Source of the DNA: a virus
Length of the DNA stretch: 44,609 bases
Reading direction: 5' to 3' (one strand)
Virus record (IMG/VR): IMGVR_UViG_3300033146_001798
Coordinates: 1 to 44,609 of that record
The translations under genes were made by a program, and so were the position numbers. How positions within the stretch are numbered: position 1 is the first letter of the stretch; every line of letters begins with the position of its first letter. Under the pieces are notes generated by a model. That model was not told the DNA's origin, did no database searches, and saw only the letters and a program-made list of their open reading frames with translations. Below, in pieces: positions 1 to 44,609 of this stretch.

Positions 1-833
1 CCCATTGTTAAATCAACAACTAAATCATTTTCATTACTAAATGTCTTAATTAAATCTTCTAAAAGTAATATAGGCTTTTGAGTTGGATGAAAACCATTAT
101 AATCTTTTTTGTATTTTAATATATTACTTTTATACTTGTTACCTTCCCATAAATTGAATGTTGATTCCAATTTTTCATTTTCCTTTTTTAAATTATAATA
201 TTCTTTAAAACCACTCATGTTATTTATTTTAAATTTTGTGATTAATTCATTATAAGTACTTTCAGTACATAAATCAAATTGCATACTATTAAATCTAAAA
301 CAATGGTCAACTTTTTGTCCTACTTTTTCAATAATAATTTTTTTATTTATATTAATAAATTTAAAAACTCTTTTAAAATAATCTCTTAATGGGTGTAAAT
401 CTTCAGTATCATGATTTTTACTAAATAATAAAATATCTTCATAATAATTAACACAGGCTTTATTTATTAATAAACAATTTGCAAAATCTGTTTTTTCCCA
501 AATCATAGAATAAGAAAAATTCACATTAGATGTTTGTTTATTTATTAATTCAGTTGTAAATGGTTGTTGTGCAAATAAAATCATTTTACCATTTTTTCGT
601 AATATTCTATTTGCTATTTTCATTATTTTATCGGTATCAATAACATTATCCCAGTCTTTATTTACTTTATAACCACCACCAACAACATACCCTTTATTAT
701 TATCTTTTTTTATACTTTCGGCATTCAAACCTTTAATATTCCCATAAGGCAAATCAGTTAGTATTAAATCAACACTTCCACTTTCAATTTTATCACTTTC
801 TACTAAACAATCACCATTTATTAAATTTATCAT
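1..833 (-). CDS. DNA methyltransferase (beta-class amino-MTase), 3' end cut by window
   Basis: The frame runs from an ATG at 831-833 down to base 1 without a stop, about 277 codons. The protein starts MINLINGDCLVE and carries a motif IV variant DLPYG near residue 28, where the usual form is DPPY. The end visible in the window holds HPTQKP and DLTMG, the start of motif I (FxGxG-like). The order IV then I marks the beta class of N6-adenine/N4-cytosine methyltransferases. The gene closely resembles the two other MTases at 3539-4300 and 9273-10061, and the first codons are almost identical. Its substrate is phage or host DNA; the target sequence cannot be read from the gene. The Leu in DLPY may alter or weaken catalysis. 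Only 9 bases separate it from the polymerase gene upstream. Confidence 0.85.
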   Translation of the reverse strand, partial: MINLINGDCLVESDKIESGSVDLILTDLPYGNIKGLNAESIKKDNNKGYVVGGGYKVNKDWDNVIDTDKIMKIANRILRKNGKMILFAQQPFTTELINKQTSNVNFSYSMIWEKTDFANCLLINKACVNYYEDILLFSKNHDTEDLHPLRDYFKRVFKFININKKIIIEKVGQKVDHCFRFNSMQFDLCTESTYNELITKFKINNMSGFKEYYNLKKENEKLESTFNLWEGNKYKSNILKYKKDYNGFHPTQKPILLLEDLIKTFSNENDLVVDLTM

Positions 834-842
834 TTTAAACCT

Positions 843-3524
843 TTACCCGAACATATCACTAATATCAACTTTTTTAAATTTCATTTCTTCAACAATATCA
901 TATCCAATTGCAGTAGTCAATATATTAACTGGAGTCAACATTGCTTTTTCAAATTGAACTTGATAATCAATATATTCAGATAGTTTAAAATAATCTAAAA
1001 ATTCACCTTTAAACGAAAACACATTTTCATTATTCATTACATTAGGGACTTTTAAATAAATAAATTTAATTTTATCAGCACTATAAATTGGAATAACATA
1101 ATCCATATCATGTTTATTAATATACCAATTATGTAACAAACTACCTCTTACATGGATTGGAGTTCTTAAACCATATATTTTTTCATCATCTTGATATTTT
1201 TCTAAATTATTTACCGACCTTGGAAATGATATTTTATCAACTGACATATTAAAAAATTCTTTTTTATATTCTTTTAAATCCTTTATTAGATAATCTTTAT
1301 CATTATCAAATAAATCCCATAATATTTCTTTTAATTTAGTTCTTACAACCTGTGGTGTTGAACTTCTGACTATTTCAATACCAGTTACTTTTAATTCTGG
1401 TTTATCAAGCCAATATCCATCTTCAATCCATTTTCTAACAACATATTTCTTTTTCTTTACCCAGATACCAACATCACCTATTAATTCATTACCCATTACC
1501 ATAGTGTTTTTATAATAATTTAATTTATCTTGTAATTCATCTAAAACCGTTTTAATCATTGGTTCAATCTTTTCTTTACTATATTTTTCAACTAATTGAA
1601 CTGTTTGTTTTTTTGTAAATTCTTTATTTGGATATTTTTTCTTTATTTTATTTATCATATTGGTACATGAAAAAAAAACACTGTCCGTATCACAATAAAC
1701 CGAATATACCATTCCTTTTAATCTTTTTACCACTTCTTGTTCTACATATTTAATAGTTAATTGTCCAGAAGTTGTAATACCTTCGGCAACATCAATATCA
1801 AAATATCTAAAATAATTATTTGCAAAAGCACCATAACCAGAATTTATCAAAATTTTAAGTGCCATCTGTTTTAAATGAAAACTTACCAATAGTTTTTTAT
1901 CTTTTTCATCAAACATTAATTTACGTGTTGCAACCCTTAAATTATATTTTTCTTCCATTGCTTCACCAATAATTCCTTGCTTATTTCTTCTCCAAAACTT
2001 CAAATTTGGTGTCATACTTAAATCATGTTTTTTTAACAAACTTAAATCTATTTTATCATTCAATACTAACTTATTAAAATGATTAAAAACCCAATTACTA
2101 TCTTTTATGTCTTTATCATAAACTCTTCTTTTTATAAATCTATTTATAAATCCTTTTATTTTATTCCAAAAACTTTTCTTAATAGTTGGTGTTTCGTATT
2201 CAACACTACTTTCAAATTTCGATAATATATTATCTTTTATTTCTTGTGGTATATCATCATATTCAACTTTAGTTTCGGTACTCATATTATGCCCAATTGC
2301 TAAATTTGGATATAGTGAATTTAAATCAAACATTGTTAAATTTTCATGCTTACCAATTTTTGGTTGTTTTACAAATGCACCTGGATATGGTATCTTAATA
2401 CTGTTTTTTTTCTTTGGAATTATTTCTTTATTTTGCTTCTTTAGTTTATTATACATCAATACATCCCAAACAACCAAAGTTCCAAACACATCATCAAAAG
2501 TAATACCAGTTTCATATGCTAATGTAAAAGCCAATTCAATCAATTGCATTTTTTCATTCAATTGATAAACCAACTCAACATCTTTAATATTATAATCAAT
2601 AAATAATTGATTGTTATCATCATATAAATCATTTAATGTACCATCGAATTTTACTTTTCTTGCACCTAATTCAGTCTCCGATATAAAATCTAATGTATAT
2701 GATTCCCTTGTAATATAAGTGAATTTTTTATAAAGGTCGATATAATCCAAATTTGTTATATTAATATCAAAATAGTCAATCTCTTTTTTATTAACATAAT
2801 GTGTTTTTGCTTTAGCTGAATTAATTGGACTCATTTTTCTTACATAACTAATTCCAAGAATATTATTAATTCTATTAGTCAAATATGGCATATCAAACAA
2901 CTTAGAATTCCAACCTGTAATCACATCTGGTTTCAACTTCTGAAACATTTTAACAACATATTCTAATAACTGTTCTTCATCTTCACAATGCTTGTAACAA
3001 ACGTCTTTTTTATCAAACTTAATGTCTATGTCATTAAATTCTTTTTCAAGCACTGTAGAGGCTATTTCATAAGGTTTCAAGCCAAATGTATATATTTTTT
3101 TAGTTCTTGAATCTTTAATTGTAATTGCATTTATTTCATGGTCTGCCTCTGATGGGTCTGGAAACTTTCCATCATTTGAATATATCTCTATATCAATATA
3201 AAAAGTTCTAATATTTTTTAAATTATAAAAATCTTTTTGTTGACCATAATGTTTATAGATATACTGATAAATTGGGTCTATGTTTCCATATATACTTAAT
3301 CTATCATTATACTCTTGGATAAAATCATAAAAATTAGGTATTGTTTTAGTTAATTTTTTTAATGGTACACCATCAGAACTAATATATGATGTATCATTAT
3401 TAGTATCATTTCTTAAATATAAATCTGGTTTAAAATCAGTTGTGGTTTGAAACCTTTTACCTTGAGCATCATAACCTATTTCAACTAAATGTTTATAATT
3501 TTTTACAAATATTTGTGTGTACAT
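843..3524 (-). CDS. 43: Family B DNA polymerase, T4 gp43-like
   Basis: An 893-residue replicative polymerase with proofreading exonuclease, very close in length to T4 gp43 (898). Exonuclease motifs are visible: YIDIEIYS (Asp111/Glu113), NSKLFDMPYL and YNIKDVELV. Polymerase motif A is DLNSLYPNL, motif B includes KILINSGYGAFANNY, and motif C is YCDTDSVFF. The gene is a single uninterrupted reading frame, whereas several T4 relatives carry split polymerases or introns here. The start codon follows a good ribosome binding site (AAGGAGATTAA). It lies between two methyltransferases, in a replication and modification block. Known role of the family: copying the phage chromosome with a clamp and clamp loader, which are not in this window. 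Confidence 0.97.
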   Translation of the reverse strand: MYTQIFVKNYKHLVEIGYDAQGKRFQTTTDFKPDLYLRNDTNNDTSYISSDGVPLKKLTKTIPNFYDFIQEYNDRLSIYGNIDPIYQYIYKHYGQQKDFYNLKNIRTFYIDIEIYSNDGKFPDPSEADHEINAITIKDSRTKKIYTFGLKPYEIASTVLEKEFNDIDIKFDKKDVCYKHCEDEEQLLEYVVKMFQKLKPDVITGWNSKLFDMPYLTNRINNILGISYVRKMSPINSAKAKTHYVNKKEIDYFDINITNLDYIDLYKKFTYITRESYTLDFISETELGARKVKFDGTLNDLYDDNNQLFIDYNIKDVELVYQLNEKMQLIELAFTLAYETGITFDDVFGTLVVWDVLMYNKLKKQNKEIIPKKKNSIKIPYPGAFVKQPKIGKHENLTMFDLNSLYPNLAIGHNMSTETKVEYDDIPQEIKDNILSKFESSVEYETPTIKKSFWNKIKGFINRFIKRRVYDKDIKDSNWVFNHFNKLVLNDKIDLSLLKKHDLSMTPNLKFWRRNKQGIIGEAMEEKYNLRVATRKLMFDEKDKKLLVSFHLKQMALKILINSGYGAFANNYFRYFDIDVAEGITTSGQLTIKYVEQEVVKRLKGMVYSVYCDTDSVFFSCTNMINKIKKKYPNKEFTKKQTVQLVEKYSKEKIEPMIKTVLDELQDKLNYYKNTMVMGNELIGDVGIWVKKKKYVVRKWIEDGYWLDKPELKVTGIEIVRSSTPQVVRTKLKEILWDLFDNDKDYLIKDLKEYKKEFFNMSVDKISFPRSVNNLEKYQDDEKIYGLRTPIHVRGSLLHNWYINKHDMDYVIPIYSADKIKFIYLKVPNVMNNENVFSFKGEFLDYFKLSEYIDYQVQFEKAMLTPVNILTTAIGYDIVEEMKFKKVDISDMFG

Positions 3525-3538
3525 TTAATCTCCTTATT

Positions 3539-4300
3539 TTAAAAATATTCATTCATAATTGTTTTTTGTTTCTTTTCTATATTATTTATTCTATCATTTG
3601 ATATATTAAAATACTTTTTATCAATTTCAATACCTATAAACTTTCTATTTAGGTTTTTACAAGCAACTCCTGTACTTCCAGAACCCATAAATGGGTCTAA
3701 AATAGTTTGATTTTTATTTGAAGAATTTCTTATTAATATTTCCAATAATTCTAATGGTTTCTCAGATGGGTGAATTTTGTTACCAATTATATTATCTATT
3801 TTAAGTATAGTTTTAGTCCCCATATTATTTATACTTTTTGCACCACCAAATCTGAATAATAATATAAATTCACAACTCTTCATATAATACTTATTCGGTG
3901 TACAGTTGTTTTTCTCCCACACCAATATATTCAAAAGTTTTAAGTTGTTTTTACTTGCCTCGTTTAATATGTTTTGAACATTTCTGTCATTTGACATAAT
4001 ATAAACGTGACATCTATCATTACATAAGTGTTGAAGTTTTGGTATCCATTCATAAAAATTTATATTGTTGTACTCAAATTGAGTCCCATTCTTTAATGTA
4101 ACTGGAATCGAACCTTCATCTTTTTTTAACCACTTATTACTACAATTTGTACCATCTGAAACAATTTGTCCATCCTTAATCGAAACACCACCACTAATAG
4201 TCTTGTAAGGAGGGTCTGTAATAATTGCATCTACCTTAACACCATCTTTTATCAATCTGTCCATCACTTCTAAACAATCACCATTTATTAAATTTATCAT
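3539..4300 (-). CDS. DNA methyltransferase (beta-class N6-A/N4-C)
   Basis: A 253-residue protein beginning MINLINGDCLEVM. Motif IV is DPPYKT near residue 29, and the C-terminal part has HPSEKP followed by motif I, LDPFMGSGSTG, then a GIEID segment. The order IV, target recognition region, I defines the beta class. Compared with its paralogues it has an intact catalytic DPPY and complete motif I, so it should be active. The protein ends EKKQKTIMNEYF, nearly the same tail as the MTase at 9273-10061 (KKQKTIMNLI), which suggests duplication within the genome. It follows the polymerase gene by 14 bases upstream and is 2 bases from the transglycosylase gene. A role in protecting phage DNA from restriction is inference. 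Confidence 0.9.
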   Translation of the reverse strand: MINLINGDCLEVMDRLIKDGVKVDAIITDPPYKTISGGVSIKDGQIVSDGTNCSNKWLKKDEGSIPVTLKNGTQFEYNNINFYEWIPKLQHLCNDRCHVYIMSNDRNVQNILNEASKNNLKLLNILVWEKNNCTPNKYYMKSCEFILLFRFGGAKSINNMGTKTILKIDNIIGNKIHPSEKPLELLEILIRNSSNKNQTILDPFMGSGSTGVACKNLNRKFIGIEIDKKYFNISNDRINNIEKKQKTIMNEYF

Positions 4301-4302
4301 TT

Positions 4303-4911
4303 TTATTTTAAAAATATATTCATTACTTTTGGTACATATCTCGAATTATTATATTTATAACCCGAATTATAGCGAAATAAAGCACGATTTATATCCCTAC
4401 CTTCTTTCAAATAATAGTGATTTAATATTTTTAATCCAAGTTGTATATTATAATTAACATCAAATATTCTTGTTTTATCAATAGATAACTCACTAGACCA
4501 TACTTTAGTATTCACTTGCATTAATCCATCAGCAAAAGAACTTTTAGCTTTTCTTCTAAAATTACTTTCAGTTTCAATAATAGATAATACCAAATAAGGT
4601 GAAAAGTGTGGATATTTTTCAGCTTCAACATAAGCAGCTTTTATTATCTTGTCAAATTCAGGTGCTTTTTTTTCATATACATAACTCTTATAATTAAGAT
4701 ACTTTAAATCTTTTGACTGCAACATATGAGTTGTTTTTAAATTATCATATTTCTCTTTTAATACATCATATTTTGCGATTTCAATATCTAAACTATTATC
4801 TTTTATTGATAATTTTGTTGCTAAATGAATATTTAATATAAAACATACCAATAACATTATTATACCACCAACCATATAAAAAATTTTATTACTCTTTTTT
4901 TTCATTTTCAT
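4303..4911 (-). CDS. Membrane-anchored lytic transglycosylase (SLT fold)
   Basis: A 202-residue protein with a short basic N-terminus and one membrane segment at residues 10-33, then a short charged linker and a lysozyme-like SLT domain. The catalytic glutamate is probably Glu115 in IIETESNF, followed by the family motif DGLMQVN (about 128-134) and a C-terminal RALFRYNSG. Known families with this plan cleave peptidoglycan between MurNAc and GlcNAc. The N-terminal anchor could act as a signal-anchor-release element, making this a lysis enzyme exported without a classical signal peptide. It could equally be a cell-wall opening enzyme. No holin gene can be recognised beside it. The start lies just after GGAGAAATGAAA; a nearby in-frame ATG two codons later is an alternative. 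Confidence 0.85.
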   Translation of the reverse strand: MKMKKKSNKIFYMVGGIIMLLVCFILNIHLATKLSIKDNSLDIEIAKYDVLKEKYDNLKTTHMLQSKDLKYLNYKSYVYEKKAPEFDKIIKAAYVEAEKYPHFSPYLVLSIIETESNFRRKAKSSFADGLMQVNTKVWSSELSIDKTRIFDVNYNIQLGLKILNHYYLKEGRDINRALFRYNSGYKYNNSRYVPKVMNIFLK

Positions 4912-4921
4912 TTCTCCTTTT

Positions 4922-5005
4922 TTATAAATAATATTGTATTTCTTTTAATTTGTTATTTGCTAAACCACTACTTATTTTTTTTATTATATCTTTAATAAAA
5001 AACAT
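4922..5005 (-). CDS. Small hypothetical peptide (27 aa)
   Basis: A short frame reading MFFIKDIIKKISSGLANNKL and a few more residues. Its ATG overlaps the TGA of the tagged gene upstream (TGATG), the usual coupling in this genome. It fills what would otherwise be an 80-base gap. No known family is recognised; the sequence is an amphipathic basic helix. It may be a real translationally coupled peptide or chance. Confidence 0.35.
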   Translation of the reverse strand: MFFIKDIIKKISSGLANNKLKEIQYYL

Positions 5006-5370
5006 CACTTCTTTATTGGTTTAATTACAGTTAAATTATGATAATCTTTTAAACCCCATTCTATTATTTTATTTATCACATCAATATCATCACCGATTGG
5101 TTCTTCATATAATAAATTAAAATAATCTTTTTTAGTAAATTTATCTTTTTTAATTTTAACTATAACAATGTTTTTTAACCACATTGAATTAATATCTTTC
5201 TTATGTTTATTATAGTTTTTGTTATCATCCCATTTAGAAATTTTAATTAAATGTCCAATTAATGGTGTTACTTCATTCCTTATTTTATCTTCAGCAACTT
5301 TTTTATAAAAAGCCATTTCAAATAAGGTTGTTTTTGATATTGTATTTATAAATAATTCTTTAAATTTCAT
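5005..5370 (-). CDS. Tagged putative internal (capsid-targeted) protein, unknown cargo
   Basis: A 121-residue protein starting MKFKELFINTISKTTLFEMA. The first eight residues match the tag shared by about sixteen proteins in this window, and LFE at residues 16-18 fits the (L/I)xE rule for cleavage by T4-type prohead protease. The rest is charged and helical with the stretch YKKVAEDKIRNEVTPLIGHL; no known domain is recognised. It forms a pair with the tagged gene at 5380-5982 behind a shared promoter region. Inference: it is packed in the head and delivered into the cell. Confidence 0.7.
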   Translation of the reverse strand: MKFKELFINTISKTTLFEMAFYKKVAEDKIRNEVTPLIGHLIKISKWDDNKNYNKHKKDINSMWLKNIVIVKIKKDKFTKKDYFNLLYEEPIGDDIDVINKIIEWGLKDYHNLTVIKPIKK

Positions 5371-5379
5371 TTATATCTC

Positions 5380-5982
5380 CTATTTAAATTCAACAATAAT
5401 TCTTTTATACATATAACTTAAATTATCTTTAGAGTATAAATCTTCAACTTTCTCTGCTGTTATATTTATTTCTTCTTTTGTTCTTATATCATATGCAATC
5501 CACCATTTTATCTTATTCACCTTAGTATTTTTTATCCAATCAGTCCAAACTCCTTTTCCATCTTCGGTTTGCATACCATCACATATAATTAAACCACCTT
5601 TTAATTTTTGTATATATTTGTATAAAACCTTTAAAGTGTTTTTATGTTTTTTACTATATTTTTTACTTGTCGTAGGAGAAAATAATTCTTTATTTTTATA
5701 TTTCACATCTAATTTATGTACATTACAAGCTGCTATTATATTATATTGTTTTTGTTTTTTTTTTACTTCTTCATCAACCCAAACATAAATACTTTCAAAT
5801 TTATTTTTAACCATAACATAAATAAACTCACCTTTATTCATTTCTTTAATTTCAACAGTTTTTAATTTAAAACCATCTGTGATAAATTGACCTAATTTTT
5901 CGGTTAAATATTCATCATCTAACTTTCTTATAGAATAATAAGGGCTTTCATTTAACCTTGTCATTAATTCTTTAAATTTCAT
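5380..5982 (-). CDS. Tagged putative internal protein, 200 aa
   Basis: Starts MKFKELMTRLNESPYYSIRK, with the shared tag and LNE at residues 10-12 as the likely protease site. The body contains DEYLTEKLGQFITDGFKLKT, KYIQKLKGGLIICDGMQTED and IKWWIAYDIRTKEE, which look like a folded alpha/beta domain. I do not recognise the family. A late promoter (TATAAATA) and an AATACT-type promoter lie directly upstream in tandem, so it may be made both before and during virion assembly. The start is well supported by AGGAGAAATAA before the ATG. Confidence 0.75.
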   Translation of the reverse strand: MKFKELMTRLNESPYYSIRKLDDEYLTEKLGQFITDGFKLKTVEIKEMNKGEFIYVMVKNKFESIYVWVDEEVKKKQKQYNIIAACNVHKLDVKYKNKELFSPTTSKKYSKKHKNTLKVLYKYIQKLKGGLIICDGMQTEDGKGVWTDWIKNTKVNKIKWWIAYDIRTKEEINITAEKVEDLYSKDNLSYMYKRIIVEFK

Positions 5983-6005
5983 TTATTTCTCCTATATAAA
6001 ATAAT

Positions 6006-6054
6006 ATTATACACTATTACAATGTATTATTTATTTTTTTTAGAAATATTTATA
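6006..6054 (-). promoter_or_regulatory. Tandem AATACT-type and late promoters for 5982-5005 genes
   Basis: On the minus strand a late -10 element TATAAATA occupies 6054-6047. Downstream of it lies AATACA (6028-6023), an 11-base spacer and TATAAT (6011-6006) preceded by TG. Both are oriented toward the tagged gene at 5982. Base patterns match the copies listed elsewhere in this window. Confidence 0.7.
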
Positions 6055-6060
6055 AAAGTT

Positions 6061-6613
6061 TTAAAAATTGTATTTCTCAATAAAAGTATTATTTTGAACC
6101 AAATTATACATATAGTTACATAACCAAATACTATCTACAATATCATATATCAAATTTTTTACATAAGGCTTCGTACATTCCTTCTTTATCAGAATTTCCT
6201 TTATTTGTAGCAAATTTTTTAATGGTATTAGGTGAAAATACATTAAATAGAATATTATTTCTCCATAGTTTATATTTTAGAAGCCCAGTATGTTCTGCTA
6301 TATTAAAAATTAGACTCCCACGAGAGCCAAATGAATAACCTTCTAATGCAACAACATCATTATCATTAATATATTTTAATATATGGTTTGCTATATAATT
6401 ATACTTTATAATACTATTTTCATATTCATTCTCAATAGTAATATTAGTTACATTTTTAAAATCATAATCTGATTTTCTTCTTTTTGTAAATACTATTGTC
6501 TTAATATTTTTTAATTCAAATGGTTTGTCTATATCAATTATTGAAACACCAGGAGAGTTAATACTGTAATCTATACCAACTATAAAAATTTTATTTTTCA
6601 CTATAAGGTCCAA
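6061..6613 (-). CDS. RuvC-like Holliday junction resolvase, frameshifted
   Basis: The first part (to 6143) contains GIDYSINSPGVSI, VALEGYSFGS and FSPNTIKKFATNKGNSDKE, the signature order of the RuvC / poxvirus-type resolvase fold with the first two acidic residues. The frame then stops (FDI-stop). The last expected motif, DIVDSIWLCNYMY with the final Asp pair, continues one frame over, ending at 6061. The shift falls at a run of six A on the minus strand (T6 at 6155-6160); removing one base restores a single frame reading ALCKNLIYDIVDSIW. This is either a sequencing or assembly error, a real mutation, or +1 slippage. The start may be TTG at 6613 or, more likely, GTG at about 6604. It would replace T4 endonuclease VII (gp49). 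Confidence 0.75.
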
Positions 6614-6893
6614 TTACAATTTCACACTTATGTTTTTGAATCATTATATGTATTACCAAATTATGACTTTCTATTATATCAGCTGTGTTATTTTCCTTGT
6701 TACATATAACTTTAAATTTAGGAAATTTATTTTCTGCTTTTAATACAATAGTTAATTCATCTTCTACTTCTTTTCTTAATTGGTCATCGTTATACTCACC
6801 TAATATAAGTTTTACTTTATACAAATAATTTTTAGATATATCTGTCATTTCAGTAAATATTTCCTTGATTTCTTCTTGACTATATTTTTTCAT
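6591..6893 (-). CDS. Hypothetical protein, 100 aa
   Basis: Starts MKKYSQEEIKEIFTEM after a clear GGAGAAATAA site. It is rich in charged helical residues in the N-terminal half and has beta-like repeats in the C-terminal half (KFKVICNKENNTADI, HIMIQKHKCEIVIG). No family is recognised. It overlaps the start of the resolvase gene by a few bases, so the two are probably translated together. Confidence 0.7.
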   Translation of the reverse strand: MKKYSQEEIKEIFTEMTDISKNYLYKVKLILGEYNDDQLRKEVEDELTIVLKAENKFPKFKVICNKENNTADIIESHNLVIHIMIQKHKCEIVIGPYSEK

Positions 6894-6913
6894 TTATTTC
6901 TCCTTTTAACCAT

Positions 6914-7141
6914 TTATCTTTCATCACTCATTTCTTCTGACCATCGAAATACATCAAATTCAGCATTACATATTTTTAGAAAAGTAGGGTTGTTATGTTC
7001 TCCTGATAAAGAAACTGGTTCACAAAATAGTGGACACCAATCACCACAATCCCGATTAACACCATAAGGGCAACCTTGAATTTTATATGAGTTTTTTCTA
7101 AATATTTCTAAATAACCATTTTTATTTATTTTAAATTTCAT
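6914..7141 (-). CDS. Cysteine-rich small phage protein (75 aa)
   Basis: Starts MKFKINKNGYLEIF, which resembles the tag only in its first four residues and lacks the LNE site, so I do not count it as tagged. The centre has CPYGVNRDCGDWCPLFCEP, a pattern seen in many short orphan phage proteins with a CGDWCPLF core and probably binding zinc. The C-terminus is acidic (SEEMSDER). It sits between gp46 and the resolvase operon with a GGAG site ahead of the ATG. Confidence 0.75.
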   Translation of the reverse strand: MKFKINKNGYLEIFRKNSYKIQGCPYGVNRDCGDWCPLFCEPVSLSGEHNNPTFLKICNAEFDVFRWSEEMSDER

Positions 7142-7158
7142 TTTATTTCTCCTTTTAA

Positions 7159-9273
7159 TTAAGTAATTATCATCTTACTAAACACATCTTTTTCAATCAC
7201 TATTTGTTGGTCAAAATCTCTTGAATAATTTTCTTTATTATGTGATATTATAAATATGTCTTGTCCATTTCTTGTAAACATTTTTAACATATCTATTAAG
7301 TCAGAGGCTCCCTGTGAGTCAATACTCCCATCCAATACTTCGTCAAAAATTAATAGATTAGTTGAAGCAGTATTTTTCATTGATACAAAATTAGCAAAAG
7401 TAAACAAAATTGATAAATCCACCCGTAATTTTTCACCACCAGAAAAACTATTATAATCTAAATCCTCGCCTTGCCTATAATGTATTTGGCAGTCTAAAGT
7501 GGAATTAAAAATAACTGAATATTCTGCACCAAATAAAGTTAAATATTCATTTACCTTTTTATTCAGAAAACCTAAATGTTTTGAAACAACATATGATTTT
7601 ATTCCATCATCTGCTAATAATTGCGTTATTACACTAAAATATTTATTCTTTAATTCCCTTTTTTTCAATACATTTCTTGTTTTTTGAATATCAGACCTGT
7701 GATTATCTAATTTATTTTCTAACTCTTGAATCTCTATTAAACCTTCAATTTTATTATTTTTCTTATTATTAAAATCTTCTTTTAACCTATTAATATCTTT
7801 TTTAAACATATTCATATTATTGACATTACGCTCAATACTGGCATTATAATTTGTTATTTTATAAGATAAATCTTCAACCTCTTCCAATGAAGATTGAAGT
7901 GTTTCTAAATGTTTTACTAATTTATGTTTGCCTTTTGATATTTTAATTATTTTTTCATCTTCAATCTCTTTAATTTCATTCTTTAATTCATCTATTTTTT
8001 CGATGTTATCATTAATATTATTATTTAATACCACACCCTGGTTAGTAAATTCTGATATTTGTTCGTCTTTATCTTTTGTTAATTTATCAACTTTTTTCTT
8101 TTTCAGTTTTTCAATTTTATCAATAGTTTTTTCATTTTCAGATTTAATATTATTATAATCAGCAATGTGATTTTTTATATGGTCATCACTTATATTGTTA
8201 CCACAAGTAGGACATTTAGCTGGATTCATCTCATAGAATTTTATCTTTTCATTAGCGTCTTCTATTTTATTTTCATTATTTATTGTTTTTTTATCATAAG
8301 TATTTATAATATCTACAATCTCTTTATCTACGGTTCTTCTGTATTCACTTTCATCTAACCTTGTTTTTCCTATTTTTTCTTGCAGTCCTATATTCAAATC
8401 ATCATATGTAGTTATTTTTTTATCAATATCATTTAATTTTTTCATATATAATTTATCTATAGATTCAGCTATCATATTTTTTTCTATATTAATCTGGGTA
8501 ATTTCATTTCTAATAATATCAAGTGGTTGATATTTACCTAATTCATCTTCCATTTTTATTATCTTATTTTTAAAATCAACATTTTTCTCTTTATATAAAT
8601 TAAATTTATCTTTTAATTCAATCAATTCATTCTTAATAGATTTTAAATTCCTTTTGTGATTATGTTTAACATTATCATTGTGTTTATTTGCCCTGTCTAT
8701 TTCATCTTTAATAGATTCTGTTTTTGATAAAACCAACCTCACATCATTTTCTTCATCAACTTGTTTTTCTTTACTTTTTTTAACCTTATTTTTATGAATA
8801 ATTTTCATATCATCAATAGTATCAAGTTCCATTAATTGGTTAATAATTTCTCTCTTCTTTTCCAAAGGGAGCTGTAAAAAAGGGATAAAATAGCCACTAC
8901 CTAATATTGTTATTTGTCTAAAGATTTTTTCATCGAAAGAAAGGATTGATTCTAATGTCAATTGGTCTTCTTTTTTACCTTGAGAATCCAACACTTTACC
9001 ATTTTCTTGAATTTCAAATATTTCTGGTTTCATACCTCTTTTAACTATATATTGTTTATTATTATTTCCAATAAATTCTATTTCAACTAATAGTTTTTTC
9101 TTATTAATCCTATTAATTAATTTAGAATTATTTACTTTTCTATATGGTCTTCCAAACAGAACATAATTAAATGCGTCAATTAAATTTGATTTTCCAGCAC
9201 CATTCTTGCCAGTAATTAAAGATAGTTTATTTTCATTTAACAATATTTCATTTTTTTGGTTTCCATATCCCAT
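7159..9273 (-). CDS. 46: Recombination nuclease ATPase subunit, gp46 (Rad50/SbcC-like)
   Basis: A 704-residue SMC-like ATPase. Walker A is GKNGAGKSN at residues 22-30. A long coiled coil carries a zinc-hook motif CPTCG near the middle, then signature FSGGEKLRVDLS and Walker B LLIFDEVLDGS, with a final HN pair in IISHNKEN. With gp47 the family resects DNA ends and helps degrade host DNA. Odd point: the frame begins MGYGNQKN, so the first beta strand (about 15 residues before the T4 equivalent) is missing. The ATG overlaps the stop of the upstream methyltransferase (TAATG). Upstream in-frame codons lack a start and do not resemble the missing strand. This may reflect the arrival of the methyltransferase gene. 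Confidence 0.93.
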   Translation of the reverse strand: MGYGNQKNEILLNENKLSLITGKNGAGKSNLIDAFNYVLFGRPYRKVNNSKLINRINKKKLLVEIEFIGNNNKQYIVKRGMKPEIFEIQENGKVLDSQGKKEDQLTLESILSFDEKIFRQITILGSGYFIPFLQLPLEKKREIINQLMELDTIDDMKIIHKNKVKKSKEKQVDEENDVRLVLSKTESIKDEIDRANKHNDNVKHNHKRNLKSIKNELIELKDKFNLYKEKNVDFKNKIIKMEDELGKYQPLDIIRNEITQINIEKNMIAESIDKLYMKKLNDIDKKITTYDDLNIGLQEKIGKTRLDESEYRRTVDKEIVDIINTYDKKTINNENKIEDANEKIKFYEMNPAKCPTCGNNISDDHIKNHIADYNNIKSENEKTIDKIEKLKKKKVDKLTKDKDEQISEFTNQGVVLNNNINDNIEKIDELKNEIKEIEDEKIIKISKGKHKLVKHLETLQSSLEEVEDLSYKITNYNASIERNVNNMNMFKKDINRLKEDFNNKKNNKIEGLIEIQELENKLDNHRSDIQKTRNVLKKRELKNKYFSVITQLLADDGIKSYVVSKHLGFLNKKVNEYLTLFGAEYSVIFNSTLDCQIHYRQGEDLDYNSFSGGEKLRVDLSILFTFANFVSMKNTASTNLLIFDEVLDGSIDSQGASDLIDMLKMFTRNGQDIFIISHNKENYSRDFDQQIVIEKDVFSKMIIT

Positions 9274-10061
9274 TAAATTAAATTCATTATTGTTTTTTGT
9301 TTCTTTTCTATTAATAATGTGTTTTTAATATCATCAATTCTTTCTTTTGCTATATTAAAATAACCTTTATCAAGTTCAATACCTATAAACTTTCTATTAG
9401 TGTTTTTACAAGCAACACCTGTACTCCCACTTCCCATTGTGAAGTCTAATACTGTCTCATTTTCATTTGTGTATGTTTTGATTAAGTATTCCATTAAAGC
9501 TACTGGCTTTTGAGTTGGGTGAAATTTACTGACTCCTTTTTTACTATCCCTATTATATTTTAAAATTGATATTGGATATACTAATTTAGGATTATAATCA
9601 GTTGAATGTTTATATTTTCCAGTAACAATATTTGTTTCATCTATATTTAAAAATCCTTTCATTGGTTTAGTATTAGTTACATTACTTCTCTTTACCATTT
9701 GTGGATTATAAGTTAATATTTTTTTATAAAATACTGATATATTTTCATGTACTTTACCAAACTGTTTTTTTATTGTAAATGGGTTTGTGGGTTTTTCTTT
9801 TTGCCAGATAATATCATATTTATAATTTTTAATATTACTTACTCTCAATAAACTACTAAAAGGTTCACTTCCAAATAATACTATCGTACCATTCTTTTTA
9901 ATAACCCTATTCAACTGTTCCCACATTAAATCAAAATCAATAACTGAATCCCACTTACAAGCAGTCGTCCCATAAGGAGGGTCTGTAATAATAGCGTCTA
10001 TACTTCCATCTGGAATATTCTTCATCTCTATTAAACAATCACCATTTATTAAATTTATCAT
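9273..10061 (-). CDS. DNA methyltransferase (beta-class N6-A/N4-C)
   Basis: A 262-residue protein beginning MINLINGDCLIEMKN. Motif IV is DPPYGTTACKWD near residue 27, followed by a GTIVLFGSEPF strand. HPTQKPVALMEYL precedes motif I (LDFTMGSGSTG), and FIGIELD follows. This beta-class order matches the MTases at 1-833 and 3539-4300. The ten-residue ends MINLINGDCL and KKQKTIMN are shared with 3539-4300. It ends on top of the gp46 start and begins 1 base after the upstream membrane protein gene, so it is embedded in an operon. It should be catalytically competent; its recognition site is unknown. Confidence 0.9.
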   Translation of the reverse strand: MINLINGDCLIEMKNIPDGSIDAIITDPPYGTTACKWDSVIDFDLMWEQLNRVIKKNGTIVLFGSEPFSSLLRVSNIKNYKYDIIWQKEKPTNPFTIKKQFGKVHENISVFYKKILTYNPQMVKRSNVTNTKPMKGFLNIDETNIVTGKYKHSTDYNPKLVYPISILKYNRDSKKGVSKFHPTQKPVALMEYLIKTYTNENETVLDFTMGSGSTGVACKNTNRKFIGIELDKGYFNIAKERIDDIKNTLLIEKKQKTIMNLI

Positions 10062-10062
10062 T

Positions 10063-10257
10063 TTATTTTATCCTTTTATTAATACTGGGTTTTAAAAGTA
10101 AAATACAAAATGTTAAGAAACAGCACCACCCTAATACTTGATATATTGCAACTACACTAAGTGAGGTATCTATGACCCATAATGTAATAGAAATAGACCA
10201 TAATATTATTAATAAAATTAGCGTTAATGATTGTAAAAAAAGTTTTATTAAATTCAC
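10063..10257 (-). CDS. Small membrane protein, two TM segments (64 aa)
   Basis: Begins at GTG 10257 (overlapping the previous stop as GTGA) with residues MNLIKLFLQ. Two hydrophobic stretches (about 6-28 and 35-55) are joined by a short polar turn, and the end is basic (KPSINKRIK). The layout could suit a holin or an inner-membrane accessory protein, but nothing beyond topology supports that. It lies in a run of overlapping small genes between a lipoprotein and a methyltransferase. Confidence 0.65.
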   Translation of the reverse strand: MNLIKLFLQSLTLILLIILWSISITLWVIDTSLSVVAIYQVLGWCCFLTFCILLLKPSINKRIK

Positions 10258-10427
10258 TTCAATTCCTTATTCATATGGTCATGTCTGTGTTCTTTAAAAT
10301 AAGCTTTAACTTTATCTGCTAATTTCATATATTTAGAAAGTTTATCAGCATCACCACAAGACTTATCAGCGACTTCTTTAATTTTAACCAACTCACTTAA
10401 AAATTCTGTTATTTTATTATTGTTCAT
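10254..10427 (-). CDS. Small hypothetical protein (57 aa)
   Basis: A frame reading MNNNKITEFLSELVKIKEVA and ending HDHMNKELK. The ATG overlaps the stop of the lipoprotein gene (ATGA) and its TGA overlaps the GTG of the next gene, so it is tightly coupled on both sides, strong evidence that it is translated. It is helical with a His-rich patch (EHRHDH). No family is recognised. Confidence 0.65.
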   Translation of the reverse strand: MNNNKITEFLSELVKIKEVADKSCGDADKLSKYMKLADKVKAYFKEHRHDHMNKELK

Positions 10428-10744
10428 TTTTCTGTTAAATAATATGTATCACCACCATCCCAAATTACTGAAATGGATTGTTTGAGTGTTATAGTTTCAC
10501 CACCTTTTATTAATATTGCTGATATTGTAACATCACCTAAATATTCATTATCTTTTACTTTAATTAGACTAACATCTTCAATAGTAAATAATTTAGTGCC
10601 CCCTACCAATAAATTGATTTCTGTATTCATTGCTTTTTCATATTTTACTGCAATCCAACTCTCTAAATCTGATTGTGAATGTCCACAATTTAACAAACTC
10701 AAAACTAAAATACCCATTGTAATAATTAATATTAATTTTTTCAT
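10424..10744 (-). CDS. Putative phage lipoprotein (106 aa)
   Basis: Starts MKKLILIITMGILVLSLLNCGHS: basic n-region, hydrophobic core, and a lipobox LLNC with Cys20 as the lipidation site. The mature part is small and beta-rich (SWIAVKYEKAMNTEINLL, GDVTISAILIKGGET). Lipid-anchored phage proteins often block receptors or protect the infected envelope; here that is inference. An AATACT-type promoter and AGGAGGTTTATT site lie just upstream, so it heads an operon of four small genes running into the methyltransferase and gp46. Confidence 0.75.
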   Translation of the reverse strand: MKKLILIITMGILVLSLLNCGHSQSDLESWIAVKYEKAMNTEINLLVGGTKLFTIEDVSLIKVKDNEYLGDVTISAILIKGGETITLKQSISVIWDGGDTYYLTEK

Positions 10745-10775
10745 AATAAACCTCCTATAGTTTATGTTATAATAT

Positions 10776-10798
10776 ATTATACACTATTTATTAGTATT
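10776..10798 (-). promoter_or_regulatory. AATACT-N11-TATAAT promoter
   Basis: On the minus strand AATACT (10798-10793), an 11-base spacer ending ATAGTG, and TATAAT (10781-10776), which gives an extended -10. It lies about 30 bases upstream of the lipoprotein start. Confidence 0.7.
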
Positions 10799-10828
10799 AT
10801 TTAATTAAACTCTAACACACTTCACGTT

Positions 10829-11749
10829 TTAGAGTAGACTCTCCTTATATAACTTAACTAATAACTGTTGTAGATTTTCTTTTTTAATACTATTATCTTC
10901 AATATTCATTTTTTCAATATATTTCTTCATAACAACTAATAAGTTTTCTGAATCTTCTATATCTATATCACTTTCTAAAATATCTTTAATTTCAACTTCA
11001 AGATTTGTTTTTTTCAATAATATAGGATTATTTTCTTCTACTTTCTTTATAAAATTTTCATACTCTTCAGAATCACCAACTTTCAATTTTATTACCTTTA
11101 AAAAATTATCTTTTACTTTTGGTATAATATCATCTATCTTATTAGTTCCATCATAAACTATTGTATGAAATAATTTATCTTTTGTTTTAATAAAATCCCA
11201 TTCTTGTGTAAGAGTATCTAATACAACAAAACCATGGTCAACATCATTCTCACCAAACGATAAATCTAATGGAGTGCCAACATATACAATGTTTTTTATA
11301 GTAGAATGTCTGTGATAATGACCACTAAATACTATATCAAACTTTTCAAAATCTTTAACATCATATCCTTTAATAGCAGTTATTCCTTTTGCCATTTCAG
11401 CGCCAATTATATCAAAATGTCCAGTTAATATTGATTGGTCACATTGATTAAAGTCTTTATTCCAACCACAGGCAGAAATTCCAATTGTTTTATCGTTATA
11501 AATATCATCAACTATAGCAATTTGGTCTGACTCTACATTTTCAAATAAAATACTTTGTGATGAAAAATTATTATGATTAGTAAATGGTATATCATGATTT
11601 CCTACTATAGAAATTAATTCATAACCATTATCTATTATTGGGTCTATAAAATATTTTTGTATATTTGCTTGAGTAACTTTTGTTAAACTTTTCTTTTCGT
11701 GTGTAATGTCTCCAAGTTGTACCATTTTAGTTATATTATTTTTTTTCAT
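10829..11749 (-). CDS. 47: Recombination nuclease gp47 (Mre11/SbcD-like), N-terminally truncated
   Basis: The 306-residue frame begins MKKNNITKMVQLGDITHEKK and includes the metallophosphatase motifs QLGDI, IVGNHDIPF, SILTGHFD and FSGHYHRHS, followed by the C-terminal domain of gp47. T4 gp47 is about 339 residues, and its first 35-40 residues with the first metal-binding motif (D-x-H) have no counterpart here. Upstream, in frame, only nine codons (KNELFPY just before the Met) precede a TAA. There is no ribosome binding site before the ATG. A nearby short frame MIIGATIFKS may be a decayed remnant of the missing strand. The gene looks damaged, split, or mis-assembled; if it stays truncated, nuclease activity is doubtful. 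Confidence 0.85.
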   Translation of the reverse strand: MKKNNITKMVQLGDITHEKKSLTKVTQANIQKYFIDPIIDNGYELISIVGNHDIPFTNHNNFSSQSILFENVESDQIAIVDDIYNDKTIGISACGWNKDFNQCDQSILTGHFDIIGAEMAKGITAIKGYDVKDFEKFDIVFSGHYHRHSTIKNIVYVGTPLDLSFGENDVDHGFVVLDTLTQEWDFIKTKDKLFHTIVYDGTNKIDDIIPKVKDNFLKVIKLKVGDSEEYENFIKKVEENNPILLKKTNLEVEIKDILESDIDIEDSENLLVVMKKYIEKMNIEDNSIKKENLQQLLVKLYKESLL

Positions 11750-11815
11750 ATAAGGAAATAATTCATTTTTTTATTAAATATTATTTTTTATGATTTAAAA
11801 ATTGTTGCACCTATA

Positions 11816-11838
11816 ATCATAACATATTATTTAGTATT
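11816..11838 (-). promoter_or_regulatory. AATACT-N11-TATGAT promoter-like element
   Basis: On the minus strand AATACT (11838-11833), 11 bases and TATGAT (11821-11816). The -10 deviates at one base and TG is absent. It lies upstream of the gp47 remnant. Confidence 0.45.
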
Positions 11839-11840
11839 AT

Positions 11841-12089
11841 TTATTTAATTTTTTCACCCAAATCTTTAACTGAGTTATCTGTTTTAATATATAACCCACT
11901 TGCATCATAAAATCTAAATTTAATTATCTTGTTAGTGTTGACATCTTTACATGTCAACACACTACCTGTTTTTGATATTTTTATAATTTTATGAACCTCA
12001 TTCCACTTATTTTTAAATTTATCACCAACAAGTAATTTATTGCTTTCTTCATTTAAAATTATTTCATTCATTAATTCTTTAAATTTCAT
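11841..12089 (-). CDS. Tagged putative internal protein, 82 aa
   Basis: Two ATGs are adjacent; the second (12089) is better spaced from GGAG, giving MKFKELMNEIILNEES. The tag ends at a perfect LNE site. The small cargo (KLLVGDKFKNKWNEVHKI, then a beta-like stretch) resembles a compact SH3-like or barrel fold; no family is recognised. Inside the gene lies a 10-bp perfect inverted repeat (11935-11960). It is the first of the long tagged cluster that continues to 17888. Confidence 0.75.
   Translation of the reverse strand: MKFKELMNEIILNEESNKLLVGDKFKNKWNEVHKIIKISKTGSVLTCKDVNTNKIIKFRFYDASGLYIKTDNSVKDLGEKIK
11935..11960. repeat. 10-bp perfect inverted repeat inside a coding region
   Basis: GTGTTGACAT, six bases, ATGTCAACAC. 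The arms (11935-11944 and 11951-11960) are unusually GC-containing for this genome. No T tract follows on either strand, so it does not look like a terminator. Confidence 0.6.
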
Positions 12090-12120
12090 CATAATCTCCT
12101 TTGTATTTTTATTAATCTTT

Positions 12121-12213
12121 TCATTTTTTTTTATTATAACTAAATACTATTTTACCGTCTTTAAGTTCAATAGTTTCTATCATAGTATTTTCTGCAAATT
12201 CATTATATTTCAA
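12121..12213 (-). CDS. Small hypothetical peptide (30 aa, TTG start)
   Basis: A late promoter (12239-12232) is followed by GAGGAGAAATTG and then a TTG that opens KYNEFAENTMIETIELKDGK, ending in a lysine run at 12121. The strong binding site decides the start. No family is recognised; it precedes the tagged gene at 12089. Confidence 0.45.
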   Translation of the reverse strand: MKYNEFAENTMIETIELKDGKIVFSYNKKK

Positions 12214-12231
12214 CAATTTCTCCTCATAATA

Positions 12232-12239
12232 TATTTATA
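12232..12239 (-). promoter_or_regulatory. T4-type late promoter
   Basis: TATAAATA on the minus strand in the context ACTTTTATAAATATATTATG, about 20 bases before a strong ribosome binding site. Confidence 0.75.
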
Positions 12240-12285
12240 AAAGTTCTACTACAAAGTATATAGTTTTTATCATATTATTGCTACT

Positions 12286-12492
12286 TTACTCAATAGATTT
12301 CACTTTATAATAACCTAAAAATCTCGGTAAATTTTCACACCAAACACTGTATTCTTCTTTTGTGAATGTTTTGCAGTTAGGTGTATCATTAATAACAGGC
12401 TTATATGTTTTTATAAAACCTCTTTCTATTCTTTCTTTTACACTTCTTTTAATAGAAGTTTCAAATACCTTTATTTTTTCAGGAGTCAACAT
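12286..12492 (-). CDS. Hypothetical protein, 68 aa
   Basis: Starts MLTPEKIKVFETSIKRSVKE, overlapping the end of the nucleotidyltransferase gene by 14 bases. It is basic and helical, with a central CKTFTKEEYSVWCENLP that has two cysteines. No family is recognised. Overlap with the upstream gene suggests a partner, for example an antitoxin-like or accessory protein, but that is speculation from position only. Confidence 0.6.
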   Translation of the reverse strand: MLTPEKIKVFETSIKRSVKERIERGFIKTYKPVINDTPNCKTFTKEEYSVWCENLPRFLGYYKVKSIE

Positions 12493-12973
12493 ATCTTAAA
12501 AAATCCTCTAATTCATCAATTGACATCAAATCTTTTTTCCTTCCTGCTGCTTTTTTACTTTTAATAATACCTGCAATATTTAATAAAGGCAAACCATCAT
12601 TCCATGTTAAATATTTTTTTGCATTATCATAATCTTCAAATCCGTCTGGTGCAAACACCAAATCAAATTCAAATGGTTCTGTAAATTGTATAAAATCTTT
12701 ACCTCTAAGAATTTCAGTTTCAGTTTTTTCATTAATATTAAATTTTAATTTTTTTAATGCTTTTACTATTTTTTTATTATTTTCTATTTCGTTTTTTGGA
12801 TATATATCTATGTCTTGGGTAGTGTCAGGAAAACCTTGTATTATTGCTGAACCTTTACCTATAAACATATATTCAATTTTTAATTTTTTAAATATTTTAC
12901 TTACTTTAGATATGTTTTTTACCATGTTATTTTTATTATTAGACTCTAATAATTCTTTAAATGTTATTTTCAT
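12479..12973 (-). CDS. Tagged nucleotidyltransferase-fold protein (AbiEii-like)
   Basis: A 164-residue protein starting MKITFKELLESNN, a divergent copy of the tag. Behind it lies a minimal nucleotidyltransferase domain: GKGSAIIQGFPDTTQDIDIY (about 39-58, with the G-S and D-x-D signature), a third acidic strand FEFDLVFAPD, and a C-terminal IIKSKKAAGRKKDLMSIDEL helix typical of this family. Related enzymes include AbiEii/MenA-type toxins that modify tRNA and proteins of unknown target. An AATACT-type promoter lies directly upstream, and a 68-residue gene overlaps downstream. If the tag works as in T4, a nucleotidyl-transferring enzyme is delivered into the host at the start of infection. Confidence 0.75.
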   Translation of the reverse strand: MKITFKELLESNNKNNMVKNISKVSKIFKKLKIEYMFIGKGSAIIQGFPDTTQDIDIYPKNEIENNKKIVKALKKLKFNINEKTETEILRGKDFIQFTEPFEFDLVFAPDGFEDYDNAKKYLTWNDGLPLLNIAGIIKSKKAAGRKKDLMSIDELEDFLRYVDS

Positions 12974-12996
12974 ATAACAAACCTCCTTAATAGTTA

Positions 12997-13019
12997 ATTA
13001 TACACTATTACTTAGTATT
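12997..13019 (-). promoter_or_regulatory. AATACT-N11-TATAAT promoter
   Basis: On the minus strand AATACT (13019-13014), an 11-base spacer ending ATAGTG, TATAAT (13002-12997). About 30 bases upstream of the tagged nucleotidyltransferase start, with AAGGAGGTTTGTT between. Confidence 0.7.
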
Positions 13020-13101
13020 ATTTATTTATTTTTTTCAACTCTCTTTTTAATTCTTTTTCGTTTTTTGTAATCTTTTTCATTGTTTTCATAATATATAACA
13101 A
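13018..13101 (-). CDS. Possible small peptide after 13120 gene
   Basis: The frame of the upstream gene stays open for about 34 codons after its TAA and reads, in part, MKTMKKITKNEKELKRELKK. AGGGG lies just upstream, but the nearest start would be TTG (13101), ATT or ATG (13089). It is either a separate lysine-rich peptide or a C-terminal extension lost by a stop codon. Confidence 0.3.
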   Translation of the reverse strand: MLYIMKTMKKITKNEKELKRELKKINK

Positions 13102-13119
13102 TGAACGAATTATATCCCC

Positions 13120-13449
13120 TTACCCCATAAACATTGGTACAAAACTATTTAATTCTTCAATTAATTTATCAGTATTGTTTTTAAAATTTATTACTTTTGT
13201 CTTAGTAACCGAATGCATATTAGATGGATTGTAATTAGTATATTCTGTTACATTGGCTTTACCATTTTTAATTTCTAAATCATATCTATAATGCATATCC
13301 CTTGAACTACAATAATAATCTACATATTTTTTAGGATTGTCTTTTTCCCAACAACCTTCACTCCAACCATTCTTATATAATCTTGAATGTAAATCTTTTT
13401 TATCAATACCCTCTTCAAAAATATCACCCATTAATTCTTTAAATTTCAT
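13120..13449 (-). CDS. Tagged putative internal protein, 109 aa
   Basis: Starts MKFKELMGDIFEEGIDKK; IFE at residues 10-12 fits the (L/I)xE cleavage rule. The body is aromatic and polar (KNGWSEGCWEKDNPKKYVDY, MHYRYDLEIKNGKAN), suggesting a small beta fold. No family is recognised. A strong AGGAGAAGAAA site precedes the ATG. It follows the tagged gene 13462-13992 by 12 bases in the same orientation. Confidence 0.75.
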   Translation of the reverse strand: MKFKELMGDIFEEGIDKKDLHSRLYKNGWSEGCWEKDNPKKYVDYYCSSRDMHYRYDLEIKNGKANVTEYTNYNPSNMHSVTKTKVINFKNNTDKLIEELNSFVPMFMG

Positions 13450-13461
13450 TTTCTTCTCCTT

Positions 13462-13992
13462 TTATGGTTTCCATTTTTTCATATTTTTTTTAATATATGA
13501 AAGAAAATCTTCTAATTCAAAAGCAACATGGACAAACAAGTGAACGTTTCCACTGTCATAAACACCATCATCTTCATCTTTACCATTTTCTAAATATTTT
13601 ACTTGTCCAACATATTTTTTATAATCTCCATATTTTTTCCATTTTTTAGAACGAACTTTTATATCCCTAATAACAAGACCATAACCTTTACCTTGACCTT
13701 CAATTTGTCTAAGCCAACCATCACCTTTAGAATTTAATATATATGCTTCATAAATCTGACCATCAAATTTTGCTCCATAACCCCTGAAATTAATAGCACC
13801 ATATCCATATTGATTGCCCATTTTTAAAGCTTCTGGATAATCAGATATTTTTATGTTATTTTCTACTATATGTTTAATATTATCTAATATTTCCTCTTTA
13901 TGATAATTATCAATATTTGTAAAATCATCGTATTTAAACATATCAAACTTTGATTCATTCAATGTATTTTCCATTAATTCTTTAAAATTCAT
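13462..13992 (-). CDS. Tagged putative internal protein, 176 aa
   Basis: Starts MNFKELMENTLNESKFDMFK with LNE at 11-13. The cargo contains Gly/Tyr-rich segments (MGNQYGYGAINFRGYGAKFD, GWLRQIEGQGKGYGLVIRD) and a C-terminal acidic patch then basic helix. It may be an enzyme-like alpha/beta fold, but I do not recognise it. Both an AATACT-type promoter and a late-promoter variant lie upstream. Confidence 0.75.
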   Translation of the reverse strand: MNFKELMENTLNESKFDMFKYDDFTNIDNYHKEEILDNIKHIVENNIKISDYPEALKMGNQYGYGAINFRGYGAKFDGQIYEAYILNSKGDGWLRQIEGQGKGYGLVIRDIKVRSKKWKKYGDYKKYVGQVKYLENGKDEDDGVYDSGNVHLFVHVAFELEDFLSYIKKNMKKWKP

Positions 13993-14009
13993 TTTATCTC
14001 CTTATAATA

Positions 14010-14055
14010 TAGTTATAAAACTTTTATAACACATTATATACTATATCATAGTATT
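14010..14055 (-). promoter_or_regulatory. AATACT-type promoter followed by late-promoter variant
   Basis: Minus strand: AATACT (14055-14050), 11 bases, TATAAT (14038-14033), then TATAACTA (14017-14010), a one-base variant of the late -10, then AAGGAG before the tagged gene at 13992. Confidence 0.6.
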
Positions 14056-14057
14056 AT

Positions 14058-15131
14058 TTATTTTATTCTATTTCGATATTCAGTTTCCATTTTCTTAAAT
14101 CTATTAATCAAACCTTTTTCTGTCTTTTCTTTTTTCAACTTATGTAAATTTTCATATAACCATTCCATTGAAGTTTCATCTTCCATTATAGTTAAAAAGA
14201 ATCTATGAATGTTTTCATAACCAAATTTACCTTTTCTCTTAAACAAACTATTTAATGACCAAGTCCCTTGCCTCATGAAAGTTGACCTATGAATCCCAAT
14301 ACTATAATCATCATGTAATGGAATTTGCATTAAATCCATCTTCCCATATCTAATTTTAGTTTTAAACTCTTTTTCCAAAGTTAAATAAACATCTTTTTTA
14401 CTAAACTTTGTTTTCTTTGCTTTAAATATTTTTTGTATTTTCTTTTCTGGGAATAAAATATTTGGTACACTAAATATGTGTTTGTCATTACTAAAACTCC
14501 AACTTCTTCTACCTAATTTAACTTTTCGTCTATCATGTAAAATAGTAATATTTAGATATAAATTAAAATCAATATTACTACCAGCTAAACTACCTTCCAT
14601 ACGTTTTAAATCATTTAAATCAACCCAAGCATGAACTGAAAAAATAGAATTATTATCTTTTGTACTAAATTCAACCTCATAAAAAACACTATCTTTATAA
14701 TAATCAACGTTTTTAATATCTGTTTTTGCAACAACTGTTTTTATATCTTTACCAACCAAATCACCGAAATACTTTTCAAATGCTTTAATATCAAATCTAT
14801 CTTCAATATTAACCAATGCTATTTTTGCATATTTTTTATTTTCTTTGGTTTTATATTCCCTTTTCTCTTCCCTACTCATTTCGTTGTTATCAGAAGAACC
14901 AACATAACTACCTAATGATTTTGAAACTAAATCATTTGCTGCATTAATATTTTGCATTAATTCAACATTTCCACCTAAATCTGGGTGATTTCGTTTAGCC
15001 AAATCTTTATATCTGGTTTTTAAATCTGATTTTGATATTTTATTTAAATCAGTAAATCCTAAAATAGTCAATGCCTGTTTTAAATCTAACTTTTCTAATA
15101 CTACCTTTTCAAATAATTCTTTAAAATTCAT
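14058..15131 (-). CDS. Tagged J-domain protein, 357 aa
   Basis: Starts MNFKELFEKVVLEKLD (tag; VLE or LFE as possible cleavage sites). Residues 17-75 form a J domain: LKQALTILGFTDLNKISKSD, then YKDLAKRNHPDLGGNVE with the HPD tripeptide at 49-51. J domains stimulate DnaK/Hsp70 ATPase. The remaining 280 residues are of unknown fold and contain a strongly basic stretch (about 215-265). The next tagged gene overlaps or abuts on both sides. Inference: a delivered co-chaperone that redirects host DnaK, or one that helps other ejected proteins refold. Confidence 0.85.
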   Translation of the reverse strand: MNFKELFEKVVLEKLDLKQALTILGFTDLNKISKSDLKTRYKDLAKRNHPDLGGNVELMQNINAANDLVSKSLGSYVGSSDNNEMSREEKREYKTKENKKYAKIALVNIEDRFDIKAFEKYFGDLVGKDIKTVVAKTDIKNVDYYKDSVFYEVEFSTKDNNSIFSVHAWVDLNDLKRMEGSLAGSNIDFNLYLNITILHDRRKVKLGRRSWSFSNDKHIFSVPNILFPEKKIQKIFKAKKTKFSKKDVYLTLEKEFKTKIRYGKMDLMQIPLHDDYSIGIHRSTFMRQGTWSLNSLFKRKGKFGYENIHRFFLTIMEDETSMEWLYENLHKLKKEKTEKGLINRFKKMETEYRNRIK

Positions 15132-15142
15132 TTTAATATCCT

Positions 15143-15913
15143 CTATTTAATATTTTTTTCAAACTTTTTAATTACTTCATCATATCTTTTATATTTATTT
15201 TTCCAATGTGATAATGCGAATAATTCAGCAAATTTCTCTTCACTTGTGAAACTGTCTGTTTTTGAATATGGTGTTGTAATCCATTCTATACTATCAACAT
15301 TAAAATGTTGTTTATTAAATTTTAAATACCTATGACCCAGTTCGTGTAAAATTACATATCTTAGACTACCATACTCTTCTTTAGATTTACCCATCGACGA
15401 TAAATTAATTAATATTCTGTCCTCAGCACTTTTATATTTTGCTTTACTACCAGTTATTGATTTTTTAGCAAATACTATTACTAAATCTTTTAACGCTTTT
15501 TTATGATAACCTTTTAATGTATTTAAAAATTCATCAACATCTTTTATTGATTTTAAATAATTATCATAAGAAGAACCATCTTCTTTATAATATGTTGCAA
15601 ATTTAGTTTTGATAATAATTGGTTTATTATCATCAACAGATAATAAATTATTGATTTTTTCTTTTTTACCTTTTAAATCAACATCATATATTCTTTGTAA
15701 TTGAGATAATGACATACCATCAACTTTTCCTGAATAATAATTATCAATATTATCAATTATTTTTTTAGCATATTGAAGTAAACTAAATTCTTTTTTAAAA
15801 CCTTTTGGACTTCTGCCTTTTAAATTTAAAGAATTAACCCATTCTTTAATCTCTTGATAAGATGTATTATTCGTTTCGTTCAACACATTTTCAAATAATT
15901 CTTTAAATTTCAT
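15143..15913 (-). CDS. Tagged zinc metallopeptidase (HExxH), 256 aa
   Basis: Starts MKFKELFENVLNETNNTSYQ with an ideal LNE site at 11-13. A zinc-peptidase motif ILHELGHRYLKF lies at about 188-199 (HELGH at 190-194), and SEEKFAELFAL near 224-234 may give the third ligand. The region before it, DLVIVFAKKSITG followed by DRILINLSS, matches the strand that precedes the active site in SprT/ImmA-like peptidases. No signal peptide is present, so it should act in the cytoplasm. A delivered protease acting on host proteins (repressors, defence proteins) is inference from the tag. Confidence 0.85.
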   Translation of the reverse strand: MKFKELFENVLNETNNTSYQEIKEWVNSLNLKGRSPKGFKKEFSLLQYAKKIIDNIDNYYSGKVDGMSLSQLQRIYDVDLKGKKEKINNLLSVDDNKPIIIKTKFATYYKEDGSSYDNYLKSIKDVDEFLNTLKGYHKKALKDLVIVFAKKSITGSKAKYKSAEDRILINLSSMGKSKEEYGSLRYVILHELGHRYLKFNKQHFNVDSIEWITTPYSKTDSFTSEEKFAELFALSHWKNKYKRYDEVIKKFEKNIK

Positions 15914-15914
15914 T

Positions 15915-16259
15915 TTATTTTATCCCATAAAAATCTAATATATTTTTTGGTATTTTTTTATTACTTTTAAATGCTTTCATTACTTCACCATAGTGTAAAT
16001 CAAACAACAATTTTTTATTCTGGGATTTTCGTCTTAACCCTTTTGTTACATCTAAATCTTTTATTATATATTTTGATTTTTTGGTAACAGATTTTATAAA
16101 TCGTTTACCTTCCTCATATTCTTTTTCATTTATTTTACCATCATCAAATAATTCAGCATAATTTTTATTATATTTTTCGGTAAACTCTTCAACTGACATT
16201 TCATAGCTTTTTTTAACTATGTCGTTACTTTCCATTAAATCATTCATTGTTATTTTCAT
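15915..16259 (-). CDS. Tagged-like hypothetical protein, 114 aa
   Basis: Starts MKITMNDLMESNDIVKKSYE, a weaker relative of the tag (compare MKITFKELLESN at 12973). The remainder is lysine-rich and helical, with SVEEFTEKYNKNYAELFDDG, and ends GIK. No LxE site is obvious. No family is recognised. It begins 1 base upstream of the stop of the frameshifted gene before it. Confidence 0.65.
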   Translation of the reverse strand: MKITMNDLMESNDIVKKSYEMSVEEFTEKYNKNYAELFDDGKINEKEYEEGKRFIKSVTKKSKYIIKDLDVTKGLRRKSQNKKLLFDLHYGEVMKAFKSNKKIPKNILDFYGIK

Positions 16260-16542
16260 TATAACCTCTCTATTATTTTCCCATTCATTTCAATATCTTT
16301 TCTCAATTCATCTGACAATTTATACATTTTCCATTTTTTTGGATAAGCTCTCATTATTGGATACTCTTCTTGTAATTATCTTTATTTTTCATATTATAAA
16401 CTTGTATAGATGTTCTATTGCTATTTTTATCTGATACCAAAATAATTAAAAAATCTTTTGGTTTAACCATATCTTTTGATATTTTATCTGGTGTATATTT
16501 TTCGTTTAATATAGAATAAAAAAGTTGGTGGAATGTTTTCAA
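16259..16542 (-). CDS. Tagged hypothetical protein, frameshifted
   Basis: The first frame (16542 to 16354) starts MKTFHQLFYSILNEKYTPDK, a tag variant with LNE at 12-14, and stops after NYKKSIQ. In the -1 frame the sequence continues as LQEEYPIMRAYPKKWKMYKL and then a charged helix to the stop at 16259-16261, directly before the next gene. The change would fall near 16373-16376. A missing base in the sequence or a recent mutation is the simplest explanation. With the repair the protein has about 93 residues. It begins 1 base from the end of the gene at 16544. Confidence 0.6.
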
Positions 16543-16543
16543 T

Positions 16544-16843
16544 TTATAAACCTAATGATTTGGCTTTTGTTTTATCCCAAACAACTTTCAATTTACCAGA
16601 AGAACCTTTTTTAACACTTGTCCAAGGTGAATTATCACCAAAAACATTCCACCAACTTTTTCTTCTCAATTCGTCCATTTTTTCATATAATTTTCTCATT
16701 TTTGGTGATGCCGAACCATAATATACACCAAACATCGCATTTGTTAATTCAACCATAAATTCAGCATCATCTTGACTTGGATATTTAACACCCTCTTCTA
16801 AACTTTCATTACCATTTTCATTCATCATTTCTTTAAATTTCAT
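16544..16843 (-). CDS. Tagged putative internal protein, 99 aa
   Basis: Starts MKFKEMMNENGNESLEEGVK; LEE at 15-17 fits the protease rule. The cargo contains DAEFMVELTNAMFGVYYGSA and RKSWWNVFGDNSPWTSVKKG, rich in tryptophan, with a basic C-terminus. No family is recognised. A ribosome binding site AAAGGAGAATTAAA supports the start. Confidence 0.72.
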   Translation of the reverse strand: MKFKEMMNENGNESLEEGVKYPSQDDAEFMVELTNAMFGVYYGSASPKMRKLYEKMDELRRKSWWNVFGDNSPWTSVKKGSSGKLKVVWDKTKAKSLGL

Positions 16844-16857
16844 TTTAATTCTCCTTT

Positions 16858-17280
16858 TTATTTTTCAATCTCTTTTTTTAAAAAATCTAACATTTTTTGG
16901 TCTAAACTCCAATGTCTGTTTTTATCCTGTAATTCATCATATCTACCATAAAATAAATTACTTAATTTATACATATGTTCACTGATAATTTCTGATAAAT
17001 AATATAAATCTTTACCATTCTGAATATGTTTTGGGTAATTTTTTTCAACATATTGTTTGATTTCTAATTCTATTTCATCATTTAGATAATCATCGATACC
17101 AAATTTTATTCCAAACTTTTTATTTATTTCTTTAACATATTTAGCTTCAGTTTTAAATATTTCTTTTTTTAATTTAATATAATCTGGTAATAACTTAATC
17201 AATTTTTTTCTAATACCATCACCTTTTTCTTCATTTAAAATGTTTTCCATTAATTCTTTAAAAACTATTTTATTTTCCAT
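16858..17280 (-). CDS. Tagged putative internal protein, 140 aa
   Basis: The frame is open further upstream, but the tag argues for the start at 17280: MENKIVFKELMENILNEEKG, with LNE ending at residue 17. The cargo is an alpha-helical, lysine/glutamate-rich chain (KKLIKLLPDYIKLKKEIFKT, KQYVEKNYPKHIQNGKDLYY). No family is recognised. It begins 4 bases from the end of the tagged gene at 17285. Confidence 0.72.
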   Translation of the reverse strand: MENKIVFKELMENILNEEKGDGIRKKLIKLLPDYIKLKKEIFKTEAKYVKEINKKFGIKFGIDDYLNDEIELEIKQYVEKNYPKHIQNGKDLYYLSEIISEHMYKLSNLFYGRYDELQDKNRHWSLDQKMLDFLKKEIEK

Positions 17281-17284
17281 TTTA

Positions 17285-17584
17285 TTACTTCTTAAATAAT
17301 TTTTTAAACTTATCAATGTCTTGCCTATATTCACTCGATATCTTACTAAAATCATCAAGTGATTTTTCTAAAAAAGCAACTACTAAAATATTAGCTAATC
17401 TATACAAACCTTGTTTATCATATCCTTCAAAATCGATATTTGTTTTATTTTTACTTAACATATAACTTACGGTTTGTGTAGCTTCAGCAGATAAGTCTTT
17501 TAAAACACTTTTTACTTCTTTTAATCGTTTTTCCTCTGGACTTTCATTTATTAATTCTTCATTCATCATTTCTTTAAATTTCAT
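17285..17584 (-). CDS. Tagged putative internal protein, 99 aa
   Basis: Start chosen at 17584, where GGAGAAAATAAA precedes MKFKEMMNEELINESPEEKR; INE at 12-14 fits (L/I)xE. The open frame extends upstream into the neighbouring gene, which is chance. The cargo is a four-helix-like chain (SVLKDLSAEATQTVSYMLSK, GLYRLANILVVAFLEKSLDD). No family is recognised. Confidence 0.72.
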   Translation of the reverse strand: MKFKEMMNEELINESPEEKRLKEVKSVLKDLSAEATQTVSYMLSKNKTNIDFEGYDKQGLYRLANILVVAFLEKSLDDFSKISSEYRQDIDKFKKLFKK

Positions 17585-17597
17585 TTTATTTTCTCCT

Positions 17598-17888
17598 TTA
17601 TAATTTAATTCCAAATATGCAATCAGAAAAACTTGAATATCTAATGAAAGAAAGTTTAACAGTTTCATTCATCTCTAATTGATTTTTAAATATTTTTTTA
17701 TTCGACCTGACAGTTACCAACTCATTGTTAGTTATTTTGTACTTTTTTTTTATCTTATTAATCCAATCTCTAATTTTTGTTTCCCATTTTTCAAATCCAC
17801 CATCATTATAATTAGATTTTACTAATATACCCTCTTTACCAGAACTTGCCTCATTTAATACTTCATTCATCATTTCTTTAAATTTCAT
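17598..17888 (-). CDS. Tagged putative internal protein, 96 aa
   Basis: Starts MKFKEMMNEVLNEASSGKEG, a near-consensus tag with LNE at 11-13. The cargo contains FEKWETKIRDWINKIKKKYK and a beta-like C-terminus ending CIFGIKL. No family is recognised. A late-promoter variant TATAACTA lies upstream, making this the first gene of the tagged run that reads down to 11841. Confidence 0.72.
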   Translation of the reverse strand: MKFKEMMNEVLNEASSGKEGILVKSNYNDGGFEKWETKIRDWINKIKKKYKITNNELVTVRSNKKIFKNQLEMNETVKLSFIRYSSFSDCIFGIKL

Positions 17889-17909
17889 TATACACCCCTT
17901 TTCATAATA

Positions 17910-17917
17910 TAGTTATA
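17910..17917 (-). promoter_or_regulatory. Late-promoter variant
   Basis: TATAACTA on the minus strand in the same AACTTTTATAACTATATTATG frame as the consensus late promoters, upstream of the tagged gene at 17888. Confidence 0.5.
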
Positions 17918-17927
17918 AAAGTTTTTT

Positions 17928-18566
17928 TTACTCTTCAAAATATTTTTTTAAACTTTTTCTAACTTTATCATTTCTTAATTCATTTTCTTTGACTATTTTA
18001 TCCAATTCATCAAAATTTAACTCAAATGAATTATTCTGTCCTACTATTTCATTATATGGTTTAAAAAATGCGTTACCTTCTTTATCTTTACCAATAATAC
18101 ATTCCTCATCAACATATTTATTTATTTTTCTATCTATTTTTTCTTTATTTAATTGTTCTTTATTCCAGTATTGTTTATAAGAGTTTTCCATATAAGTACT
18201 AATATAATTAAAAGCACTGTGTTTTGGGTTATAATTATGCATATATTTTAAACAATATTCAATACCTAACATCATTGCATCATCTTTAATTGGGGAATAT
18301 CTAACATTAGCCCTGCTAAAATAATTTTTACCAATAAGTAATATTAACTCACCAAGCCTATCTGATACTTGTGGAAACTTATGTTGTTTATCTATTTTTT
18401 CTTTTTCTTTGATATAATTGGCAGTATCTACTTCATATTTTTTCTTTAATAGATTAATTTGTTTATTTATTTTAACATCTATTTTTTCTTTTTCGTGACA
18501 ATAACAAATCAATTCCTGTTTCAGTTCTTCAGCATCAATGTAGTTTCCATTATTTTTCCATTTCAT
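17928..18566 (-). CDS. 55: Late-transcription sigma factor, gp55-like
   Basis: A 212-residue protein (T4 gp55 has 185). The region FPQVSDRLGELILLIGKNYF, then KDDAMMLGIEYCLKYMHNYN and SAFNYISTYMENSYKQYW, follows the T4 gp55 pattern for sigma region 2: a helix, an aromatic segment, and helix-turn with N-Y-x-x. The N-terminal part is a lysine/glutamate coiled stretch not found in T4. The family binds host RNA polymerase and reads TATAAATA late promoters with the sliding clamp. At least nine such elements occur in this window, including one upstream of this gene itself (18604-18597), so late expression may reinforce itself. Confidence 0.85.
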   Translation of the reverse strand: MKWKNNGNYIDAEELKQELICYCHEKEKIDVKINKQINLLKKKYEVDTANYIKEKEKIDKQHKFPQVSDRLGELILLIGKNYFSRANVRYSPIKDDAMMLGIEYCLKYMHNYNPKHSAFNYISTYMENSYKQYWNKEQLNKEKIDRKINKYVDEECIIGKDKEGNAFFKPYNEIVGQNNSFELNFDELDKIVKENELRNDKVRKSLKKYFEE

Positions 18567-18596
18567 CTATAAACTTCTCCTAGTTTTCTCATAATA

Positions 18597-18604
18597 TATT
18601 TATA
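18597..18604 (-). promoter_or_regulatory. T4-type late promoter for gp55
   Basis: TATAAATA on the minus strand, in the context AGTTTTATAAATATATTATG, about 30 bases before the gp55 start. Confidence 0.7.
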
Positions 18605-18625
18605 AAACTTTTAAAAAATATTGAT

Positions 18626-21600
18626 TTATACCGATTTTATCAGTTTATTTATATCAATTCCTTCAATATCTAATAAATTTATCCCCTCGAATTTAAGTTT
18701 TGTATAATTGTGTGTGATATTGCTTTTTTTCTGTGAAAGTATTTTATTTCTTAATATATATAAAGCCTTATACTTTTTTTTTAACCAACACATTCGTTTT
18801 TGAATAAATGTACTTATTGTATAGTTAAACTTATATTTGAGACTTTCAATATCATTATAGAATTGTTTTATTTTATGTTTGATAGTTCTATATATATCAT
18901 TGAACCAATCTAAAGATAAATTCTTATCTTCAAGCTTGTCTTGAAGATTGTCTTCGGTAGAAGACAATAATGTCATTTTCTTAATAAATTCCCATTCAGT
19001 ATAATGTATCTCTTGATTTTGTTTACTTGCATATAATGAAGTATAAGTTAAAACATTTGGTGTTACATAGTTAAGTTCATGTAGATATTGTAATAAATTA
19101 TCTGATATAATCAAGTAAATATTCTTAACATTTTTATGTTTTCTATAACCTGCTAATCTACCTAATGCTTGTTGTGTTTTGTCTATAATAACATCTTTTT
19201 TAGCCATTTCAGTTAATTCATCCGAATTTAATCTATTATGTATATATTGATGTCTTTCTGTTGAAGTAAACACTCTATTTTCTTCATTTTCAATATCTTT
19301 TATTTCATTTTCACACATTGGTACATATATTGCTTTTTGACTATCAATTTCATTTGGGTGTGGATTAGTAATAACAATAGCAATATTTTCTTTTTGGTTT
19401 AGTTTATTAAAAGTTTGCACAAACTTATTACTACCTTTATTATTTTTTAAATTCCATTTCTGACCAACACCATTCATTATAATGTTTTCTTTCTTCACAT
19501 CCAATTCTTTCATTATATTTTCAATTACAAAGAAACCTTTTTGTTTTCCTTTTAATACTTGCCCATTTTTAGATTGAGAATTCAATGATTGTACTCCTAT
19601 TATTTTTATATTATCTGTTAATATTCTATGTGATATATCAAAATAATTATTTTCATAACTTTTATTGTAACTAGCTATCATTTTTATTGGGGCAGTTTCT
19701 GTAGTATAGGCAATAATATTTAAAAAAGGAACTTCCCACCATTTATTAAAAAATTCTTTTTTTGTTAATACATTTACATTATTGGTATAAGATTCTAAAG
19801 TATAAGTGTCTGGTGTATTATTTACAGCATCATTAATTAATGTAATAAATGATTTGCTATTTGAACTTGTTACTACTTTATATGAATTAAATAAATCTGG
19901 TATGATTTCGTCCATATGTGCAATAATAGGAGATACACCATCGTGTAATTCACTTATTAAACTTACCATTGTAGCAAATTTATGATGTGTTGTAAGTATT
20001 ATTTTATCTTTTTTAATTATGTTTGAAATTTGATTATTATAAAAGATTAATATTGCTTCTTTTTCATTATCATTTAAATCTTTGTTTTTATCTAAAAATT
20101 GTTTAAGACCACTGTTAGATGTTATTATGTCAGCCTTTTCATCATCTGATAAATCTTTATTTTTTATAACTTCTTTATTAGATATTATTTTTTTATTTTC
20201 TTTTGTCCATTTAGAAGAGTATTTTTTTAATAACTTTTTATTATGTGTACTTTTTACTTGAGTGAATTCTAAATGGTTTTTTGAAATATTATTTATGTGT
20301 TCTTTATCATTTTCATTCCATTCAACTATTTCTTCAATATAACTTTTATTATATTGATAAGCTATTTTATTTATTAGTTTCATTAAATCTTTAGAATTTA
20401 AACCTCTATTTTCTGCAATAACATTTGCTATTATATCCATATTACTAAATAATATAATATGTTCTTTTCTTTGTGTATTTAGTATCTGATTAACTTCTTC
20501 TTGTCTTTTTTTATCAGGTGATAAAAAGAAATCACCTTTTTTAATAATCCTTAAGGCACCATACGATTTTCCTGTACCTTCATTATCACGAAACATGTAT
20601 AATTTAGATTTTTCTGGCTCAGCATAAATTTCATTTGTTATTTCAGTTAATAATTCATCAATTTCAGGTACTTTATCATAACAATCTACAGTTTCATTAA
20701 AATTTTGTAAACTATAAGTTAAATTATACTTTTTACCATTATTATCATGTATGGTAGTATCATCATATAGACAATAAACACCTGGATTTTTATCTTTTTT
20801 ATTTCTATAAAATGAAAAAGAACTATTTGAAGGATTTAAATTTTCAGATATTAATTGAGGAAATCTATTATTTACGTGTTTTAAAAAATTAGTAATAGCC
20901 TCTTCATTAATATTAATATTATTATATTCAGATTCAGATTTTTCTTTTATTTTTTTTTTTTTTTTAGTATATTCAAATTCTCTATTATCTATGTTTGATA
21001 TTAATTTTTTTATTTTCTTTTTTGATAATTCACCTTTAGTATTAATTATTATATCATCAATTTTTAAATTCGGTGTCGGACCGAAAAATCTAGCTAAATC
21101 TTTTGCTTTAATATCAGATTGTAATATTTCACTAAAATAATTTGTCAACATTTTATGTATGTTTTTATCTGTTATTATTTGGTCAGTTTTTATATATATA
21201 TGAAATCTATCACAAGTAATACCTTTTTTATCAATTTGATGTGATTTTGATGGAATTATATAATAAGAAACTTCTTCTTTTTTTAATATTTCTATAGCTT
21301 CTTTAATACTTTTTCCATTATCAATGTCAATCATTATTCCAGAAGCCATTTTCCATTTTGTATTTAATCTTCTACCTTGTTTAAATATATTTAAAGAATG
21401 TGTTTGATTTTTAAACATTGGATATAATAATTTTTTTAATTCAGTTTTTGTTGCTTTTGAGTTAAAGCCTTCTAAATTATTAAAAAATTTAAACTTATAA
21501 TCACCATCATTTGTTGTAGAGAAAATAGTTGTTAAATTCTTCTTGTTGGTTTTAGCTTTCATTTTATCAAAAGTTGTTTTTTTCTTTTCTGATGTTTCAT

Positions 21601-21670
21601 TATAATCTAACTTATGATAAAAAGTTGGAATCACTTTTTGATTATGTTTTCTTTGTGCTTTACTATTCAT
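18626..21670 (-). CDS. Primase-helicase fusion (AEP-like primase and P-loop helicase)
   Basis: Start chosen at 21670, where TTGGAGAATAATA precedes MNSKAQRKHNQ; an upstream Met lacks a binding site. The N-terminal third holds an archaeo-eukaryotic primase-like core: GIMIDIDNGKSIKEAI, then SYYIIPSKSHQID, CDRFHIYIKT and DLARFFGPTPN. The second half has P-loop FRDNEGTGKSYGALRI, a Walker B-like IIAHMDEIIPD after ITTHHKFATM, and QALGRLAGYRKHKN as a motif VI-like segment. T4 uses separate gp41 and gp61; fusion here would be a different arrangement. Function by family: primer synthesis and unwinding at the fork. The last 150 residues are helical and of unknown role. Two tandem hairpins lie near its 3' end. 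Confidence 0.75.
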   Translation of the reverse strand: MNSKAQRKHNQKVIPTFYHKLDYNETSEKKKTTFDKMKAKTNKKNLTTIFSTTNDGDYKFKFFNNLEGFNSKATKTELKKLLYPMFKNQTHSLNIFKQGRRLNTKWKMASGIMIDIDNGKSIKEAIEILKKEEVSYYIIPSKSHQIDKKGITCDRFHIYIKTDQIITDKNIHKMLTNYFSEILQSDIKAKDLARFFGPTPNLKIDDIIINTKGELSKKKIKKLISNIDNREFEYTKKKKKIKEKSESEYNNININEEAITNFLKHVNNRFPQLISENLNPSNSSFSFYRNKKDKNPGVYCLYDDTTIHDNNGKKYNLTYSLQNFNETVDCYDKVPEIDELLTEITNEIYAEPEKSKLYMFRDNEGTGKSYGALRIIKKGDFFLSPDKKRQEEVNQILNTQRKEHIILFSNMDIIANVIAENRGLNSKDLMKLINKIAYQYNKSYIEEIVEWNENDKEHINNISKNHLEFTQVKSTHNKKLLKKYSSKWTKENKKIISNKEVIKNKDLSDDEKADIITSNSGLKQFLDKNKDLNDNEKEAILIFYNNQISNIIKKDKIILTTHHKFATMVSLISELHDGVSPIIAHMDEIIPDLFNSYKVVTSSNSKSFITLINDAVNNTPDTYTLESYTNNVNVLTKKEFFNKWWEVPFLNIIAYTTETAPIKMIASYNKSYENNYFDISHRILTDNIKIIGVQSLNSQSKNGQVLKGKQKGFFVIENIMKELDVKKENIIMNGVGQKWNLKNNKGSNKFVQTFNKLNQKENIAIVITNPHPNEIDSQKAIYVPMCENEIKDIENEENRVFTSTERHQYIHNRLNSDELTEMAKKDVIIDKTQQALGRLAGYRKHKNVKNIYLIISDNLLQYLHELNYVTPNVLTYTSLYASKQNQEIHYTEWEFIKKMTLLSSTEDNLQDKLEDKNLSLDWFNDIYRTIKHKIKQFYNDIESLKYKFNYTISTFIQKRMCWLKKKYKALYILRNKILSQKKSNITHNYTKLKFEGINLLDIEGIDINKLIKSV
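18926..18968. repeat. Two adjacent perfect hairpins inside the primase-helicase gene
   Basis: ATCTTCAAG (18926-18934) pairs with CTTGAAGAT (18940-18948). ATTGTCTTC (18947-18955) pairs across a four-base loop with GAAGACAAT (18960-18968). They overlap by two bases. Neither is followed by a T tract. Confidence 0.6.
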
Positions 21671-22439
21671 TATTATTCTCCAATAATTCTTTTTCATTTT
21701 CTTCTACATGTTTTTTATAATGTTCTTTTTTATTAATGATTTTAGTGGAATTTATTAAAATATTTTTGTTTTTAATAATATTATCTAATAAATTCCATCT
21801 TGGATATTCTTTTTTAAATTCTTTTCCTAACCAACTGTACATTGTTTTTATTACTGGTTTGTTATTTTTTAATGCTAAATAAAAATATTCCTTATAAAGG
21901 TGTTGATATTTATCTGCATGTTGGTCAAATGTTATATCTGAGTAATTAATTATTTTAATTAATTTATTTTTTATATTTTTATTTTTTAAATTTTCAGGTA
22001 TATATATCAAATTTAATTTTACAATATTTATTTTTATCTGGTTATAAATATTATCTACTTGGTTCATAAAAGATTTTATAGCATTATCTTCTATTTTTGT
22101 TTTTAATAATTTATTTATTTTTTCTTCGTTTTGTAATAATAATCCATAATATAAAAATAACATATCTATTTGTTTTTTAATTATAGTTTCATAATCAAAT
22201 AAAATTCTATTTATTTCTTTTTTAAGAATTATTTGATTATTATTATTTAATTTAGACGTAAAAGTGTTTAAATTATTAATTGTTTTGAAAATTAAAGTCT
22301 TTAAATATAACACTTCTTTCATTTTTAAATGATATGATTTAAATTTATCATCTTTAAACTCTTCAGTATCCATTAATATTTGATATTCTGGATAATCCTC
22401 AATATTAATAATATCACAAATTGTTAATTCTTTTTCCAT
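21663..22439 (-). CDS. Helical hypothetical protein, 258 aa, under structured leader control
   Basis: Starts MEKELTICDIINIEDYPEYQ. The chain is almost wholly helical and rich in Asn, Lys and Ile, with heptad-like stretches (LNTFTSKLNNNNQIILKKEI, MNQVDNIYNQIKINIVKLNL). The C-terminus has IKTMYSWLGKEFKKEYPRWN, a conserved-looking aromatic motif. No family is recognised. It overlaps the primase-helicase start by 8 bases, so both are probably translated from one mRNA and may work together at the fork. Its 5' leader (22442-22530) can form a pseudoknot with its ribosome binding site, and a perfect sigma70 promoter lies just before. Confidence 0.7.
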   Translation of the reverse strand: MEKELTICDIINIEDYPEYQILMDTEEFKDDKFKSYHLKMKEVLYLKTLIFKTINNLNTFTSKLNNNNQIILKKEINRILFDYETIIKKQIDMLFLYYGLLLQNEEKINKLLKTKIEDNAIKSFMNQVDNIYNQIKINIVKLNLIYIPENLKNKNIKNKLIKIINYSDITFDQHADKYQHLYKEYFYLALKNNKPVIKTMYSWLGKEFKKEYPRWNLLDNIIKNKNILINSTKIINKKEHYKKHVEENEKELLENNNE

Positions 22440-22441
22440 AT

Positions 22442-22530
22442 TAGGTCTCCTTATGGTTTAAAATTAACTAATCATCGGGAGACCAATCCTGCCATTGAAG
22501 GCACGAGTAATTAGTTAATTCCAAAACCAT
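22442..22530 (-). ncRNA. Pseudoknot-like 5' leader (riboswitch-like), sequestering the SD
   Basis: Read on the minus strand from the predicted start near 22530. P1: AUGGUUU (22530-22524) pairs with AAACCAU (22459-22453). P2: AAUUAACUAAU (22520-22510) pairs with AUUAGUUAAUU (22472-22462), eleven perfect pairs. P3: UGCC (22503-22500) pairs with GGCA (22493-22490) over a six-base loop. In the large loop, GGUCUCC (22484-22478) is a perfect seven-base complement of GGAGACC (22450-22444), the ribosome binding site of the gene at 22439. That forms an H-type pseudoknot that would block translation. I could not match it to a known riboswitch class. The ligand or protein is unknown. Confidence 0.7.
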
Positions 22531-22535
22531 ATATA

Positions 22536-22564
22536 ATTATAGTATTAAAACTTTATTTTGTCAA
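22536..22564 (-). promoter_or_regulatory. Perfect sigma70 promoter TTGACA-N17-TATAAT
   Basis: TTGACA (22564-22559), 17-base spacer, TATAAT (22541-22536) on the minus strand. Transcription should start about 7 bases downstream, at the first base of the P1 stem. The -35 overlaps the stop of the upstream gene. It drives the 258-residue gene and primase-helicase. Confidence 0.85.
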
Positions 22565-22878
22565 CTATTATTTTTATTTTTTTCTTTTACTGTTAATTTA
22601 CCATTTCTCATCATTATAGCAAATACCACATAATTTAATAAATCCATTAAAGTATCAGTTAATGACTCATCTTCTAAAATATTAATGTCAATACTTTTAT
22701 CCATATTATGTATTGTTAAATTCTTTAATCTCGCCATCTTATCGTTCATTCTCACGATGATGCCCATTAATTTTGTTTCTTCAAGATTACTACTTCCGTA
22801 CGAAATGTTTTTCTTTATTGCTGTCTCTTTACATATATCAATTATTTTTTGATATTCCACCATATCCAATTTAGCCAT
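22561..22878 (-). CDS. Nucleotide modification associated protein (DUF1599/Nmad1-like)
   Basis: A 105-residue protein starting MAKLDMVEYQKIIDICKE. KKNISYGSSNLEETKLMGII then VRMNDKMARLKNL and DESLTDTLMDLLNYVVFAIM match the pattern of the DUF1599/nucleotide-modification-associated family, which is found in phages with unusual bases or in modification clusters. No catalytic role is established for the family. It sits beside a cytosine-5 methyltransferase, a MazG-like enzyme and a radical-SAM protein, which supports a role in base modification. Confidence 0.75.
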   Translation of the reverse strand: MAKLDMVEYQKIIDICKETAIKKNISYGSSNLEETKLMGIIVRMNDKMARLKNLTIHNMDKSIDINILEDESLTDTLMDLLNYVVFAIMMRNGKLTVKEKNKNNS

Positions 22879-23092
22879 TTATTTTCTCCTTTTTATTTTT
22901 TAATAAGTTATTAAACCAATCAATATCACCTTTAGACATAGTCAAATCCTTTAAATTATCGCCATAGAATGACTTTGTCCAATTTTTAGTATTAACACAC
23001 ATATCCCTACTAAATGTGTCCAGATAACCAATATTTTCAATATTAATAATATAAATATCATTGTTTATTTGTTTTACTTTTTCTACTATCAT
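22871..23092 (-). CDS. Hypothetical protein, 73 aa
   Basis: Starts MIVEKVKQINNDIYIINIEN after an AAGGAGAATC site and overlaps the next gene by 8 bases. It contains SRDMCVNTKNWTKSFYGDNL and ends in a lysine-rich tail. It may be a small partner of the Nmad1-like protein; no family is recognised. Confidence 0.6.
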   Translation of the reverse strand: MIVEKVKQINNDIYIINIENIGYLDTFSRDMCVNTKNWTKSFYGDNLKDLTMSKGDIDWFNNLLKNKKEKING

Positions 23093-23106
23093 GATTCTCC
23101 TTATTT

Positions 23107-24396
23107 TTAGAATTCAAATATAGATTCAAATTCTTTATCTTCTTTTAATAAATTTTTAAATATATGACAAATAACATCAACTGTCCAAGAGTTTCCTATT
23201 AGTTTGTAACGTTGGGACGAACTAATATCAACTATTTCATTTTTTTCATTTATTCCTTTAGCTGTGTGTCCATCATCAATGTTTATATGGAATAATATAT
23301 TTTTTACTTTTATTTTTTTTTGAATGTATCCAATGATGGCAAATTTTGCAAACCAATATAATGTTATTAGGGTTGTTTCTATGCTTTTTCGATGCAAATG
23401 AAATAATGTGGTGTAAATGGAATTGTTGTCCTTTAGAGTGTTTAAATTTTTCTCCACATACTCTACAAGTAGCATTATCTCTTTTCCATACATCTTTAAT
23501 ACATTGTTTCCATTCTTTAGTAGTTGAGTTTTTTTCTCTTTCTGAAGAAATTCCACCTTTCCATTGTTTTGAATTAACCCCTCTATTATATTTATAAAAA
23601 CATTTGAGTCCACAAAACCCTCCTCTGTGTCGGGATAAAGGAACATTTTTTTGTTTTCCACATTGAGTACATTTAAATGTTTTTCTTTTAGATTGTCCTT
23701 TGTGCATTTTTTTGTTTGATTCGGTGTCTGCATATCTACATTTTTTTGAACAATATTTTTTGTTGACACTTGGTTTTTTATAATATTTGATACCACATAT
23801 TTTGCATATTCTTTCAATTCTTTTTTTTCTACATTCAAAACAAGTTTTTGCAACTTGGGACATTTTGTTTCCACAAATCGGACAAGGTTTTTTAGATGGT
23901 CTAAGCATAATTGTATTATAATACATTTTTTGTTTTTTGTCAATGTTTGAAGTCTTTCGCATTCGATTGGAGTTAATTTTCTCCAAGTTAAATTACTTGA
24001 ATTCATATCTTCTACAATTTTTGTTTTACTTTCACATCCTTGTGATGGTAAAGTTCCATGTTTTCCATTTTGATAAAATATTCTTTGGTCTTGTGAATTA
24101 TGCCTTTTATTATTTATATCAAATTGGACGTAATTCTGTTTTATATCAACATCTTCTATGTTTAAATTATTAACAACTATAGTACCATCAGATGCTGGAT
24201 TCCCATTGACTGGTTTTTCTACTATAACATTATCTTTTTCAACACTTGTTAATGTATTAGATTTTTCATCACTTCTTAATTCTAATTCTTGTGTAGTTAA
24301 TCCAGCAGTTTTCATTTTTCCATCTTGTCTAATACCATCAATTTTATACCTACCACGAAAAGCACCACAAACAATCTCTTTAGTATTTTTTTCCAT
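23107..24396 (-). CDS. C-terminal half of a cytosine-5 DNA methyltransferase with HNH insertion
   Basis: The frame begins MEKNTKEIVCGAFRGRYKID and carries WRKLTPIECERLQT (motif VIII/IX border, near residue 139) and, near the C-terminus, SQRYKLIGNSWTVDV (motifs IX/X). It lacks motifs I-VIII, which lie in the 25743-27215 gene. Between LQT and DDGHTAKG an insertion of about 665 bases carries a complete HNH gene in another frame (23276-23908). Unusually, the methyltransferase frame stays open through the whole insertion, adding about 220 low-complexity residues between LQT and DGHT. Whether the pair of halves gives an active enzyme is doubtful unless spliced or reassembled. It starts 2 bases after the radical-SAM stop. 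Confidence 0.8.
   Translation of the reverse strand: MEKNTKEIVCGAFRGRYKIDGIRQDGKMKTAGLTTQELELRSDEKSNTLTSVEKDNVIVEKPVNGNPASDGTIVVNNLNIEDVDIKQNYVQFDINNKRHNSQDQRIFYQNGKHGTLPSQGCESKTKIVEDMNSSNLTWRKLTPIECERLQTLTKNKKCIIIQLCLDHLKNLVRFVETKCPKLQKLVLNVEKKELKEYAKYVVSNIIKNQVSTKNIVQKNVDMQTPNQTKKCTKDNLKEKHLNVLNVENKKMFLYPDTEEGFVDSNVFINIIEGLIQNNGKVEFLQKEKKTQLLKNGNNVLKMYGKEIMLLVEYVEKNLNTLKDNNSIYTTLFHLHRKSIETTLITLYWFAKFAIIGYIQKKIKVKNILFHINIDDGHTAKGINEKNEIVDISSSQRYKLIGNSWTVDVICHIFKNLLKEDKEFESIFEF
23276..23908 (-). CDS. HNH endonuclease with zinc fingers, inserted in the methyltransferase gene
   Basis: Start chosen at 23908 (MLRPSKKPCPICGNKMSQ), about 210 residues. Three zinc-finger-like Cys clusters follow one another (CPICG with CFEC; CKICG with YCSKKC; CTQCG with FCGLKC), then an HNH domain: CRVCGEKFKH, FHLHHIISF, NNIILVCKICHHWIHSKK, with the two-His core, Asn and final His. 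Such genes are typical free-standing homing endonucleases. The flanks carry a 9-bp direct repeat (TCAATGTTT at 23276-23284 and 23940-23948). A perfect sigma70 promoter ends only six bases before the ATG, so its transcript would be leaderless. Confidence 0.88.
   Translation of the reverse strand: MLRPSKKPCPICGNKMSQVAKTCFECRKKRIERICKICGIKYYKKPSVNKKYCSKKCRYADTESNKKMHKGQSKRKTFKCTQCGKQKNVPLSRHRGGFCGLKCFYKYNRGVNSKQWKGGISSEREKNSTTKEWKQCIKDVWKRDNATCRVCGEKFKHSKGQQFHLHHIISFASKKHRNNPNNIILVCKICHHWIHSKKNKSKKYIIPYKH
23915..23943 (-). promoter_or_regulatory. Perfect sigma70 promoter TTGACA-N17-TATAAT for the HNH gene
   Basis: TTGACA (23943-23938), 17-base spacer, TATAAT (23920-23915) on the minus strand. 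The ATG of the HNH gene lies six bases after the -10, implying a leaderless or nearly leaderless mRNA. Confidence 0.75.
24350..24381. repeat. 32-bp direct repeat flanking the radical-SAM gene, copy 1
   Basis: The 32 bases at 24350-24381 recur exactly at 25674-25705. On the minus strand they encode KEIVCGAFRGR, once at the start of the C-terminal methyltransferase half and once in the remnant after the N-terminal half. Confidence 0.85.
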
Positions 24397-24398
24397 GA

Positions 24399-25535
24399 TT
24401 AACCTTCAAACATATTTTGAATATCAATTTTTTTAAATATTTTTTTGGTATTATTTTTAATAACTTCATTTATTGTTAAATTTTTGTTTTTTTGACTTCT
24501 TGAAAAATTACATAAAACTTTCCCTAATTCGGAAGATATAATTGAAGAATCTGTTTTATATGAATCTGTTCTAGTATTACCTAGAATTTTATAATCTTTT
24601 AACACTTCTGTACCACAACATTCACCACTACAACCCCCAACCATTTCATTATCGGCTGAAAAATATTTTAAATCATATTTTTCAGCATATTTTTCTGCTA
24701 AACTAATATATTCAGATTTGTTTTTTAATAATTCATAATCAGAACCAGTATTTACACCATATTTCTTGTAATAATCCCTTAAATCAAATTTTAAATAATT
24801 ACTCATAGTTTTAAATATTTCTTGTTCATGTTTAGGCATCGATATTCTAATTTTTAATCCCTCTGTATTAAAAGCCCATACACCAGATTTTTTAGCTTGT
24901 TTTAATAAATCTTCCATATCATCTAGTATTTTTGGGTAAATTGCTGGTTGAATTTTAATCATTACTGGAATACCTTTATCAGTTATTTTTTTAATAGCAC
25001 TTAATCTTTTTTTTGCAGATGGTGCAGATGGTTCAAATACTTTTAAAAACTTCTCATCAGTAGAAATTAATGTAACTGCAATTGTCCAATTTGGTTTTTT
25101 AAACTCGTCTATATAAGATAATAATACTTCTGGATTTTTTGTTTGTATTTCAACTGGGTAATTATACTCATGTAATACCTTTAAAATATTTTTAGTAATA
25201 TGCTCTGTTTTTTCAATAGGTGGAAATGGGTCTGATGTAGCACCAATTTTTAATGGAATTCTTTCTTTAAATGCAACCTCTTCACCTTTTGAATAATCAT
25301 AGTTTTTATTTAAGGTTCTTTCAATCCAATTTTTTAATAAATCATGTCTGTTACCTTCAAGATATGCAAAAGTGCTTTCTATACCAGTTCTATTTCTTCT
25401 AGCAAAAGTTACAAAATCTCTTGCAAAACAATATTGACAATTATAAACACAACCTCTATAACTATCCATATGAAAAGGTATAGGACAAATCGTAAATTGT
25501 GATGTTAAACTCGGCTTCCAAAATTTTTTAACCAT
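24399..25535 (-). CDS. Radical SAM protein, SPL-like
   Basis: A 378-residue protein with the iron-sulphur motif CVYNCQYC (Cys29, 33, 36) near the N-terminus, preceded by CPIPFHMDSYRG. Downstream are GATSDPFPPIEKTE and VEIQTKNPEVL, the strands of the partial TIM barrel, and a C-terminal Cys cluster GGCSGECCG. The order resembles the spore photoproduct lyase-like (Rv2578c) branch of radical SAM enzymes. A GAGGAGA site precedes the ATG. Substrate is unknown; repair or modification of nucleic acid is plausible given the neighbours. It splits the methyltransferase gene and is bounded by 32-bp direct repeats of it. Confidence 0.85.
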   Translation of the reverse strand: MVKKFWKPSLTSQFTICPIPFHMDSYRGCVYNCQYCFARDFVTFARRNRTGIESTFAYLEGNRHDLLKNWIERTLNKNYDYSKGEEVAFKERIPLKIGATSDPFPPIEKTEHITKNILKVLHEYNYPVEIQTKNPEVLLSYIDEFKKPNWTIAVTLISTDEKFLKVFEPSAPSAKKRLSAIKKITDKGIPVMIKIQPAIYPKILDDMEDLLKQAKKSGVWAFNTEGLKIRISMPKHEQEIFKTMSNYLKFDLRDYYKKYGVNTGSDYELLKNKSEYISLAEKYAEKYDLKYFSADNEMVGGCSGECCGTEVLKDYKILGNTRTDSYKTDSSIISSELGKVLCNFSRSQKNKNLTINEVIKNNTKKIFKKIDIQNMFEG

Positions 25536-25557
25536 TTTTTCTCCTCTATTTTGTTTT

Positions 25558-25742
25558 TTAATTATGTGTTACTATTATTTTAGGTTCTCTATTTCCACCA
25601 CCCATTGAAGTAACGGTTGGGCTTTTTCCTTCAGGGCTGTAAACTCTTTTTATACTATCATGACCATTTATATCTACCACGAAAAGCACCACAAACAATC
25701 TCTTTTTCATTAAGTTTTTCAGCATAAGACCCAACAACGCAA
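25558..25742 (-). pseudogene. Methyltransferase remnant between the two halves
   Basis: Downstream of the stop of the N-terminal half, two other frames hold pieces of the same gene: CVVGSYAEKLNEKEIVCGAF with FRGRYK, then NGHDSIKRVYSPEGKSPTVT with MGGGNREPKIIV. The latter is a degenerate copy of the R-Y-x-x-D-G-K-S-P-T-L modules seen in the intact half. At least two frameshifts separate the pieces. It shows that the gene was once longer or duplicated. Confidence 0.7.
25674..25705. repeat. 32-bp direct repeat flanking the radical-SAM gene, copy 2
   Basis: Exact copy of 24350-24381. It lies in the methyltransferase remnant upstream of the radical-SAM gene. Confidence 0.85.
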
Positions 25743-27215
25743 TTACTTTTTTTCATCTTTCCTTATATTTAATTGTGGTTCTGCACCTTGAACCCTAACA
25801 TAAGGTGTCATTCCACCACCTTCACCCATAGATGCTGACAATGTACTACTTTTATCTGTTCCAATATAAGCATTTTTTTGTGAACTACCTATTAACAAAG
25901 TATCTGGTTTAATTTTATCTGATAAATTGTTATTTATTACTTTCGGAGAATTAATACCTAACAATGTTGGAGATTTTCCATCTTCATTATATGTTCTGTT
26001 GTTCATATCAAATGTACTATCTTTTATTTCCCATTCAAGAATAGATTTATCAAATATATCTGGAATGTTTAATAAGGTTTTTAACTTTAACCATATTTCA
26101 GAATCAGGAATAGCAAAAGAATTATCAGACCTAAACCAATGTTCTACTTTTGTTTTTACTATATTTAATTTTTCAGATATTTCTTTTATTGTAAGTTTTG
26201 ATTGTTTTTTACTTTCTTTTAAAGTTTGTTTTAATAATGAAATATCTACTTCGTATTTTCTTACTTTAACTTTTTCAATTATTTTTTCTGTTTGTATGGT
26301 ATCATTACCTTTTATGTTTGCTTTGCCTACTTGGATGCAACCAATCATTGTTCTCTGTTTTTTTTCAATACTATTCCAAGCAACTGCACCATCATATCTT
26401 GCTGTTATACAAAATGATTTACCATTTGTTGTCATTCTATTATCTATTATATTATCTATTATATCTATACCTCTGGCAAGTTTATATTGACTTGCAAATA
26501 TAGTAGAAGATTTATCATCACCAGTTTTTATTTTACTTTTATATCCATTTTTACCATCATTTAATGAACCGTCAAATAAATCTGATTTATTATTTGTTTC
26601 TAATATATCTTTTAACACTATTCCTTTATCTTTAGGTTGTGATATTCTATACCCAGTAAAAGTTTTTGTATCACCTTGAATATTGGTCCAGTATAAACGT
26701 TTTCTGTTCTGGGCTGAAAGTAAAGCAGAATTAATCAAAACAGGTTCAACACCAATAGCTTTTGTAATTATCTTTTTCCATTTCTGTATCATAACAACAT
26801 TTTCAAGTAAAAAATATTTTGGTTTTAATTCTCTTAATAATCTTATATATTCCCAAAATAAATATGATTGACCTTCAAATTCAAAACCCTTTTCTTTCAA
26901 ATCTAAATAACTTTCTAAATTGGTAATTTCTAAATTTGAAATGGTTGTCATACCTTTTCTTTTACCAGAAAAACTGAAATCGGTGCAAGGACTCCCACCA
27001 ATTAATAAATCTATTTTTGGTAAATCTTTTGATATTATTTTACTAACATCACCAAGTTGTATAGTATTAGGGAAATTATATCGTGTTACTGAAATAGCAT
27101 ATTTATCAACTTCAGAAGCATAATAATTATCAAAATCAATACCTATTCTGTTCAATGCTAATTGACCAGCACTTAAACCATCGAATAAACTTAATACATT
27201 TTTTATTTTTTTCAT
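25743..27215 (-). CDS. N-terminal half of a cytosine-5 DNA methyltransferase (motifs I-VIII)
   Basis: A 490-residue protein beginning MKKIKNVLSLFDGLSAGQLA (motif I). It has catalytic motif IV GGSPCTDFSFSG (Cys77), motif VI FLLENVVM (138-140) and motif VIII AQNRKRLYWTN. The target region embeds a helix-turn-helix-like segment LTIKEISEKLNIVKTKVEHW with WFRSDNSFAIPD, and repeats of a module like R-x-Y-x-x-D-G-K-S-P-T-L. It ends with MGEGGGMTPYVRV and a stop, so motifs IX and X are missing and lie 1.4 kb downstream. A TATAAATA late promoter lies directly upstream. It may be an inactive remnant or may act with the separate C-terminal half. Confidence 0.85.
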   Translation of the reverse strand: MKKIKNVLSLFDGLSAGQLALNRIGIDFDNYYASEVDKYAISVTRYNFPNTIQLGDVSKIISKDLPKIDLLIGGSPCTDFSFSGKRKGMTTISNLEITNLESYLDLKEKGFEFEGQSYLFWEYIRLLRELKPKYFLLENVVMIQKWKKIITKAIGVEPVLINSALLSAQNRKRLYWTNIQGDTKTFTGYRISQPKDKGIVLKDILETNNKSDLFDGSLNDGKNGYKSKIKTGDDKSSTIFASQYKLARGIDIIDNIIDNRMTTNGKSFCITARYDGAVAWNSIEKKQRTMIGCIQVGKANIKGNDTIQTEKIIEKVKVRKYEVDISLLKQTLKESKKQSKLTIKEISEKLNIVKTKVEHWFRSDNSFAIPDSEIWLKLKTLLNIPDIFDKSILEWEIKDSTFDMNNRTYNEDGKSPTLLGINSPKVINNNLSDKIKPDTLLIGSSQKNAYIGTDKSSTLSASMGEGGGMTPYVRVQGAEPQLNIRKDEKK

Positions 27216-27230
27216 ATTAATATTATAACA

Positions 27231-27238
27231 TATTTATA
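27231..27238 (-). promoter_or_regulatory. T4-type late promoter
   Basis: TATAAATA on the minus strand about 16 bases before the cytosine methyltransferase start. Confidence 0.65.
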
Positions 27239-27254
27239 ACTATTATTTAATTTT

Positions 27255-27545
27255 TTAAATATCGTCTGATATATGATTTTTTTCATATAGATGTTTATAA
27301 ACCACTAATATTTCTTTTCTTATAGCAATTGCTTCATTCTTATTTGAGAAAAATAATTGTGCTGATATTCCATCAAAATAAACGGCTATTTTATAAGTTT
27401 TTATTTCAGCCTCTTTTCCATCTTCTTTACTTTTTACCTTTTCCATACTTTCATTGACATCTGAAATTCCAGATATTGATGTTGCTTTAATCAAATACCC
27501 AGGAATTTTTAAAAAATCAAGAAATTGTTTAATTTCTGTTTTCAT
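27255..27545 (-). CDS. Hypothetical protein, 96 aa
   Basis: Starts MKTEIKQFLDFLKIPGYLIK and overlaps the MazG gene stop (ATGA). It contains KIAVYFDGISAQLFFSNKNE and a helical end KEILVVYKHLYEKNHI. No family is recognised. Coupling suggests a shared operon with the MazG-like enzyme. Confidence 0.65.
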   Translation of the reverse strand: MKTEIKQFLDFLKIPGYLIKATSISGISDVNESMEKVKSKEDGKEAEIKTYKIAVYFDGISAQLFFSNKNEAIAIRKEILVVYKHLYEKNHISDDI

Positions 27546-27832
27546 AGTTTCTTCCCTCCATGTCTGTGTGTTCTTGTTTTATTAAAATTGTGTTTATCTA
27601 AAATTTCTTTTTCTAAATCAATTTCAAGTGCTGATGCCAAATCAAAAACCCTTATTGCAATGTCTGCAAGTTCTTCATTAAAATTATCTTCATCATCAAT
27701 TCTATAAGCCTCCACTGCCTCTGAAACTTCAGCATGTATCATTAAAAGTTTTTCTGGAATGTTATCAGATTCCCACCAACCTTTAGATTGTGATAATTCG
27801 TGTATCTCTTTTGATATTTTATTTATTTCCAT
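27542..27832 (-). CDS. MazG-like nucleotide pyrophosphohydrolase
   Basis: A 96-residue all-alpha protein starting MEINKISKEIHELSQSKGWW. The catalytic pattern is visible as MIHAEVSEAVEAYR (E-x-x-E) and EELADIAIRVFDLA (E-x-x-D), followed by HNFNKTRTHRHGGKKL, a tail common in phage MazG-like proteins. The family hydrolyses NTPs or modified nucleotides to monophosphates; phages use it to adjust nucleotide pools or alarmone levels. AGGAGAATTCA precedes the ATG. Confidence 0.88.
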   Translation of the reverse strand: MEINKISKEIHELSQSKGWWESDNIPEKLLMIHAEVSEAVEAYRIDDEDNFNEELADIAIRVFDLASALEIDLEKEILDKHNFNKTRTHRHGGKKL

Positions 27833-28019
27833 TGAATTCTCCTGTTTTTATCCATTTTGTTAATTTATTCAAATAATTTTTATCTAATTTATCAATCGCA
27901 TTATAAAAATATTCTGGCACATTAGATAACCTATTTATTATTAATAATAACCTTCTTTTGTTTATTTTTTTTTTCATATCAGTACTAAGTAATGTTTTAT
28001 CACTCCATACTTTACACAT
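27819..28019 (-). CDS. Hypothetical protein, 66 aa
   Basis: Starts MCKVWSDKTLLSTDMKKKIN; the ATG overlaps the previous stop (TAATG), and its end overlaps the MazG start. Basic and helical, with RRLLLIINRLSNVPEYFYNA. No family is recognised. Confidence 0.65.
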   Translation of the reverse strand: MCKVWSDKTLLSTDMKKKINKRRLLLIINRLSNVPEYFYNAIDKLDKNYLNKLTKWIKTGEFNGNK

Positions 28020-28357
28020 TAGGCATCTCCTATATTATCAAACTCAATTGGTTTTTCAATGTTATATAATTTTTTTCTGTCTTTAATAAAATATTTATTA
28101 ATATAATTAAATGTATTTTGACATTTTTCTTTATTATTATATTTGAATAAAATATCATTATACCCAATATTAACTACAATAAACCAATCAGAATTATTCT
28201 TATACATATCTAAAGAATTAATACTTTCAAATGTGAATTTACAATAGTTTATTACCTCTTTTGTTACATCTTCGGTTAATTCAATAATAAATAAATTTGT
28301 ATCTTTTTTATAAAACATATTTAATGTTTGGTTTGCTTTAGTCATATCTAATATCAT
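28019..28357 (-). CDS. Hypothetical protein, 112 aa
   Basis: Start chosen at 28357, where AGAGGAGTAAGTAAA precedes MILDMTKANQTLNMFYKKDT; the frame is open further upstream but that part lies in the zinc-ribbon gene. It contains beta-rich segments DTNLFIIELTEDVTKE and NSDWFIVVNIGYNDIL. No family is recognised. Confidence 0.65.
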   Translation of the reverse strand: MILDMTKANQTLNMFYKKDTNLFIIELTEDVTKEVINYCKFTFESINSLDMYKNNSDWFIVVNIGYNDILFKYNNKEKCQNTFNYINKYFIKDRKKLYNIEKPIEFDNIGDA

Positions 28358-28358
28358 T

Positions 28359-28514
28359 TTACTTACTCCTCTTTTCTTGCAATAAAGTTTTAACGTCTTT
28401 GTCATTCAATGTGATTTTAGTATTACATTTAGGGCAAAAAATATGACTTTCTAAATTAATATCTTTATAACCAGATATTACATTATTACAATTTTTACAT
28501 TTATAAATTTCCAT
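28359..28514 (-). CDS. Zinc-ribbon protein (51 aa)
   Basis: Starts MEIYKCKNCNNVISGYKDIN; two Cys pairs (CKNC and CPKC, the second in SHIFCPKCNTKIT) form a zinc ribbon. The stop precedes the next start by one base. Such minimal ribbons usually bind nucleic acid or protein partners; no function is proposed. Confidence 0.7.
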   Translation of the reverse strand: MEIYKCKNCNNVISGYKDINLESHIFCPKCNTKITLNDKDVKTLLQEKRSK

Positions 28515-28515
28515 T

Positions 28516-28824
28516 TTAATGTACTAATTCTGTATCGTCATCATCTTCTTCTTCATCTTCTAAAATATTATCATTATCATTTTCTTTAATGATTTCATTT
28601 AATTCATTATATGCTTCTTCTTTTGTGTAATTATGAAAATCTATTAAGTTATTAATATATTCTTCTCTTAATTCTTTCCAATTTTTTTCGCTATAAACTA
28701 AAAATATTTTGTCTGGTTCATTTTGTAATTGTTGAATTTCTTTAATGTGAACCTCATTTTTTTCTTGCCATTTTTCAAACTCAATTGAAGTATTGAATGT
28801 TTTGTACTGATAAATTTCTTTCAT
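28516..28824 (-). CDS. Hypothetical acidic-tailed protein, 102 aa
   Basis: Starts MKEIYQYKTFNTSIEFEKWQ. Helical middle (EELREEYINNLIDFHNYTKE-like spacing) and a very acidic end (EDEEEDDDDTELVH). AGGAGGTTTACA precedes the ATG. No family is recognised. The acidic tail suggests binding to a basic partner or DNA mimicry. Confidence 0.65.
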   Translation of the reverse strand: MKEIYQYKTFNTSIEFEKWQEKNEVHIKEIQQLQNEPDKIFLVYSEKNWKELREEYINNLIDFHNYTKEEAYNELNEIIKENDNDNILEDEEEDDDDTELVH

Positions 28825-28839
28825 TGTAAACCTCCTCCT

Positions 28840-30378
28840 TTATTTTAATTCAAATTTTTTAATAACTATATCTGTAAATTGTTCTTTTTTATACTCACTT
28901 TTTCTTGTTAAATAATTTTTATATAAATAATTATTAACTTTATCTTTTGAACCTTTTTCTCTATATCTTAAATCATCTATTATATCAACTAATTTTAACT
29001 TTACTTTACCTTTTGATTTTCTTAAACCTCTACCAATTGTTTGTAATAATCTAATTGGAGTTGCTGTTGGTGATGCTAATACAATATTTTCAATACTGGG
29101 TACATTTACACCAGTTGAAAACACACCATAACTTGCAATTATTATACTATTCGTTTCACTATCAACTAATTTTCTAATCTTCTCTCTAATAGTACCTTTA
29201 GTTTTACCATCAATATAATATACTTTATTATCAGTTTTTTTCTTTATCATTCCATATAAAGTTTTACCATGTTTTATATTATTAAATATAACTAATGAAT
29301 TACCTTTTAATTTAACTGCAATCTTTGATATAAAATTTTGTCTATTATAATAAGATAAACAAAAATCCTTTTCTGAAGTTGCTTTTTCTAAACTTTCAAG
29401 ATAATCATTATTTAATACAATATTTGCATTTTTTCTTATTGTCTCTGGATATCTTAAAACAAACCCATATATTTTAATATTTGATAATATCCCTTTGTCT
29501 TGTAACTCTCTGGTTTTTGCAATATTATATATTTTACCCAACAATCCCTTTATTACAATTTGTGCTGTTTTGGCTTTTTGAATAGTTCCAGTTACACCAA
29601 GCCTATATTCAGCATTTTCACATTGTTCTGAAATTTTAGTTATCGATTGAGCAGTTGACCTATGTACTTCATCAACTATCAATGCTTTAAATTTTGAAAA
29701 ATAACTTTCTTCTAAATTAAATATACTTTGCCAAGTTGAAATATAAATTTGTTTATTAGAATCTTTATCTTTACCACCAGTTATTTGATGAATTTCTCTT
29801 TCAATAACACATTTACTATCACCGCCATTATATTCCATAAAATCAGAAGTCATTTGTGAAACTAATGATATTGTAGGAACTATTAATAATATTTTTTCAT
29901 CATCTTTTAATATATTATCTAATAAATATCTTGTATATACATATAATATTAATGATTTTCCACTTCCAGTTGCTGATACACCCACAAGTCTTTTATTGAC
30001 TAATGCTCCAATAACACCTTGCTCTTGATAATCTCTTAATGGGAATTTTAAAGGTAAAGTTTGTATGAATTCTTTTACCTCTTTTTCTGTAATATTAGTT
30101 TCATATTCCCAGTCACTATCTTCTTGGTCATATTCAATCTCAATATCTAAATCTTTACATTTTTTAATTAAATCTGGAAGTAAAGTTAAATATAATAATT
30201 TTTCATCAGCTTTAAATAATTTGAGATAACCGTCCCAATAACCAGCTTTATACTTCGGTGAGTGCCAAGCATTAGGCATAAAATATTTAAAACTATCTTG
30301 TAATGTTAGTGCAATACTATCATCACATTCAATACCTATAAATGTTTCATCAAGTTTAAAAATTTTAATCTTATCTAT
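28840..30378 (-). CDS. uvsW: DNA/RNA helicase UvsW-like, probable non-AUG start
   Basis: Helicase motifs: Walker A ATGSGKSLILYVY, motif II IVDEVHRSTAQS, motif III-like LGVTGTIQK, then IIIASYGVFSTGVNVP and LQTIGRGLRKSKG (motif VI). About 512 residues, against 503 in T4 UvsW. The first ATG (30279) lies inside the conserved N-terminal domain and has no binding site. Upstream in frame, DKIKIFKLDETFIGIECDD with FKYF joins it and matches the T4 N-terminus. The only start after a perfect GGAGG (30389-30385) is ATA (30378) or ATT (30381). The family unwinds R-loops and branched DNA and limits origin-dependent replication late in infection. Confidence 0.88.
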   Translation of the reverse strand: MDKIKIFKLDETFIGIECDDSIALTLQDSFKYFMPNAWHSPKYKAGYWDGYLKLFKADEKLLYLTLLPDLIKKCKDLDIEIEYDQEDSDWEYETNITEKEVKEFIQTLPLKFPLRDYQEQGVIGALVNKRLVGVSATGSGKSLILYVYTRYLLDNILKDDEKILLIVPTISLVSQMTSDFMEYNGGDSKCVIEREIHQITGGKDKDSNKQIYISTWQSIFNLEESYFSKFKALIVDEVHRSTAQSITKISEQCENAEYRLGVTGTIQKAKTAQIVIKGLLGKIYNIAKTRELQDKGILSNIKIYGFVLRYPETIRKNANIVLNNDYLESLEKATSEKDFCLSYYNRQNFISKIAVKLKGNSLVIFNNIKHGKTLYGMIKKKTDNKVYYIDGKTKGTIREKIRKLVDSETNSIIIASYGVFSTGVNVPSIENIVLASPTATPIRLLQTIGRGLRKSKGKVKLKLVDIIDDLRYREKGSKDKVNNYLYKNYLTRKSEYKKEQFTDIVIKKFELK

Positions 30379-30404
30379 AATAAACCTCCACCTTTTTTAT
30401 AATA

Positions 30405-30412
30405 TATTTATA
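30405..30412 (-). promoter_or_regulatory. T4-type late promoter for uvsW
   Basis: TATAAATA on the minus strand in AACTTTTATAAATATATTATA, followed by GTGGAGG and the uvsW frame. T4 uvsW is also a late gene. Confidence 0.75.
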
Positions 30413-30418
30413 AAAGTT

Positions 30419-30589
30419 TTAATCATTCCATTCGCTAATAACAATATCACTTTTACCGTCAATAATTTTTGTATTAACTGGTTTTTGACAATGTGGACAT
30501 TGTGTTTGGTCAACTTTTACAAAACCAATATCAAATTTCATATTATGTTCTTCTTTATATTTTTTATTACAATTAATGCATTTTATCAT
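30419..30589 (-). CDS. Zinc-ribbon protein (56 aa)
   Basis: Starts MIKCINCNKKYKEEHNMKFD with ATG overlapping the UvsY stop (ATGA). Cys pairs CINC and CPHC form a zinc ribbon. It ends ISEWND. No family is recognised. Position between UvsY and UvsW suggests a recombination accessory role. Confidence 0.7.
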   Translation of the reverse strand: MIKCINCNKKYKEEHNMKFDIGFVKVDQTQCPHCQKPVNTKIIDGKSDIVISEWND

Positions 30590-30993
30590 TTGATTGTATC
30601 TCCGACTTTGAATGCTTGGGCAGATAATGTTGTTTTAATATTCCAACCTCTGGCTGTAAAATTTTTAACAGTTTCCTCTAAAAATCTTGTAAATGCTAAT
30701 TGATTTTTATATTCCATTTCTTTTTGACTAAATTCATCATCACCAAGAACATACTTATCAAGTTCTTTCATAGTTTCTGGTACATATTTATCATTATGTC
30801 TATAATGAATATATTTATCTTTTGTTAATATAGAAAGTTCTTTATATATTTTATTTAGTTTTTTCTGCTCTGAATGAAATATATCAAGGTATTTCATGAC
30901 CTTCATTACATTTCCAGCCGATTCATTATCTAAATTACTCATATCAATTTTTAAGTCTTTTTTAATCTCATGTTTTAATTCATTAATTGTCAT
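30586..30993 (-). CDS. uvsY: Recombination mediator UvsY-like
   Basis: A 135-residue protein (T4 UvsY has 137). It starts MTINELKHEIKKDLKIDMSN and follows the T4 pattern: D-L/E-basic N-terminus, NVMKVMKYLDIFHSEQKKLN, then YIHYRHNDKYVPETMKELDK and a C-terminal helix with FLEETVKNFTARGWNIKT. UvsY loads UvsX recombinase on SSB-coated DNA. It sits next to UvsW, as in T4. An AATACT-type promoter is directly upstream. Confidence 0.85.
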   Translation of the reverse strand: MTINELKHEIKKDLKIDMSNLDNESAGNVMKVMKYLDIFHSEQKKLNKIYKELSILTKDKYIHYRHNDKYVPETMKELDKYVLGDDEFSQKEMEYKNQLAFTRFLEETVKNFTARGWNIKTTLSAQAFKVGDTIK

Positions 30994-31015
30994 CTTATTA
31001 CAAACCTCCTTAATT

Positions 31016-31038
31016 ATTATACACTATTTTTAAGTATT
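31016..31038 (-). promoter_or_regulatory. AATACT-N11-TATAAT promoter for uvsY
   Basis: AATACT (31038-31033), an 11-base spacer ending ATAGTG, TATAAT (31021-31016) on the minus strand, followed by AAGGAGG and the uvsY start. T4 uvsY is a middle gene, which supports the middle-type reading. Confidence 0.75.
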
Positions 31039-31044
31039 ATTTAA

Positions 31045-31764
31045 TTAGCCTATTAACATATCAATTGGAAGCTCAAACTCTTCTCTGATTTTTTCTTCCA
31101 ATTTTTCTTTATCTTCTCTACCTTCTTGTAATATTGCTTCGGAATTCAATGTACCACCACCTGGGATTGGTACACCAGTATATTTGTTTAAATTTTTACC
31201 CCATTGAATATTGAATAATGCGGTACAATATTTCTTAACAAAATCATTATTATATACATCACCATAATTATATGGGTTAATTTTTTTATAAACTTTTAAA
31301 GCAATTGTTGAAGTATCTCTGGCTTTAGTTGTCAACGCAAATTTATGACTGACTGGATTAAATTCAAAACCATCTTTTGTTACATACATATCTCTTAACA
31401 TGTCTAACCATTGTCTTGCTATTTCATAACCTACCATATCTAATCTGAAATGTGTTTTTTCTTGGTAGAATTCCCATTGTAAAGTAAATGATGGTTCATT
31501 ATTTGATGTAGTGAATTTTCCAATTTCAATTATTTCAGTTACTGATAAAATATCTGAATCCAATGTGTATTCTGATTCACCAACTACTTTTGGAATTATA
31601 ATAATAGTTTCTTCGTTTCCATCCATGTGATATTTTGAAAAGAATTCTAATGTTTCTTCTACACAATCATCTTGCTGTTCAGTTGCAATTTCTACATTAA
31701 TTACTGGAGAACCACACTTTCGTAAGCAATATTCTTTTAATTCTTTTGCAGTTGATATTGGCAT
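31045..31764 (-). CDS. 13: Neck protein, gp13-like
   Basis: A 239-residue protein starting MPISTAKELKEYCLRKCGSP, then VINVEIATEQQDDCVEETLE and FFSKYHMDG, which matches the T4 gp13 N-terminus. The C-terminus keeps the pattern IPGGGTLNSEAILQEG and ends LPIDMLIG. T4 gp13 (309 residues) is longer in the middle. With gp14 it closes the head after packaging and makes the tail-attachment site. A gp14 gene is not visible next to it. Confidence 0.9.
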   Translation of the reverse strand: MPISTAKELKEYCLRKCGSPVINVEIATEQQDDCVEETLEFFSKYHMDGNEETIIIIPKVVGESEYTLDSDILSVTEIIEIGKFTTSNNEPSFTLQWEFYQEKTHFRLDMVGYEIARQWLDMLRDMYVTKDGFEFNPVSHKFALTTKARDTSTIALKVYKKINPYNYGDVYNNDFVKKYCTALFNIQWGKNLNKYTGVPIPGGGTLNSEAILQEGREDKEKLEEKIREEFELPIDMLIG

Positions 31765-31769
31765 TTTAC

Positions 31770-32312
31770 TTATTTCTTATCGATATATTTCTTTTTTAAT
31801 TCTCTAACATAATCTTTAGTTACATCATACTTTTCACAGATAGTGTCATATTTTGTTTTTCTTTTTAAAAGAAATACTATATCTTCAACTAATTTATCTT
31901 CTGCTTTTTGGTCTTTTTCATCGTCAAAAATTTCTTTATCTTTTTTTTCTTCTTCTTTTTTTTCGATAACTTCAACTACAGTGTTTTCAATAACTTTTTT
32001 TAATTCTTCTTTTTGAAATATTTCTTTTTCTTTATCTTCAATTATAATATTAGCATCAATACTATTTTCTTTATCTTCAATTATAATATTAGCATCAATA
32101 CTATTTTCTTTGTGTATTGTTTTTAAATCAATATTAGTTTTAACTTTTGTTGGAACTAATTTTAACATCCCAGGATACATTATATCTAAACCCTCTGGCA
32201 TATTTTTGTTATAACCTTCTGCTATTCTGTAAGCCAATTTTTCTGGTTTTGGTCCTTCGATATTAAATACAAATCCTTTTAAATTGTAATATGTTGTATT
32301 ATTCTTTGCCAT
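31770..32312 (-). CDS. Hypothetical protein with 13-residue tandem repeat (180 aa)
   Basis: Starts MAKNNTTYYNLKGFVFNIEG and includes KPEKLAYRIAEGYNKNMPEG. A 39-bp perfect tandem duplication encodes ENSIDANIIIEDK twice. A lysine/glutamate coil follows, and the end KRKTKYDTICEKYDVTKDYV with RELKKKYI resembles a small helix-turn-helix. Lying between gp13 and a core-like protein suggests a virion or packaging role. No family is recognised. Confidence 0.65.
   Translation of the reverse strand: MAKNNTTYYNLKGFVFNIEGPKPEKLAYRIAEGYNKNMPEGLDIMYPGMLKLVPTKVKTNIDLKTIHKENSIDANIIIEDKENSIDANIIIEDKEKEIFQKEELKKVIENTVVEVIEKKEEEKKDKEIFDDEKDQKAEDKLVEDIVFLLKRKTKYDTICEKYDVTKDYVRELKKKYIDKK
32028..32105. repeat. 39-bp perfect tandem duplication
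   Basis: Two identical 39-base units (32028-32066 and 32067-32105), in frame, inside the hypothetical gene 31770-32312. Exact identity points to a recent event. Confidence 0.9.
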
Positions 32313-32326
32313 TCTTATTTCTCCTT

Positions 32327-32521
32327 TTAATATTCGTCATCTTCATCATAATAGTTTGTTTGATTAATTTCACTATTAATTACGTCAAATATTCCATCAT
32401 TTAATTTCTGCACTTTTGTGCTTAACTCTGTTTTTACTAACTCTTTTACTTCACTATCAAACTCAGCAAAATCATCATTGTTTGCATGATTAATTAATTT
32501 TGTTAAATCTTCTTTTTCCAT
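32327..32521 (-). CDS. Small acidic protein, possible prohead core component (gp67-like)
   Basis: 64 residues starting MEKEDLTKLINHANNDDFAE, then VKELVKTELSTKVQKLNDGI and an acidic end YYDEDDEY. The pattern of a short helix pair with an acidic tail is like T4 gp67 and related small core proteins, and the gene is in the head-gene region. Similarity is by pattern only. Confidence 0.5.
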   Translation of the reverse strand: MEKEDLTKLINHANNDDFAEFDSEVKELVKTELSTKVQKLNDGIFDVINSEINQTNYYDEDDEY

Positions 32522-32537
32522 TATATACCTCCTTTTT

Positions 32538-33248
32538 TTATTTATCTAATTTACTTCTTAATACAAAAAGTAAAGTTGTTTTTGAAGTTATTCGTTTCAG
32601 TAATTTAATATCCCTATCATTTAATTTACTATTTATATAATCTACAATATCTTTTAATTTTTTTCTTAGTTTTGATGAATAATCTTTTAATGATAAATTA
32701 CCTATTACTATATGATAACTGGTCATTAAATCTTCGTCTTGGATATTAGATGATGACGAAAACATATTATTTATTATTTTTAATGGTGTAATTTTATTTT
32801 TATCAATGTTCTTTAAAATTTCTTTAACTTCTCTTTCCGGTAAACCAAATGAATTTTTCAAAAAATATATATATTTTGTCCTATCATCAAAAGCATGTGA
32901 AACACCATTTGAATAATCAACCACAAAATAACCACTTTGTTCATTCCAACCATATTTTGGTGGTTTAGACTCTGTTAAAATATTTTCCATCATTTCTTTA
33001 AATTTCATTTTCACTCCCTCGTCCAGTTCTATACTGGCATAATTAATATCTTTTATAAATGGTTTAATATCTGTATATTTTCTGTTTAAATATTTTTTTG
33101 TATATTTAACCCTAAAAACATTAATAGGCATACCAAACTGGTCTTTCTTTTTTAATGTTTTTACTATTTCACCTTTATACCCACCAGTTATAATATGTAC
33201 TTTTGTACCCTTTTCTAAATAATCATTTGGTCTAACTTGTTTATTCAT
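32538..33248 (-). CDS. Two-part gene: KOW-like N-part joined to a tagged internal protein
   Basis: The frame from 33248 reads MNKQVRPNDYLEKGTKVHII, then TGGYKGEIVKTLKKKDQFGM: a small barrel of KOW/SH3 type with a late promoter and GGAG ahead. At 33008, still in frame, lies MKFKEMMENILTESKPPKYG with its own strong site GAGGGAGTGAAA. LTE at 11-13 fits the protease rule. So either the tagged protein (156 residues to 32538) is made from an internal start, or a stop codon between two genes was lost and the tag is now internal. The cargo after the tag contains WNEQSGYFVVDYSNGVSHAF and a helical end. No family is recognised for the cargo. Confidence 0.7.
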   Translation of the reverse strand: MNKQVRPNDYLEKGTKVHIITGGYKGEIVKTLKKKDQFGMPINVFRVKYTKKYLNRKYTDIKPFIKDINYASIELDEGVKMKFKEMMENILTESKPPKYGWNEQSGYFVVDYSNGVSHAFDDRTKYIYFLKNSFGLPEREVKEILKNIDKNKITPLKIINNMFSSSSNIQDEDLMTSYHIVIGNLSLKDYSSKLRKKLKDIVDYINSKLNDRDIKLLKRITSKTTLLFVLRSKLDK

Positions 33249-33267
33249 TTAATATCTCCTTATAATA

Positions 33268-33275
33268 TATTTATA
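33268..33275 (-). promoter_or_regulatory. T4-type late promoter
   Basis: TATAAATA on the minus strand in AACTTTTATAAATATATTATAAGG, directly before the gene at 33248. Confidence 0.75.
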
Positions 33276-33281
33276 AAAGTT

Positions 33282-33797
33282 TTAAATAAACTCGAAGCTT
33301 GTGTAAGATAATGTCATTGAGCAACTCAATGGAACTGCATCATCTCTAACTGTAAAGCTTAAAGCACTTAAACTTGTAGGAAAACATTCACGAAATCTTA
33401 TAGTTTGATTGAAGTTTTTTTTATTAGTTAATAAATACAATTCACATTGTGCATACCAATTATTATCTCTCATAAATTTTTCAGCGGTTTTCATATAATC
33501 ACTTTGAGAATTTAATTTAAATGATTGTTTAGCTGATACCATCCAATTAAACAAATGTTTATAATTATTAAAATCTTCATCAACTATAAAAGTCACATCA
33601 AATTCACTAAATTCAATACTATCACCAAGCACACTAATATTAACACCAAATGGCGTAGGCATATCAATTTTTCCTAAAGTCACTGATGGTAATTCACACT
33701 CTTGAATATTATAACTAACATCTTCAAACCTATCAATCTTAAAATAATGATTTCCAGTCTGTGATATATTAGTATTTATATCATTAATATTTTTCAT
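33282..33797 (-). CDS. Tail-tube-fold structural protein (gp19/gp54 family)
   Basis: A 171-residue protein starting MKNINDINTNISQTGNHYFK. YNIQECELPSVTLGKIDMPT, then FSEFDVTFIVDEDFNNYKHL and FNWMVSAK, repeats the motif order of the gp19 tail tube gene at 40994-41506 (P-x-x-x-x-G-x-I/M-P then the V-x-F-x-V-D/N-x-x strand and a W helix). It is one of three such proteins in this window. It could be a tube initiator, terminator or completion protein; the exact role cannot be read. It overlaps the portal gene start by one base. Confidence 0.7.
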   Translation of the reverse strand: MKNINDINTNISQTGNHYFKIDRFEDVSYNIQECELPSVTLGKIDMPTPFGVNISVLGDSIEFSEFDVTFIVDEDFNNYKHLFNWMVSAKQSFKLNSQSDYMKTAEKFMRDNNWYAQCELYLLTNKKNFNQTIRFRECFPTSLSALSFTVRDDAVPLSCSMTLSYTSFEFI

Positions 33798-35383
33798 TAT
33801 TTTTCCTCTTTTTTATCCTTATCCTCTTCATCCTCTTTTTCTACTTCTTCCTCTGGTTTTTCTTTTGGCTCTTTTTTTGTTGGTGGTTCTGGTTTATCAC
33901 TATATCCATCATCGTCATCTTCTTCTGGTTCAATTCCTTCACCACTTGCTTCTTCTTTTTTAAGTTCTTTTACTTTTTCTTTCCATTCTTCTTCAGTATA
34001 TTTCAAACCTTTTAAAGCGATATCTTCTTTAGTAAAAAATTGTCCAGCATATTCCATCATTGTACCTACATTTTCTAATCTCATTTTCATTACTTCAGAT
34101 TCCATAATTTCAGTATAATGATTTTCATTAGTCCATAGATATTTTAAACTACTTTCAATTATATCAAAATCGCTTTCTTTCATAATGTTTTTTCTAATTG
34201 CTTGTATTTTTAATAGTTGTGTAAACTGTTCACTATAATCACTTCTAACTGTTTGAATATGTTTGAAAAAATTAACCTCTTCTTTTTCAATTTCACTATA
34301 TTGTTCAACCCTAAACTGACTTTTCTCTTCAAGATTTAATCTACCCTCTGGCATTAATAAATGTCTCCAAGCTTTTCTTAGGAAATAATAAACATCATCC
34401 ATCTCTCCAAGACTTTGACCACCAGATAACATATCAACTGAAGTTCCTTTTCCATCAGCTCCTTTTGCAAAATACATATCCTCAATCATTGACACCACAT
34501 TTTTTTGGTTATTTAATGAACCTGTATTTTGGTCATAACTTAATTTATTTTTAAATTTATGCATTAATTTATTTAAGTATTGTTCTGCTTTTGTTTTATT
34601 CAAATATCCAGTATCAACATTAAATATTCTTTTTTCAGAACTCCTAATAATTCTATATATTACTATCATATCTTCGATTAATCTTAAATTATTGACTGAC
34701 TTTTCAGCTTTGTTTAAATAAGATATTTCAAGATTTTTATATGAATTTGTCATATCTTTAATAAATAAATTGCTTCCAGTAAAACATACTAAATCCAAAG
34801 GTATTTCATATATTTTATTATTGTCTGGATTAGTATATTTATATACCATTTCTTTTTTATCGATAGAAATTATTTTTTCGATAAATAATGGGTCAATCTC
34901 ATTTATTTTAATAATACCTTTTTTTAAATTGTTTTTATCATAAACTATTTCTTTTACTATTCTACCATCAATATAGTAATTTCTAAAATCTCTTTTTGCA
35001 TTTTTTCTAAAATTTAATAATTTTAAAATACCTTCAAATTCTAATTTTAATTTATCTTTAATTTTATCACTTAATTCAATTTCAGATAAATCAATTTTTA
35101 CTATTTTATCATTATCGATTATAACAGCATCATTAACTATTTCATTAATAGCATCATTAACAATATCAAAATTTGACATCATTCTCCATTTCTTAATAAG
35201 TTCTTTTTCTGTTAATGTTCTTCTATCATTATTTGAAAATCCGAATGCTTGATTAATACCACCATCTGCAATTCCATTACCTGTCGTAAATTCAGTAGTT
35301 TTAGTATCAACTACACTTAATGGTTCAACCTCCAATTGTTTTTTTAATGTTATTCTATTGTACATTGCTTCAAAAATATTCAT
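33797..35383 (-). CDS. 20: Portal protein, gp20-like
   Basis: A 528-residue protein (T4 gp20 has 524). After a variable start, LIKKWRMMSNFDIVNDAINE with IVNDAVIIDNDKIVKIDLSE matches the portal core. DFRNYYIDGRIVKEIVYDKN, IYRIIRSSEKRIFNVDTGYL and the stretch with KNVVSMIEDMYF follow, all in T4 order. The C-terminus is acidic and lysine-rich (EDEEDKDKKEEK), as in T4. It forms the twelve-subunit DNA entry ring at the head vertex. No separate terminase is in this window. Confidence 0.93.
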   Translation of the reverse strand: MNIFEAMYNRITLKKQLEVEPLSVVDTKTTEFTTGNGIADGGINQAFGFSNNDRRTLTEKELIKKWRMMSNFDIVNDAINEIVNDAVIIDNDKIVKIDLSEIELSDKIKDKLKLEFEGILKLLNFRKNAKRDFRNYYIDGRIVKEIVYDKNNLKKGIIKINEIDPLFIEKIISIDKKEMVYKYTNPDNNKIYEIPLDLVCFTGSNLFIKDMTNSYKNLEISYLNKAEKSVNNLRLIEDMIVIYRIIRSSEKRIFNVDTGYLNKTKAEQYLNKLMHKFKNKLSYDQNTGSLNNQKNVVSMIEDMYFAKGADGKGTSVDMLSGGQSLGEMDDVYYFLRKAWRHLLMPEGRLNLEEKSQFRVEQYSEIEKEEVNFFKHIQTVRSDYSEQFTQLLKIQAIRKNIMKESDFDIIESSLKYLWTNENHYTEIMESEVMKMRLENVGTMMEYAGQFFTKEDIALKGLKYTEEEWKEKVKELKKEEASGEGIEPEEDDDDGYSDKPEPPTKKEPKEKPEEEVEKEDEEDKDKKEEK

Positions 35384-35393
35384 TATTTTCTCC

Positions 35394-35882
35394 TTATTTT
35401 ATATTTAAAAATTGTTTATTCCATCGTTTATCTAATTTTATTGCATCACTTGTAGATATTAATTTATTACCAAACATATTAAAAATATCTTTAATTTCTT
35501 CACCTTCAGTATTGGTAAAACTAATAGGTTCAACACTTTTATAATTACCTTTTTTTATTGTATTTATTGTTCTTTTAGGTAATATAATATACTTTATTGC
35601 TTTTAACAAATCTTTTTTTGAATTAAATTTTATTCTCCCTTCATCATAGTTGCTATATTGTCGTGAATCACTGTCAGTTTCTGAATATGATAAAAATTTA
35701 ATTCCTTTAGTGTTAAACACAATACAACACTCTCTCCAAAATAAACTATGTGATTTATCTGTACTAATACTTATTGTATTTGGCTCAAATTCTTGTATTA
35801 ATAAAATTAATCCAGTGACACTACATTTGTGGTAATAATAATTAATATTTAATGATTCAATTAATTCTTTCATTGTTATCAT
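35394..35882 (-). CDS. Tagged-like putative internal protein, 162 aa
   Basis: Starts MITMKELIESLNINYYYHKC, a weak tag variant (compare MKITMNDLMESN). The cargo includes CSVTGLILLIQEFEPNTISI and LFWRECCIVFNTKGIKFLSY. No family is recognised. It lies between the portal gene and a virion-type gene. Confidence 0.6.
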   Translation of the reverse strand: MITMKELIESLNINYYYHKCSVTGLILLIQEFEPNTISISTDKSHSLFWRECCIVFNTKGIKFLSYSETDSDSRQYSNYDEGRIKFNSKKDLLKAIKYIILPKRTINTIKKGNYKSVEPISFTNTEGEEIKDIFNMFGNKLISTSDAIKLDKRWNKQFLNIK

Positions 35883-35885
35883 TTC

Positions 35886-36566
35886 TTATTTCCTCCTCGC
35901 TTTCTTTTTAGCATATCTTGCTTTATCATAAATAGATTTTTTCTTTTTTGTAATCTTTTTCTTTTTAATTTTTTCTTTATATTTTTTATTTGATACGGAT
36001 TTTCTTACTTTTTTAGTTTGTTCTCTTGCATATGAATATATATTTTCCTTAGACCATTCTCCCATCCATTGTGCATTTTCTATACTTGCATTATTATATA
36101 ATTGTGTCCAGGGTATCTCAGCAATATTTGATTTTACTTGTTTTTTTAAATATCTTTTAAATATTACCATACTCTCTTTTTTCAGTAAAATTTCTGCTGC
36201 TTTTTTTAAGTCACCGTATGGTAATTTTATCTTACCTTTATTTATATCTTTTTTCTTTTTAATATGAAGTCTATTTGCAATAATAATTTTTTTTACAAAA
36301 TATAATCTCATTCTGGGTGGTAAATAATGTAAATTCAATCCATACCAACCAGTACCACCTTTTGTTGGAAAACCTACACAAATAATTAATGGAAATTTAT
36401 CATAATAAAATAACCTTTGTGGTGTTGCATGAAATAGTTTTGATTTGTATTCATAAGTATACACATGACCTATTTGTACTTTAGTTTTTCCACTTGGAAT
36501 TTCAGCAGTATATTTACCACCAATATAACCAACCCAAAACTTTTTTTGTGCTTTTGTTAATGCCAT
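35886..36566 (-). CDS. Basic virion-associated protein (YYDKFPL / GLNLHYLP family)
   Basis: A 226-residue protein starting MALTKAQKKFWVGYIGGKYT. RLFYYDKFPLIICVGFPTKG then WYGLNLHYLPPRMRLYFVKK is a signature that recurs in a T4-superfamily structural family that I cannot assign with certainty; a DNA-end protector (gp2-like) is one candidate. The C-terminal 60 residues are extremely lysine- and arginine-rich, suiting DNA binding. It ends on the start of the gene upstream with a one-base overlap. Confidence 0.6.
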   Translation of the reverse strand: MALTKAQKKFWVGYIGGKYTAEIPSGKTKVQIGHVYTYEYKSKLFHATPQRLFYYDKFPLIICVGFPTKGGTGWYGLNLHYLPPRMRLYFVKKIIIANRLHIKKKKDINKGKIKLPYGDLKKAAEILLKKESMVIFKRYLKKQVKSNIAEIPWTQLYNNASIENAQWMGEWSKENIYSYAREQTKKVRKSVSNKKYKEKIKKKKITKKKKSIYDKARYAKKKARRK

Positions 36567-39256
36567 TAAGCAATTCCTGTTTTAACCTGTGATAAGAATG
36601 GTAAATCATCTATTGTCCAACCCATATCACCAGAATTTACTATATTATTATTGCTTACATTATTAATTTGATTTGAACTACCATTTCCACTATTAGCAAT
36701 TGATTTTTGTGTTTCTAAATTCTTTTCAGCAATTTTGTTATCAGAAACTGATTGTGCTGTAGTAATTGGTGATGAATTGGTATTGTTTGCAATAGCATCT
36801 GAAACTTTTGGTTCACCTTCACTTTCATTACTTGTATTTGATTGATTTAATTTTACTATATTATCTCCACCACTTTGATTATTAAATGCTCCACTATACA
36901 TTTTCATTCCAGCAATTCCACTATTTTTAACAGCATTTCTATCAATCGATGATGGTTCTAAATGCCATGTTTCACCTTTTATTGGTCTGTGAAAACCATA
37001 TTTTTTTAATAAACCACTATTATTCATTGAGTTTAAATCACCAGTATTAATATCAACTGCAAGTCCATAATTATGTAAAGACCTTCCAAATTTAGCCCCT
37101 TTACCTTGAGAATTTAATTGTAATGTTTTTTTCTTATCTCTATAACCAGAATTCATTACCATTAGTCTACCAGTTTTTTGTGTGTATTCGTTTCCCATTG
37201 CAATTAAGTTATTTTTCATTGCTGGGTTTAAACCCCTTGTGTTTACATTACCATTTGTTTTCCAAGGTTTACCTGATGTGGAAACAACATTTGTTTTATT
37301 TGATGATTTTGGTGATGGGATATTAATTTCTGGTACTTTATTTCTTTTTGTTAAAGTATTAGATTTAGCGTTTTCATTTTTAGGTGTTTTAATTGGTCTA
37401 ACTTTAGCCTCTTTATTTGGCAATTCACCTTCAGTTTCTTTATCTGTTTTTGATTTATTCTCTGATAATAAATTTTTATTTTCATTTTTAGGTGTTTTAA
37501 TTGGTCTAACTTTAGCCCCTTTATTTGGTAATTCACCTTTATTTTCTAATGCTGGGTTATAATTTTCTGGACCTATTTTAAATATTTCATTAAATTTTTT
37601 TGACCCTACTTTATGTTTTTTAAGTGCTTTTTTCCACACTAACTCCTTTTTAGTGTTTAGTTTTTTTGGCATTCTACGAATATTTTCATTTCTACTAACA
37701 CCCTTAGACCATTCCCCTTTATTAAATATAAAATCTCTTGCTGCCTCAACCCCAAATTCTCCATTTCTGAATCTTTCAGATAATTTACCTAACTTTTCAG
37801 TTTTTTCAACTTCTATTTTATGTAAATGTGCTTCTTTACCAAAATATATCGGTGTTTTAGCTATTCCTTTTTTATATTCATCTTCTATTTTTTTTTGTTC
37901 ATTTTCATAATTTGTTAAATTTTTTTTTGACATTTTTGGTGTTTTTCTATCTTCTACCATTTTTTTAGCTGATACACCTATACTTTTAGTTTTTTCCGTT
38001 GAATCTTTCCAATTTTTTTTATCATCTGAAATGTCTTTTAATATACCACCCACTTTTATTAATTTAGATGCAGTGAAAGTAAAAATAGCAATGGCAGCAG
38101 CGGTCTTTAAATCTAAATTATTAGCAGATTTTTTATTTTCTTTCTTTACTTTTTTTGAACCACCACTTAAAATATTTGCAATTTTTTCTTGTGTTTTATC
38201 TCTTTTTTTAATAGTCTCTTCATTATTAGTTTCTTCATTAAATCTGGCATTTTTTATTAATTGTTCTGATATTTTAGAATTGTGTTCTACTAATTTTTCT
38301 ATTTTTTTATCAATATCAATTAGTTTTTCTTTTGATGCAATTTGTATTTCGTTACTTTCACTGTTACCAACATTATTAGAAATATTAGAATTGTTATTTA
38401 ATGATGATATTATTGAATTTTCATCTGGTGTTCTTGAATTGGTGTTATCGCTAGAATTATCATTGTTTGGCTCTGTTATATTATCATTATTAGGTCTTGG
38501 AGTAGGAATTGAATCGTTACTAGAATTATCATTGTTTGGCTCTGTTATATTATCATTATTAGGTCTTGGAGTAGGAGTAGGAATAGGATTATCACTATTT
38601 GGTTTATTTTTTAATTGGTCTAATTCTTTATAAATTTCTTCCTGTTTTTTTTCACGATTTTTTTCTTCCTCTTCTTGTGCCTCTCTGTTTGCTTTTAACT
38701 TATCACCAGAGTAAGCCCCAATCATTGTAAGAATTGGAATATCTAACATTCCACCTAAACCAACTAAACTACCAACTGCCCAATATTCCTTTTTCTTAAA
38801 AACACCTTTTAATTTAGATTTTAGTGTTTGTTTTTTAATCTTACCTTTTTTTGTTATTACACCACCAAACTGTGTTATAAAAGATTTTCCTATTTTTTGA
38901 ATCTGAATTAAAGATTTTAAGAATTCATTATATATTTTATCTGTTAATTTATCTTCTTTTAATAAATTAGATATGATATGTTTTATATCTTGTGCTTGTT
39001 TTAAAACCTTTTCAGCATCATCTATATTTTTAATATTAGAAGTAACTTTTGTTAATTCAGAAATCATACCTAAAATATATTCAGCATACTCTCGTGATTG
39101 TTCTAAATTAGCATCAGCTTTTATTTTGTCTAATATTTTTTCTTTATTAATATCTAATTTATCAACTTGTTTTATAATACCTTGGTTGAAAGTTCTAATA
39201 TTAATAATATTATCAATATTTTGTTTATTTAAATTAAATATATTATTATTTATCAC
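36566..39256 (-). CDS. Tape-measure-like protein with M15 peptidase domain (896 aa)
   Basis: Start GTG at 39256. The N-terminal third is helical, with a hydrophobic stretch WAVGSLVGLGGMLDIPIL near residue 160 and another near 395. The centre has low-complexity repeats: PTPRPNNDNITEPNNDNSS occurs twice, and AKVRPIKTPKNEN occurs twice. The C-terminal part is an M15 D,D-peptidase fold: VMNSGYRDKKKTLQLNS, SLHNYGLAVDINTGD and GETWHLEPS carry the H-x(6)-D and W-H ligands. Its place after the tail tube and frameshifted chaperone genes, its length and hydrophobic stretches fit a tape measure. The peptidase would open peptidoglycan during injection. The alternative is a baseplate hub lysin. Confidence 0.75.
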   Translation of the reverse strand: MINNNIFNLNKQNIDNIINIRTFNQGIIKQVDKLDINKEKILDKIKADANLEQSREYAEYILGMISELTKVTSNIKNIDDAEKVLKQAQDIKHIISNLLKEDKLTDKIYNEFLKSLIQIQKIGKSFITQFGGVITKKGKIKKQTLKSKLKGVFKKKEYWAVGSLVGLGGMLDIPILTMIGAYSGDKLKANREAQEEEEKNREKKQEEIYKELDQLKNKPNSDNPIPTPTPRPNNDNITEPNNDNSSNDSIPTPRPNNDNITEPNNDNSSDNTNSRTPDENSIISSLNNNSNISNNVGNSESNEIQIASKEKLIDIDKKIEKLVEHNSKISEQLIKNARFNEETNNEETIKKRDKTQEKIANILSGGSKKVKKENKKSANNLDLKTAAAIAIFTFTASKLIKVGGILKDISDDKKNWKDSTEKTKSIGVSAKKMVEDRKTPKMSKKNLTNYENEQKKIEDEYKKGIAKTPIYFGKEAHLHKIEVEKTEKLGKLSERFRNGEFGVEAARDFIFNKGEWSKGVSRNENIRRMPKKLNTKKELVWKKALKKHKVGSKKFNEIFKIGPENYNPALENKGELPNKGAKVRPIKTPKNENKNLLSENKSKTDKETEGELPNKEAKVRPIKTPKNENAKSNTLTKRNKVPEINIPSPKSSNKTNVVSTSGKPWKTNGNVNTRGLNPAMKNNLIAMGNEYTQKTGRLMVMNSGYRDKKKTLQLNSQGKGAKFGRSLHNYGLAVDINTGDLNSMNNSGLLKKYGFHRPIKGETWHLEPSSIDRNAVKNSGIAGMKMYSGAFNNQSGGDNIVKLNQSNTSNESEGEPKVSDAIANNTNSSPITTAQSVSDNKIAEKNLETQKSIANSGNGSSNQINNVSNNNIVNSGDMGWTIDDLPFLSQVKTGIA

Positions 39257-39274
39257 AAATTTTCTCCTATAATA

Positions 39275-39282
39275 TATTTATA
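39275..39282 (-). promoter_or_regulatory. T4-type late promoter
   Basis: TATAAATA on the minus strand in AACTTTTATAAATATATTATAGGA, before the tape-measure-like gene. Confidence 0.75.
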
Positions 39283-39291
39283 AAAGTTTCA

Positions 39292-40199
39292 TTAATTTTT
39301 ACCTTCAATATATTCAACAACAAGAGTTTTATTGATGTCAAATTCATAAGGTATCATATTCATAATTTCTGTATATGTATAAAATTTGGCAGTTAATAAG
39401 TCAAATTCAGACTTAAACAATTCTACAGCACTACCTTTTTGTAGAATTATAATTCTAAAAAATCTAATATCTCATCAACTATTTCAGAATTTTTATGTTT
39501 ACACTTCTCACATTCCCACTCCAATTTAAAAAATATTTTACTATCATTTACAAACCAGTCAACCAATTTCTGATATTCTGGGTCAATTAATCTACCTAAT
39601 ATATCTTCAGCTTCAGTAACATTTTTAATAATATTAATTTCTTCACCGTCTAATTCAGAATGTAAATTATTCAATACTAAATCGTAATTATGGTGGTCAA
39701 CTGTTTTATTTGGATTATCAGAAAACATAGTATTTTTTATATATTGGACTGTGGGTTGTTTTAATTTAATACCTAATGTATCAGTTAATTTTACAACATC
39801 ATTCTCGTTTTTACTAAGTTTTATTTGTAGTATATCATCGATTAAAAACTTAGCCTCACCGTCAAAAAATCTACAATCTTTATTACCACATCTTGTAGAT
39901 ACGTCAACAGCATCCGATTTACTAATTTTTCTTAATTCTAATATGATTTTTATGAAATCAACATAAGGTAATTCTAACACATTTATTTTTGTATTGTCCA
40001 CAAGACTATTATTAACTACTTGTACTATTGCATTAAATAAATTAATTCCTTTTTGTGTATCCTCTTCAGGTAAAACAGAATCTTCTTCAATACCTAAAAA
40101 TAATAACTTTTGTGATTTCATTGTGTATGGTAATACTCTATATGTGGTATTTCCATCAACTGATTTTACCTCTGTAATTTGTCTTTCTAATTTTTTCAT
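39292..40199 (-). CDS. gp26-like tail/baseplate chaperone with probable -1 frameshift extension
   Basis: The 0 frame (40199-39447) encodes 250 residues starting MKKLERQITEVKSVDGNTTY. Two zinc-like Cys clusters, STRCGNKDCRFF and EWECEKCKHKN, mark the T4 baseplate gp26/gp51 family. Near its 3' end the heptamer T TTT TTA (39462-39456) lies in the correct frame, GAT TTT TTA, nine bases before the TAA. In the -1 frame the sequence stays open for 54 residues: RIIILQKGSAVELFKSEFDL, then TAKFYTYTEIMNMIPYEFDI and to EGKN, stop at 39292. No start or binding site serves that second part. This mirrors the lambda G/G-T tail chaperone pair, and the tape-measure gene follows. Confidence 0.8.
39456..39462 (-). 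promoter_or_regulatory. Slippery heptamer U UUU UUA
   Basis: TTTTTTA on the minus strand, phased X XXY YYZ with the upstream frame. The frame entered by a -1 shift is open for 54 codons. Confidence 0.75.
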
Positions 40200-40224
40200 T
40201 ATAAACCTCCTTTATTTTAAAATA

Positions 40225-40232
40225 TATTTATA
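40225..40232 (-). promoter_or_regulatory. T4-type late promoter
   Basis: TATAAATA on the minus strand, about 26 bases before the gp26-like gene. Confidence 0.7.
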
Positions 40233-40238
40233 ATAGTT

Positions 40239-40796
40239 TTAAAAACTTTTTGCTATGTTTGTTGGAGTACTTAAAATAGTACTGTCACTATCCCAATTCC
40301 AAAATTTAAAAGTAACATTAAACTCACCATAATCACTTTTACCATAAGCCATTTGGACTGGTCCTAATTTAATCGGATATACATTATATAATGTGATATT
40401 ATGTATCCATTCATCTTGTTTGTTTAATACAATAATTTCTACCTCTGGTATATTATAATCATCAAAATAATTGACTTGCCATTTTTTTTTATTAAATACA
40501 TCATTGTACCAACTTTCAAAACCTTTTCTTACTTCATAGTTTTTATCAATTAAAAAATCAATATAAAATGCGTCATAATCAATACTCGATATTATTGACC
40601 TTTCAAATCCCCAATGATTAGTAGAAATTTCTTTTGAATCCATGTTTGGTAAATTAACTGATTTTGCTAATAATGATAAATCATTTCCAAGTGTAGGAAA
40701 ATGTTTATTGAAATTTGGCATTGCATTAAAATTTACAATGTATTTGTTTGGTACAGCAACCTGCCCAATTTTTGATTTAAAATTTTCTATGTTCAA
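40239..40796 (-). CDS. Tail-tube-fold protein, gp19 paralogue
   Basis: A 185-residue protein starting MNIENFKSKIGQVAVPNKYI. AKSVNLPNMDSKEISTNHWG, IDYDAFYIDFLIDKNYEVRK and WIHNITLYNVYPIKLGPVQM follow the fold order of the tail tube protein 200 bases away, ending FNVTFKFWNWDSD. Its early start resembles MKIEQFKSSFGRVARP of the tube gene, so the two are paralogues. By position it could be the baseplate-to-tube initiator (gp54-like). A late promoter and TATAAGGAG precede it. Confidence 0.75.
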   Translation of the reverse strand: MNIENFKSKIGQVAVPNKYIVNFNAMPNFNKHFPTLGNDLSLLAKSVNLPNMDSKEISTNHWGFERSIISSIDYDAFYIDFLIDKNYEVRKGFESWYNDVFNKKKWQVNYFDDYNIPEVEIIVLNKQDEWIHNITLYNVYPIKLGPVQMAYGKSDYGEFNVTFKFWNWDSDSTILSTPTNIAKSF

Positions 40797-40815
40797 AAGT
40801 TTTCTCCTTATAATA

Positions 40816-40823
40816 TATTTATA
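40816..40823 (-). promoter_or_regulatory. T4-type late promoter
   Basis: TATAAATA on the minus strand in AACTTTTATAAATATATTATAAGG, directly before the gene at 40796. Confidence 0.75.
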
Positions 40824-40840
40824 AAAGTTTTTAATTAAAT

Positions 40841-40968
40841 AATACTAATAAATATTGTATAATTAATTATTAAATTTAGGAGATTGCCAATGAAAAAATA
40901 TTTTAAAAAAAATATTTGATGATAAACCTATAAATAAAAAAAGGTAACTCGTTAAAGTTACCTTTTTT
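40841..40968 (+). ncRNA. Plus-strand short transcription unit: promoter, 9-codon ORF, terminator
   Basis: The only plus-strand unit I can support. Promoter: AATACT (40841-40846), 11 bases, TATAAT (40858-40863). Then TTTAGGAGATTGCCA before ATG 40890, which opens MKKYFKKNI and stops at 40919. A strong hairpin terminator follows (40937-40968). The transcript would be about 100 bases, from near 40870 to 40968. It may be a small RNA with a decoy or coding leader peptide. It overlaps no gene; it runs divergent from the late promoter at 40816 and convergent with the tail-tube gene. Confidence 0.65.
40937..40968. terminator. Bidirectional intrinsic terminator
   Basis: GGTAACT (40943-40949), six-base loop, AGTTACC (40956-40962), flanked by A6 and T6 that extend the stem to about 13 pairs. 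It has a T run on either strand, so it also ends minus-strand transcripts leaving the tail-tube gene. Confidence 0.85.
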
Positions 40969-40993
40969 ATTTTTTGATATATGTTATCTTACT

Positions 40994-41506
40994 TTAATCT
41001 CTTGTTACATCTGGTGTTGTCCAATAATCATATCTAAATTGAACTGAATATTCTTCAGCAGTATCAGCACTACCCCAATCCAGAGCAATCTCATCTCCAG
41101 AATTAGTGGGCCATGCACTTTTGAATATATATTGTTTCAAAATATTTTCTTGGTCATCTAAATGAAATACACTTAAGTCTCTTTCATACTCTGATAAATT
41201 ACTTACACCCCTATTGTTTTTAGCTTCATTCATTATCTCATGCCAATTTTCTAATTCTCTACGAACTGTAAAATTAACATCATTAAAAATGGTAATTGTC
41301 CAAGGTTCATAAGTTGCATCACCAGGTTGAAATGTTTTTCTACCCATAAAAGGTATTTCTATTTCACCAATGGTTCGAGTAGGAATTGATGCACCTTTGC
41401 AGAAAAAAGTAGATTCAACACTTGCCCCAGGAAATTGCAATTGAACTTGAAATAAAGTTGGTCTTGCAACTCTTCCAAATGAACTTTTAAATTGTTCTAT
41501 TTTCAT
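40994..41506 (-). CDS. 19: Tail tube protein, gp19-like
   Basis: A 170-residue protein (T4 gp19 has 163) starting MKIEQFKSSFGRVARPTLFQ. The order FFCKGASIPTRTIGEIEIPF, then MGRKTFQPGDATYEPWTITI with FNDVNFTVRRELENW, and IFKSAWPTNSGDEIALDWGS, matches T4 gp19 (K-A-x-x-L/I-P, V/I-P-F-M-x-R-K, W-T-I/V-T). The last strand is QFRYDYWTTPD. It polymerises into the tube inside the tail sheath. No tail sheath gene (gp18) is in this window. A bidirectional terminator lies just downstream and another upstream, so it may be transcribed alone at high level. Confidence 0.93.
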   Translation of the reverse strand: MKIEQFKSSFGRVARPTLFQVQLQFPGASVESTFFCKGASIPTRTIGEIEIPFMGRKTFQPGDATYEPWTITIFNDVNFTVRRELENWHEIMNEAKNNRGVSNLSEYERDLSVFHLDDQENILKQYIFKSAWPTNSGDEIALDWGSADTAEEYSVQFRYDYWTTPDVTRD

Positions 41507-41545
41507 TATTTTTTTTCCTCCTCCTTTCAGTTTCCAAAAATTATA

Positions 41546-41573
41546 GAAAAAGGGATTTTTTCATCCCTTTTTC
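41546..41573. terminator. Intrinsic terminator downstream of the capsid gene
   Basis: GAAAAAGGGAT (41546-41556), six-base loop, ATCCCTTTTTC (41563-41573): eleven perfect pairs. On the minus strand the arm is followed by a T-rich stretch. It ends capsid-gene transcription and insulates the tail-tube gene. Confidence 0.8.
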
Positions 41574-41594
41574 TCATCTCTATATTTTAACAAA

Positions 41595-42953
41595 TTATAA
41601 AGTTATGTTTATAGTTCTGTAATAATTTTCAGGTCCGAATGGATTTTCTCCAAGTCCAGCTCTTGTATGGAAAAACATTCTTGGTTGACCATCTTCTTCA
41701 CCCATTCCCATTTTAACTGTAACTGGAGTATAAGGACACCAGTAAAGTCCTGCATCCCATTCTGAAGCACCTTTGTAACCAATTGTTACATAGTTTGCAT
41801 TTGCAAAAATATCAACATAAACTTTAAATTTTCTTCCTAATGTTCCGATAAAAGCATTTGCCCCAAGGTCAACATCCATAATACCTTTTGCAACATCGAT
41901 TCCTTGAAATTCTGAAAGTGTTTCTAATTTAGAAGCAACATCTAAAGATACTACTAAGAAATTTCCTCTTCCTCTCATAGTTGTTTTAGCAATTTGATTA
42001 GCAACAGTATTAATATTTGAATACATTTCAAATGTATTTTCTTTTTCCCATCTTCCAGGTGTTCCAGATGTTCCATAAGTCCAAGAAGTTACTCCACCAA
42101 CAGCAGCATGTTGATTAAGAAGTGAAATCTGTGTCATATTCTGTTCTGCTGCGATTTCATTTGAAAGAATTCTTGTTAATTCAGCCTGTGCTGAAAGATT
42201 GTGTTCATTCTGTAAATCTTGGTCTAATTCATCAGTCCATTTTGCTTTCAATTTATATGATTCAGCAGTAACAGTTGATTTATCAATAGTAAAACCCATT
42301 TCCTTCATATTAGTACTTGCTGATTCTGCCAATGCAACTGATGCATATTTCGCATAATCTTTAAACAAGAACTGATACTGTGCTTCATTACTAAAAACTG
42401 AACTTACAGTTGTTACATCTGCTGAGTAAGTAGATGCGTCATCAACACCATCACTTGCTGCGAAACTACCAGAAGTAATTCCAACCAATACTGTATTATC
42501 TTCTTGATATCTTACAACACCAATACCAGCTCCAGCACCATCTGTTGAAATATCTGTCCCTGCTGGAAATCCAGAACCATCTGCCAATACTAATACAACT
42601 GAATTAGTTGCAAGGGCTGGTTTCAATGAATTATCTGTATCATTTGTATAACCAGATTTAATTGCATAAATTGACCCTGTTGAAGCTGTCATTGGCTGTG
42701 TTCCAAAAATATCTGCACCAATAAGGTTTGGTGTTCCCCTTCTTACCATACTAATTAATCTTGGTTCCCAACCAGCAACATCACCAGTTACAGTTCCTTC
42801 TTTAAGATTTTTTTCAGCAAAAACTCTAGTGTTTTCTAACATCTGTGCAAGAAAAACTTTTTTCTTTTGCTCATTAATAGGTGTAAATTTCTCATTCTCA
42901 AGAGTGTCTTTCCAATTCTCAAGTAATACTTCTTCTTTTATTAACTTTCCCAT
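41595..42953 (-). CDS. 23: Major capsid protein, gp23-like
   Basis: A 452-residue protein. The N-terminal 52 residues are a cleavable helical region ending AEKNLKE; LKE followed by GTVTG fits the gp21 rule (L-x-E), as T4 gp23 is cut after residue 65. WEPRLISMVRRGTPNLIGAD with IFGTQPMTASTGSIYAIKSG is the conserved segment of the T4 family. The HK97-like shell follows, ending GLGENPFGPENYYRTINITL. It is under control of a late promoter at 43716 together with the scaffold gene, and followed by a terminator. Base composition is higher in GC than its neighbours, typical of a highly expressed gene. Confidence 0.96.
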   Translation of the reverse strand: MGKLIKEEVLLENWKDTLENEKFTPINEQKKKVFLAQMLENTRVFAEKNLKEGTVTGDVAGWEPRLISMVRRGTPNLIGADIFGTQPMTASTGSIYAIKSGYTNDTDNSLKPALATNSVVLVLADGSGFPAGTDISTDGAGAGIGVVRYQEDNTVLVGITSGSFAASDGVDDASTYSADVTTVSSVFSNEAQYQFLFKDYAKYASVALAESASTNMKEMGFTIDKSTVTAESYKLKAKWTDELDQDLQNEHNLSAQAELTRILSNEIAAEQNMTQISLLNQHAAVGGVTSWTYGTSGTPGRWEKENTFEMYSNINTVANQIAKTTMRGRGNFLVVSLDVASKLETLSEFQGIDVAKGIMDVDLGANAFIGTLGRKFKVYVDIFANANYVTIGYKGASEWDAGLYWCPYTPVTVKMGMGEEDGQPRMFFHTRAGLGENPFGPENYYRTINITL

Positions 42954-42977
42954 TTCTTTTTCTCCTTTTTTAATTTT

Positions 42978-43685
42978 TTAAACTAACATTGAGTTGATAT
43001 CTTTAGCATATGTATCATTACTCAAATCTTCTCTGATAAATCTTTTTTTTTGTGTTGAAAATTTTTCCCCTTCACCTAAAAAATTATCTCTCATAACAGT
43101 AAGTTTACTTCTAAATCCTTCTGCTGTATCCCAGTCAGAACCTTCCATTAGTTTACTTAATCTTTCTACATCAACATCATTCATATCTGCTGTTTCAGTA
43201 ACAAAAACCGCTTTACTTTCTGCAATAAGTACCTGTTTTTCAAGGTCTCTTTTTTCAGAATGTAATTCATTGATTTTGTTTTTTAATTCAACATTACTTA
43301 ATTCTACTTCACGTAAAGCATCTTCATCTGCAACTGGTATATCAATGTTATTTTCTTTTAATACATTTGCAATACCTTCTACAATTTTTTTGTAAGCATT
43401 TAATCTTACATGTTCTTCAAGTGTCTCAATATTATCTCTTAAATAACCATTAACTGAATCTTCAAGATATATATCAAGATTTTCTGTTAAATTTTCTTTA
43501 TAATCCTGTAAATCAGAATCGGCAGCATCTATCATTTTTTCATTTGTTTCTTCTTTTAATGATGCAACTTTTACATCTACAGCAGAATTGAAAATTAACT
43601 CCATATCTGTCAATACATTTTCAGTTATGAGCTCACCATTGAATCCTTCTAATGATTCAAAAAGTTCTTTTAATTTCTCTTTCAC
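42978..43685 (-). CDS. 22: Prohead scaffold, gp22-like
   Basis: A 235-residue helical, acidic protein immediately upstream of the capsid gene and downstream of the protease, as in T4. It starts MKEKLKELFESLEGFNGELI, similar in feel to the tag (helix with LFE and ITE sites that the protease could cut). The long coiled region LKNKINELHSEKRDLEKQVL and the C-terminus DLSNDTYAKDINSMLV fit a core protein; T4 gp22 has 269 residues. It is degraded after head assembly. Confidence 0.82.
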   Translation of the reverse strand: MKEKLKELFESLEGFNGELITENVLTDMELIFNSAVDVKVASLKEETNEKMIDAADSDLQDYKENLTENLDIYLEDSVNGYLRDNIETLEEHVRLNAYKKIVEGIANVLKENNIDIPVADEDALREVELSNVELKNKINELHSEKRDLEKQVLIAESKAVFVTETADMNDVDVERLSKLMEGSDWDTAEGFRSKLTVMRDNFLGEGEKFSTQKKRFIREDLSNDTYAKDINSMLV

Positions 43686-43715
43686 AATTATTCCTCCTAT
43701 TTTTATTTTATAATA

Positions 43716-43723
43716 TATTTATA
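43716..43723 (-). promoter_or_regulatory. T4-type late promoter for gp22-gp23
   Basis: TATAAATA on the minus strand in TTTTATAAATATATTATAAAATAA, then TAGGAGG before the scaffold gene. Confidence 0.75.
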
Positions 43724-43761
43724 AAATTTACGATTTGTAAAAATTTACCTAAGTATATAGG

Positions 43762-44609
43762 CTATTTACCATCAATCCAATCACTGTTTGAATTCGGGTT
43801 GATACCTATGTTATTCAGACTATTTTTGGTAAATACTTTATCTGTGTGTTGTTTAGCATCTTCAAATAACTCAAATCCATTTGAAATTTTATTATCTTTA
43901 ACAATATAAAAATTATATTCATCTTGGTTGATTTTTTCTTCTGTAATGCTATTAACAAAATTACCAAACACATCAAGTAAAACACCTTGTTTTTCAACTA
44001 AAGTCATTTTCTCTTTATAATTAGTATCAATTTGTTTAACTACAGATTCTACTAATACATTGTCAACCCATTCATAATTAACACCTTCTTTAATTCCTTG
44101 AATAAAAGCGTGTTGTGCTGACGGCTCTGTTACAATATCACCTACCGTTACAAAATGTAAATCACTTTGTACTATGCTTGATTTGTTTTCTTTAATGACT
44201 GAACCAACTGCCCTCGTTGAAATTCCAATTCTACCTTCTTTATCTTCAATTAATGCTTGTACCATTTTACCCATATCAGTATTTAATACTTTAGCTTTAA
44301 CCGACCAATAAGTTTCATTGAATTTTTTAACTTCGGTAAATCTATGTGATAATCTATCACCATTTAATGAGGTATTATCTGGATGACCAAATTCACCATA
44401 AGCACCACCATTATCTAATGTGTTTGGAATATAATTTTCCAACAATTCCTTTTCCACAATACTTGATGGATATATTCTGTTGTTTTTGTTTTTTAAATTT
44501 ACTTGAATTCCCTTTTCCGATATAATATAAACAAATTTAGTGTTCTCTTCTTTATTCTCTTCTATTACACCAGAAACACCTTCAAATGTTTCTTCTTTAA
44601 TTAATTTCA
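43762..44609 (-). CDS. 21: Prohead protease, gp21-like (start at or just beyond window edge)
   Basis: A serine protease of the S78/gp21 type. Catalytic-type motifs: GAYGEFGHPDNTS (His), then DKEGRIGISTRAVGS (Ser) and IVTEPSAQHAF. Upstream of the usual-looking GTG, the frame stays open to base 44609 and reads KLIKEETFEGVSGVIEENKE, then KNNRIYPSSIVEKELLENYI, which matches the T4 N-terminus (R-L-Y-P...I-x-E-K). The first two bases at the edge are TG, so the real start is probably an ATG whose A lies one base outside. It cuts scaffold, capsid and internal proteins at (L/I)xE sites; this makes it the likely processor of the tagged proteins. Confidence 0.92.
   Translation of the reverse strand, partial: KLIKEETFEGVSGVIEENKEENTKFVYIISEKGIQVNLKNKNNRIYPSSIVEKELLENYIPNTLDNGGAYGEFGHPDNTSLNGDRLSHRFTEVKKFNETYWSVKAKVLNTDMGKMVQALIEDKEGRIGISTRAVGSVIKENKSSIVQSDLHFVTVGDIVTEPSAQHAFIQGIKEGVNYEWVDNVLVESVVKQIDTNYKEKMTLVEKQGVLLDVFGNFVNSITEEKINQDEYNFYIVKDNKISNGFELFEDAKQHTDKVFTKNSLNNIGINPNSNSDWIDGK

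Follow-up and report, generated by a model that had tools for sequence, protein, structure and literature searches.

Some translational riboswitches sequester the Shine-Dalgarno sequence (SD) in their expression platform, and in preQ1-II and SAM-II a loop pairs with it; the closing stems of known switches are short. In erm-type attenuators a ribosome stalled early on the leader has the opposite effect to switching expression off. Leaders processed by RNase III, an enzyme that needs a helix of about 22 bp, include those of lambda N and the T7 early sites, and 5' terminal hairpins are well established as stabilisers of mRNA. T4-like phages place replication proteins and genes of the late sigma factor type under translational control (PMC3014915). 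In T4 gene 32, a pseudoknot of ~28 nt lies ~67 nt upstream of the AUG and serves as the nucleation site for gp32; it is followed by an unstructured region of UUAAA repeats, and the SD stands in that unstructured stretch (PMC535899, PMC3014915). The operator of T4 gene 43 is a hairpin-loop of 16-18 bases with a UAAC loop that overlaps the ribosome binding site (PMC3014915).

The leader analysed here resembles these systems in part. It shares with the gene 32 operator a T4-like phage, a structured leader on a replication mRNA and possible autogenous control, but its SD pairs with a loop, a pseudoknot is sterically barred and the first gene has no match to gp32. The preliminary description had likened the layout to that of gene 32. 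The likeness fails, because the T4 pseudoknot is far upstream of an SD region that is itself unstructured, and the locus has neither a gp32 gene downstream nor a distant ~28-nt pseudoknot with UUAAA repeats. As with gene 43, a replication gene of a T4-like phage has a hairpin just 5' of its ribosome binding site, although here the hairpin is a branched structure of 78 nt with an alternative fold that hides the SD, and the gene is not gp43. Like SD-sequestering riboswitches, the leader has an anti-SD in a loop and exclusive folds that expose or hide the SD; unlike the known ones, it has no Rfam match, no known ligand and no conserved core elsewhere, and its closing helix, at 22 bp, is very stable. 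The arrangement also recalls a common bacterial scheme in which an upstream hairpin keeps the anti-SD away from the SD.

The virus and its replication operon

The window, that is, the whole stretch of DNA analysed (44,609 nt, or 44.6 kb; virus record IMGVR_UViG_3300033146_001798), is very AT-rich, with 24.7% GC. Its T4-type genes, all on the minus strand, encode a DNA polymerase (gp43, 843-3524), gp46/47-like proteins, a gp55-like late sigma factor, a UvsW-like helicase, a portal protein, a gp4-like end protector and a major head protein. The relatives found for the head protein share no more than ~41% identity with it, so the virus sits on a long branch; it is a very AT-rich T4 relative from a deep, unsampled branch of the T4-like phages. 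The window also contains two paralogous DNA methyltransferase genes, both phrog_67 (3539-4300 and 9273-10061, minus strand), and a perfect 21-nt inverted repeat, AAAAAGTTGGTGGAATGTTTT, at 16519-16539 and 16641-16661, with its arms 101 nt apart.

The promoter, the leader and the genes behind it are as follows.

22564-22536, minus strand: consensus sigma70 promoter, TTGACA-17-TATAAT, 12/12 match
22440-22530, minus strand: 5' untranslated leader of 91 nt, from the predicted start to the base before the AUG at 22439
21663-22439, minus strand: first gene, 258 aa, basic product (pI ~9), orphan
18626-21697, minus strand: second gene, 1023 aa, overlapping the first, primase-like
17928-18566, minus strand: late sigma factor of T4 gp55 type, phrog_234

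Residues 105-216 of the second protein resemble a phage protein annotated as a primase (PriCT-1; 33% identity), and a GTGKS motif in the same protein suggests a fused NTPase. Comparison of the first product with PHROG, Pfam, NCBIfam and PDB gave no gp32 match, and the AlphaFold models of the first and second proteins (pLDDT 41 and 32) were too poor for use. GC skew between 18000 and 23000 is about -0.10 to -0.19, while the genes immediately on the left of this stretch have -0.25 to -0.42; the weaker skew of the first two genes would fit a replication module acquired from elsewhere.

Only two perfect (12/12) sigma70 promoters occur in the window, and the leader promoter is one of them; the upstream gene ends in a stop codon (TGA) that overlaps its -35 box. 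Transcription is predicted to start at A22530, the sixth base after the -10 box and the first base of the outer stem of the leader. This agrees with the preliminary description, which had placed the transcript start at that stem base behind a perfect promoter, with the proviso that the start is predicted from promoter position and that 22528-22530 are all possible. No intrinsic terminator was found near the leader. Control by antisense RNA of the plasmid type was considered and rejected, the best plus-strand promoter between 22250 and 22950 matching at no more than 9/12 positions.

The other perfect promoter belongs to an HNH endonuclease gene (23276-23908, minus strand, 211 aa, PF01844) whose ATG stands at +1. 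This gene is embedded in a cytosine-5 methyltransferase gene (23107-24396, minus strand), in its C-terminal part, with motif IX (ECERLQTL) on one side and motif X on the other. Across the HNH gene the methyltransferase frame has 0 stops, where 5,000 synonymous resamplings averaged 7.6 and never gave 0. The HNH gene has the look of a mobile insert with dual coding, the open frame being maintained by selection; Rfam gave no intron match at the insert. The methyltransferase itself appears split into an N-terminal part (25743-27215) and the C-terminal part already mentioned, both on the minus strand, with a radical SAM gene (24399-25535) between them.

A branched hairpin at the predicted 5' end

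RNA folding places the leader in a hairpin that leaves the SD open, which we call the ON fold. Its parts, all on the minus strand, are listed here.

22453-22530: ON hairpin, 78 nt, branched
22530-22524/22459-22453: P1, outer stem, 7 bp
22522-22508/22474-22460: P2, second stem, 15 bp, made of 11 bp extended by G-U and further pairs
22487-22506: P3 (22506-22505/22488-22487 and 22503-22500/22493-22490), common to both folds described below
22475-22486: P4 (UUGG/CCGA, loop UCUC), formed in the ON fold only and containing part of the anti-SD

The three stems of 7, 11 and 4 pairs described earlier are thus all present, the second extending to 15 pairs and the inner one to 6. P1 and P2 stack into a single 22-bp helix, interrupted by one bulged base, U22523, and the helix opens into a three-way junction with P3 and P4. 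The folding energy of the leader is ~-30 kcal/mol (z = -4.4 against dinucleotide shuffles), and the fold ranks first among 3,562 segments of 95 nt from both strands, whether raw or GC-corrected; in a phage genome of 25% GC, a plain scan for the best fold leads directly to a candidate regulatory leader. Openness of the SD in the ON fold is 0.83, compared with a median of 0.66 in the window. An inverse thermometer was also considered and set aside: P1 needs more than ~50 C to melt, and at every temperature tested the ON fold remains the favoured one.

A structure of this kind might act at the level of DNA, its inverted repeats serving as an operator for a protein or belonging to a replication origin. 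The repeats are symmetric in DNA too, they adjoin replication genes, and the GC skew of the module differs from its surroundings. Against this, the transcribed strand folds clearly better than the opposite one (-31.2 vs -25.3), there are no iterons and no reversal of skew at the site, and the structure begins precisely at the predicted RNA start; we regard a DNA element as the least probable of the explanations considered. Alternatively, the stem might be an RNase III processing site, cut in the early mRNA to free a message with its SD near the new 5' end. The 22-bp helix with its one bulge is of compatible length, and a long near-perfect stem 5' of an early phage gene is also what the lambda N and T7 early leaders have; unlike at those sites, however, there is no known cut site, the sequence bears no mark of one, and the complement to the SD, which such processing leaves unexplained, would be superfluous. 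Processing by RNase III therefore seems to us highly unlikely.

A loop complementary to the SD and two exclusive folds

What sets the hairpin apart is a loop segment that matches the SD.

22484-22478, minus strand: anti-SD, GGUCUCC, loop segment
22450-22444, minus strand: SD region, GGAGACC, 4 nt before the AUG

The sequence bears out the perfect seven-base match between loop and SD that had been pointed out before. Among shuffled leaders, 0.28% contain the exact 7-nt SD complement and 1.1% a complement to any 7 nt that cover the SD, which puts the chance of such complementarity at p ~0.003-0.01. The match runs past GGAGA, which is common in this phage, into CC, which no other SD in the window has. 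Nowhere else among the window's genes with a recognisable SD is the SD matched by a 7-nt complement, and no further copy of GGTCTCC or GGAGACC exists in the window. Structure and SD complementarity are both real, and both are unusual for this genome.

The preliminary description had joined the stems and the loop-SD pairing in one pseudoknot. Geometry forbids this. The linker from the outer stem to the SD is 2 nt (AA), and the loop is at the far end of a 22-bp helix that, at the ~2.8 Angstrom rise per pair of A-form RNA, is ~60 Angstrom long; by calculation from standard geometry, ~60 Angstrom would have to be spanned and ~20 could be bridged. All the stems and the pseudoknot therefore cannot coexist, and a closed outer stem rules out loop-SD pairing. 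Once P1 opens, the linker grows to 9 nt and a pseudoknot becomes possible, at an estimated ~-21 to -24 kcal/mol (computed stem energies of -19.4 and -11.6, plus the usual initiation penalty of ~7-10 kcal/mol). Under the same condition a nested hairpin that sequesters the SD, at -26.0, is more stable. The better model is one in which the pseudoknot gives way to two mutually exclusive nested hairpins, the second of which we call the OFF fold.

22444-22484, minus strand: OFF sequestrator hairpin, GGUCUCC/GGAGACC (7 bp) with two short helices, excluding P1 and P2
22475-22473/22455-22453, minus strand: first extension of the OFF hairpin, AUG/CAU
22471-22468/22461-22458, minus strand: second extension, UUAG/UUAA

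The computed folds thus have the property expected of a bistable leader, an anti-SD that pairs with the SD in a fold excluding the upstream hairpin. The ON fold is the ground state, at -30.4 kcal/mol, against -26.0 for the OFF fold with the seven loop-SD pairs forced and P3 unchanged. The two differ by 3.3-4.4 kcal/mol when the RNA ends anywhere from +88 to +136. At +151, which takes in 60 nt of coding sequence, the gap falls to 1.0, the SD then being partly covered by pairs with the coding region. The Turner 2004, Turner 1999, Andronescu and Langdon parameters all favour the ON fold at 20-45 C, and at 37 C the gap over these four sets is 4.1-8.6 kcal/mol, about 7-9 in some. The earlier proposal that the leader can hide the ribosome binding site therefore stands in part: the leader is structured and contains a segment able to hide the SD, but it does not do so through a pseudoknot, and its predicted ground state exposes the SD.

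Two further computations bear on how the OFF fold might be reached. The lowest refolding saddle found (-8.2 kcal/mol) lies ~22 kcal/mol above the ON fold and ~18 above the OFF fold, and when growing transcripts are folded, P1 and P2 have closed before the SD is synthesised. On these computations ON would be the default, and OFF would need an agent that holds or removes the 5' strand. Trimming the 5' end by up to 7 nt changes little, loss of 10-12 nt tips the balance, and once at least 14 nt are gone the probability of the sequestrator is 0.99. We also permuted the pairs of the hairpin in 3,000 randomisations that keep it: 2.2% had an SD-hidden state equally near the ground state, a figure that is not independent of the 7-nt match, and 13% had an OFF energy as low. 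The rarity of the second fold (p 0.022, modest) is suggestive, not strong.

The main rival to a translational switch is a plain stabilising hairpin, which would constitutively shield a strong early mRNA from 5'-dependent decay with the SD open, the complement being a coincidence of a C/U-rich loop. The role is a familiar one for 5' terminal hairpins, all the parameter sets make the ON fold, with its SD open, the ground state, and the high barrier makes unaided switching unlikely; given a gap of 7-9 kcal/mol in some sets and a barrier of ~22 kcal/mol, the OFF fold may never be populated. A coincidence must nevertheless account for a 7-nt match that reaches into the CC missing from the window's other SDs, at a chance probability of 0.003-0.01, and a hairpin serving as a stabiliser would have no need of a three-way junction with GC-rich loops. 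A merely protective hairpin is, in our judgement, unlikely, if still a serious candidate.

A possible translational switch

We tentatively propose that the leader may be a bistable translational control element whose default is ON, a reading that the modelled folds make quite possible, though short of probable. In its favour, the operon behind the leader, with its replication proteins and late sigma factor, belongs to the sort that comes under translational control in T4-like phages (PMC3014915). RNA from the strong early-type promoter would first fold into the 22-bp 5' hairpin with the SD single-stranded, and the replication operon would be translated by default. In the hairpin GGUCUCC would stay partly paired in P4, and the 3' strands would be unavailable to the sequestrator. 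Occupation or loss of the 5' strand, over roughly its first 14 nt or more, could let those 3' strands refold; GGUCUCC would then pair with the SD and translation would stop. Because of the high barrier, the choice would be made during transcription or by an active agent; candidates are a nuclease, a ribosome at the 5' AUG and a bound protein, the last of which might be the basic first product of the operon itself, giving autogenous feedback. We infer from the computed folds that both may form in the cell, that translation would respond to them and that a trigger of this kind would act.

One form that this control might take is a co-transcriptional sensor of the 5' end, by which the mRNA would read whether its own first ~14 nt are free. 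An intact, free end would give the ON hairpin; the SD would end up buried if a nuclease trimmed that end, or if an early phage protein or a ribosome at the leaderless AUG held it. We consider such a sensor a long shot.

A leader-peptide attenuator would assign the opening of the 5' strand to a ribosome on a short frame that begins at the transcript start.

22468-22530, minus strand: possible leaderless ORF of 20 codons, MVLELTNYSCLQWQDWSPDD, from AUG to a UAG in the 3' strand of P2; a weak candidate

An early stall on this frame would hide the SD, and a ribosome reaching the stop would cover the anti-SD and so expose the SD. The AUG lies exactly at the predicted start, with 20 open codons before the UAG, and occupation of the 5' strand does flip the fold. 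The ATG at +1 of the window's other perfect promoter (HNH gene, 23908) means that leaderless starts may be used in this phage. As in erm-type attenuators, there would be a short leader frame and exclusive hairpins, one of them hiding the SD. The frame is poorly supported, however: its codon score of -5.5 is under the 5th percentile of real genes, its GC3 is 0.42 against 0.14 in the genome, an ORF of at least 20 codons is expected with P = 0.26 given an AUG, and the AUG is buried in a stable stem. In addition, an early stall would switch expression off, the opposite of erm. We think this attenuator very improbable.

The preliminary description could fit the leader to no class known to it, and the Rfam 15 covariance models gave 0 matches to the leader at gathering score and only chance-level ones at E up to 10. 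Neither the leader nor the first protein had a homolog in searches of IMG/VR, INPHARED, PLSDB and a genome collection, with the reservation that these searches depend on exact matches to peptides or to short DNA stretches, and relatives at a moderate distance would escape them. Blastn of the leader against phages and plasmids gave chance matches only, and the exact pseudoknot pattern does not occur in viral contigs. The core pattern had 28 matches in 257 Gb, where ~30 are expected by chance, none with the architecture of the leader, and a single-sequence model of low power matched nothing in 398 genomes of one bacterial phylum and ~30 virus records. A new riboswitch class would show a conserved aptamer core and covarying stems across many genomes, and these low-power searches yielded nothing of the kind; a riboswitch that binds a ligand is neither favoured nor disfavoured. 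The first and second proteins, compared with plasmids, phages and viral contigs, gave matches in the primase-like region alone (~30-35% identity); the replication module is absent from the related T4-like contigs to which the capsid protein led, and no tRNA or tmRNA was found. The function proposed for the leader is accordingly one that we infer from a single sequence.

Overall, the analysis corrects a pseudoknot reading into a testable switch between two folds, which remains a single-sequence prediction while no relative is known. If real, it would add a translational switch in front of the replication module in a deep, unsampled branch of the T4-like phages.
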